From: Flavobacteriales bacterium
GTDB taxonomy: Bacteria; Bacteroidota; Bacteroidia; Flavobacteriales; PHOS-HE28
Reading direction: 5' to 3'
Length of the DNA: 43,002 bases
Assembly: GCA_008016945.1 (NCBI GenBank)
Contig: SSGN01000089.1
Coordinates: forward strand, 1-43,002
Shown: piece after piece, positions 1 through 43,002 of the stretch
How positions within the stretch are numbered: the stretch's first letter is position 1
Layout: each line of letters starts with the position of its first letter
Notes under the pieces: generated by a model
What the model was told of the DNA's origin: nothing
Seen by the model: only the letters and a program-made list of their open reading frames with translations
Database searches by the model: none
Program-made: the position numbers and the translations under genes

Positions 1-23
1 ACGTCTGGGGCGGGTCGTGAAGC

Positions 24-1163
24 GTGTCACCGGTGGCAACTGAAGGCACCCTCCGCATCGTGGTCGCGGCCCCGGCCGAGAACGCCTGGAGCGAAACCTT
101 CATCGCCGCTCATATCGACCGCTTGTCGAAGGTGGAACTGCTGGTCTCCGGCGGCGTACCCCCGCGCAATGCCTCGCACGGCGGGCCATTGGTGCGCACC
201 CATGGCCTCCTGGCCTATTGGGACCGGTTCGTGGGCAAACGCTTCGGCGGCCAGCCGGGCCTGGCGGAACACCGCCTCGCCCATCGGTTGGAGCGGCTTC
301 GGCCCGATGTGGTCCTGGCCGAGTACGGTAACATGGGAGCCGAGATCGTGGAGGCGTGTAGGAGCGCTGGCGTGCCGTTGGTGGCGCATTTCCACGGTTT
401 TGATGCACACCGCACCGACTACATTGCGCAGTATGGCAACTACCGCGAGTTGTTCCGTTACGCGAGCGCCTTGGTGGTGGTGAGCCGGGCCATGGAGGCT
501 CAGCTGCTCAGGATCGGCGCGCCACGCGAGAAAGTGGTGTACAACTGTTACGGCATCGATGTGGATCGCTTCACACCGGGGCGGCCCGATCTGGCACCAC
601 CGCATTTCCTGGCGGTTGGGCGGTTCGCCGAGAAGAAGGCACCGCACCTCACCATCCGCGCGTTCAGCCAGGTGGTGGCCCAACGGCCGCAGGCACGGCT
701 CACCATGGTGGGCCAAGGCCGCCTCTGGCAGCAGTGCCGTGCGCTCGTTGACGAACTCGGGTTGCAGGAGAGCGTAGACCTCTGCGGTGTGAAGACACCC
801 GATGCGATCGTGGACCTGATGCACGCCAGCCGTGCCTTCGTGCAGCACAGCGTGGTCACTGCGAGCAACGATCACGAGGGCACCCCGCTCGCCGTGCTGG
901 AGGCCATGGCCTCGGGCGTCCCCGTGGTGTCCACTCGCCATGCAGGCATCGCCGACGTGGTGGCGCACGAAGAGCGTGGCCTGCTATGCGCCGAGCATGA
1001 TGTGGAGGCCATGGCCGCGCACATGATCCGCCTGGTGGACGACCCCGCGTTGGCCTTGGCCATGGGAACGGCCGGCCGGGCGTACACGGAAAAGGCGCAC
1101 CGGGTGGAGGTGCAGGTGGTCAACCTGCAAGGTATCTTGCATCAGGCGGTCCACCGCGCATGA
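24..1163 (+). CDS. GT4-family glycosyltransferase
   Basis: A 379-residue GT-B fold glycosyltransferase that would add a sugar from a nucleotide-sugar donor to a cell-surface polysaccharide intermediate in the cytoplasm. The N-terminal half holds the acceptor-side motif HFHGFDAHR and the linker VVVSRAMEAQL. The C-terminal half holds VGRFAEKKAPH and the donor-binding E-x7-E motif (E285, E293 in EGTPLAVLEAMASGVPVV), typical of GT4. The start is GTG at 24, because an in-frame stop lies at 18-20; GTG at 33 is also possible. Its 3' end overlaps the next gene by 4 bases (ATGA), so it belongs to the glycosyltransferase operon. The sugar and acceptor cannot be read from sequence. Family call is firm; substrate unknown. 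Confidence 0.88.
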   Translation: MSPVATEGTLRIVVAAPAENAWSETFIAAHIDRLSKVELLVSGGVPPRNASHGGPLVRTHGLLAYWDRFVGKRFGGQPGLAEHRLAHRLERLRPDVVLAEYGNMGAEIVEACRSAGVPLVAHFHGFDAHRTDYIAQYGNYRELFRYASALVVVSRAMEAQLLRIGAPREKVVYNCYGIDVDRFTPGRPDLAPPHFLAVGRFAEKKAPHLTIRAFSQVVAQRPQARLTMVGQGRLWQQCRALVDELGLQESVDLCGVKTPDAIVDLMHASRAFVQHSVVTASNDHEGTPLAVLEAMASGVPVVSTRHAGIADVVAHEERGLLCAEHDVEAMAAHMIRLVDDPALALAMGTAGRAYTEKAHRVEVQVVNLQGILHQAVHRA

Positions 1164-2344
1164 TCCCACGCCGCATCCTATACCTCACGCACTACGCCGA
1201 ACTCTACGGCGCCAATCGGTCCCTGCTGGACCTGTTGGTGGCGGCGAAGAACACGGGTGCCGTGGAACCATTCGTGGTGCTGGCCGCTGATGGTCCGTTG
1301 TGTGCGGAACTCGAACGCGCGGACATCGCCCACGCCGTGGTGCCCTTCGTGCCCTGGATGCATAAACGGGTGTACTCCGGTGGAGCGCATCACCGCCTGG
1401 TGCAGCGCATGCGCTTTCGCAGGCAGGCCCGCGAGCGGGACCGCGTCAACAACGGGCTGCTCCCTGCCATCGTGGACCTTGGGCGGAAGCACGGCGCGCA
1501 GGCCATCCACACCAACAGTGCGGTGATCGGCCTGGGCGGTCCGGTGGCGCGTGCGCTGGGCGTGCCCCACATCTGGCATATCCGCGAACTGCCCTTCCTG
1601 CACTATGGCTTCAGCGTGGATGGCGGCATGCGGCGCTATGCCCGCGAACTGCGGCAGGCACAGGCCGTTCTGGCCATCTCCCAAGCCGTGGTGGACGATA
1701 TGCGGGCCTTCACCCGCGGCATCGGCAATGTCCATCTCGTGCCCGATGGGGTCATCACCACCGCGCGTTGGCAACTACTGGGCGGCAAGGCGGTGGCGCC
1801 GACCCCGGAAGCCGGATTCCACTTCCTCTTGGCCGCGCTCTTCCACGCATCCAAAGGACAGGCCGAGGCGGTGGAGGCCTTCGCAGAAGTGTACCGGATG
1901 CACCCCCAAGTACGGCTTTGCCTGGCCGGCGGTGGACGCAGCGACGACCTGCGGGCCTTGGTCCGGCGCCTGGGCCTGGAGGCGGTGGTGCGCTTCCCGG
2001 GTTTCGTGGACGACATCATCCCGTTGATGACACGTTCGCACGTATTGCTTCAATGCTCCCGACACGAAGCGTTGGGAAGGGTCACGTTGGAAGCCATGGC
2101 CTGTGGTCTGCCCGTGATCGGTCATGCCTCGGGAGCCACACCGGAGCTCATGGAGGATGAAGTGACCGGATCGCTCTACGATCGGCCCGAGCGGCTCGTG
2201 CAGCACATGGTCCGGCTGGTCCAGGATGAGCCCTTGCGCGTGCGCATGGGCGAAGCGGGTCGGGCGCGCATACCCGGCCACTACACCGTGGAAGCCATGT
2301 TGGAGCGTACCCTGGCGCGCTACGAAAGCGTCCTCAACGGATGA
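1160..2344 (+). CDS. GT4-family glycosyltransferase
   Basis: A 394-residue GT-B glycosyltransferase of the polysaccharide locus. The opening ILYLTHYAELYGANRSLL resembles GT4 proteins whose N-terminal loop carries a glycine/asparagine donor-site motif. The C-terminal half has the E-x7-E donor motif (E303 and E311 in EALGRVTLEAMACGLPV) followed by SGATPELM. The ATG overlaps the preceding stop (ATGA at 1160-1163), indicating translational coupling; the next gene begins 7 bases after its stop. It probably adds one residue in the same glycan repeat unit as its neighbours; which sugar is unknown. Confidence 0.87.
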   Translation: MIPRRILYLTHYAELYGANRSLLDLLVAAKNTGAVEPFVVLAADGPLCAELERADIAHAVVPFVPWMHKRVYSGGAHHRLVQRMRFRRQARERDRVNNGLLPAIVDLGRKHGAQAIHTNSAVIGLGGPVARALGVPHIWHIRELPFLHYGFSVDGGMRRYARELRQAQAVLAISQAVVDDMRAFTRGIGNVHLVPDGVITTARWQLLGGKAVAPTPEAGFHFLLAALFHASKGQAEAVEAFAEVYRMHPQVRLCLAGGGRSDDLRALVRRLGLEAVVRFPGFVDDIIPLMTRSHVLLQCSRHEALGRVTLEAMACGLPVIGHASGATPELMEDEVTGSLYDRPERLVQHMVRLVQDEPLRVRMGEAGRARIPGHYTVEAMLERTLARYESVLNG

Positions 2345-2350
2345 TCCGCC

Positions 2351-3355
2351 ATGGGGCCACGCATCAGCATCATCACCCCCAGCTACCAGCAGCGCACCTA
2401 CCTGGAGGAATGCCTGCGCTCCGTGCACGAGCAAGCATACCCGCACCTCGAACACATCGTGGTGGATGGGGGCAGCGACGATGGATCGCGGGAGGTGATC
2501 GATAAGCACGCGCAGCGGTTGGCCTGGTGGTGCAGCGAGGCTGATCAGGGCCAGAGCCACGCCATCAACAAGGGATTGCAGCACGCCACCGGTGGGGTGT
2601 TCAGCTGGCTCAACAGTGATGACCGGCTTCTGCCCGGTGCGTTGAAGGCCGTGGGCGATGCGTTCGCCGCCGATCCGCACCTCGTGGTGCTCGAAGGCCA
2701 CCGGTTGTTGGAGACGCCCGACGGCGTGCAGGAACGTGCGCCCTTGAACGATGCTGCCCGTCCCGATGCGCTCTTCATCGCGCCGGTGGTGAACCAACAG
2801 TCCACCTTCTACCGCATGGATGCCGTGCAGGCCATGGGGGGGGTGGATCCGGTGCTCCACTACGCCATGGACCTCGATCTCTGGTGGCGTGTGCTGTTCA
2901 CCTACGGAACGGAACATGTCCGCACCATCCCGCAGGACCTGGCCGTGTTCCGGCTTCAGCCCCAGAGCAAGACCATGCGCGGTACGGAGGCCTTCGTCAC
3001 CGAAACGGCCGCACTGTTGCGGGCCATGGCCAGGGCCACGGAACAATCCGATCTCGAAGCGCTGCTCGTGGCGTGGTACCCCGACATGCCGGAGGTGCGC
3101 CCCTCCAACGCACGACCGCACCACGCGGCCCTCGTACGTCGCATGGTGTTCCGCTTCCTGATCAAGTGGAACGGTACCGTGGGGAACGAACACCGGTTCC
3201 TGCTGTTGCGTCGGCTGCGCGCGCTGGTCGGCGATCATCCCGGCCTGGTCGAGCGGGACCTGGCCGAACGGTGGGAAGGTATGCGGCGTGGACTGGCCAT
3301 GCCTACTTGGAGCTTGTATCGTACCGGGCGAAAGCTCGGGCTTTGGTCCGCATGA
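2351..3355 (+). CDS. GT2-family glycosyltransferase
   Basis: A 334-residue GT-A fold glycosyltransferase of family 2 (WcaA-like). The N-terminus ISIITPSYQQRTYLEECL is the usual beta1-loop, followed by VVDGGSDDGS for nucleotide binding. The metal-binding DxD equivalent is NSDD (D90, D91). The sequence DQGQSHAINKGL between them is typical of this subgroup. The C-terminal ~100 residues are less conserved and end in basic helices, possibly a membrane-association tail. No transmembrane segments are evident. It starts 7 bases after the previous gene and overlaps the next by ATGA, so it sits in the same operon. Confidence 0.88.
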   Translation: MGPRISIITPSYQQRTYLEECLRSVHEQAYPHLEHIVVDGGSDDGSREVIDKHAQRLAWWCSEADQGQSHAINKGLQHATGGVFSWLNSDDRLLPGALKAVGDAFAADPHLVVLEGHRLLETPDGVQERAPLNDAARPDALFIAPVVNQQSTFYRMDAVQAMGGVDPVLHYAMDLDLWWRVLFTYGTEHVRTIPQDLAVFRLQPQSKTMRGTEAFVTETAALLRAMARATEQSDLEALLVAWYPDMPEVRPSNARPHHAALVRRMVFRFLIKWNGTVGNEHRFLLLRRLRALVGDHPGLVERDLAERWEGMRRGLAMPTWSLYRTGRKLGLWSA

Positions 3356-4350
3356 AGGCTTCGGTGGTCATACCCGTGTACAACAAAGCGCCCTGGCTCA
3401 AGGAGTGCTTGGAGAGCGTCTTCGCCCAGACCTTCACCGATTTCGAGATCGTCGCGGTCGATGATGCGAGCACCGATGGAAGCCTCGAAGTGCTGCGCTC
3501 CTTCCGCGATCCGCGTCTGTGCATCATTGAGCTCCCGCACAACGTGGGGCCGGGCGGTGCCGCGCAACGCGGTATGGATGCCGCACAGGGCGAATACATC
3601 ATTCGGGTCGACGCCGATGATGTCATGTATCCCGACCGTTTCGCGGTACAGGTGGAGGTGCTCGATGCCCACCCCTCCGTCGGCGCCACCAGCGGCCATA
3701 TCCGGCTGATGAACGAACCCGGTGTGCTGCATCGGGTGGAACGCTCCGATGAGGCGGCCAAGGCCCGCATGCTCTTCGGCGTACCGTTGAACCAACCCGC
3801 AACGGCCTACCGTACCGCAGTGCTGCGTCGGCACGATGTACGGTTCAGCGATACCTGGCCCCGCTATGGCGAGGATTGGATGCACCAGCTCGAACTCGCG
3901 CGCCATACGCGCTTCCTCAACCTCGATCGGCCGTTGATCCACTATCGCAAAGGGACCATGAACATCGCCCACGGCCGCGACCGGATCGCGGATCAGCGGG
4001 CATTGGCGCGGTACGTGTTCGATCGTCTCGGATGGCCCCTCACCGACGTGCAACGTGATCTGCACCTGGCCACGGTGAAGTGTTTTCCACGTCCATTCAC
4101 CGTGGCCGATGTCGAGGCGTACAAGGCGTGGCTCGCCCGACTGTCGCAGTTGAACCGGGAACGAGGCACCTTCGATCAGGCCGCGCTCGATGCGCAGCTC
4201 GCTTATCACTGGGACGCCCTTTTCTACCACCTGCCCGCGTTCGGGGTCGGTGTGGCACTGCGACATAGGCGCCTATCCCCGCGCTGGACATGGGAGAAAT
4301 GGCGTTACTTGCTATCCTCGGCCCTCGTGGGTCGCGCTATGTGGCGATGA
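3352..4350 (+). CDS. GT2-family glycosyltransferase
   Basis: A 332-residue inverting GT2 enzyme. Start chosen at the ATG (3352) that overlaps the upstream TGA as ATGA, because the protein then opens directly with ASVVIPVYNKAPWLKECL; the open frame extends upstream to 2884 but that part is only a shadow of the previous gene. Nucleotide-binding VDDASTDGS and metal site DADD (D87, D89, D90) are intact. The later motif YGEDWMHQLELA resembles the acceptor-side ED region of GT2. It ends in a 4-base ATGA overlap with the next glycosyltransferase. Donor and acceptor not predictable. Confidence 0.87.
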   Translation: MKASVVIPVYNKAPWLKECLESVFAQTFTDFEIVAVDDASTDGSLEVLRSFRDPRLCIIELPHNVGPGGAAQRGMDAAQGEYIIRVDADDVMYPDRFAVQVEVLDAHPSVGATSGHIRLMNEPGVLHRVERSDEAAKARMLFGVPLNQPATAYRTAVLRRHDVRFSDTWPRYGEDWMHQLELARHTRFLNLDRPLIHYRKGTMNIAHGRDRIADQRALARYVFDRLGWPLTDVQRDLHLATVKCFPRPFTVADVEAYKAWLARLSQLNRERGTFDQAALDAQLAYHWDALFYHLPAFGVGVALRHRRLSPRWTWEKWRYLLSSALVGRAMWR

Positions 4351-5576
4351 AGGAACTCTGGCTGTTCACCACGCGTTTCCCTTACGGCTTCCGCGAAGCT
4401 TTCTTGGAGAACGAGCTGCCCGTGCTTTGCGAAAGGTTCGAGCGGGTGGTGATCTTTCCGGAGCATCCCGAAGGGGCCTTGCGTCCGATCCCTGCCAATG
4501 CCGAGGTACGGTTGCCGGTGAGCGATCCGTTCGCCAGCGCGGGTGTGGTGGGCATGATGCGCCATTTCGGTGTGGTGGCGGAGCTCATCGGTTCCTTGAT
4601 GAAGGACGCGCCATCGTGGCGGATCCTGAAGGCGCAATGGCCGTATCTGCGTGCCCGTATCGCGCAGTTCATCCACCGTGCGGAGGTGCTCAAGCGCGAT
4701 GTGATGCCGCACTATGATCCGGGGCGGGTGGTGGTCTATGCCTATTGGACACACGATTGGACCACGGTGCTCGGCATCGTACGCCGCGCGTTCCCCGGAC
4801 TGCGTTTCTTCAGCCGTGCGCATGGGTTCGATATCTACGAGGAACAGAACACCAACGGCTGGATCCCGTTCCGATCCTTCCAGCTCCGTCATGTGGAGCG
4901 CGTTCACTGCGCATCGCGCACGGGCATGGAGCATCTGCAGCATCGCCATCCACGCCTTGCGGACCGATTCACCTTGGCGCGCTTGGGTACCACCGATCAT
5001 GGTCCGGGGCCGCATGATCCCACGGGTCCTCTGAAGGTGGTCAGTTGTTCGTTCCTGATCCCGCGTAAGCGTGTGCTGCTGCTGGTAGAGGCCCTCGCCC
5101 AGTTACGCACGCCGGTGAAGTGGGTCCACTTCGGAGGTGGGGTGGAGGAGGAGCGAGTGCGTGAGGCGGCCGCGAAGCTGCCCGCCCATGTACAGGTGGA
5201 GTTCAAGGGCATGGCGCAGAACGCCGAAATCATGGCGTGGTACCGCACGCATCCGGTGGATGTGTTCGTGCACCTCGCCCGGCTCGAAGGTGGCGTGGCC
5301 GTTGCCGCCCAGGAGGCTGCGAGCTTCGGCATACCGGTGGTCGCGGCGGACTCCGGTGGCGTGCGCGACCTCATGGACGGGCGAACGGGTGTGCTGCTCG
5401 CGCAGGATTCCACGGCCGGTGAGGTGGCCGCCCTGCTGGAGGGGTTCAAGGCCGGGCCGATGTCCGGTGCGGACTTCCGGGCGGGCGTGCGGGCCGCGTG
5501 GGCGGAGGGCTTCGAGGCGCGCGCGGTGTTCCATCGCTTCGTGGACCGCATCCTCGCCGATGCCGAACAGCGGTAG
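4347..5576 (+). CDS. GT4-family glycosyltransferase (WcaL-like)
   Basis: A 409-residue GT-B enzyme resembling colanic-acid-type glycosyltransferases: the N-terminus KELWLFTTRFPYGFREAFLE, the middle RAHGFDIYEEQN, and the C-terminal LEGGVAVAAQEAASFGIPV with acidic residues E314 and E323 (one residue further apart than the classical E-x7-E). Start chosen at ATG 4347, which overlaps the upstream TGA (ATGA) and puts the conserved beta-strand at the N-terminus; an in-frame ATG at 4290 would add an unrelated leader lying inside the previous gene. It is the last gene of the first tightly packed run, followed by 171 bases without a gene. Confidence 0.85.
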   Translation: MKELWLFTTRFPYGFREAFLENELPVLCERFERVVIFPEHPEGALRPIPANAEVRLPVSDPFASAGVVGMMRHFGVVAELIGSLMKDAPSWRILKAQWPYLRARIAQFIHRAEVLKRDVMPHYDPGRVVVYAYWTHDWTTVLGIVRRAFPGLRFFSRAHGFDIYEEQNTNGWIPFRSFQLRHVERVHCASRTGMEHLQHRHPRLADRFTLARLGTTDHGPGPHDPTGPLKVVSCSFLIPRKRVLLLVEALAQLRTPVKWVHFGGGVEEERVREAAAKLPAHVQVEFKGMAQNAEIMAWYRTHPVDVFVHLARLEGGVAVAAQEAASFGIPVVAADSGGVRDLMDGRTGVLLAQDSTAGEVAALLEGFKAGPMSGADFRAGVRAAWAEGFEARAVFHRFVDRILADAEQR

Positions 5577-5593
5577 GGAGCTACGTGATCGTT

Positions 5594-5609
5594 GATCCGC
5601 TTGCGGATC
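5594..5609 (+). other. Short hairpin downstream of the first glycosyltransferase run
   Basis: A perfect 6-bp inverted repeat (GATCCG, 4-base loop, CGGATC) begins 18 bases after the stop at 5576. There is no following T-run, so it is a weak candidate for a terminator or an mRNA 3'-end structure. Confidence 0.25.
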
Positions 5610-5646
5610 CTCTGCCTCCAAAGTGGTCGGTGCTACGCTCACCTGC

Positions 5647-5685
5647 TCTGCGTGCCTGGGCGTCTTCTGCGCCTCTGCGTTGAAG
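5647..5685 (+). repeat. Possible dispersed CTCTGCGTC-type intergenic element
   Basis: The spacer between two glycosyltransferase genes contains internally repetitive text: variants of TCTGCG occur three times in about 40 bases (TCTGCGTG, TCTGCGCC, TCTGCGTT). It resembles, from memory, short dispersed intergenic elements with a CTTTGCGTCTTTGCG-like core in many bacterial genomes. Only one copy is visible here, so the call rests on resemblance. Confidence 0.3.
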
Positions 5686-5747
5686 GAGCATGGGGGCCTG
5701 CGCTTGTGCGGTTCCGATCAGGGGCCGTACTTTGAACCGCTGAGCCC

Positions 5748-6707
5748 ATGCGTGTGTCCGTCATCATACCTTGTTACAACGTGGAGGATCATGTGGAGGT
5801 GGCCGTGCGCTCGGTAATGGACCAGACCTACGCGGACCTCGATGTTTTCGCCGTGGACGATGGCTCCACCGATGGTACCCGGGCGAAGCTGGAGGCCCTG
5901 GAACGGTCCTACCCCGGGCGCTTCCGATGGGTGGGCGGGCCGCGACGCGGTGCCTGTGCGGCGCGTAACATCGGATTGGCCAACACCACGGGGGAGTACG
6001 TTCAGTTCCTCGATGCGGATGATGCCATCCTCACCGACAAGATCTTCCGACAGGTCGACCTGGCCAAGGCCACGGACATGCCCGATATCATCGTGGCCGA
6101 TTTCCTCAATGTGTACGAGGACGGCCGTGAGGAGAAGATCACCAGCACCGCCGACAAGGTGTGGATGGCACTCCTACGGACCCAGCTGGGTACCACCAGT
6201 GCCGACCTGTTCAAGCGCTCCAGCATACAAGCGGTGGGCGGTTGGAACGAGGAGCAATTGAGCAGTCAGGATTACGAACTGATGTTCCGGATGTTGAAGA
6301 ACGGAGCCACCGTCCGTTGGGACCCGCACGTGAGCAGCCTGGTGCTGAAACGAAGTCAGGGCTCCATCAGCCGCACGGGCTTGAGTGAGAATTGGAAACG
6401 CTACATCGCCTTGCGCCGGGCCATCAGGGAACATCTGCACGCCACCGACCCGCAGGGATACCAGCAGGAGATATCCACCGCCGACCAAGTGTTGTTCATG
6501 GCCATACGGGTGTTGGCCAAGCAGGAGCCGACGGAAGCCTATGCCTTGTTCAATGCGGTGATGCCCAAGGGTTTCGTGCCGGACAGAGCGTCGGCTACCA
6601 CGGCCCTGTACACCTTTTGGTTCAGGATCCTGGGCTTCCGCACCACCGATACATTGGCCCGGGCGTTCGGTCGGCTGCGTCATCGGGGTCGGCATCAGCG
6701 TGCCTGA
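5748..6707 (+). CDS. GT2-family glycosyltransferase
   Basis: A 319-residue GT2 enzyme. The opening VSVIIPCYNVEDHVEVAV, nucleotide-binding VDDGSTDGT, and metal site DADD (D89, D91, D92) form the complete GT-A signature. GACAARNIGLANTTGEYV matches the usual acceptor-loop segment, and WNEEQLSSQDYELMFRML supplies the ED-type catalytic region. It lies 171 bases after the previous gene. A near-match to a -7 box, TACTTTG at 5729-5735, is one base short of TAnnTTTG and unproven. It is probably part of the same polysaccharide pathway. Confidence 0.87.
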   Translation: MRVSVIIPCYNVEDHVEVAVRSVMDQTYADLDVFAVDDGSTDGTRAKLEALERSYPGRFRWVGGPRRGACAARNIGLANTTGEYVQFLDADDAILTDKIFRQVDLAKATDMPDIIVADFLNVYEDGREEKITSTADKVWMALLRTQLGTTSADLFKRSSIQAVGGWNEEQLSSQDYELMFRMLKNGATVRWDPHVSSLVLKRSQGSISRTGLSENWKRYIALRRAIREHLHATDPQGYQQEISTADQVLFMAIRVLAKQEPTEAYALFNAVMPKGFVPDRASATTALYTFWFRILGFRTTDTLARAFGRLRHRGRHQRA

Positions 6708-6745
6708 GTTCGCGTTAGTCTGCGCATCTTCGCACCGATCCCCGC

Positions 6746-7840
6746 ATGATGAAGAAACTGTTGGTGGTCGTGGGGACACGGCCGAATTTCATCAAGGTGA
6801 CCCGGATGCGGTCCGTGGCCGCTGCCCGTGGCGATTGGGAGGTGAAGCTGGTGCACACCGGCCAGCATTTCGACGATCGTATGAGCACCGTGTTCTTCGA
6901 GCAGTTCGGGCTGGTTCCCGATCATTGGCTCGGGATCCACCCCGGCACCCCGAACACCCAGATGGCTCACATCATGCTCGGTCTGGAGCGGGTGGTGCAG
7001 GAGGAGAAGCCGGATGCCATGATGGTGGTGGGCGATGTCAACAGTACGCTTGCTGCAGCCATCACCGCCAATAAATGCGGCATCCATTTGGTTCACCTCG
7101 AAAGCGGTCTGCGGAGCAACGACCGGGGCATGCCGGAGGAGATCAACAGGATCCTCACCGATCGCATCACGGAGACCTTCCTGGTCACCGAACCCAGTGG
7201 CACGGACAACCTCTTGGCAGAAGGCGTGGACCCCGCACGGATCCACTTCACCGGCAACACCATGATCGATACGCTGGTGGCCTTCGAGGATCGGATCCAA
7301 GCCTCGGATGTGTTGGAAAGGCTGGGTCTCGGAAGCGGAGGCCAGGTGCTGATGACGATCCATCGCCCGGCCACCGTGGACGATCCCGATCGCTTGAACG
7401 ACCTCGTACACCTCATCGAACACGTGGCGAAGGATCATCCAGTGGTGTTCCCCGTGCATCCACGTACACTCGGCAACTTGCAACGCTTCGGCCTGCACGA
7501 GCGCCTCATGGCGGTCAAGGGCCTGCATCTGGGTGAGCCGATGGATTACTTCGCCTTCCAGAAGCTCATCGCCACGTGCGCCTTCGTCATCACCGATAGC
7601 GGAGGGATCCAGGAAGAGACCACCTTCCGCCGCATCCCTTGCCTCACCGTGCGGCCCAACACCGAGCGGCCCGTAACGGTGACCGAGGGCACCAACGAAC
7701 TGATGACCTTCGATGTGGATGCCATGCGGGCCATGATCGCGCGCATCCACGACGGCACCTTCAAGGAAGGGCGCATCCCCGAGAAATGGGATGGCCATGC
7801 CACCGAACGCGTGTTCGAAGCTTTGTCCGCCATCCGGTGA
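6746..7840 (+). CDS. wecB: UDP-N-acetylglucosamine 2-epimerase (non-hydrolysing)
   Basis: A 364-residue cytoplasmic enzyme of the WecB/MnaA family that interconverts UDP-GlcNAc and UDP-ManNAc, supplying ManNAc for surface polysaccharide. Family motifs in order: VVVGTRPNFIK near the N-terminus (the usual E after GTRP is N), GDVNST with D97, HLESGLRS with E119, MPEEINR with E131/E132, TIHRPATVDD (the catalytic-site His region), and the UDP-binding SGGIQEETTF. Length is normal. ATG-ATG at 6746/6749 leaves the exact start open by one codon. The 3' end overlaps the next gene as GTGA. Its place among glycosyltransferases suggests that the glycan contains ManNAc or a derivative. Confidence 0.93.
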   Translation: MMKKLLVVVGTRPNFIKVTRMRSVAAARGDWEVKLVHTGQHFDDRMSTVFFEQFGLVPDHWLGIHPGTPNTQMAHIMLGLERVVQEEKPDAMMVVGDVNSTLAAAITANKCGIHLVHLESGLRSNDRGMPEEINRILTDRITETFLVTEPSGTDNLLAEGVDPARIHFTGNTMIDTLVAFEDRIQASDVLERLGLGSGGQVLMTIHRPATVDDPDRLNDLVHLIEHVAKDHPVVFPVHPRTLGNLQRFGLHERLMAVKGLHLGEPMDYFAFQKLIATCAFVITDSGGIQEETTFRRIPCLTVRPNTERPVTVTEGTNELMTFDVDAMRAMIARIHDGTFKEGRIPEKWDGHATERVFEALSAIR

Positions 7841-8982
7841 TCCTCTACTTCACCTACAACGATCAGCCTTCGGGCGTGTACTGGAGCCAGGTCACCGATG
7901 TGGTGGACCACATGCAGGCTTTGGATGGCCAACGCATACGCCTGGTGGCGCTGGTCAGTGGTAGAGGATACTTCGCCACGCGCCGTGCCATCCATGCCCA
8001 TGCACCGTCGGCATGGGTACTTCCCATGGTGCCCAAGATGCGCTTCTGGCGTTGGAACCTGGTGCTGTTGGCCTGGGCCTGTTGTTGGTCGCGTCCATCG
8101 GGCATCATCGCGCGCGGTGTCTTCGCCACATGGATGGCCCAACGGATGCGGGGCTTGGGACTGTGCCGCCGGGTATGCTTCGATGGGCGTGGAGCCTATG
8201 CCGCGGAATGGGAAGAGTACCGGCTGATCGACGATGATGCCCTGATCGCCCAGTGCAGACCCTTGGAGCATGGCGCCATCCACCACTCGGACATGCGCCT
8301 TGCGGTGAGCCATGCACTGGTGGATCATTGGCGCGAGCGGTACGGTTGGAAGGGCGAGGAATACGTAGTGATCCCCTGTGCGCTCGGCACGGATCATGCC
8401 CGCACCATCACCCAAGGCCTCCGGACCTCCTCAGGGGCTGCCGTAAGCGACCCTGCGGTGCGGAGCGAGGTGGTCCTTGTCTACAGCGGCAGTACGGCCG
8501 GCTGGCAGTCCTTCGAGCTGTTGAAGCGCCTGCTGGTGCCCCTGCTTGAGGCGCAACCCCGGCTGCGGGTGTTGTTCCTGTCCAAGCCCGATGCGAACAA
8601 CCAAGCGCTGAAGACGCTGTTCCCGGGAAGGGTGGAGGTGCGCTGGGCCAAACCTGCTGACGTGGCCGCGATCCTGGCCGGATGTGATCATGGGTTGATG
8701 ATCCGCGAGGATACGCTCACCAACAGGGTGGCGTCGCCCACCAAGTTCGCCGAATACCTTGCGGCGGGGCTGCCCGTCCTCATCTCGGCCCACATCGGCG
8801 ACTTCAGTACCACGGTACGCGCGAACGATCTCGGGCTGGTCTGGAACGAAGGCACTGCGCTCCCCCCGCTGGAGCCTACTGGCGATGCCCGACGGGCGCG
8901 GTTGCGGGCTTATGCTGCCGACCACCTCACCAAGAGCGCCTTCGATACGGCCTACCGGCGGATCCTGCAGGCGCTCAGCTAA
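7837..8982 (+). CDS. Glycosyltransferase, probably GT4-like
   Basis: About 381 residues if translation begins at GTG 7837, which overlaps the wecB stop (GTGA) and places the strand ILYFTYNDQPSGVYWSQV at the N-terminus. The open frame continues upstream inside wecB but that part is a shadow. The C-terminal half has LVYSGSTAGWQSFELLKR, and SPTKFAEYLAAGLPVLIS, a donor-binding region common to GT4 enzymes, with K-F-x-E-Y replacing the more usual E-x7-E. The N-terminal half is divergent, and the stretch RWNLVLLAWACCWSRPSG is hydrophobic. Probably a GT-B glycosyltransferase of the same glycan; moderate certainty. Confidence 0.72.
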   Translation: MILYFTYNDQPSGVYWSQVTDVVDHMQALDGQRIRLVALVSGRGYFATRRAIHAHAPSAWVLPMVPKMRFWRWNLVLLAWACCWSRPSGIIARGVFATWMAQRMRGLGLCRRVCFDGRGAYAAEWEEYRLIDDDALIAQCRPLEHGAIHHSDMRLAVSHALVDHWRERYGWKGEEYVVIPCALGTDHARTITQGLRTSSGAAVSDPAVRSEVVLVYSGSTAGWQSFELLKRLLVPLLEAQPRLRVLFLSKPDANNQALKTLFPGRVEVRWAKPADVAAILAGCDHGLMIREDTLTNRVASPTKFAEYLAAGLPVLISAHIGDFSTTVRANDLGLVWNEGTALPPLEPTGDARRARLRAYAADHLTKSAFDTAYRRILQALS

Positions 8983-9006
8983 CGCGTTCGTTGGCGCCAT
9001 ACCCCG

Positions 9007-9014
9007 TATTTTCG
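9007..9014 (+). promoter_or_regulatory. Candidate -7 box upstream of the epimerase
   Basis: TATTTTCG matches the Bacteroidota -7 consensus TAnnTTTG at all but one fixed base and sits 8 bases before the ATG at 9023. No convincing -33 TTTG at normal spacing is seen. It would let the following gene be expressed separately from the upstream run. Confidence 0.35.
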
Positions 9015-9022
9015 CGGCTGCC

Positions 9023-9960
9023 ATGGCGAACGGAACACGCGTATTGATCACCGGAGGAGCGGGCTTCATCGGTTCAGCCCTCAGCACCCACTTGCAGCAG
9101 GAAGGGTATGAGGTGCATGTACTGGACAACCTCTCGTTCGGCCTTCGACACCTGGCCGCCGTACCCGATGATCGGTTCCACCACGTGGATATCCGCGATC
9201 GGGAAGGGGTGGTGCGCACCCTCACCGCCGTGGCGCCCGAACGTGTGCTGCATTTGGCGGCCGTCCATTTCATCCCCTACTGCAACCAGCATCCGGTGGA
9301 GGCCTCGGAGATCAACATCCTGGGGACCATCAACGTGCTGGATGCGTGTGAGCGGGCGGGCGTGGAACAGGTGTTCGTGGCCAGTACGGCAGCGGTGTAC
9401 CCCATCGCCGATGGCGCCATGAGTGAGACCCACGCCCCGGTCCGATGGACATCTATGGCATCACCAAGCTGGCCACGGAGAAGCTTGTGAGCGAATTCCA
9501 CCTGCGTACGGGGATCGCCACCATCATCGGCCGTTTCTTCAATGCGTTCGGCCCCAACGAGACCAACCCGCATCTGATCCCCGAGATCCAGAAGCAGGTC
9601 TTGGCGGGTGCGCGCACGCTCAAGCTCGGCAACCTCGATCCCAAGCGCGATTTCATCCACACCGAGGACATGAGCCGCGCCATGGGTGCGTTGCTCCGCG
9701 CGCATACCGGAGGGCACGAGGTGTTCAACATCGGCCGGGGAATCGAGTACAGCGTACGCGAGATCGTGGATGCCTTCGCGCGCCAGCTCGGCGAACCGCT
9801 CACCATCGAAGTGGACCCTGCACGGGTCCGCAAGGTGGAGCGCATGCACCTGCTGGCCGACGTGGAGAAGCTCAAACGCGTGACCGGCTGGGAACCCCGC
9901 TGGGGCATCGACGAAGGCGTGGCAACGTTGCTGAAGGAAGAGATCCTGCACCGGGCGTGA
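9023..9960 (+). pseudogene. NAD-dependent sugar epimerase/dehydratase, frameshifted
   Basis: An extended short-chain dehydrogenase for nucleotide-sugars, broken by a one-base shift. The first part (ATG 9023) encodes TRVLITGGAGFIGSAL (NAD-binding Rossmann motif), VLHLAAVHF, and VFVASTAAVYPIADGAMSE with the catalytic Ser region. After the Val codon at 9440-9442 the frame is lost and the reading continues as unrelated residues to a stop at 9490. From 9445 the +1 frame resumes the family at MDIYGITKLATEKL, carrying the YxxxK catalytic pair, then GRFFNAFGPNETNP, to TGA 9958-9960. Restoring one C (GTC-CCG-ATG) would give a continuous protein of about 312 residues. It could be an assembly or homopolymer error, or a true inactivation. 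The 3' end overlaps the next gene by GTGA. Confidence 0.85.
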
Positions 9961-11084
9961 TCCACGTCGCTCTCTGTACCGATGGCGTCTTTCCGCAGGC
10001 GATGGGCGGCATGCAGCGGCATTCGCGCTTGTTGGCCGAGCACCTCGCCGCCACAGGGCGCGTTCGGCTCACGGTGATCCATCCGCATCAGCCGGGCCTC
10101 TTCGACCGTGGGCTCGGGATCGAGGAGGTGGCCATCGCTCCCTTGGATACCGAACGTTTCTATCTGGGCGAGTTATGGAGGTACAGTGGCCGCGTGGCCA
10201 GGGAACTCGACCGTCTGCGACCCGATGTGATCCTGTCCCAAGGGTTCTGTGTGTGGAAGGGCATCGACCGGTTCACCGATCGCCTGATCATGCACCCCCA
10301 CGGGTTGGAGATGTACCAAGGCCTCACCCGCAAGGAACGTTGGCTTGGAACGCCGTTCCGAAAGGCGGTGCGGTACATGGCGCGTCGCAGTGCGGTGGTG
10401 GTCTCGTTGGGTGGCCTGCTCACCGGCATCCTTCAACGGGAAGTACGGAACTCCCGGGCACGGGTCCAGGTGATCCCCAACGCGGTGGATGTGCCGCCCG
10501 CGGTGGCGTACGTACCCGGCAGCACCCCCCTGCGCATGCTCTTCGTGGGCCGCTTCGCCTTCAACAAGGGGCTGGACCTGCTGTTGGCCGTGGCGCGCAG
10601 GCTGGAGCGCGAAGGGCGTGTGGACCAGGTGCGGTTCGAGCTGGCCGGCGACGGTCCGTTGCGCGCTGCGATCCAGGCCGAAGGAGTACCGGCGAACGTG
10701 GTATTGCTCGGACGGGTCGAGGATGAGGAACTGTTCCGCCTTTATTCGGAGTGCGATGCCTTCATCCTGCCAACGCGTTTCGAAGGCATGCCTACCGTGG
10801 TGTTGGAGGCCATGGCCCGCAGCCGACCGATCATCGTAAGCGACGTGGGAGCCACCGCCGAGCTGGTGGATGCCTCTAACGGCCACTTGCTGCCCAGTGG
10901 GGATGCCGATGCCTTGTACGCGGCCGTGGTGGCGTTCATCGGGTCCACAACGGCGCAGCGCCGTGCGATGGGAGAGGCCTCGTACGCGCGCTGTGCGGAG
11001 CGCTTCGCATGGCCCATGGTCACCCAAGGGTTCGTTGAACTGTTCGAGTCCGTGGGCCGACGCCCCGAGCGGATCAGCGGCTGA
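9957..11084 (+). CDS. GT4-family glycosyltransferase
   Basis: A 375-residue GT-B glycosyltransferase. Start taken as GTG 9957, overlapping the epimerase stop (GTGA); the protein then opens with IHVALCTDGVFPQAMGGMQR, the glycine-rich N-terminal loop of GT4. Later motifs are MLFVGRFAFNKGLDLLL and EGMPTVVLEAMARSRPIIV with the E-x7-E pair E276/E284, then VGATAELVDASNGHLLPSG. It is the last gene of the polysaccharide locus. Its final 11 bases overlap tail-to-tail with the converging lectin-like operon on the opposite strand, so there is no room for a spacer or separate terminator. Confidence 0.88.
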   Translation: MIHVALCTDGVFPQAMGGMQRHSRLLAEHLAATGRVRLTVIHPHQPGLFDRGLGIEEVAIAPLDTERFYLGELWRYSGRVARELDRLRPDVILSQGFCVWKGIDRFTDRLIMHPHGLEMYQGLTRKERWLGTPFRKAVRYMARRSAVVVSLGGLLTGILQREVRNSRARVQVIPNAVDVPPAVAYVPGSTPLRMLFVGRFAFNKGLDLLLAVARRLEREGRVDQVRFELAGDGPLRAAIQAEGVPANVVLLGRVEDEELFRLYSECDAFILPTRFEGMPTVVLEAMARSRPIIVSDVGATAELVDASNGHLLPSGDADALYAAVVAFIGSTTAQRRAMGEASYARCAERFAWPMVTQGFVELFESVGRRPERISG

Positions 11085-11847
11085 AACAACAGCGGTATGG
11101 CACCGGAGCGCTGCCGGTGGATAGCCAGGTGCCCGCCGATTCGCAACCGTTCAGACCAGCGATCCGCCCTACGTTGTCCTCGTTGGCCGTGCTGTTGGTC
11201 CATTCCCAACTGTTGGTCATGCCCGAGAGCTGGAGGGCAAGGCTTCGTTGGCAGGCACCGATGAACTCGCCCCAGGTGCACAGCCTTCGGCCCACCGCCG
11301 CACAGGCCAACCCCGATTGGAAATAGTCGCCACTGCCCCGTTCGTTGGGTTCGATGCAGTACAGGTCGTTCACGGCCACCATGCCGCTCGGGCAGTTCCG
11401 CCGTAGGTCGTGGTTGCCGTTCAGTACATGGAACGCACCGTCGCCATACACCACGGAGAGCATGTGGCCCTCGGCCATGGCCGTGCCTACGAGCGGAACG
11501 CCTTCGTGCAACACGGGTAGCGGATCCGCCCCATTCACCGCGATGGCCACCGGCATGTCTTCCGAGGCGGGCACACGGATCACGAGGTAGGTGCCATTGG
11601 CGAGGGTGCCGCCCAAGGCGTCGCTTTCCACCGCCCAAGGAGTGGCCGCTACGGGTGTGGCATAGTGGATCGGACCGCGTTGGGCGATGCCTGCGGTAAG
11701 GGCATCGTTGGGGGCCGTGGATGGTGCGAGACCTTCCACCCGACGTACCGCGCCCTGAAGTTCGATGGGCTTGTCCACAAGGATCTGCGCGTGCAACGGT
11801 AGGGCCACCAGACCCAACATGGAGCAGATGTAGGGGATCGTGTTCAT
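11074..11847 (-). CDS. Secreted tail-fibre/lectin-like paralogue, subtype C (copy 2)
   Basis: A 257-residue exported protein, last of the seven-gene operon. A signal peptide (about residues 1-19, ending LPLHAQ) is followed by an N-terminal region with RRVEGLAPSTAPNDAL, resembling the GLadP...DAV element of phage tail-fibre repeats, and a segment ending DGAFHVLNG. The C-terminal domain carries eight cysteines (NCPSG, YCIEP, ACAA, LCTWGEF, ACQR, GCES, RCC) with SWEWTNSTANEDNVGR, and the protein stops at RCCFSR. The pattern A..C...G.RLCTW.EF..AC resembles FGE/C-type-lectin folds. Closest in-window relative is the gene at 13453-14238. Start ATG overlaps the upstream stop (ATGA). Role unknown; surface binding is an inference. 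Confidence 0.8.
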   Translation of the reverse strand: MNTIPYICSMLGLVALPLHAQILVDKPIELQGAVRRVEGLAPSTAPNDALTAGIAQRGPIHYATPVAATPWAVESDALGGTLANGTYLVIRVPASEDMPVAIAVNGADPLPVLHEGVPLVGTAMAEGHMLSVVYGDGAFHVLNGNHDLRRNCPSGMVAVNDLYCIEPNERGSGDYFQSGLACAAVGRRLCTWGEFIGACQRSLALQLSGMTNSWEWTNSTANEDNVGRIAGLNGCESAGTWLSTGSAPVPYRCCFSR

Positions 11848-12617
11848 CGGGTCTTGAAGCAGCACCGGGTATCGCCGGTGATCAGCGACAGGGCGTTGGC
11901 CGAGCGCTGGCTCTGGCAGGTGTACCTGCCGGCCTGGTTGGCGGAGTGCGTGTGGTTCGAGGCGTCGTCGATCCATTCCCATTCATCGAACAGGCCGTTG
12001 AGCTGCGCTTGAAGCATGGCGCAGCCCGTGGCGTATTCATCCCAGGAACAGAGCTTGCCACCCCGTGCGGCACAATGGTCCACGGCTTGGTAGAACTTGA
12101 GGCCGGGCACGGTATTCACCTCCATGCATAGCGGTCCGGCGATGCGCAAGGTGCCCGGGGGGCATGTCGATGTGCTCGGGTTCAACAGCAACCACGCGCC
12201 ATTGGCGAACAAGAGCTCGGCCACCGCACCCGCGCGTAGGGCAGCGGGTGGGAGGTCCTCGCCATCGGTCCGTAGGAGCGGCCGGGTGGCGTGTCCGGGA
12301 ACGGCGATGGACATGGGGCCTTGGTTCTCCGCAGGAACGAGGCAACGGAGCAGGAGACCATCCGTGAGCGTGTCCAAGGCCGGTGCGATAGCCAGGGTCA
12401 GGATGTTGCCTTGCGCGGTAGCGGTGGCCCAATGTGCGGTGCCTGCGGCGTACACCGAGACCGGGATGGCGGCGGTGCCGGATACCGGTGCGGCCAGCCC
12501 GGAGAGCCGCGCTGTGGGATCACTCGCCGTGAAACGGATGCCCGTTCCGAGGGAGACCTGAGCCCAGATTTCCCATGGAAGGCACAGCGCAACGAGTGGG
12601 GCGATCCAGCGTTTCAT
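11844..12617 (-). CDS. Secreted tail-fibre/lectin-like paralogue, subtype A (copy 2)
   Basis: A 257-residue exported protein with signal peptide (about 1-20, MKRWIAPLVALCLPWEIWAQ). The N-terminal region begins VSLGTGIRFTASD and has ARLSGLAAPVSG, a diverged form of the motif shared by the family. The C-terminal domain has CPPGTLRI, LCMEV, HCAARGGKLCSWDEYATGC, LFDEWEWIDDASNHTHSANQ, a TCQ cysteine and terminal RCCFKTR: eight cysteines, probably disulphide-bonded in the periplasm or outside. Closest relative in the window is 14235-15005, which shares WEWIDD.SNH..SA.Q. Both ends form ATGA overlaps with neighbours, suggesting fixed stoichiometry with the other five paralogues. No type IX sorting domain is visible. 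Confidence 0.8.
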   Translation of the reverse strand: MKRWIAPLVALCLPWEIWAQVSLGTGIRFTASDPTARLSGLAAPVSGTAAIPVSVYAAGTAHWATATAQGNILTLAIAPALDTLTDGLLLRCLVPAENQGPMSIAVPGHATRPLLRTDGEDLPPAALRAGAVAELLFANGAWLLLNPSTSTCPPGTLRIAGPLCMEVNTVPGLKFYQAVDHCAARGGKLCSWDEYATGCAMLQAQLNGLFDEWEWIDDASNHTHSANQAGRYTCQSQRSANALSLITGDTRCCFKTR

Positions 12618-13456
12618 CGGTCGATACAGCAGCGGAAACGTGCCGGTGTGGAGGGGGTGTTCTGTCCTCCGAAATCGCAACCGGAGCCGACGTTCCCCTC
12701 GGCGTCGATCCCGACACCAACGAGCTTGGCTCCATTGCTGTAGTTGGCCGCATGGTCCACCCATTCAGCTTCGAGCACGGTGCCGAAGAACCCTGGCAGC
12801 ACGTGGCATGCTCGGCTCCATTCGCTGAGGGTGCACAACCGCGCGTCCTGCTCCACGCAGGCCGATACCGCGTTGAAGAACGTGGCTGTGGTTCGTGGAT
12901 CGTTCTCGATGCACAAGCCGTGGTGGGGGGAGGAATACCCCGAAGGGCATGGCAGATGGGTGGCGCTCACCAGTTGGAAGTAGGTGCCATCGAAGATCAA
13001 CCGGACGGGAACGCCGGGGCGGAGGTCTCCGGCCCGGAGGGGGGTGTTCTCTTGTTTCACGATGAAACGGGGGCCGAGCCCGTTCAACTCCAATGTGGTG
13101 GCCTCGGTATTGGCCGCAGCCGGTATCACCGTCACCACCATGCCCGCGGTGTATTCCGAAGGCGCCGGTACCAGTTCGCCGATCAAGGCGGTGGTTCCGG
13201 TGACCGTGGCGCGTGCGTAGGCTTGCGTTCGCACCGCATCCACGCTCACCGCATCACCGGCGGCAACGGGGGCTTCCAACCCGATCACTTGCCTGTCGTC
13301 GGGTGCCTGTCCGGTAAGGATGATCGGCCCGGGTAGCTCCCATTGGCCATGTCCGGCGAAAGCAAGGACGAGCAACACGGCGCTGGCGCTCCTCCGGTAC
13401 AACGAGGTGTTTGCCATTCGTCGCCCTCGGAGAGCAGCGCGGCGCATCGGTTTCAT
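12614..13456 (-). CDS. Secreted tail-fibre/lectin-like paralogue, subtype B (copy 2)
   Basis: A 280-residue exported protein. Start set at ATG 13456, which overlaps the preceding stop as ATGA like every other junction; this gives a long basic n-region before the hydrophobic core SASAVLLVLAFAGHGQ. An ATG 14 codons later would give a more ordinary signal peptide. The N-terminal region has RQVIGLEAPVAAGDAVSV and LNGLGPRFIVKQ...FDGTYFQLVS, strongly reminiscent of phage tail-fibre/collar repeats. The C-terminal domain has PCPSG, LCIEN, FFNAVSACVEQDARLCTLSEWSRAC, EWVDHAAN, GCDFGG and terminal RCCIDR. Closest relative is 15002-15796. Function unknown. Confidence 0.8.
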   Translation of the reverse strand: MKPMRRAALRGRRMANTSLYRRSASAVLLVLAFAGHGQWELPGPIILTGQAPDDRQVIGLEAPVAAGDAVSVDAVRTQAYARATVTGTTALIGELVPAPSEYTAGMVVTVIPAAANTEATTLELNGLGPRFIVKQENTPLRAGDLRPGVPVRLIFDGTYFQLVSATHLPCPSGYSSPHHGLCIENDPRTTATFFNAVSACVEQDARLCTLSEWSRACHVLPGFFGTVLEAEWVDHAANYSNGAKLVGVGIDAEGNVGSGCDFGGQNTPSTPARFRCCIDR

Positions 13457-14238
13457 CGCGAGTAGCAGCAGCGGAAAGTGCGGTCGATACTGCCGGTGAT
13501 GAAGGCGTTGCCCGCGCTCAGGCAGCTGCCCACACCCACCACCCGTGCACAGTTGTTCTCGTTGGAGGCATCGCCGGTCCACTCCCATGAACTCGTCGGC
13601 TGGAGCATCCCGATCTCCGTGGCCCGTTGACAGGCGGTGACGAATTCACCCCAATCGCACAAGCGCATGCCCACGTTCCCACAGGTGGTCATCGCCGTGA
13701 ACAGATCGGTGGCGGCATGTTTCTCCGGTTCGATACAGTACGCTTCGTTCACCATCACTGTGCCTTCTATGCACGGACGGCGTGGCCGGATGCTCCCGTT
13801 CATCAGCTGGAACGCGGCGCCGTCCATCACCACCGAGAGGGCGGTCCCGGCCGGGATGTCCTCGCCGTTCACGCGCTCGTTGGGCCTGGCCAGCAGTGCA
13901 TAGGGTCCGTGGCCGTTCACCATCAGGTCCACGTCACCAGCGGTGGGGTTGGGGGCGATGAGCACCAGGTGCGTTCCCGCCGGAGGGGCCGTGTCGAGCG
14001 CATCGAGGTCGATCGTCCAGGTGTTACCCATGGCCGGTGTGGCCAGTCGGAACGAACCTGTGCGTTCCACCTCTGCGGTAAGCACCGCATCCGTGGTGGT
14101 GGCGATATTAAGGCCGGTGAGTTGGCGGTCCTCAGGAGCAGCCCCGGTAAGCACCACGGGCCTTTCGGTGGCCACTTGGGCGTTCACCGCAACGGCGAGA
14201 ACGTTGGTGAGAAGGAAGGTCGGTAGACGCATTTTCAT
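13453..14238 (-). CDS. Secreted tail-fibre/lectin-like paralogue, subtype C (copy 1)
   Basis: A 261-residue exported protein; signal peptide about residues 1-21 (hydrophobic core TFLLTNVLAVAVNAQ). The N-terminal region has RQLTGLNIATTTDAVLTA, then VNGHGPYALL and MDGAAFQLMNG. The C-terminal domain has PCIEG, YCIEPEKH, TCGNVGMRLCDWGEFVTACQR, SSWEWTGDASNENNCARVVG, SCLSAG and terminal RCCYSR. It shares the SWEWT...N.N..R layout and GS...FRCCYSR-like ending with 11074-11847. A ninth cysteine (NNCAR) is specific to this copy. ATGA overlaps join it to both neighbours. Confidence 0.8.
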   Translation of the reverse strand: MKMRLPTFLLTNVLAVAVNAQVATERPVVLTGAAPEDRQLTGLNIATTTDAVLTAEVERTGSFRLATPAMGNTWTIDLDALDTAPPAGTHLVLIAPNPTAGDVDLMVNGHGPYALLARPNERVNGEDIPAGTALSVVMDGAAFQLMNGSIRPRRPCIEGTVMVNEAYCIEPEKHAATDLFTAMTTCGNVGMRLCDWGEFVTACQRATEIGMLQPTSSWEWTGDASNENNCARVVGVGSCLSAGNAFITGSIDRTFRCCYSR

Positions 14239-15005
14239 CGCGGAACGAAGCAGCAACGGGAGTGGCCGAGGGTCACGTTGTTGGGGTTGGCCCACCGCTC
14301 GGCCGTACAGGAGCTCAGTCCCACTTGCACGGCCGAGTTGGCGTGATTGGAAGAATCGTCGATCCACTCCCACGCATCGAGCAGACCGGTGAGCTGGTCC
14401 GCGTATTGGGTGCAAGCGATATAGAACTCATCCCAGCTGCAGAGCCGCCCCCCGAGGTTCGTGCAACGATCGGCAGCCGGGAACCACAGGGTGTTGCCTT
14501 GGTCCGCGCGTTCGATGCACAGCCGTTCACTGATGGCGACCGTACCGGGAGGGCATCCGTGTTCGACCAGGTTGGTGAGGATCCATCCATCACCGGCACG
14601 GACCACTTCCACCACGGCGCCTTGTACGATCTGTCCGCGTGCCGGGTCGAGCCCATCCGGCCTACGCAAGGGAGAGGGCGCCAGTCCCACACAGGCCAGG
14701 GTGGCCGGGCCATGGACAGCGGCCGGAGCCACGAAGCGCAGTACCGTCCCATCACGGTGGTCCGTCAGTGGGGCGGAAGGCTGAAGGGTCACGGCCATGC
14801 CGTTAACCGTAGCCGTGGCCCAGGTGGTGGTGCCGATCAGTGATGCCGATACGGTCACGGCGGCGTCTTGGGACGCTGGTGCACCAAGCCCTTCCACGGC
14901 TCGTTCCGCGTCCTGCCCCGTGAAGTGGATCCGGGTGTCCACGGACACCTGGCCATGGGCCATGGACAGGAGTATCGCCGCGATGCTGGTAAGGAGCGGT
15001 TTCAT
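14235..15005 (-). CDS. Secreted tail-fibre/lectin-like paralogue, subtype A (copy 1)
   Basis: A 256-residue exported protein with signal peptide MKPLLTSIAAILLSMAHGQ. The N-terminal region begins VSVDTRIHFTGQD with RAVEGLGAPASQDAAV. The C-terminal domain shows GCPPGTVAI, LCIER, FPAADRCTNLGGRLCSWDEF, LLDAWEWIDDSSNHANSAVQ, SCTAERWAN and terminal RCCFVPR, eight cysteines in all. It aligns by eye along its whole length with 11844-12617, more closely than with its immediate neighbours, which supports a block duplication. Joined to both neighbours by ATGA overlaps. Confidence 0.8.
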   Translation of the reverse strand: MKPLLTSIAAILLSMAHGQVSVDTRIHFTGQDAERAVEGLGAPASQDAAVTVSASLIGTTTWATATVNGMAVTLQPSAPLTDHRDGTVLRFVAPAAVHGPATLACVGLAPSPLRRPDGLDPARGQIVQGAVVEVVRAGDGWILTNLVEHGCPPGTVAISERLCIERADQGNTLWFPAADRCTNLGGRLCSWDEFYIACTQYADQLTGLLDAWEWIDDSSNHANSAVQVGLSSCTAERWANPNNVTLGHSRCCFVPR

Positions 15006-15796
15006 CGGTTGTAGCAGCAGCGGATCAGGTTCAGGTTAAGGGGAGCGTGTGAGTTGCCATATTCACATGCGATGCCCTGCATGATTTCGGGCCCGTTGTA
15101 TCCTTGTCCCATCACCTTGGCGTCGTTGGGGTTGTTCGCCGCATCCTCCAGCCATTCGTAGGCGACCACCGTGGGTAGGAATACCGGATTCCTACGGCAC
15201 GCGCTGGACCACTCGCCGAAAGTGCATAGGCGACCACCGCGTGCGGTGCAGGTGTTCACGGCATTGTAGTACGTGTCCGTGCCACGGGGCTCCGCATCGA
15301 TGCAGTACAAGGCGCTGCCGGCGATGGTGCCCGCTGGGCACGGTCTTGCATTCCAGTTCAGGACCTGGTACCTGCTGCCATCGAAGATCACCCGACTGGG
15401 GACCCCTACAGGTAGGTCCGCACTATCCACGGCGACCTCGCCCCACTTCACCAATGGGTAGGCTCCGGTGCCACCCAGGTCGAGGCTGGCACCAGCGCTG
15501 TTCGCCGCTTGCGGGATGATGGTGAGTAGCATCCCGGGTACCAAGGTGGTGGGACCAGGTTGCAGCTCACCGACCAGGATGTCCGTGCCCGTGGTGGTGG
15601 TTGTCGTCAACACCTGGCTACGGGCCGCTTCCACGTTCACGGCCGCGTCGAGTTGTACGGGGTCTGCCAGTCCGAGCACTTGGCGGTCCGTGTCTTCGGT
15701 GCCGTTCAGGACCAGCCTTACCGGTAGTTCCAATTGGGCGATCGCGGACCAAGGCGATAGGGCCGTGAGGGCCACGAACAAGAGAGGACGGATCAT
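15002..15796 (-). CDS. Secreted tail-fibre/lectin-like paralogue, subtype B (copy 1)
   Basis: A 264-residue exported protein; signal peptide about residues 1-20 (core LLFVALTALSPWSAIAQ). The N-terminal region carries RQVLGLADPVQLDAAVNV, the clearest tail-fibre-like motif in the family, then TIIPQAANSAGASLDLGG and FDGSRYQVLNW. The C-terminal domain has PCPAGT, YCIDAEPRGTDTYYNAVNTC, GGRLCTFGEWSSAC, EWLEDAANNPNDAK, ACEYG and terminal RCCYNR. Whole-length relative of 12614-13456. It is the first of the six paralogues, directly after the sorting-domain protein (ATGA overlap). Confidence 0.8.
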   Translation of the reverse strand: MIRPLLFVALTALSPWSAIAQLELPVRLVLNGTEDTDRQVLGLADPVQLDAAVNVEAARSQVLTTTTTTGTDILVGELQPGPTTLVPGMLLTIIPQAANSAGASLDLGGTGAYPLVKWGEVAVDSADLPVGVPSRVIFDGSRYQVLNWNARPCPAGTIAGSALYCIDAEPRGTDTYYNAVNTCTARGGRLCTFGEWSSACRRNPVFLPTVVAYEWLEDAANNPNDAKVMGQGYNGPEIMQGIACEYGNSHAPLNLNLIRCCYNR

Positions 15797-16680
15797 TCTT
15801 TGCGCAACTTGATGGTGGTGCGTTGCCCGATACGGAGGAAGTAGGGACCATTTGCCAAACCGCTCAAGTCCATGCTGGCGAAGGTGCTGGACCGTTGGTG
15901 CATGGCCGGGGTCACCAAGCGGCCCAGACCGTCGAATAGGTCAAGCTCCTCCAATGCCGCGCCGTCCTTCACTTGGATGAAGAGAGGGCCGTGGGTCAGG
16001 GTGGGCCAGACCTCCACTCCGTTCCTCGCCACCAAGGATGCCGATGCCGTAGGGGCATCCTGGTCGAAGGCGGTGATGAAGTCCCATGGTGCGGGCAGGG
16101 TGGCGCTCACCGTGTACTGTGCGGCATCGTTGGTGCTTGCGAGCGAAGACCACGGGCCGTCTTCCTGTGTTGACTGATACAGACCGATGGCCGAACCCGA
16201 GAGGCCGTTCAGTTCGGTGGCATCGTAAGAGAGGACCACATCGACAGGTGCCGAACCACCGCCTGGAGCCTCCAACCTGAACCACCGGGCGATGCTCGGG
16301 TCGCCTTCGGGAAAGACCCGTGCCAGGTGTCCGCGGGTCACGGTGATGGGACCGGTGGCGGTGTTGGTGGTGAGGGATAGTCCGAGACCACCGGGAGCGG
16401 TGGCGTTGAAAGGTCCGTCCGTGGCGGTGACAGCCATCTCCACGCCGCTGCCGGAGATCGGGGACCCTACCGGCTCCACCACCACGGCCTGGGTGCCCAG
16501 GTCGATCAGGCCATCGTTGATCAGCGCGCCAGCCGGACCGATGGTGAATTGGAGCGGACCCGTGAACCGTAAGGTTGTGCCCTCCTGCACGTGCATGGTC
16601 CCGTTGGAAAGCGTGGCTTGCTGTGCGAAGGAGGCTGGGGCGGCGGCGAGCAGAGCAAAGAGGAATGGAGCGCGTACCAT
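15793..16680 (-). CDS. Secreted protein with type IX (type A) sorting domain, operon leader
   Basis: A 295-residue protein; ATG 16680 gives the signal peptide MVRAPFLFALLAAAPASFAQ. A beta-rich N-terminal part (TLSNGTMHVQEGTTLRF, INDGLIDLG) resembles the start of many Bacteroidota surface proteins. The last ~85 residues form a T9SS type A C-terminal domain: VWPTLTHGPLFIQV, ELDLFDGLGRLV, MDLSGLANGPYFLRIG and a basic end TIKLRKE. T9SS would carry it across the outer membrane and sort it to the cell surface. It is the first gene of the operon containing six lectin-like paralogues that lack such a domain, so it may be their surface anchor or scaffold (inference). Confidence 0.82.
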   Translation of the reverse strand: MVRAPFLFALLAAAPASFAQQATLSNGTMHVQEGTTLRFTGPLQFTIGPAGALINDGLIDLGTQAVVVEPVGSPISGSGVEMAVTATDGPFNATAPGGLGLSLTTNTATGPITVTRGHLARVFPEGDPSIARWFRLEAPGGGSAPVDVVLSYDATELNGLSGSAIGLYQSTQEDGPWSSLASTNDAAQYTVSATLPAPWDFITAFDQDAPTASASLVARNGVEVWPTLTHGPLFIQVKDGAALEELDLFDGLGRLVTPAMHQRSSTFASMDLSGLANGPYFLRIGQRTTIKLRKE

Positions 16681-16686
16681 ATCGCC

Positions 16687-16694
16687 CAAAGATA
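16687..16694 (-). promoter_or_regulatory. -7 box of the lectin-like operon
   Basis: TATCTTTG on the minus strand is a perfect TAnnTTTG match. Only 6 bases separate it from ATG 16680, implying an almost leaderless mRNA. A TTG (16714-16712, minus) lies 17 bases upstream as a possible -33 element, within the palindrome ATTGCAAT at 16708-16715. Confidence 0.7.
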
Positions 16695-16726
16695 GCCCCA
16701 GCGCCTTATTGCAATGGGGGGATGGT

Positions 16727-16734
16727 TAGTTTTG
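16727..16734 (+). promoter_or_regulatory. -7 box of the CotH/O-antigen ligase cassette
   Basis: TAGTTTTG on the plus strand is a perfect TAnnTTTG match, 18 bases before ATG 16753. It is back-to-back with the minus-strand promoter; the palindrome ATTGCAAT lies between the two boxes and could give both a -33 TTG, though the plus-strand spacing (15) is short. Confidence 0.7.
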
Positions 16735-16752
16735 GCACCAAAGCCAGAGCAC

Positions 16753-17154
16753 ATGGACCTGAAGGGAGCGATCGCCGACCACATGGGGCACTTTTCGGTA
16801 TACGATATCCCGAACGTGCTCTTCGTGTTGATCGCCTCGCTGGTGTTCGGTTATGTGACCGCGCGTTGGGGGGCTGGCCAGGAAGGTGCCCAAGTGCGGC
16901 AAAGTGCCCTGTGGGCCAGTACGGCGGCCATGGCCGCTGCGCTCGTGCGTTCGCAGCTCCCATTGGCCACCCTCGTGCTCGCCGCTGCCGTGCTCGTCGG
17001 GCGCCGCAGTGGTGAGGAGGGCGATAGCACCTTGCTCACCATGCTGCTCATCGGCATCGGCTGTGGCTCCGGGGCTTCCGTCATCGTCGGTATCGCCCTG
17101 GTGGTCTTCATTCCGATCATGCGCTGGGCGCATCGTAGGGCGAAGCAGGGTTGA
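16753..17154 (+). CDS. Small inner-membrane protein, first gene of the CotH cassette
   Basis: A 133-residue protein with about three to four membrane segments: NVLFVLIASLVFGYVTA, then AALVRSQLPLATLVLAAAVLVG, then LLIGIGCGSGASVIVGIALVVFI. Start taken as ATG 16753, 18 bases after the -7 box; an upstream in-frame codon at 16714 precedes the promoter and is rejected. The GIGCGSG stretch and glycine-rich last segments recall DUF4956-type membrane proteins that often neighbour CotH genes, but it is shorter than that family and the match is only a suggestion. Its stop overlaps the CotH start (TGATG). Confidence 0.65.
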   Translation: MDLKGAIADHMGHFSVYDIPNVLFVLIASLVFGYVTARWGAGQEGAQVRQSALWASTAAMAAALVRSQLPLATLVLAAAVLVGRRSGEEGDSTLLTMLLIGIGCGSGASVIVGIALVVFIPIMRWAHRRAKQG

Positions 17155-18830
17155 TGATGTTCCCGAAAGGCGACCGGAATACGCTGCTGGCCATGGCTGC
17201 GGCCTTGGTCTTGGCTTTCGTCGGTGTGGCCTGGGTGGGGCATGCGCCGATGCCGGTGGGCGTGGTGCGGGATCAGCCGGCAGCGAACCTGCTTCCGGAT
17301 CAAGCCTATCCACGGTCCACCGAAGAGGTGGTATTGAAGGCCGGAGCTTCGGGCCAGGTCTATGTGGCCCATGGTGCCGATGGTGGGTTCGAACTCCACC
17401 GTGCTGGCGAAAGTGTCGCACAGGGTGTCGATCGGGTCGCGGTGGCCCGGCTGTTGGCCACACCGACCTCCCTCAACTGGCGACATCCGCTGATCGGATC
17501 GCCAGCGGCTGAGATCCTCCGCGTGGCCGACGCCCTGCCCGGAGGGCGTGGTCCCGAGCGCCTTTACACCTTGTTGCAGCAGCACCATGGTGGGCTCCCC
17601 GTGGTGTCCATCCAGTTGCCCACCGATGCTTTGGTGGGTCCCGATTCCGGCCTGCTCGTGGTGGGCAATGCCATTCTTCAAGCCCCCGCCAAGGTCCTGT
17701 TGGCCGAGGTGCGTGATCCCAAGTGGTGGAAATACCCGGGGAACTTCCACATGCGCGGCAAAGCATGGGAGCGGGTGGGTAGGGTCCAGTACATCGAACC
17801 CGATGGCACCACCGGCTTCGAAAGACCGGTGCGGATACGGGTGAACGGACAGATGACCAGGGGGTTCCCTCAGCATGCGCTCCGGCTCTCCTTCGATGAT
17901 CCGTTGTCCTTCGATCTTTTCGATGAGGAACCGACGAGCGGCTACGAGGCGCTTATCCTGCGTGCAGGAGGGAACGATCAGATCAAGGCCATGCTGCGCG
18001 ACGTGTTCCAGCACGCGCTGTGCGAAGGACTACCGTTCGAGACCTCGGGACACCGGACCTGTGTGGTGTACATCAACGGTGCGTATTGGGGCGTGCATCA
18101 TCTGCGACCAAGGATGGATGAGAAGGAGATCGCCCGGCGGTACGGGATCAAGAAGAAGCGGATCACGATCCTGGAGGACGAAGCCCGGCTCTACCACGGT
18201 GATCCGGCGGAGGTGCCGTGGTTCGAACGCTTCGCCAGACGCACCGCAGCGTGGGATGGAACGTCCAACGCATGGGCGGATACCTTGGAGGCGCATCTGG
18301 ATGTGGAAGGCTTCCTCACCTACATGGCCACCCAAATGGTCTTCGGCAATATGGATTGGCCCAATCAGAACGTACGCTTCTGGCGGTATTCCGGCGAGCC
18401 AGGCAAGGAACGCCCCTTGGATGGCCGCTGGTATTTCATCATGGGCGATTCGGACCTGGGATATGGTGCCTTGGGTTCTCCGCACGATGACATGTTCCTG
18501 CGGGTGAAGGCCATGGACGTCCCCGTGACCCAACTCTTCCGGGGTATGATGCGTGCACCGCGGTACAAGGCTCGGTTCGTTGCCATTGCCCGGGGCCTGG
18601 TTCACGGCCCGCTCGCAACGCCACGGGCCTTGGAGGTCCTGGATCGTATCGCGGCACACATGGAACCCGAAATGGGACGCCACACCGCGCGTTGGCGCAA
18701 ACCGGCCGACCCGATGGTCTGGAAGGCGCATTTGGACGTGATGCGCACCTACGCCCACCAACGCAGCCTCGCCGTGCTGGAGCAACTGGAGGCCTTTGAG
18801 CAGCTCAACGTGAAGGAATACCTGCCATGA
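17154..18830 (+). CDS. CotH-family (spore-coat-type) protein kinase-like protein
   Basis: About 558 residues. An N-terminal membrane anchor (LLAMAAALVLAFVGVAWVG) precedes a periplasmic CotH domain: GFPQHALRLSF, ILRAGGNDQIKAMLRDVF, VVYINGAYWGVHHLRPRMDE, then FGNMDWPNQNVRFWR with D401 and WYFIMGDSDLGYG with D432/D434. In CotH proteins these Asp positions bind metal and ATP for atypical protein phosphorylation; here they appear intact. ATG 17154 (overlapping the previous TGA) or ATG 17157 are both possible starts. The 3' end overlaps an O-antigen ligase-like gene by ATGA, suggesting its target is linked to surface glycan or protein assembly. Target not known. Confidence 0.83.
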   Translation: MMFPKGDRNTLLAMAAALVLAFVGVAWVGHAPMPVGVVRDQPAANLLPDQAYPRSTEEVVLKAGASGQVYVAHGADGGFELHRAGESVAQGVDRVAVARLLATPTSLNWRHPLIGSPAAEILRVADALPGGRGPERLYTLLQQHHGGLPVVSIQLPTDALVGPDSGLLVVGNAILQAPAKVLLAEVRDPKWWKYPGNFHMRGKAWERVGRVQYIEPDGTTGFERPVRIRVNGQMTRGFPQHALRLSFDDPLSFDLFDEEPTSGYEALILRAGGNDQIKAMLRDVFQHALCEGLPFETSGHRTCVVYINGAYWGVHHLRPRMDEKEIARRYGIKKKRITILEDEARLYHGDPAEVPWFERFARRTAAWDGTSNAWADTLEAHLDVEGFLTYMATQMVFGNMDWPNQNVRFWRYSGEPGKERPLDGRWYFIMGDSDLGYGALGSPHDDMFLRVKAMDVPVTQLFRGMMRAPRYKARFVAIARGLVHGPLATPRALEVLDRIAAHMEPEMGRHTARWRKPADPMVWKAHLDVMRTYAHQRSLAVLEQLEAFEQLNVKEYLP

Positions 18831-20185
18831 GGGACTATTTCGCACGTAACTATCAGCTGTACATCCTGGTCCTGTTGTACATCGTGGTGGGCGTGTATGC
18901 GAAGCCCTTCCTGTTCGTGTTGATGCCCTTCTCGGTCTTCTTCCTGAAGTCGCGCGACCTCTGGGCGGACATGCTCTTCGGCTTCATCATCACGCTGGTG
19001 CTTTCGGACATCACCCCTTGGTTCTTCAAGATGCAGGTGTTCAAGGGCGCGAAGAACATGTACATCGTGGCGTTGGCGGCGATCTTCCTGTTGGAACGCC
19101 ATCGATTCGTGCCCTTCTCCCAGGTGTTCAAGATCTTCGTGCCCTTCTTCTTTTACAGCCTGTTCCCACTGGTCTTCTCCAATAACCTGGTGGTCGCGGT
19201 GCAGAAGACCCTCTCCTACGCGCTGTTGTACCTGGTCATTCCCAACTATGTGCTGTACAATTTCCGCATGTTCGGATGGGACTTCTTCAAGAACCTGGTG
19301 CGATTCATGGCAGTGATCCTGCTCTCCGGATACTTCGTGCTCTGGTTCCACGGCGAGTTCTATGCGTACATGATCGGGCGTTTCCGAGGGCTCTTCGGAA
19401 ACCCCAATGGTATGGCCATCTTCTGCTTCCTGCTCATCGTGCTCACCGCCACGTTGAACTCGCTCAATCGCCAACTTTTCACCTGGAAGGACAAGCTCTT
19501 CGTGTACGGCACGGCGGTGTACTTCCTGCTCATGTCCGGGTCGCGGTCGTCCGTGGTGGCCGTGCTCATCTTCCTGATCTTCGGTCGCTTCTTCTCATCG
19601 AGTCCGTTCATCGGGTTCATGATGCTGTTCGCCATCTTCGGGCTATCGGAGGTGATCTTGAGCAATCTTGAACCGATCGTGCACTTCCTGGGGATCGAAG
19701 AGTACGTCCGTCTGAATACGCTGGAGAGTGGTAGCGGCCGGTACTTCGCATGGGAGTTCGCCTGGAGGCATATACAGGAATATTTCGTCTTCGGTGGTGG
19801 CTTCGCTAACGACGAACGGATCATGCGCAAGCACCGCCTGTACTTGGAACGCATGGGACACCAGGGCGGGGTGCACAACACCTACCTCTCGTTCTGGCTC
19901 GATTTCGGGATCGTGGGCCTGCTCATCTTCCTACGAAGCTTCGTCCTCGTGTTCATCAAAGCCAGCAAACTCGTGCCGTTCAGCCTGGGCATCATGTTCG
20001 CCGTGATGTTCTCCATCATGTATGAATCGTGGCTGGTGAGTTCGCTCAACCCGTTCACCATCATCCTGCTCACCATCATCACCGTGGTCACCGAAGAAGA
20101 GATCGTGAATTGGCAGGATCACACTTCGGCGGATGACCAAGCAGAGGAGCCCGCCACACCTCATCCGGTGGTCATCAACCATTGA
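18827..20185 (+). CDS. O-antigen ligase/polymerase-like membrane protein
   Basis: A 452-residue polytopic inner-membrane protein with roughly ten to twelve hydrophobic segments. The Wzy/WaaL-type pattern is visible: GRFRGLFGNPNGMA, LMSGSRSSVVAVLIFL, SGSGRYFAWEFAW, and the periplasmic loop HQGGVHNTYLSFWLDFGIVG with the probable catalytic His at about residue 350. Such proteins polymerise O-antigen repeats or ligate a polyprenyl-linked glycan to an acceptor (lipid A, or a protein in O-oligosaccharyltransferases); sequence alone does not separate these. It lies between two CotH-like genes, coupled to the first by an ATGA overlap. Confidence 0.83.
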   Translation: MRDYFARNYQLYILVLLYIVVGVYAKPFLFVLMPFSVFFLKSRDLWADMLFGFIITLVLSDITPWFFKMQVFKGAKNMYIVALAAIFLLERHRFVPFSQVFKIFVPFFFYSLFPLVFSNNLVVAVQKTLSYALLYLVIPNYVLYNFRMFGWDFFKNLVRFMAVILLSGYFVLWFHGEFYAYMIGRFRGLFGNPNGMAIFCFLLIVLTATLNSLNRQLFTWKDKLFVYGTAVYFLLMSGSRSSVVAVLIFLIFGRFFSSSPFIGFMMLFAIFGLSEVILSNLEPIVHFLGIEEYVRLNTLESGSGRYFAWEFAWRHIQEYFVFGGGFANDERIMRKHRLYLERMGHQGGVHNTYLSFWLDFGIVGLLIFLRSFVLVFIKASKLVPFSLGIMFAVMFSIMYESWLVSSLNPFTIILLTIITVVTEEEIVNWQDHTSADDQAEEPATPHPVVINH

Positions 20186-20206
20186 TCCCCGTTCTCCTTA
20201 CAGCCT

Positions 20207-22681
20207 ATGAAACGACGTCTCATCATCATTCTCTCCCTGCTGGTCGCCGCGATCGTCGGTGGATCCTATGTGGGGGATCGCATGCTTAAAAGCAAGGGAC
20301 ACCCAGGGTTGAGGAAGTTCCTGCATCAATGGTGGGTCAACTACCCCGCTTCCTTCGCTGTGGAGCCCGAGGTAGTGGAGTTGAAGGTGGATCAGACCGA
20401 CCTGGATGCGCTGGAGAACGTGGTCCATGCCGCCCGTGACCGGGGGGTGATCATGCGCGAAGGCAATGATTATGTGCCGGCCGAGTTCACCGCAGGTGGC
20501 AATACCTTCAAAGTGAAGGTGCGGATCAAAGGAAAGATGGCCGATCACGTCAAGGGCGACAAGTGGTCGTTCCGTGTCCAGGCCCGTAAGGACAATGGGT
20601 TCAAGGGCATGCAGCGCTTCTCCCTGCAGCACCCGGGCACCCGGAACTACCTCTGCGACTGGTTCTATCATCGGCTGATGAAGGGCGAGGGTATCATCGC
20701 GCTGCGTTATGGCTTCGTGCGGCTGCACTTCAATGGCGAAGACCTGGGCATCTACGCCTACGAGGAGCATTTCGGCCCGGAGCTGTTGGCCAACAACGAT
20801 CGGTTGAAAGGCCCGCTGTTCCGCTTCGATCCCGGATTGTTCTGGCAGCATCGCTTGAACATGATCGAGAAGGTGCGTTACAACGAGCCATTCGCGGCCT
20901 ATCAGGCTGCCGAACTCGATGCCTTCGGGTCCGGCGACATGGAGAAGGATACCGTACAGCGGCGTTACTTCGAGGAAGCGGTGGCCCTGATGGATGCCTT
21001 CCGGCGCGGTGTTCTTCCTGCGGCGCAGGTCTTCGACGCGGACAAGATCGCGCGGCGCCACGCCATTCTCGACCTCGTGGGCGGCCACCACAGCATGGAT
21101 TGGAGCGATGTGAAGTTCTACTATGATCCATTGCTCAAACGCATCGAGCCGGTCGCCTACGAGAGTTTCAGCGCGTTCCCCATCCGCTCGTTGGCGGGAT
21201 CCAACCGCTATGTGGGCGGGTTCAAGCAGTCCATGGACCTGCATGATGCTTACTTCAACGACACGGTCGTGTTCGCAGCGTATGTCCATCACCTGGAACG
21301 TGTATCACGCCCGGAGTTCCTCGACAGTGCCTTTACCGTGCTGGCACCGGCGTTGGACAGTGCGTCTGCCATGATCTACCGTGAGTTCCCGTACAAGGAG
21401 CTCGATCGCGACATCTACCGACACAACCAGATGATCATCCGGCGCATGCTCGATGTGCCCAAGGGTTTTCATGCTTACGCCGCACCGGCCACCGATAGTC
21501 TGCGCCTCACCATCGTCCCCATCGAGGGATTGCCCATCGAAGTGCTTGGCGCGGTGGCCGCGGATGGGCGCGTGTTGCCCATGGCGAAGCGGACCATCGT
21601 GCCCTGCCGCCCACCCGGCTCGGTAGGGACCCCGATGGAAGCACGGATCCCGCTGGACGACCGATGGCGCAGTAGCCCACCGCAGAAGGTGGAATTGCGC
21701 TACCGGGTTCTGGGTGCCACCACGGAGAAGACCCTCGAGGTCTTCCCATACGCTTATCTCGATAGTGTGTCGACACCGGCCTTCGCACCACCTTCGGGCT
21801 ATGATGTGCGCACCGTTGCCTGGCTCGTGGTGGACGAAGGTGCCCGGACCATCGTGGTGAAGCCCGGAGCGCACATCGTTTCCGAGGATGTGTACATCCC
21901 AGCGGGATATTCGGTCAGGGCCGTTGCACCACTGCGCATCGATCTGGTCAAGGGTGCCCGCATCGTCTCGCGTTCGCCCATGCACTGGAAGGGCCTGGAG
22001 GATTCTCCGATCACCTTGCTGTCTTCCGACCAAGGCGGTGGCGGTCTGCTATTGGTATCCACGGGCGGTAGTAGTGTTTTCGAGCATGTGCGTATCGAAG
22101 GCTTTGGACCTACGGCTTCCACGGTGCCCTCCATCGTGTTGCAGGAAGCCCCGTCCCAGTGGGTGCGGTGTGCCCTGGGCGAAGTGCAGGCGCGTGACCT
22201 GATGCAGGTGGTGCGCGGCGCGGTCACCCTAACGGATTGCCGGTTCACCGGTGGCGCCGATCAGTTGAAGCTGGCCTATACCAATGCCTCCCTGGAGAAA
22301 GTGGAGCTTCGCGGTGCGGCCGATGATGCCCTCCTCGTGAAGGGAGGGGCGGCTCGGATCAGCGAGGCGGTGGTATATGCGGCCTCTGGCGATGCCTTGG
22401 CCGTGGACGAGGCCGCGACAGTGACCGTGGACCGGAGCACCTTGGAGGCCACGAAGGATGCGATCGAGGTCTCGGAGGGTGCAACGCTCGTCGTGGAAGG
22501 TGGCCGTATCACATCCGCGAAAGGGTCCGCGATCGAGGTCAAGCAACTCCATGCGCGGCACGGTCCATCGACAGTGACCCTCAAGGGAGCCGTGGTGGAG
22601 GCCAATGATCCTCCCAAGATCGGCAAGGGGAACAAGGTCACGATCAATGGTGGGGCACCAATGGGATCGACCGTACCATGA
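20207..22681 (+). CDS. CotH-like protein fused to a parallel beta-helix
   Basis: An 824-residue protein. A signal anchor (LIIILSLLVAAIVGGSYVG) precedes a CotH-like half: VKVRIKGKMADHVKGDKWSF, MQRFSLQHPGTRNY, VRLHFNGEDLGIYAYEEHF, and HHSMDWSDVKFYYDP with D298. Where active CotH proteins carry a second Asp after this strand, this protein reads YESF (E319), so catalysis is uncertain. The C-terminal ~280 residues repeat short hydrophobic strands (IDLVKGARIVSRSPMHW, VFEHVRIEGFG, VTLTDCRFTGGADQL, AVTVDR-like turns) and fit a right-handed parallel beta-helix. It begins 21 bases after the ligase gene and ends in an ATGA overlap with the phosphoesterase. Confidence 0.78.
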   Translation: MKRRLIIILSLLVAAIVGGSYVGDRMLKSKGHPGLRKFLHQWWVNYPASFAVEPEVVELKVDQTDLDALENVVHAARDRGVIMREGNDYVPAEFTAGGNTFKVKVRIKGKMADHVKGDKWSFRVQARKDNGFKGMQRFSLQHPGTRNYLCDWFYHRLMKGEGIIALRYGFVRLHFNGEDLGIYAYEEHFGPELLANNDRLKGPLFRFDPGLFWQHRLNMIEKVRYNEPFAAYQAAELDAFGSGDMEKDTVQRRYFEEAVALMDAFRRGVLPAAQVFDADKIARRHAILDLVGGHHSMDWSDVKFYYDPLLKRIEPVAYESFSAFPIRSLAGSNRYVGGFKQSMDLHDAYFNDTVVFAAYVHHLERVSRPEFLDSAFTVLAPALDSASAMIYREFPYKELDRDIYRHNQMIIRRMLDVPKGFHAYAAPATDSLRLTIVPIEGLPIEVLGAVAADGRVLPMAKRTIVPCRPPGSVGTPMEARIPLDDRWRSSPPQKVELRYRVLGATTEKTLEVFPYAYLDSVSTPAFAPPSGYDVRTVAWLVVDEGARTIVVKPGAHIVSEDVYIPAGYSVRAVAPLRIDLVKGARIVSRSPMHWKGLEDSPITLLSSDQGGGGLLLVSTGGSSVFEHVRIEGFGPTASTVPSIVLQEAPSQWVRCALGEVQARDLMQVVRGAVTLTDCRFTGGADQLKLAYTNASLEKVELRGAADDALLVKGGAARISEAVVYAASGDALAVDEAATVTVDRSTLEATKDAIEVSEGATLVVEGGRITSAKGSAIEVKQLHARHGPSTVTLKGAVVEANDPPKIGKGNKVTINGGAPMGSTVP

Positions 22682-23697
22682 GAATGAAGCTCGTCACATC
22701 GGCGGTGGCGATGGCGACCTTGTCGCTGTGCGCACAACAGTCGCCCTATACCGGGCATCCGGTCCCGGGCCCGGACAGTACCGGCCGCTACCGATTGCTC
22801 ATTAGTGGCCATCTCCACGGTGCCAGTTCAAGCGCTTCGGGATTCCCTGCGGCCACGGTACTGGCCAACCTGGACGCCATCAACGCCACGCGGGCCAACG
22901 TGTTCCTCAGCACCGGCGACCTTTTCCTGCTACCGGATCGGGATAGCGCACGGTACGCCACGTCGTTCTTCTCGCGCCTGGCCTTGCCGCTGTTCAATGC
23001 ACCAGGGAACCACGATCTGGAGGGGAGGGCCTTCCGTGCGCCCATGCCCCAGCGCATCGATCTGGGCAATGATCGTATCCTGCTCTTCGACACGGAACGG
23101 GACAACAGCGACATCAAGGGCGATCAACTGGACCTGCTGCGTACCGTGGTGGACGAGGCCGCTGCAGGCCGGGTGAAACGGCTGTTCATCGTCTCGCACC
23201 GCCCGGTGTGGGCGGAGGACGAGGTGCGGTACGCCGCCTTGTTCTCCGGTAATACACGGTCACTCACCGGCTGCAACTACACGGGCACGGTGCTGCCGCT
23301 GCTGCGGCAGGCCGCCGCACAGGCCGAGGTGTTCTGGATCAGCGGAAGCATGGCGGGGCGCGCTCCGGCCAGCGTGTTCTTCCAGCCCCATGAGAAGAAC
23401 ATCACGTACATCCAATGCGCCGTGCGCGACCAGTTGCGTGATGCGTTGCTACTGGCCAATGTGGGACCGGATGGCGTGCAATGGTCGCTGCGTTCCCTCA
23501 CCGGAGAACCCGTGGAGCCGGTTTCGACCTACGACGCTGCATGGTGGGAGGCTCGGCAGGGCAAGCGCGAGGCGTTCAACTGGCGGCGTATACCATATTT
23601 GGTGCGCAAGAACGTGACCAGTTCCGTGTTCTGGTACGGCGCGGCGACCATGTTGGTGCTCCTCGGGTTGGTGTGGTGGCTGCGCCGCAAGCGGTAG
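22678..23697 (+). CDS. Membrane-anchored calcineurin-like phosphoesterase, altered active site
   Basis: A 339-residue protein with signal peptide (to about residue 20) and a single C-terminal membrane anchor (FWYGAATMLVLLGLVWWLRRKR), so the enzyme domain faces the periplasm. Metallophosphoesterase motifs: SGHLHG (43-48) where DxH is expected, STGD (D81), PGNHD (N111, H112), SHRPVW (H174), and SGSMAG (222-227) where the final GHxH is expected. Two metal-ligand motifs are therefore changed and activity is doubtful. The gene is coupled to the CotH-like gene by ATGA, suggesting that it removes or senses phosphate on the same target (inference). Confidence 0.78.
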   Translation: MRMKLVTSAVAMATLSLCAQQSPYTGHPVPGPDSTGRYRLLISGHLHGASSSASGFPAATVLANLDAINATRANVFLSTGDLFLLPDRDSARYATSFFSRLALPLFNAPGNHDLEGRAFRAPMPQRIDLGNDRILLFDTERDNSDIKGDQLDLLRTVVDEAAAGRVKRLFIVSHRPVWAEDEVRYAALFSGNTRSLTGCNYTGTVLPLLRQAAAQAEVFWISGSMAGRAPASVFFQPHEKNITYIQCAVRDQLRDALLLANVGPDGVQWSLRSLTGEPVEPVSTYDAAWWEARQGKREAFNWRRIPYLVRKNVTSSVFWYGAATMLVLLGLVWWLRRKR

Positions 23698-23795
23698 TAT
23701 TTCGGGCGCGCCGTGCTGTACAACGGTGCGGAATACGACCCTGGTTTTCGAGCCGGTGGTCCACTGCCCTACGAAGGCCGTTCCCACCTGCTGTG

Positions 23796-23803
23796 TATTT
23801 TTA
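23796..23803 (+). promoter_or_regulatory. Candidate -7 box before the sugar epimerase
   Basis: TATTTTTA differs from TAnnTTTG only in the last base, and lies 17 bases before ATG 23821 in a 123-base gap. No clear -33 TTTG is seen. Confidence 0.35.
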
Positions 23804-23820
23804 CCGTCATATACACGAGC

Positions 23821-24750
23821 ATGGCAAGGATATTGGTCACGGGGGGGGCGGGTTTCATCGCGAGCAATCTGGCGCTTAAGCTGGCAAGTGACCCAGCGAA
23901 CGAAGTAGTTGTGGTGGATAACCTCCTCACGGGCGACGCGGTGAAGGTGAAGTCACCGCCCATGGCCAACCTCCATTTCATCAAGTGTGATGTGAATCGC
24001 TTCGAGGACATCAGCAGCGTGTTCTTCGCGTATCGGCCAGAGTTCGTGTTCCACTACGCCGCCGTGGTGGGGGTGAAGCGGACCACCGATAACCCCGTGA
24101 TGGTGCTTCGGGATATCGACGGCATCCGAAACGTGCTGGACCTCTCCAAGAACACCGGAGTGAAGCGCGTGTTGTTCAGCAGCAGTAGCGAAGTGTACGG
24201 CGAGCCGGTGGAGATCCCGCAGAACGAACTGACCACCCCGCTCAATTCCAAAGTTCCGTACGCCATCGTGAAGAACATCGGGGAGGCATTCCTCCGCTCC
24301 TATCATCGGGAGTATGGTCTGGAGTACACCATCTTCAGGTTCTTCAATACCTATGGTCCGAAACAGAGCCGCGACTTCGTCGTGTCGAAGTTCCTCCGTG
24401 CCGCCATGGCTGGCGAGGATATCACGCTGTACGGGGACGGTTCGCAGACGCGGACCTTCTGTTATATCGACGATAACCTGGATGCCTGTCTCACGGCTTT
24501 CCACGAAGGCAGGGTGATCAACGACGTGGTCAACATCGGGTCCGACAAGGAGATCAGCATCAAGGCGCTCGCCGAGCTCATCATCGAACTCACCAATAGC
24601 CGTTCGCGCATCGTGCACCTTCCACCGTTGGAAGAAGGGGACATGACTCGGCGTATGCCCGATGTGACGCGGATGAACCAACTCCTCGGACGCGAACCGT
24701 TGCCATTGCGCGAAGGGCTCCTTCGGATCATCGCTGGGGTGCAGCGTTGA
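23821..24750 (+). CDS. NAD-dependent nucleotide-sugar epimerase/decarboxylase
   Basis: A 309-residue extended SDR enzyme acting on a UDP- or dTDP-sugar in the cytoplasm. Motifs: ILVTGGAGFIASNLA for NAD binding, FHYAAVVGV, VLFSSSSEVYGE with the catalytic Ser, PYAIVKNIGE with Y147 and K151, FRFFNTYGPKQS, and YGDGSQTRTFCYIDD for the sugar-nucleotide end. The motif order resembles UDP-glucuronate decarboxylase and UDP-glucose 4-epimerase relatives; the exact reaction is open. Start ATG 23821 puts the Rossmann strand at residue 3; an in-frame extension to 23713 has no family character. It is intact, unlike the SDR at 9023, and may cover part of that gene's role. Confidence 0.86.
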   Translation: MARILVTGGAGFIASNLALKLASDPANEVVVVDNLLTGDAVKVKSPPMANLHFIKCDVNRFEDISSVFFAYRPEFVFHYAAVVGVKRTTDNPVMVLRDIDGIRNVLDLSKNTGVKRVLFSSSSEVYGEPVEIPQNELTTPLNSKVPYAIVKNIGEAFLRSYHREYGLEYTIFRFFNTYGPKQSRDFVVSKFLRAAMAGEDITLYGDGSQTRTFCYIDDNLDACLTAFHEGRVINDVVNIGSDKEISIKALAELIIELTNSRSRIVHLPPLEEGDMTRRMPDVTRMNQLLGREPLPLREGLLRIIAGVQR

Positions 24751-25161
24751 TCGCACCGGTTCGTCCGAAGCGGGGTATTCAGTCATTCACCGATCGGAAC
24801 GAAGGGGCTGCTGTGAAGCGACGGTACGGGATCGCCTTATCCGACGAGGTTGCTCAGGAGCCGGGCGAACAGGCGGGAGCAAGCCACGATGGTACCGACC
24901 CGGAACGGTGAATGTCCACCGGGTCCAGCAATAGGTCGCACAGTCGCTAAGTGAATGAACGGTCTCCGCACGGGCGCATCCGGGTGGCGACAAGAGCAGC
25001 GGTGATCAGGGGCGCAGCTTCCTCGCTTCTTCACTTCCTCGCGATCGAGGGGAACGGAACTCATCTGTATTGCCGCCTCAGTTCGGAGAGGGCCACATCG
25101 GTGTCCTTCATGTTCGCCCACCGGATCTCGAACGATCTGGCGTATGGGTAGGCACGAAAAT
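24751..25161. other. Gene-free spacer
   Basis: About 410 bases between the epimerase stop and the terminator contain only short open frames on both strands with unnatural, Arg/Pro/Ser-rich translations. No tRNA, repeat or promoter of good quality was recognised. Confidence 0.6.
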
Positions 25162-25190
25162 GGAAAAGCCACCATGTAGGTGGCCTTTCC
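25162..25190 (-). terminator. Hairpin terminator of the DUF6089 gene
   Basis: Inverted repeat GGAAAaGCCACC, loop ATGTA, GGTGGCcTTTCC (12 positions, one A-C mismatch). On the minus strand it lies 17 bases past the stop at 25208 and reads GCCACC...GGTGGCTTTTCC, ending in a short T-run, as in an intrinsic terminator. The near-symmetric A/T arms could also stop plus-strand transcription. Confidence 0.75.
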
Positions 25191-25207
25191 GTGAAGCGTT
25201 CTTTCGC

Positions 25208-26173
25208 TTAGAACTTGGCACGGGACTTCCGGCCCACGCGTTTGTTCCCGCGCATCCAGTTGTACCGCTGGCGATAGAAGTTGGATTGACCGCGAAGCAC
25301 GTAGCTGTACGTAAGGGTCAGCGTCAAGTAGCTATCGTTGTGGGTGGGGTCCCCGCGTTGGTTCTCCTTCTTTGCAGAAGGGCCAGGCGTATCGTGGTAG
25401 CCATAGTTGTAGATCGAGGGCACATCCACACCAGCGGGTACCAAGGGACGTTGATCGTACAATTGGAAAGCAACACCACTGCGGCCATCGGGCAGCGCAT
25501 CCGGGTCCTTATACGTGGTGCTCACATCGTCGATGTAATCGCTGAAGGTGGTGCGCCACCCCAGGTCCATACCGAAGCGGTGCCGACGGCGTTGGGTGAA
25601 GTGGAAGCCGATCCCCACGGGTACAGAGACGCCGATGGACGAATAGTCCACCAGTTCGGTGCGCATGGAACGCAGTGCGTAGAATTCCCCTTCCCGATTG
25701 ACCTGGCCTTTGGGGCTGCTGTAGTACGCAGCGATGCCCACATAACCGAACAGGCGGAAATCCAACCGATAACGACCACGGCCACCGAGATCGTTGTCTT
25801 GGAAGATCGTGAACTCCGGACGCAGGTACCACTCCAGCATATCGTTCCGGAAGTTCAGGTTCCGACCCCGACGAGGGCGGTAGGTGGACAACTCGTCCGC
25901 ACCTTGCACCCGCAGGTACAACAGGCCCGTGTTCACCGAGATCAAGCGGTTGATCTTCCGACGTGCGAAACCACCCACGGCCCACCGCGTTTGGCTCAAC
26001 TTCATATCCCAAACGAAGTCGCGGCGTGGTTGGTTGGTACCCCCCATCTCACCCAAGTAGTTCGCCCCACCCAGGTGCATGCCGAAATCCCATGCATATT
26101 GGGCTGAGGCCGTGCTACCGATCAGGGTACACGCTCCGATGAGGATGGAGTTGCGTAGTGTTCTCAGGCTCAT
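25208..26173 (-). CDS. DUF6089-type outer membrane beta-barrel protein
   Basis: A 321-residue protein with signal peptide MSLRTLRNSILIGACTLIGS to about residue 24 (AQ). The mature part has alternating aromatic beta-strands of an outer membrane barrel. Family-like motifs: FGMHLGGANYLGEMGG near the N-terminus, RGRNLNFRNDMLEWYLRPEF, LFGYVGIAAYYSSPKG, and DLGWRTTFSDYIDDVSTTY, matching the DUF6089 pattern of Bacteroidota. Start ATG 26173 is preferred over GTG 26188 (five codons earlier) because it gives a clean signal peptide. Its -7 box lies 31 bases upstream and a terminator follows, so it is a single-gene unit. Exact role is not established for the family. Confidence 0.83.
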   Translation of the reverse strand: MSLRTLRNSILIGACTLIGSTASAQYAWDFGMHLGGANYLGEMGGTNQPRRDFVWDMKLSQTRWAVGGFARRKINRLISVNTGLLYLRVQGADELSTYRPRRGRNLNFRNDMLEWYLRPEFTIFQDNDLGGRGRYRLDFRLFGYVGIAAYYSSPKGQVNREGEFYALRSMRTELVDYSSIGVSVPVGIGFHFTQRRRHRFGMDLGWRTTFSDYIDDVSTTYKDPDALPDGRSGVAFQLYDQRPLVPAGVDVPSIYNYGYHDTPGPSAKKENQRGDPTHNDSYLTLTLTYSYVLRGQSNFYRQRYNWMRGNKRVGRKSRAKF

Positions 26174-26204
26174 GGCGTTCAATGGCACTCCTCATGCCGA
26201 AGGG

Positions 26205-26212
26205 CAAACTTA
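26205..26212 (-). promoter_or_regulatory. -7 box of the DUF6089 gene
   Basis: TAAGTTTG on the minus strand is a perfect TAnnTTTG match, 31 bases before ATG 26173. No good -33 element at standard spacing. Confidence 0.6.
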
Positions 26213-26307
26213 ACAAAGATCCCAAACCACCATCCCGTTGGTCGATAAGGATATCAACATTGCGGACCGAACGCAGTTGAACAACGGCGAATAGGCCCGG
26301 GTCGGGT

Positions 26308-26315
26308 AGTTTTGC
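26308..26315 (+). promoter_or_regulatory. -7 box of the nitronate monooxygenase gene
   Basis: TAGTTTTG is a perfect TAnnTTTG match with 11 bases to ATG 26327, giving a very short 5' leader. A TTG at 26312 inside the box is not a credible start codon. Confidence 0.65.
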
Positions 26316-26326
26316 ACCCGATCAAG

Positions 26327-27289
26327 ATGCTTCATACGCAGCGGGTAACAGAGTTGTTCGGGGTGCGGTACCCCATCGTTCAGGCCGGGATGATCTGGTG
26401 TTCAGGCTGGCGCCTGGCCTCGGCGGTGAGCAAGGCCGGCGGCCTGGGCGTCATCGGCTCGGGCTCCATGTACCCCGAGGTGCTGAAAGAGCATATCCGC
26501 AAGTACAAACTAGCCTGCAACGAACCTTTCGCCGTGAACGTACCCATGCTCTACCCGGACGTGGAACGGCACATGGCCACCATCATGGAGGAGGAGGTGC
26601 CCATCGTGATCACCTCGGCGGGCAACCCGGCCACCTGGACACGCCGGTTGAAGGATGCCGGGCACACCGTGGTGCACGTGGTCAGTAGCGTGAAGTTCGC
26701 ATTGCGTGCCCAGGATGCCGGAGTGGATGCCGTGGTGGCCGAAGGCTTCGAGGCCGGAGGGCATAATGGTCGCGAGGAGACCACCACCATGGTGTTGGTG
26801 CCCATGGTGGCCGATGCGCTTTCCATTCCGGTGATCGCTGCCGGAGGCATCGCCAGTGGAAGAGCCATGCTGGCGGCCATGTGCCTGGGTGCCGAAGGAG
26901 TCCAGGTCGGCAGTCGGTTCGTATGTGCCCAGGAGTCTTCGGCCCACGAAGCTTTCAAGCAGGAGGTGGTGAGGGCAGGGGAAGGGTGTACTACACTTAC
27001 GCTCAAGGAGTTGGCGCCTGTGAGATTGTTGCATAATCCGTTCTTCACGAAGGTGCGGGAGGCCTACGGGAAAGGCGCGTCGGTGGATGACCTGAAGGCG
27101 CTGCTCGGCCGTGCCCGTGCCAAGCGCGGCATGTTCGAGGGCGACCTGGTCGAAGGCGAACTGGAGATCGGCCAGGTCAGTGCGACCATCGACCGCATAC
27201 AGCCTGCGGCCGAGATCATCGAGGAGATCATGGCGGAGTATCGCCAGGAGCTGGAGCGGTTGGTACAAGACACGAAAGCCTGCCACTGA
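26327..27289 (+). CDS. Nitronate monooxygenase / 2-nitropropane dioxygenase family
   Basis: A 320-residue FMN-dependent TIM-barrel enzyme that oxidises nitronates, cytoplasmic. Motifs: YPIVQAGMIWCSGWRLASAV at the N-terminus, GGLGVIGSGSM, NVPM, VVHVVSSVKFALRAQDAGVDAVVAEG with EAGGHNG (H146, the candidate catalytic His), IPVIAAGGIASGRAM for phosphate binding of FMN, and GAEGVQVGSRFVCAQES. The same fold occurs in FabK enoyl-ACP reductase II, so an enoyl reductase role is an alternative. ATG 26327 was chosen because upstream in-frame codons overlap the -7 box. The next gene follows immediately. Confidence 0.87.
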   Translation: MLHTQRVTELFGVRYPIVQAGMIWCSGWRLASAVSKAGGLGVIGSGSMYPEVLKEHIRKYKLACNEPFAVNVPMLYPDVERHMATIMEEEVPIVITSAGNPATWTRRLKDAGHTVVHVVSSVKFALRAQDAGVDAVVAEGFEAGGHNGREETTTMVLVPMVADALSIPVIAAGGIASGRAMLAAMCLGAEGVQVGSRFVCAQESSAHEAFKQEVVRAGEGCTTLTLKELAPVRLLHNPFFTKVREAYGKGASVDDLKALLGRARAKRGMFEGDLVEGELEIGQVSATIDRIQPAAEIIEEIMAEYRQELERLVQDTKACH

Positions 27290-27340
27290 GTGTTCGATCG
27301 TCGGCAACAAAACCAGCCACTTCTTCGTCTTTCATCCGTG

Positions 27341-29425
27341 GTGCGTTTTTTCCATAGCCGGTGGTCGGTGTTGATCATAGGTGTGGGCCTTGGGTTCCTC
27401 CGGCCGTACGTGGCGTTGGCCACGCTCCCGCCAACCGATGTGCGGTGTGCATCGGTGGCACAGAACGGCCAGGTCACCATCACCTGGTCGCCACCGGCCG
27501 ATCCTCTCGGCGAGTTCGATCACTATCAGGTGTATAGTGCGATGTCCGCCACGGGGCCGTTCCTTCCAGTGGGCACCTTGCCTACGTTGGCGAGCTCATC
27601 CTTCACCGATCCGCTGGCCGATGGCCGCGTAGGGCCTGTGTTCTACTACCTCACCACGGTGACCAACGCGGTACCAGGGCAGGAATCCCTACCCGGCGAC
27701 ACGGTATCCACCATCCATGCACAGGTTTTCCAAAGCACACCGTTGGGGAGTGCGGATATCGCGTGGAACCATCTGGCCGTTCCCGCCGCCGCCGCCGCCG
27801 ATAGCTTCACCGTATGGATGGAGTACCCGGTAGGTACCCTCCAGCGGATCGCCACCGTGGCAGGCGACCACTTCGCACACCGGCACGAGATCTCCATCTG
27901 CGAGGATTCGCTCACTTTCCACATCCGACGGGAAGGTCCGGGGTGCACCTCGGTGAGCAATTGGGCCGGTGATGTGTTCCGTGATGTCACGCCACCCTCC
28001 ACCCCGGTGATGGCCTTGGTGTCTGTCGATACCAGTGCCGCTGGTGCTGGATTGACCACGGTGCACTGGGTCCCGAGCCCGCAGCCCGATACCGATGGTT
28101 ATATCATCGTGTTCAACGCACCGGGAGGCCCGGCTATCATAGACACGGTGTGGGGCTGGGGCAGCAATAGTTACGAATGGGGCGATGCCACCCCTTGGAT
28201 GGGGCCGGAGTCCTATTCCGTTGCGGCTTTCGATACCTGCATGACAGGGGTTCCACCAAGCCCGAATACCAGTGCCACACAGCCTTTTCACACCACGCTC
28301 TTTCTGGAGCACACGTACGACCCATGCGCCGGTGCGGTGACCTTGAGCTGGACCCCTTATGTCGGCTGGCCGGTACAGGAGTACACCGTATACGTCCAAA
28401 TGGATGCCGGACCATGGGCCTCCGTACAGGTGGTGGGGGCAGGGAGTTCCACCGCACGGATCAGCGTGGCCCAATTCCACACCTATTGCTTCGCGGTCGT
28501 GGCCACCCAGGGGGGCGGACTGCCCAACTCCATGTCCAACCGCATTTGCGTGTTCACCGACCATCCGGGCCTGCCGGGGTTCAACTACCTGCGCACGGTC
28601 ACCGTTACGGGCGCACAGGAGATCACCGTGGTGGATAGCGTGGATGCCATGGCCTTGGTGAGGGGGTACCGGATCGAGCGCTCGAAGAACGGCGCACCCT
28701 TCGTGGAGGTCGCATTCCTGGTCGCAGGCGGGGCGAGCGTGATCACCTATGTGGATACCGACGTGGAACCCGGCACCACGGGGTACCGGTACAGGGTGGT
28801 GGTGGTGGATGATTGTGGCCACGATGCGCTCATCAGCAACACGGGTTCCAGCATCGTTCTCACGGCCACCCCGGACCTTCACGGGGTGAATACTTTGGCA
28901 TGGAACGGATACCAGCAATGGAATGGCGCCGTGGGTGGCTATACCATCTATCGTCGGATCGGCCAGGGGCCGGAGCAGGTGTTGCAGGTGGCGCCCCCTG
29001 CGCCGTGGACCATGGCGGATGATGTGAGCATGTACAGCACCGTTTCGGGTCTATTCTGCTATCGAGTGGAGGCATTCGAGGTGGGCGATCCGTCGGGGAT
29101 CGATGCGGTGTCCAGCAGTAACGAAGCCTGTGCGGTGCAGGAGGAGCTCCTGTACATACCCAACGCCTTCGTCCTGGGGGGGTACAACCCGATCTTCAGG
29201 CCGGTCCTCTCCAACGCCAACGTCGCCACCTACGAGCTTTCCATCATCAACCGATGGGGGCAGGTCATCTGGACCACCACCGATCCGCACCAGGGGTGGG
29301 ATGGCACGGCCGGTGGGCGGCAGGTACCCTTGGGGGTCTATGCCTATTACTGCAGGTTCCGCAATGGTGAAGGGCGCGAGCTGGAGGAACGGGGGACCGT
29401 GACCATGCTCACCGCGCTGGAATGA
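27341..29425 (+). CDS. Large secreted protein with type B gliding-motility sorting domain
   Basis: About 694 residues from GTG 27341, giving signal peptide RFFHSRWSVLIIGVGLGFL...ALA; GTG 27290 (711 residues), directly after the previous stop, is also possible. The body holds repeated fibronectin-III-like or Ig-like segments of about 90-100 residues (VTITWSPPADPLGEFDHYQV, LTTVHWVPSPQPDTDGYII, VTLSWTPYVGWPVQEYTVYV, VNTLAWNGYQQWNGAVGGYTIY). The last ~90 residues match the CHU_C/type B sorting domain of T9SS: YIPNAFVLGGYNPIFRPV, ELSIINRWGQVIW, GWDGTAGGRQVPLGVYAY. Likely exported to the cell surface or medium; ligand unknown. Confidence 0.82.
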   Translation: MRFFHSRWSVLIIGVGLGFLRPYVALATLPPTDVRCASVAQNGQVTITWSPPADPLGEFDHYQVYSAMSATGPFLPVGTLPTLASSSFTDPLADGRVGPVFYYLTTVTNAVPGQESLPGDTVSTIHAQVFQSTPLGSADIAWNHLAVPAAAAADSFTVWMEYPVGTLQRIATVAGDHFAHRHEISICEDSLTFHIRREGPGCTSVSNWAGDVFRDVTPPSTPVMALVSVDTSAAGAGLTTVHWVPSPQPDTDGYIIVFNAPGGPAIIDTVWGWGSNSYEWGDATPWMGPESYSVAAFDTCMTGVPPSPNTSATQPFHTTLFLEHTYDPCAGAVTLSWTPYVGWPVQEYTVYVQMDAGPWASVQVVGAGSSTARISVAQFHTYCFAVVATQGGGLPNSMSNRICVFTDHPGLPGFNYLRTVTVTGAQEITVVDSVDAMALVRGYRIERSKNGAPFVEVAFLVAGGASVITYVDTDVEPGTTGYRYRVVVVDDCGHDALISNTGSSIVLTATPDLHGVNTLAWNGYQQWNGAVGGYTIYRRIGQGPEQVLQVAPPAPWTMADDVSMYSTVSGLFCYRVEAFEVGDPSGIDAVSSSNEACAVQEELLYIPNAFVLGGYNPIFRPVLSNANVATYELSIINRWGQVIWTTTDPHQGWDGTAGGRQVPLGVYAYYCRFRNGEGRELEERGTVTMLTALE

Positions 29426-29435
29426 ACCACTGCCG

Positions 29436-29443
29436 TACCTTTG
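29436..29443 (+). promoter_or_regulatory. -7 box of guaB
   Basis: TACCTTTG is a perfect TAnnTTTG match. It ends only 3 bases before ATG 29447, so transcription would start at or about the start codon and the guaB mRNA would be leaderless. Confidence 0.65.
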
Positions 29444-29446
29444 TGC

Positions 29447-30970
29447 ATGGAACGTTCAACGGCAGCACCGCACAAGAAGTCTCTACAGTCCGTTTCGTCC
29501 AATGGGACCGCCGGAAAGATCATCGGCGAAGGGCTGACCTACGATGATGTACTCCTGATCCCAGCGTACAGCGAAGTGCTGCCACGCGAGGTGGACATCC
29601 GTTCATGGTTCACGCGCAACATCCAGTTGAATGTCCCGGTGGTATCGGCCGCTATGGATACGGTGACCGGGGCCGAACTTGCGATCGCGATCGCTCAACA
29701 GGGCGGTATCGGGGTCATCCATAAGAACCAGACCATCGCCGCCCAAGCGGCCGAGGTCCGTCGGGTGAAGCGCTCGGAGAGCGGCATGATCCTCGATCCG
29801 GTGAAGCTGGACGAGAAGGCCCAGGTCGTGGATGCCTTGAAGCTCATGGCCGAGCACAAGATCGGAGGGATCCCCGTGGTGAACGCTCAGGACCGTCTGG
29901 TGGGTATCGTCACCAACCGCGACCTGCGTTTCGAGAAGGTGATGCAGCGGCCCGTGGCCGAGGTGATGACCAAGGAACGCATCATCACCGCCCAGCCACA
30001 GACCACCATGGCGCAGGCCGAAGAGATCCTACAGGAGTACAAGATCGAGAAGCTGCCGGTGGTCGATCCCGATGGGAAGCTCGTCGGATTGATCACCTAC
30101 AAGGACATCATCAAGTTGAAACAGCGGCCCAATGCCTGCAAGGATCGGTTGGGAAGGCTGCGTGTGGCGGCCGCGGTGGGGGTCACCCGCGATACCATGG
30201 AACGGGCGAAGGCCTTGGTGGACGCAGGCGTGGATGCGCTTGTGATCGATACCGCACATGGCCATAGCAAAGGAGTGGTGGACATGCTGCGCGAAGTGAA
30301 GCGGCAGCTGCCCGGGGTGGATGTGATCGTGGGCAACGTGGCTACCGCCGCTGCCGCCCTCGCATTGGTCGAGGCCGGTGCCGATGCGGTGAAAGTGGGG
30401 ATCGGGCCAGGCAGCATCTGCACCACCCGCGTCATCGCCGGGGTAGGCGTGCCCCAGTTGACGGCCGTGCTGGATTGTGCCGCGGCGTTGGAAGGCACGG
30501 GAGTTCCGGTCATTGCCGATGGCGGCGTTCGCTACACGGGCGACATCGTGAAGGCCATGGCCGCAGGAGCGGGCTCCGTCATGATCGGCAGCATGTTCGC
30601 CGGGGTGGAGGAGAGCCCGGGCGAAACGGTGATCTACGAAGGCCGTCGGTTCAAGACCTACCGGGGCATGGGAAGCATTGAAGCCATGCAACAAGGAAGC
30701 AAGGATCGCTACTTCCAGGATGCCGAGGACGATATCAAGAAACTCGTGCCGGAAGGCATCAGCGGCCGTGTGCCGTACAAGGGGAGATTGGACGAGGTCG
30801 TTCACCAACTGGTCGGTGGGCTCCGTGCGGGCATGGGATACTGCGGGGCGAGCGATATGGAGGCCTTGAAGAAGGCGTGCTTCATCAGGATCACCTCCGC
30901 AGGGGTCCGCGAAAGCCATCCGCACGATGTTCATATCACCCGCGAAGCCCCGAACTACTCCAACCGCTGA
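29447..30970 (+). CDS. guaB: Inosine-5'-monophosphate dehydrogenase
   Basis: A 507-residue enzyme that oxidises IMP to XMP with NAD+, the committed step to guanine nucleotides. Order: [18 protein letters not shown] near the N-terminus, [11 protein letters not shown], two CBS domains (about 110-230, including [16 protein letters not shown] and [17 protein letters not shown]), VIDTAHGHS, then the catalytic loop [12 protein letters not shown] with C325, [20 protein letters not shown], the flap [10 protein letters not shown], and VPYKG. All catalytic elements are present. ATG 29447 lies 3 bases after the -7 box; a TTG two codons earlier is inside the box. The ~20-residue N-terminal extension before IIGEGL is not conserved. 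It stands alone in its own unit. Confidence 0.96.
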
Positions 30971-31064
30971 CCATCGGACCAGCGATCCATGGCACTTGCG
31001 GATTGGGGAGGTGCTTCGATCAAATTAACGTCCTGAACAACCGAGCGTTGCACGGTTGAACGGT

Positions 31065-31072
31065 TACATTTG
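31065..31072 (+). promoter_or_regulatory. -7 box of the prolyl isomerase operon
   Basis: TACATTTG is a perfect TAnnTTTG match, 48 bases before ATG 31121. TTG at 31048-31050 lies 14 bases upstream, shorter than usual for a -33 element. Confidence 0.65.
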
Positions 31073-31120
31073 CGTCCCTTCGACCGGCTCGATCCGCCGG
31101 GCGGGGATCATCACGTGAAC

Positions 31121-33280
31121 ATGGAACGTATCTATCGCAATTGTGCTGCCATCGTGCTGATGGGCAGTATCGTGTTGGGTGCCCAGGCACAAACGACATC
31201 CACCGATCCGGTGATCATGAACGTGGATGGAAAGCCCGTGCTCCGCAGTGAGTTCGAGGCCATCTACAAGAAGAACAACAAGGACGCGCCGGTGACCAAG
31301 GAGGCCTTGGATGAATACCTGGACCTTTTCATCAATTACAAGTTGAAGGTCCGCGAAGCCGAAGCGTTGGGCATGGATACCATCGGCAAGTTCAAGACCG
31401 AACTGGATGGCTATCGCAAACAACTGGCACGTCCGTACCTGATCGATCGGGAACTGAACGATGCGTTGATGAAGGAGGCCTACGCACGCATGCAGGAAGA
31501 GGTGCGGGCGGCACACATCCTGGTGCAAGTGGATGCCGAAGCTTCCCCCGAGGATTCGCTCGCGGCATGGAAACGGATCAACGTGTTGCGGGACCGGGTG
31601 GTGAAAGGTGAGGACTTCGCCTCGGTGGCCAAAGGCCCCGGAGGCTCAGACGATCCCAGTGCCGCCAAGAACGGCGGTGATCTCGGCTGGTTCAGTGCCC
31701 TGCAGATGGTGTATCCCTTCGAGACCGCGGCATACAAGACCCAGGTGGGCGAAGTGAGCAAGCCGGTGCGCACCCGGTTCGGTTACCACATCATCAAGGT
31801 CGCCGACCGGCGCACGGCGCGGGGGCAGGTGAAGGTGGCCCATATCATGATGCGCAGCACGGATCAGGATAGCCCGGAGAAGCGCGCCACGGTCGAAAGC
31901 CGTATCCGCGAGGTGCACGCACAGATCGTGGGGGGCAAACTCCCCTTCAACGATGCCGCGCTCAAATACAGCGAGGACGAAAGCTCCAACACCAAGGGTG
32001 GTGAGCTCCCCATGTTCGGGACCGGCAAGATGATCGAGGAGTTCGAGGATGCCTCCTTCGCGCTCCAGAACGTGGGCGATATCTCGGCCCCGGTCCATTC
32101 CCGCTACGGTTGGCACATCATCCGCCTGGTGGAGAAGCAGCCACTCGCTTCGTTCGAGGCGACCAAGTCCGAACTGAAGAACAAGATCGCACGCGACAGC
32201 AGGGCGGAGATCACACAGCAAGCCTTCATCGCCCGCTTGCGTTCAGAGTACGGATACACCTCCTACCCGAAGAACGTAAGCGCCCTGCAGGCCTTGGTGG
32301 ATACCAACATCTTCAAGAAGGGTTCCGCCATCAGCGATACCCTGTTGCGGAAGAACATGGTCGAGGGGCCTGTCGAGTTGAAAGGTGTGAAGTACCGCCG
32401 CGAACTGCTCGGGGCGATCAAAGGGGGCAAGCTCCTCAACGTGAAGAGCCGCCAGTACGATGAGATGACCCAGACCATGGATGATACCGTGGTGGTGCGC
32501 ACCGTATCAGAAGGCTGGACCTACGATCGCAAGAAGGCGGAGAAACTCACCAAGCCGGTGTTCACCTTCAAGGGGGGCACCTATACCCAGAGGGATCTGC
32601 TCGACCATCTGGAGGCGCAACAGCGTCGCGAGCGGGTGATCCCCAAGGCCACCTACCTCAACGAACGTTTCGAGTCCATGGTGGATGAGCGGATCATGGC
32701 GTTCGAGGATGCGCACCTCGAAGAGAAGTACGCCGACTTCCGCCTCCTCATGAAGGAGTACCGTGATGGCATCCTCCTCTTCGAACTGACGGACCAGAAG
32801 GTATGGGGCAAAGCCGTACGAGATACCGCCGGGTTGGAAGCATACCACAGCGCCCATAAGGCCGACTTCGTGTGGGATACGCGCTACGAAGGCGACCTCT
32901 ATGTGTGTAGCAATACGCAGGTGGCCAAGCAGGTCCGGGGCCTGTTGGCCAAGGGCAAGCGGGGTGCCGACCTCACCAACGTGGTGAACAAGGTGGATCC
33001 GCTTGCGCTCACGATCGAGAGCGGCCTGTTCACCGCCGAGCAGAAGCCTTATCTGAAGGGCATCGTCAAGCCCGGTCTGCAGGCCGATCAGAAACTGGAC
33101 GACCGTGTCGTGGTGGCCGACATCAAAGGGGTGCGTGTGCCCGAACCCAAGACCTTGGAAGAGGCGCGTGGCCTCATCACCGCGGCGTACCAGGATGAAC
33201 TGGAGAAGAACTGGCTCAAGGAACTCCGCGCGAAGTACACCGTGAGCGTGGATCCGGACGTGCTCCATTCCATCAAGTGA
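31121..33280 (+). CDS. Periplasmic peptidyl-prolyl isomerase with two PpiC domains
   Basis: A 719-residue protein with signal peptide MERIYRNCAAIVLMGSIVLG...AQAQ, exported to the periplasm to help fold outer membrane and T9SS proteins. After a SurA-like N-terminal helical region (EFEAIYKKNNKD, LDEYLDLFINYKLKVREAE) come two parvulin domains, about 125-230 (AAHILVQVD, H132; NGGDLGWFSALQMVYPFE) and 236-345 (VAHIMMRSTD, H241; KGGELPMFGTGKMIEEFE). The large C-terminal half is unassigned and probably binds client proteins. ATG 31121 was chosen because it starts a good signal peptide after the -7 box. The stop overlaps the next GTG (GTGA). Confidence 0.88.
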   Translation: MERIYRNCAAIVLMGSIVLGAQAQTTSTDPVIMNVDGKPVLRSEFEAIYKKNNKDAPVTKEALDEYLDLFINYKLKVREAEALGMDTIGKFKTELDGYRKQLARPYLIDRELNDALMKEAYARMQEEVRAAHILVQVDAEASPEDSLAAWKRINVLRDRVVKGEDFASVAKGPGGSDDPSAAKNGGDLGWFSALQMVYPFETAAYKTQVGEVSKPVRTRFGYHIIKVADRRTARGQVKVAHIMMRSTDQDSPEKRATVESRIREVHAQIVGGKLPFNDAALKYSEDESSNTKGGELPMFGTGKMIEEFEDASFALQNVGDISAPVHSRYGWHIIRLVEKQPLASFEATKSELKNKIARDSRAEITQQAFIARLRSEYGYTSYPKNVSALQALVDTNIFKKGSAISDTLLRKNMVEGPVELKGVKYRRELLGAIKGGKLLNVKSRQYDEMTQTMDDTVVVRTVSEGWTYDRKKAEKLTKPVFTFKGGTYTQRDLLDHLEAQQRRERVIPKATYLNERFESMVDERIMAFEDAHLEEKYADFRLLMKEYRDGILLFELTDQKVWGKAVRDTAGLEAYHSAHKADFVWDTRYEGDLYVCSNTQVAKQVRGLLAKGKRGADLTNVVNKVDPLALTIESGLFTAEQKPYLKGIVKPGLQADQKLDDRVVVADIKGVRVPEPKTLEEARGLITAAYQDELEKNWLKELRAKYTVSVDPDVLHSIK

Positions 33281-34161
33281 GATACGGGGTGCGCAACTTC
33301 GGAGGGTCTCCGATGCCAGTAGGCATGGCGGTGGGCGTTGCTCTGGGGTGCGTTGCATGCGGCGGGGTCGACGACGGCTTGGAGCGACCGGTGGCCCGGG
33401 CCTACGATCAACTACTGTCCTGGAGCGACCTGCGCCAGGTGGTGCCCCTGGAGGCCACGGTCGCTGATAGCACCGCCATGGCCGATCAATACATCGAGGC
33501 CTGGTTGAAGCAGCAGGTGGTCTTGCATGTGGCGGAGCAGAACCTGGCCGCGGAACGGCTCGACATGGAAGCGCAGCTGGAGGATTACCGCAGGTCCCTG
33601 GTGATCTTCAACTACGAACAGGCGCTCGTGGAGCAGAAGCTGGACACCGTGGTGGACCTGGCCGAGGTGGAACGATACTACCAGGAGCACGAAGCCAACT
33701 TCGAGTTGAAGGAGACCATCATCCGGATGCGCTGGTTCAAGGTGAATGAGCTCGACAAACGGGAGCTCAGAAAGATGGAGGAACGTTTCCTGAGAGGCAC
33801 CGTGGACGACCTGCATGAACTGGAGTTGTGGCTCGCCAACAATGGCGTGTCCATCACCGATCGCACGCTGAGCTGGACACCGAGGTCCACGGCCATGGCG
33901 GAACTCGGCCTGCCAGCATCAGAGGCGGAGGCCGCTTTCACCAAGGAAGGGCGGCAGGTCATCCGGACCGATCACGGCGCCTGGTTCTACGATGTGGTCG
34001 AACTTCGCGCACAGAACAGCATCTCACCCATTGGCATGGTCCAGGCTGATATTCGTTCCATTTTGTTGAACCAACGCAAGATCCGGTTGATCGAGGACAT
34101 GCGTTCGACCATCTATTCCCAAGCGATCGAGAACAAGGATGTGGAAAGGATCGCTCAATAA
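33277..34161 (+). CDS. Probable lipoprotein, SurA-like without an isomerase domain
   Basis: A 294-residue protein. Start GTG 33277 overlaps the previous stop (GTGA); ATG 33313 is an alternative. The hydrophobic stretch GMAVGVALGCVACGG contains a lipobox-like ALGC (C25), consistent with lipidation. The rest is mainly helical and charged (VEQKLDTVVDLAEVERYYQE, FELKETIIRMRWFKVNELD), as in SurA N/C-domains, but there is no HILV or GGDLGW parvulin signature. In Bacteroidota a gene of this type commonly sits between two prolyl isomerases, so it probably acts with them as a chaperone; function unproven. It overlaps the next gene by 23 bases. Confidence 0.75.
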   Translation: MRYGVRNFGGSPMPVGMAVGVALGCVACGGVDDGLERPVARAYDQLLSWSDLRQVVPLEATVADSTAMADQYIEAWLKQQVVLHVAEQNLAAERLDMEAQLEDYRRSLVIFNYEQALVEQKLDTVVDLAEVERYYQEHEANFELKETIIRMRWFKVNELDKRELRKMEERFLRGTVDDLHELELWLANNGVSITDRTLSWTPRSTAMAELGLPASEAEAAFTKEGRQVIRTDHGAWFYDVVELRAQNSISPIGMVQADIRSILLNQRKIRLIEDMRSTIYSQAIENKDVERIAQ

Positions 34162-35500
34162 CGCACTGTTCCTGTTGCTGCCCCTGATGGGAGCGGCGCA
34201 ACCACAGGGAACCTTGATCGACCGCACGATCGCCGTGGTGGGTCGTGAGGCCATCCTGCACTCGCAGCTCAGCGTTCGTGTGGAGCAGGCCCGCCAGGGA
34301 GGTGCGCCCATGGATATGGCTGCCGTGTGCGGGGAACTGGAGGACCTGCTCTATGAGAAGCTCCTGCTGGAACAAGCCGCCATCGACAGTGTCGTGGTGG
34401 AACAGGCCCAGGTCGACGCCGAATTGGATCGCCGGGTGCGCTACTTCTCCGCCCAGCTTGGAGGCGACGAGAAGCTGGAGAAGTTCTACGGCAAGACCAT
34501 CACGGAGATCCGTGCCGAGTTCCGGGAGCAGGTGGAGGATCAGCTCCTGGTGCAGAACATGCAGCAGCGGATCACAGCCGATGTGCGCGTGACCCCGAAG
34601 GATGTGCAGCGTTTCTACAACGCCATACCAGCGGACAGCGTACCACTGATCAACGCCGAGGTGGAGTATGCGGTGATCCTGCGCGAACCCAAGGCTGATG
34701 AGGCCGAGGAACGTCGGGTCCGTCGCAAGATCGAGGAGTACCGCGAGAGTGTACAGAAGGGCGAGAAGGAGATCTGCATCGTGGCCATGCTCTATTCCGA
34801 GGATCCCGGATCGGCCAAGGACTGCGGCGAGCTGGGCCTGGTGTCCCTGGGTACCATGGTGCCGGAGTTCGATGCCGTGGCCATGAGCCTCAAAGATGGC
34901 GAGGTGAGCCAGGTGTTCAAGACCCAGTATGGCTACCACTTCATGCAGATGGTGGAGCGCCGTGGTGAGTACTACAACGCCCGGCATGTCCTGATGCGGC
35001 CACAGGTAGGCAGTGTCGAACTTCAACGGGAACGCACGCTGCTGGACAGCCTGGTGCGCCTTGTGCGTTCGGGGAAGGAACAATTCGCGGCACTGGCTTC
35101 CACCTATTCGGGCGATGCGGAAAGCAAGGACCTCGGTGGTCTGGTGATCGAGCCGAACGCCAATTCGCCGAGATGGGACATGAGCGCCCTGGATCAACAG
35201 ACCTTCTTCGTCCTCGATAAACTGAAGCCCGGCGAGGTGAGCGAACCGCAGCTCGTGGTGATGCCCGATGGGAGCAAGGCCTACCGTGTCCTTCAGCTCA
35301 TTTCTCACACACCACCGCACCGTGCAAGCCTGAAGGATGACTATCGCATGGTGCAACAGGCCGCGGAAGGAAAGATGCGAGCGGCCACGGTGGATGAATG
35401 GGTCGGCAGCCACCTGGATGCCACCTATGTGCGTTTGAACGAAGACTACCACCAATGCCCATTCACCCATCCGTGGGTGAAAGCGCCAGCGGGTGAATAA
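34139..35500 (+). CDS. SurA-like peptidyl-prolyl isomerase
   Basis: A 453-residue periplasmic chaperone. Signal peptide about 1-20 (ALFLLLPLMGAAQ). The mature N-terminus LIDRTIAVVGREAILHSQL is the classic SurA start, followed by helical chaperone segments (LLYEKLLLEQAAIDS). Two parvulin-like domains: about 170-280 (EVEYAVILREPKADEAEERR, CGELGLVSLGTMVPEFDAV; diverged) and about 281-395 (ARHVLMRPQ with H283, LGGLVIEPNANSPRWDM). ATG 34139 lies inside the end of the previous gene. It is followed 14 bases later by the MoxR gene. Role in outer membrane protein folding follows from family knowledge. Confidence 0.88.
   Translation: MWKGSLNNALFLLLPLMGAAQPQGTLIDRTIAVVGREAILHSQLSVRVEQARQGGAPMDMAAVCGELEDLLYEKLLLEQAAIDSVVVEQAQVDAELDRRVRYFSAQLGGDEKLEKFYGKTITEIRAEFREQVEDQLLVQNMQQRITADVRVTPKDVQRFYNAIPADSVPLINAEVEYAVILREPKADEAEERRVRRKIEEYRESVQKGEKEICIVAMLYSEDPGSAKDCGELGLVSLGTMVPEFDAVAMSLKDGEVSQVFKTQYGYHFMQMVERRGEYYNARHVLMRPQVGSVELQRERTLLDSLVRLVRSGKEQFAALASTYSGDAESKDLGGLVIEPNANSPRWDMSALDQQTFFVLDKLKPGEVSEPQLVVMPDGSKAYRVLQLISHTPPHRASLKDDYRMVQQAAEGKMRAATVDEWVGSHLDATYVRLNEDYHQCPFTHPWVKAPAGE
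35462..35481 (+). other. Perfect hairpin within the SurA-like 3' end
   Basis: TTCACCCA, loop TCCG, TGGGTGAA forms a perfect 8-bp stem 20 bases before the stop codon. No T-run follows, so it may act as a partial attenuator, an RNA processing site between surA-like and moxR, or just reflect coding sequence. Confidence 0.3.
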
Positions 35501-35514
35501 CCATCGACCTCACC

Positions 35515-36468
<954 letters not shown>

Positions 36469-36614
36469 TAGGGCCAGATCGGCCCGAGACCGGCTTCGGA
36501 GTGGAACCTCGGTGGGGACACGATGGTTCTCCCGTCCGTTAGCCACCAAGAGCGGCCTAGGTTGCACGCTGATCCTGGCTGAAGGATTTTGATGCGGGAA
36601 AGCACCGCCTGTCC

Positions 36615-36622
36615 TATTTTTG
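36615..36622 (+). promoter_or_regulatory. -7 box of the secreted-protein pair
   Basis: TATTTTTG is a perfect TAnnTTTG match with TTTG at 36588-36591 (23-base spacing) as possible -33. It lies 47 bases before ATG 36670 in the 200-base gap after moxR; the remainder of that gap shows no other clear element. Confidence 0.65.
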
Positions 36623-36669
36623 ATGGCGACTGCCCTGGGCGGATCACTTCCAGCGGCGGTCGTGGACGT

Positions 36670-37452
36670 ATGCTACGCATGTTGCACACCCTGGTCCTTG
36701 GTACAGCTATCGGTATGGCCGCAGCACAAGAGTTGCCAATGGTGGACATCACCTTGGTCCAGACCGATGTGGATCGGTATGATGTCCGTGTTCGTCCTGA
36801 TGGGCCGTTCAATGGCTTGTTCCATAGTTATTTGTTCACGCTGCGTTGGAGTGCCGATGCAACGGCCACCGGTCTGGACCTGGACCCCACCATGGATATG
36901 GAGGACATCAGTCTGTATCCGTTGCTTTCCGGCACCTTTGTCACCTCCAACGGCTACAAGTATGGGGCGTACACCGCAGAGTCCATCGTGTCCCTCTCCA
37001 GTGTAGGCCAGAGCTGGGAGGGTGGGGAGGAGGTGACCATCGCCACCGTACAGGTACTGGGCGGCATCGCCGATCTGCAGATCGCGAACGATGATTGGAC
37101 CCATGCGAACAACGGAGACTACTATCTTTCGTTGAACGGGTACGAACGCCAGGGCGAGATCTATTCCACCAGCACGGACTTGTCGGCGATCGGCACGGCC
37201 GTCGACCAAGCGTTACGCTGCACCATGGAGGGTGATCGACTGAAGGTCGATCTAGTGATGGGCGAGGCCAGAATGTTGGACTATCAATTGGTCGATATGA
37301 GGGGTCGCGTGATCCGCGAAGGGGTCTTCGCCGTACCGGAAGGCAGGTCCACGCGAACCATGGATATTGGCCGCCCGGCCGCTGGAACGTACGCCTTTCA
37401 GGTGCGAGCCGAAGAGTGGGGCCAAAGCACACGGGTCAATATCATACACTGA
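36670..37452 (+). CDS. Secreted protein sharing an N-terminal domain with the 41419 adhesin
   Basis: A 260-residue protein; ATG 36670 starts signal peptide MLRMLHTLVLGTAIGMAAAQ. Residues about 22-175 form a beta domain with VDITLVQTD, VRPDGPFNG, SYLFTLRWSADATAT, KYGAYTAES, and NDDWTHANNGDYYLSLNGYE. The same sequence order occurs in the 41419 protein. The last ~75 residues (LVMGEARMLDYQLVDMRGRV, ...GRPAAGTYAFQVRAEEWGQS) resemble a type IX type A sorting domain. The FTLRW strand and overall layout recall cohesin-type domains, but this is tentative. Its stop overlaps the next ATG (TGATG). Confidence 0.75.
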   Translation: MLRMLHTLVLGTAIGMAAAQELPMVDITLVQTDVDRYDVRVRPDGPFNGLFHSYLFTLRWSADATATGLDLDPTMDMEDISLYPLLSGTFVTSNGYKYGAYTAESIVSLSSVGQSWEGGEEVTIATVQVLGGIADLQIANDDWTHANNGDYYLSLNGYERQGEIYSTSTDLSAIGTAVDQALRCTMEGDRLKVDLVMGEARMLDYQLVDMRGRVIREGVFAVPEGRSTRTMDIGRPAAGTYAFQVRAEEWGQSTRVNIIH

Positions 37453-38708
37453 TGACAGCCAGGGTCATCGCGCTGGCACTGCTTGTTTCGCTGGTCGGCA
37501 GAACGGTGCTCGCTCAGGAGTGGACCGTGTTCAATATGGACAACAGTCCGATCCCCAGCACCACGGTGAAGGCATTGGTGGCGGATGGCGATGGAGGCCT
37601 CTGGGTGGGTACCGACTGGGGCCTGTGCCACTTCGATGGGGTGGCGGCGTGGACAGTTCACCAGGAAGACAATAGCCCCCTAGCCGAGAACGACATTCGT
37701 TGCTTGGCGCTGGACCATGATGGCAGGTTGTGGATAGGAACCGAATCCATGGGCTTGCAGGTGAAGGATGGAGACACCTGGACCTCCTACCTGCCCACCA
37801 ACTCACCCCTTCCGGAGTATGACATCCGCGATCTCTTCATTGCGCACGACAATGCGGTATGGATCTGTACCGCAGGTGGACTCGTTCGGTTCGATGGTGC
37901 GGACTGGATCATCTACGATGACACACCCCAGAGCCACGATGGCGCGATCCTGAACACGGCCAACACCAATGCCGTTGCGGTGCGCGAAGACGGAGCCATC
38001 CTGATGGGGAGCTTCAATGGAGGGCTCCACTTCATCCAAGGCAGCAGTGTGGATGTCCTGACCTCCTTCGAGGACAACTTCTTTGATAACACGGCCGTGG
38101 ATGTGGCTTTTCATCCCAGCACCGGTGAACGCTGGGTGGCCACACCAGCGGCAGGCTTGCTTCGGCAGCAAGGCCCATTGGTCGGGGGGCTTTGGACCCA
38201 ATGGTATGGCGGTGTTGGATTCCCCACCAACGCGACCACGTCGATGTCCATCGACGGCGATGGTGATGTCTGGGTGGGTTCGCATATCGCGGGCGTCATC
38301 AAGGTGAGGGCCGATGGTACCTACCAGCAGTTCACGCAAGAGAACTCCGGTCTACCGGACAATACCGTGCGCAGTGTGCTGGCGACGGATGATGGAGCCC
38401 TCTGGGCGGGCACCTTCACCGGCGGGCTGGCACGATACATGGCGGCCGCCGGTGTTCAGGAAAAGGAGCGCCCCACTTCATTCGCCTATCCCAACCCTGC
38501 CCGCGATCGGCTTACCGTGAGTTGCCCAACTGGATGTCTCAACATGGAATGGTCTGTTTTTCAGGCGCATGGGGCCATGGTGAACAGCGGCCGTAGCAAG
38601 CACGAGAACCTGCACCTCGACGTCAGTGGCTATCCTTCGGGCATGTACCTGGTGGAGTTGCGCCGAGCAGATTCGGTCGAGCGGATCCGGGTGTTCGTCG
38701 CCAGATAA
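37452..38708 (+). CDS. Secreted beta-propeller protein with type A sorting domain
   Basis: A 418-residue protein with signal peptide about 1-22 (VIALALLVSLVGRTVLAQ). It has about seven blades of the two-component-regulator propeller type, each with a DG.LWVGT.GGL..F-like signature: GDGGLWVGTDWGLCHFDG, HDGRLWIGTESMGLQVKDG, HDNAVWICTAGGLVRFDG, EDGAILMGSFNGGLHFI, a diverged GERWVATPAAGLLRQ, GDGDVWVGSHIAGVIKV and DDGALWAGTFTGGLARYM. The final ~80 residues (SFAYPNPARDRLTV...SGMYLVELRRADS...IRVFVAR) are a T9SS type A sorting domain. ATG 37452 overlaps the stop of the previous gene. Probably a surface binding or structural protein, not a true histidine-kinase regulator, since no kinase domain follows. 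Confidence 0.83.
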   Translation: MTARVIALALLVSLVGRTVLAQEWTVFNMDNSPIPSTTVKALVADGDGGLWVGTDWGLCHFDGVAAWTVHQEDNSPLAENDIRCLALDHDGRLWIGTESMGLQVKDGDTWTSYLPTNSPLPEYDIRDLFIAHDNAVWICTAGGLVRFDGADWIIYDDTPQSHDGAILNTANTNAVAVREDGAILMGSFNGGLHFIQGSSVDVLTSFEDNFFDNTAVDVAFHPSTGERWVATPAAGLLRQQGPLVGGLWTQWYGGVGFPTNATTSMSIDGDGDVWVGSHIAGVIKVRADGTYQQFTQENSGLPDNTVRSVLATDDGALWAGTFTGGLARYMAAAGVQEKERPTSFAYPNPARDRLTVSCPTGCLNMEWSVFQAHGAMVNSGRSKHENLHLDVSGYPSGMYLVELRRADSVERIRVFVAR

Positions 38709-38757
38709 TTCATATTCATTTTGGGCTGACCTCTTGACCTGCGTGGTGGGGGTAGTA

Positions 38758-38765
38758 TAGTTTTA
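38758..38765 (+). promoter_or_regulatory. Candidate promoter of the lysyl-oxidase-like gene
   Basis: TAGTTTTA matches TAnnTTTG except at the last base. TTG at 38734-38736 lies 21 bases upstream, a plausible -33. The box is 31 bases before ATG 38797. Confidence 0.5.
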
Positions 38766-38796
38766 CACGCCTTTGGGTGAAAAACTACGTCCACGC

Positions 38797-41370
38797 ATGA
38801 AGTCGAACCTATCCTCGATCGCGGCCACGGTGGTACTGATGGTCCTGACGACCACCACGACCGCCCAGTGTACCTTGACCAACGCCACCAGCTGTGTTTG
38901 CGCCACGGCAGGGCAGACGGATTGTGACCTGTTGCCCGACATGACCATCAGCTGGAATGGGCTGTCCACGGTGAGTGGAGGCCCTTCAGAATACGCGCAG
39001 AACGATGGCTCCAACCCAGGGCGATTGCGGATCTCTGGATCCACACCCAACATCGGCAAGGGTAACCTCGAAGTGCGCGGGGTGTCGGGAGGGATCAGGG
39101 CATTCATCTGCGGCCAGGATACCATCTACGCATCAAGTGGTCAGCAGAGCTTCACCTGTCCGGGAGGTATCTCCCCGAAGCAGATCCTCTACCAACGGAT
39201 CTACCATAAGAACGGGAACACCATGTCGTACCAGGATGTGAAGACCGGTACCATGACGTATCACCCCAATCACGCGCACTACCACGTGGACGATTGGACC
39301 ACGATGACCTTGCGTATCCAGGATCCCAGTGAGCCGCTGCCGACCAAATGGCCGATCGTGGCCACCGGTGCCAAGATCGGTTTCTGCCTTATGGACTATT
39401 ACACCTGCTGGACCGCAAGCGCCAATGGCCATTGCCGTACCAGTCAGGAGTGGCAACAGGGCACCGTGCTCAATACCCAGGGTCAGTTCCCCAACCGGGG
39501 CATGGGCAACGGGTACAACTGTAGTGCCGATTACCAAGGGATCTCCACGGGCCGTACCGACCTGTATGGTGAGTGGCTCGAAGGCATGTGGATCAACCTG
39601 CTGCCCAATCTGTGCAACGGCAACTATTGGATCGTGGCCGAGGTCGATCCCACCAACGTTTTCCAAGAAGAGAACGAGGCCAACAACTGGACGGCCATGC
39701 CATTCACCTTGGCTCTGCAACGCGCCGCGAACAGCGGTGGTTCCGCATTCATCAGTGCGAACAAGCGCCCCATCGTGGGAAATGGCCGTACGGTGACATT
39801 GACCGCTGCACCGGGCTACTCCTACCTCTGGAACACCGGTGCCACCACACGCAGCATCACCGTGGCGCAAGCGGGTTCATACTCCTGCACGGTGAATGCC
39901 CCTTGTGGCACCTCGCTGCAGACCGGCACCATCGTGGTCACCGCCATGGAAGCCCCCGCAGCACCCACCGCCACCGGGGCGGTGGTACTGGGCCCGGCAA
40001 CGGCCGATCTGCATGCCACAGGTGACGATCCGCAGTGGTATACCGCCGCCAGTGGCGGTACGGCCATCGGTTCAGGCAACGATCTCACCACACCGGTGCT
40101 CTCCGAGACCACCACGTATTGGGTGAGCGATCGGAACACCACGGCCGGGAACACGTGGACCGTTGGCAAGACGTACAATGCCTCGCACGGATCCAACTAC
40201 AACGGAAGGCAGTGGATGTATTTCGATGCCTATGAACCATTCACCATCAAGTCCGTTCGCGTGGTGGCTTCAGGGGTCGGTAACCGGCACTTCATTGTGG
40301 TGGATAATGTGGGTAACCTCATCGCCGAGAAGCAGATCGAGCTGTTGCCCGGTGATCAGATCGTGCAGTTGAACTTCAATATCCCCAAGGGCATTCAGCA
40401 CAAGATCTCGGCGTACGACAGTGGTGCGCAAAGCAGTGGGACCCAACTCGTGTTCCAGGATATGCATTATAGTACCACGGGCGTTTCCTATCCTTACGCC
40501 ATAGGTACCGTTGGTTCGATCACAGGTTCGACCTTGGGTGGTTCGGTGTACTTGTTCTTCTACGATTGGGAAGTTGCCACCGAGACCGTTGTCCAGGAGA
40601 GCGCTCGTGTGCCGGTGGTGGCCGAAGTGGTCACCGGTGTGATGCTCGACCTGAAGGCGTTCCTCGATGGTCCTTACGATGCGAATACCGGTAAGATGCA
40701 CGATTCATTGCGGGTGAACGGACTGATCCCACTGACCGAACCATACGCGGCCATGGGTTTCCCACAAGTGGGTACGGGTGGTGAGTCGATCCCCGCTTCT
40801 CGGTTGACCGTGATCGGTGATGATGCGGTAGTGGATTGGGTGCGTGTGGAACTGCGTTCGGCCTCCACGCCATCCACCATCATCGCTACCCAGAGTGGTG
40901 TCATCACCCGGGCCGGCCAGGTCCTTTCGGCATCGGGAACTCCGATGCGCATCGGAGTGCCTGCCGGTAACTACCATGTGGTCCTGAGGCACCGGAACCA
41001 CTTGGGGGTCATGACCGCAAGCCCGATCGAATTGGGTGTGACCACGACCACGATCGACCTACGAACGAGCATCACATCAACCTGGGGTACCGATGCTCAG
41101 CGTGCGTCCAATGGGGTCATGCGCCTGTGGTCGGGCGAGGTAGTGCGCGATGGGGTGGTGTCCTATACAGGTGGCAACAACGACCGTGACCGTATACTCC
41201 AGGTCATCGGAGGTACCGTGCCCACGAATGTGGTCGAAGGATATCTGCCGTCCGACGTTAATTTGGATGGATCGGTCAAGTACACCGGTGGTGCCAACGA
41301 CCGTGACCCGATCTTGACTAACATTGGTGCCACGGTTCCAACGGGATCCCGTTTTGAGCAGCTTCCATAA
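38797..41370 (+). CDS. Secreted protein with bacterial lysyl-oxidase-like domain
   Basis: An 857-residue protein with signal peptide about 1-23 (SSIAATVVLMVLTTTTTAQ). Residues about 60-305 match the lysyl oxidase fold: copper-binding HAHYH (H159, H161, H163, with H156 upstream), the cofactor Lys in GAKIGFCLMD (K193), QGIS, and the cofactor Tyr in TDLYGEW (Y257), then NGNYWIVAEVDPTNVFQEEN. Lys and Tyr form the LTQ cofactor in animal enzymes, oxidising lysine or amine side chains. Ig-like regions follow (SYLWNTGATTRSITVAQAG; QWYTAASGGTAIG). The end has two dockerin-like repeats, YTGGNNDRD (about 790-798) and DVNLDG...YTGGANDRD (820-837). Start ATG 38797 follows the promoter. Enzymatic activity is an inference. 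Confidence 0.84.
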   Translation: MKSNLSSIAATVVLMVLTTTTTAQCTLTNATSCVCATAGQTDCDLLPDMTISWNGLSTVSGGPSEYAQNDGSNPGRLRISGSTPNIGKGNLEVRGVSGGIRAFICGQDTIYASSGQQSFTCPGGISPKQILYQRIYHKNGNTMSYQDVKTGTMTYHPNHAHYHVDDWTTMTLRIQDPSEPLPTKWPIVATGAKIGFCLMDYYTCWTASANGHCRTSQEWQQGTVLNTQGQFPNRGMGNGYNCSADYQGISTGRTDLYGEWLEGMWINLLPNLCNGNYWIVAEVDPTNVFQEENEANNWTAMPFTLALQRAANSGGSAFISANKRPIVGNGRTVTLTAAPGYSYLWNTGATTRSITVAQAGSYSCTVNAPCGTSLQTGTIVVTAMEAPAAPTATGAVVLGPATADLHATGDDPQWYTAASGGTAIGSGNDLTTPVLSETTTYWVSDRNTTAGNTWTVGKTYNASHGSNYNGRQWMYFDAYEPFTIKSVRVVASGVGNRHFIVVDNVGNLIAEKQIELLPGDQIVQLNFNIPKGIQHKISAYDSGAQSSGTQLVFQDMHYSTTGVSYPYAIGTVGSITGSTLGGSVYLFFYDWEVATETVVQESARVPVVAEVVTGVMLDLKAFLDGPYDANTGKMHDSLRVNGLIPLTEPYAAMGFPQVGTGGESIPASRLTVIGDDAVVDWVRVELRSASTPSTIIATQSGVITRAGQVLSASGTPMRIGVPAGNYHVVLRHRNHLGVMTASPIELGVTTTTIDLRTSITSTWGTDAQRASNGVMRLWSGEVVRDGVVSYTGGNNDRDRILQVIGGTVPTNVVEGYLPSDVNLDGSVKYTGGANDRDPILTNIGATVPTGSRFEQLP

Positions 41371-41418
41371 GGCATCTTCCGTTACCCGTCCTTGAACAAA
41401 GCAAACAACCAGAATCCC

Positions 41419-43002
41419 ATGCCCTTGACCTTACTTAGAAACATGATCAGCCGAGTGGGTCTGCTCCTGCTCGCCATGACAGGAGGAGGTGCCGCTATGG
41501 CACAACCCACGAGTGTGGATATTGACCTGCGAAGGAATGCCACAGGTGATTCACTCCTGCTTTATGTTCGGCCGAACGGACAAGGGTTCTCCCAGGTGGT
41601 CAGTGGCCTCACCTTCACCATCCGTTGGGAAGCTGCATCCAACGCGACTTTGGTGTCGCGCACGCAGTTCTGTCCGGAGGCTTTCTCCATCAGTGCATCC
41701 GGCGATGGGGAGATCGACAACGGGGCGTACACCTATCGGACCTATAATGCGTTCGGTGCAGCGCTCATCCAGAATGAATGTCCCGATCGGGCATGGGTCC
41801 AGAATGCCTGGAATCTGATCATGCGCATCAAGGTGGATAACGTGAACCAGTGCACGAACTTCAATGTCGTGAACGACGCTTACACCGCTGCGAACAACAA
41901 GAATTTCTATGTGTCGTTGGGCGGGGACCCGAAGACCGGGGTCATAGAACCCACCGTGGCCCAGTTGGGGGCCTGCACCACGGACTGTCTGGGTGTGATC
42001 GGCGGTAGCGCATTACCTGGTACGGCATGCAACGACAATAATGCTTGCACGACCAACGATACCTGGAACGTTTCCTGCCAATGTGTGGGTACCGCCATCG
42101 CTGGCCCGTCGATCACATCGAGCGGTAGCAACTCCCCGATCTGTGCCGGGTCCACCTTGAGCTTGAACGCTGTAGCCACCGGAAGCGGTACGATCACCTA
42201 TAGCTGGAGCGGACCAGGATTCACCTCCGGGATCCAGAACCCAACGATCGCGAACGCCACCACAGCGGCTACCGGGGTTTACACCGTCACCGCTTCGAAT
42301 GGTTGCGGAACCAATGCGACGGCAAACGTTTCCGTTACTGTAACGGCCGCGCCGACTGCGGGTAGCCTGAGCGGAGGCCAGAACATCTGCGTGGGTGGCA
42401 GCACCACCTTCAGCAGCACGGTGAGCGGTGGTACATGGAGCAGCTCGAACACGGGCGTGGCCACCATCAACAGCAGCACAGGAGCGATCACGGGCATGGG
42501 CGCGGGTACGGCCACGATGACCTATACGGTAGCGGGTACTGGCGGCTGCAGCAATGCCACGGCAACACGCACGGTAACGGTAACGGCCGCGCCAACTGCG
42601 GGTAGCCTGAGCGGTGGCCAGAGCATCTGCGTGGGTGGCAGCACCACCTTCAGCAGCACGGTGGGCGGGGGTACGTGGAACAGCTCGAACACGGGCGTGG
42701 CCACCATCAACAGCAGCACGGGAGTGATCACGGGCATGGGCGCGGGTACGGCCACGATGACCTATACGGTAGCGGGCACCGGCGGCTGCAGCAATGCCAC
42801 GGCAACGCGTACGGTAACGGTAACGGCCGCGCCGACTGCGGGTAGCCTGAGCGGTGGTCAGAGCATCTGCGTGGGTGGCAGCACCACCTTCAGCAGCACG
42901 GTGGGCGGGGGTACGTGGAACAGCTCGAACACGGGCGTGGCCACCATCAACAGCAGCACGGGAGCGATCACGGGCATGGGCGCAGGTACGGCCACGATGA
43001 CC
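41419..43002 (+). CDS. Repeat-rich secreted adhesin, partial (3' end beyond window)
   Basis: At least 528 residues, open to the window end. ATG 41419 gives signal peptide MPLTLLRNMISRVGLLLLAM...AMAQ. The first domain (about 30-180) is related to the 36670 protein: VDIDLRRN, YVRPNGQGF, GLTFTIRWEAASNAT, NDAYTAANNKNFYVSLGG. Next comes a Cys motif, GTACNDNNACTTND...CQCVG, seen in Bacteroidota surface proteins, then an Ig/PKD-like domain, then bacterial Ig-like (BIG_2-type) repeats of 80 residues, each with ICVGGSTTFSS and ATINSSTGAITGMGAGTATM. A sorting domain would be expected past the window. 48 bases separate it from the previous stop, with no clear -7 box. Probable surface adhesin. Confidence 0.82.
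   Translation, partial: MPLTLLRNMISRVGLLLLAMTGGGAAMAQPTSVDIDLRRNATGDSLLLYVRPNGQGFSQVVSGLTFTIRWEAASNATLVSRTQFCPEAFSISASGDGEIDNGAYTYRTYNAFGAALIQNECPDRAWVQNAWNLIMRIKVDNVNQCTNFNVVNDAYTAANNKNFYVSLGGDPKTGVIEPTVAQLGACTTDCLGVIGGSALPGTACNDNNACTTNDTWNVSCQCVGTAIAGPSITSSGSNSPICAGSTLSLNAVATGSGTITYSWSGPGFTSGIQNPTIANATTAATGVYTVTASNGCGTNATANVSVTVTAAPTAGSLSGGQNICVGGSTTFSSTVSGGTWSSSNTGVATINSSTGAITGMGAGTATMTYTVAGTGGCSNATATRTVTVTAAPTAGSLSGGQSICVGGSTTFSSTVGGGTWNSSNTGVATINSSTGVITGMGAGTATMTYTVAGTGGCSNATATRTVTVTAAPTAGSLSGGQSICVGGSTTFSSTVGGGTWNSSNTGVATINSSTGAITGMGAGTATMT
42346..43002 (+). repeat. Tandem 240-bp repeats encoding Ig-like domains
   Basis: Three units with a period of exactly 240 bp: 42346-42585, 42586-42825 and the partial 42826-43002. 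Each begins GCCGCGCC(A/G)ACTGCGGG and encodes one 80-residue Ig-like domain. Units differ at only a few positions by eye, in DNA as well as protein, so duplication or gene conversion is recent. Confidence 0.92.

Follow-up and report, generated by a model that had tools for sequence, protein, structure and literature searches.

A recurrent three-gene set of tail-fibre/lectin proteins in Flavobacteriales and its possible assembly into a three-chain surface fibre

What might a flavobacterium build from six consecutive genes for related exported proteins that follow a leader gene of a different kind? The question is raised by a stretch of 43,002 nucleotides from a Flavobacteriales bacterium (contig SSGN01000089.1, assembly GCA_008016945.1; hereafter the window), in which seven minus-strand genes lie head to tail (11074-16680), the leader first and then the six paralogues. 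An earlier note on this DNA had described six exported paralogues sharing at least eight cysteines behind a leader, and the open reading frames and an end-to-end alignment of the six (25 invariant columns, eight of them Cys) confirmed this arrangement. The motifs it had proposed held in part: the shared plan and the cysteines are present, but the RLC core (RLCTF, RLCSW, RLCDW, RLCTL, KLCSW and RLCTW) and the C-terminal end (RCC(Y/F/I)xR in four paralogues, RCCFxxR in two) vary more than stated. A Gln after the signal-peptidase site, located by a loose and uncontrolled pattern (the first Gln after Ala, Gly or Ser within residues 15-50), was found across the window and its relatives in 27/27 leaders and, for the three paralogue classes A, B and C defined below, in 41/42, 39/39 and 40/41 proteins, respectively. 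In Bacteroidota, cleavage by signal peptidase I is described as usually leaving a Gln at this position (the "Q-rule"; available part of PMC5837995). The mature proteins of all three classes are about 240 aa, alike in length and built on one common two-domain plan. Exactly eight Cys occur in 92 of 122 proteins from the window and relatives, class B being the most variable. The classes have similar mean net charges, and we claim no hint at which chains pair from either charge or Cys.

The nature of the two domains was addressed with an AF2 model (m590155a9c60e, pLDDT 87.6) of the first paralogue (15002-15796, minus strand, 264 aa), the only one of the six that was folded. In Foldseek and VIA comparisons, its N-terminal domain (residues ~51-148) matches the tail fibre of phage Pa193 (PDB 9b45), and its C-terminal domain (~150-264) has a C-type lectin fold, the closest structure being the tip of Bdellovibrio Bd2740 (8oks). 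Sequence profiles of A, B and C each match both PDB sequences (class B: 9b45, E 9.5e-7, and 8oks, E 4e-5; class C: 8oks, E 2.5e-4, and 9b45, E 1.1e-3). The family profile shares its N-terminal domain with Pa193 gp47 (E 5.7e-9; PMC11042391); unlike the window proteins, gp47 is part of a virion, and the match stops short of the lectin domain. Thus, the phage-fibre-like stem joined to an adhesive tip that characterizes the mosaic adhesive trimer (MAT) superfamily is found in the class A fold and in the family, B and C profiles. Family databases had little to add: the six gave two Pfam matches below cut-off, namely UL45 (E 0.0045), whose family is C-type-lectin-like, and SpaA_3, each to the first protein, and an NCBIfam scan gave nothing meaningful. 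The guess of a tail-fibre-like N-terminal region and a lectin-like C-terminal domain was borne out by fold and profiles, except for the suggested kinship with FGE-sulfatases, which we rejected (no FGE family for the six at E<=1 in Pfam; family profile against FGE chains, E 0.12). A diversity-generating retroelement, considered on account of the fold, was likewise dropped, there being no reverse transcriptase among the subset of window genes scanned.

A tail-fibre domain raises the question of phage ancestry. Two of the six proteins match the PHROGs tail family phrog_4900 (E 1.3e-6 and 0.0015), and there are structural matches to proteins of uncultured Caudovirales. A prophage remnant, with fibre genes stranded in a bacterial locus, would account for these matches; against it stand the signal peptides, the conserved polysaccharide neighbours described below, the lack of any match to the fourth paralogue (12614-13456) in 50,697 phage records and the lack of any relative of the family alignment confirmed in viral contigs, and we regard this explanation as extremely improbable. 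A virion tail fibre encoded among phage genes was rejected, since the neighbours form a polysaccharide locus and no match was found for the one paralogue compared with phage records or for the family alignment in viral contigs.

The six paralogues turned out not to be a free array. In a tree of 70 copies, three clades emerge, A with 22 rows, B with 22 and C with 23; bootstrap is 100% and SH-aLRT at least 98 for each, and one divergent trio (L018) lies outside them. A quick tree of 128 rows recovers each class as a single clade, with 42 rows in A (SH-aLRT 99), 39 in B (99) and 41 in C (98), and places the six rows of a second group outside. In the window the order is A-B-C-A-B-C, that is, two copies of one three-protein set. 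The first triad, placed by these clades, consists of the class A gene at 15002-15796 followed on the minus strand by class B (14235-15005, 256 aa) and class C (13453-14238, 261 aa). The second, placed by class HMMs whose sets include these very copies, consists of class A (12614-13456, minus strand, 280 aa; 380 bits against 121 for B and 145 for C), class B (11844-12617, minus strand, 257 aa; 362 bits against 131 for A and 136 for C) and class C (11074-11847, minus strand, 257 aa; 350 bits against 106 for A and 152 for B). The earlier note was thus correct about the plan shared by all six and had not seen that they form two sets of three classes.

To what extent is this set maintained in relatives? 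A genome scan returned 18 loci. Each comes from a metagenome-assembled genome, and the label is Flavobacteriales for 15 and Bacteroidota or Bacteroidetes for three. We then considered 45 genomes, which make up the family of one scanned genome (the order level gave the same 45). Such genes are present in 31 and absent from 14, so the shared plan is not a product of chance. Carriers have six copies (nine genomes), five (three), four (one), three (seventeen) or two (one). Arrays were mapped in the 31 carriers, in a genome of another family (G015) and in the window, 33 in all. Among the 26 that are uncut, 17 have one gene each of A, B and C, seven (including the window) have two of each, one (G010) is 1:1:2 and that of G015 is a divergent trio that the class models fail to sort; copy number is therefore equal in 24/26, and none has fewer than three genes. 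The remaining seven are cut by contig ends, and five of these are uneven as found (G001, G012, G013, G017 and G018). With G015 excluded, and counting genes whose successor is visible, the next gene is B after 41 of 42 A genes, C after all 41 B genes and A after 10 of 11 C genes. Gene order is thus conserved, and the leader followed by A-B-C recurs across carriers of the family. Two genomes depart from a single compact array: G008 has two triads 14 kb apart, and G010 (L065, 1628-15145) has leader-A-C and then B-C 10 kb away, keeping all three classes with no full triad at either place. Overall, the 45 genomes of this family either have the three-protein set entire or do not have it at all.

Outside the family, a second group has such genes in two of the three genomes of G015's family, arranged as a leader followed by three genes. 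When the G015 trio is compared with that of G047 in the 128-row tree, the second genes pair (94) and the third genes pair (62), and the first genes do not; the first gene of G015 sits beside B (SH-aLRT 72) and away from A, which leaves the sorting of these trios into A, B and C insecure. A survey of 395 genomes drawn from the taxonomic class, in which six candidates per genome were scored and the table was read by hand, gives a rough map: 38 genomes matched, 11 of them over both domains and all within the two known groups. In the remaining 27 the match is confined to a single domain, and the open frames concerned have about 200 to 2,600 aa. Elsewhere in this taxonomic class, then, open frames that are mostly longer can have the lectin-like domain by itself (e.g., in G071, G345 and G242); these are possible single-gene fibres of the MAT kind.

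Three old classes, equal in number, in fixed order and kept or lost together, are most simply explained as contributing one chain each to a trimer. The fibre relatives point the same way as to chain number: in the available parts of the respective papers, the Pa193 fibre (PMC11042391), Bd2740 (also reported not to bind calcium; PMC10769870) and the Legionella collagen-like protein Lcl (PMC11162425) are each described as trimers. As these solved relatives are trimers and the three paralogues are obligate, we favor an A:B:C heterotrimer, and the pattern suggests three different chains rather than three identical ones in a sugar-binding surface fibre. The three classes could instead form separate homotrimeric lectin fibres, AAA, BBB and CCC, that serve one pathway and are kept together for that reason. 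None of these relatives is described as composed of unlike chains; the available text of the MAT paper (PMC10769870) contains the word "heterotrimer" 0 times and that of the Pa193 paper (PMC11042391) uses it for baseplate proteins, not for the fibre. The first paralogue, moreover, shares no more than 26-30% identity with the B and C proteins of the window, co-inheritance and gene overlaps fit three co-used homotrimers too, and G010 breaks parity (1:1:2). However, equal copies in nearly all uncut arrays, the fixed order and the lack of any uncut array with fewer than three genes are hard to explain in this way, and parity in particular speaks against three homotrimers working alone; we consider separate homotrimers unlikely.

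The genes of the set can also overlap. In the window, an ATG sharing four bases (ATGA) with the stop of the gene before it is available as start codon for each of the six; for the fourth paralogue, a later ATG at 13417 is also possible and would give a protein of 267 aa. Across the mapped arrays, the sequence allows such a 4-bp overlap of stop and start at 69 of the 82 junctions within triads (A-B 36/41, B-C 33/41), at 28/29 leader-A junctions and at 5/10 C-A junctions, a difference within versus between triads of p 0.022 (Fisher test, alternative starts allowed). With the starts as first chosen, overlaps number 26 (leader-A), 36 (A-B), 31 (B-C) and 1 (C-A); the stronger contrast that these starts suggested (C-A overlap 1/10) was abandoned, as it shrank to 5/10 once alternative starts were allowed.

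The leader (15793-16680, minus strand), the first gene of the operon and upstream of A in relatives, encodes an exported beta-rich protein with a C-terminal region resembling a type IX secretion system (T9SS) sorting domain. The note had assigned such a domain to the leader; in the window both matches fall under the curated cut-offs (PF18962, 22.3 bits against 27; TIGR04183, 15.8 against 23), and the domain is clear in the leader of the relative G047 (58.5 bits). The companion claim that the six paralogues lack one was upheld, as none matches Por_Secre_tail or TIGR04183. SprA_N, the family of the T9SS pore, was found in 44/44 genomes searched and in 0/14 control genomes. The leader model (pLDDT 75.8, nine sequences) has no PDB match at E<=0.001. 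Among the 31 carriers, a sequence model of the leader has a match in 29 at E<=1e-10, the exceptions being G024 and G018, which is cut by a contig end; the match is partial in G031 and G043, in G043 on another contig. At this threshold two of the 14 non-carriers also match, G022 over a short weak stretch and G041 clearly. In G041 (L095, 2694-4860) the frame after the leader looks by eye like a glycosyltransferase gene, and A-B-C is missing both from this 5.9-kb contig and from the rest of the possibly incomplete genome. Given this leader without a triad and the A-B-C set of G024 without a detectable leader, the link between leader and fibre is not a strict one.

The leader's position would also suit a larger or more open assembly, a filament that the leader nucleates and to which A, B and C contribute consecutive segments or decorations. 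The single operon with the leader first and the six copies in 9 of 31 carriers are in keeping with such a filament, but all three classes have the same two-domain plan and length and the relative of the N-terminal domain is a trimer, which makes a filament very improbable.

The sequence TAnnTTTG is the -7 promoter element of Bacteroidota. A match, TATCTTTG (16687-16694, minus strand), lies 6 bp before the leader ATG, where the resulting mRNA would be nearly leaderless. Taken by itself the match is no proof, as the window has seven such sites against 4.2 expected and 18 of 100 shuffles reach seven, so that the number is not above chance. Two sites in opposite orientation, at 16687-16694 (minus) and 16727-16734 (plus), occupy the gap that separates the leader from its divergent neighbor, arranged back to back.

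The operon sits in a conserved polysaccharide locus. We followed its neighbors by tblastn through 36 loci, which differ in length, some being too short to reach the neighbors, and in which two genomes are represented by at least two loci. Divergent beside the leader are genes for a small protein, hydrophobic by eye (16753-17154, plus strand, frame open from 16714; no Pfam match; 25/36 loci), a CotH-family protein (17151-18830, plus strand; PF08757, E 3.1e-36; 26/36) and a member of the Wzy_C O-antigen ligase family (18827-20185, plus strand; PF04932, E 2.8e-16; 24/36), together with another protein that matches CotH and, just under the cut-off, a beta-helix family (20207-22681; 20/36), and a phosphoesterase. 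Converging on the 3' end of the operon is a glycosyltransferase (9987-11084, plus strand; PF13692, E 1.8e-31; 23/36 loci, two of these matches, at 26% and 39%, possibly being other glycosyltransferases), and further glycosyltransferases and a UDP-GlcNAc 2-epimerase lie on this side. Proteins with CotH matches thus stand on both sides of Wzy_C, and their conservation goes along with that of the polysaccharide locus. Elsewhere in the window, a large protein encoded at 38773-41370 has Ig_7 and lysyl-oxidase matches above the Pfam cut-offs, the latter an enzyme more familiar from animals.

This setting bears on where the proteins act. Because none of the six carries a T9SS domain, their export to the surface is putative. 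They could be periplasmic accessory lectins of the polysaccharide assembly line that are never surface exposed, as their Sec-type signals without a T9SS domain and a locus rich in glycosyltransferases, with CotH and Wzy genes, would allow. The overlap with the gene of a T9SS-type leader and the fact that the nearest relatives of known function are surface adhesins argue against a periplasmic role, which we hold to be rather improbable.

We consider it somewhat probable, then, that the operon encodes a short lectin-tipped fibre of three different chains. This reading draws on what was computed here, namely one class A fold, three old classes, their order, parity and all-or-none retention, the overlaps, the genomic context and the T9SS pore gene. 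A, B and C would be exported by Sec, and their tail-fibre domains would pair into one A:B:C trimer presenting three non-identical C-type-lectin heads. The leader, made together with them, would probably carry or anchor the trimer at the outer surface. Judging by position, the heads would most likely hold or recognize the polysaccharide of the surrounding locus, and the two triads of the window may correspond to two fibres of different specificity.

In complement C1q, three paralogous chains, likewise named A, B and C, join as a heterotrimer that bears recognition heads. It is an animal protein with a collagen stem and a different head fold, so that the likeness is one of analogy only. In its fullest form, our proposal would make the fibre a C1q counterpart in bacteria, in which phage-fibre/C-type-lectin chimeras form an obligate A:B:C heterotrimer that a T9SS partner, produced along with it, carries folded to the surface, where its three heads read or hold the cell's own polysaccharide; this extended version is possible, if on balance somewhat doubtful.

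The component parts are of known kinds, and as far as our searches of the open-access literature go, the combination of an obligate triad with a T9SS-type leader is new: no such tail-fibre/lectin system was found described there, and the sole relevant heterotrimeric fibre was a virophage tail. According to the available part of its description, virophage DSLV2 has three consecutive tail proteins that form a 1:1:1 heterotrimer by modelling, co-purification and EM (PMC12724248). Its three consecutive tail-fibre-like genes resemble the set described here and offer a precedent in the literature; compared by description only, it differs in being viral and is likened to T4 gp37. It is the one exception among fibre relatives that are otherwise described, in the text available, as trimers and not as heterotrimers. 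The MAT proteins of Bdellovibrio, among which Bd2740 (8oks) is especially close, are given, in the accessible part of PMC10769870, as about 1,000 aa, with shorter ones of 627 and 843, whereas the window proteins have ~240 aa when mature and come in obligate three-gene sets with a T9SS-type leader. Lcl (8q4e), unlike the window set, has a collagen stem and is a type II secretion substrate, as described in the part of PMC11162425 at hand.

If the proposal is true, it would show how a tail-fibre scaffold has become a device whose three binding heads all differ. A cellular three-paralogue fibre would also be a testable case of T9SS exporting partners that have no sorting domain, and it offers a hypothesis for how these bacteria may hold or recognize their polysaccharide coat.
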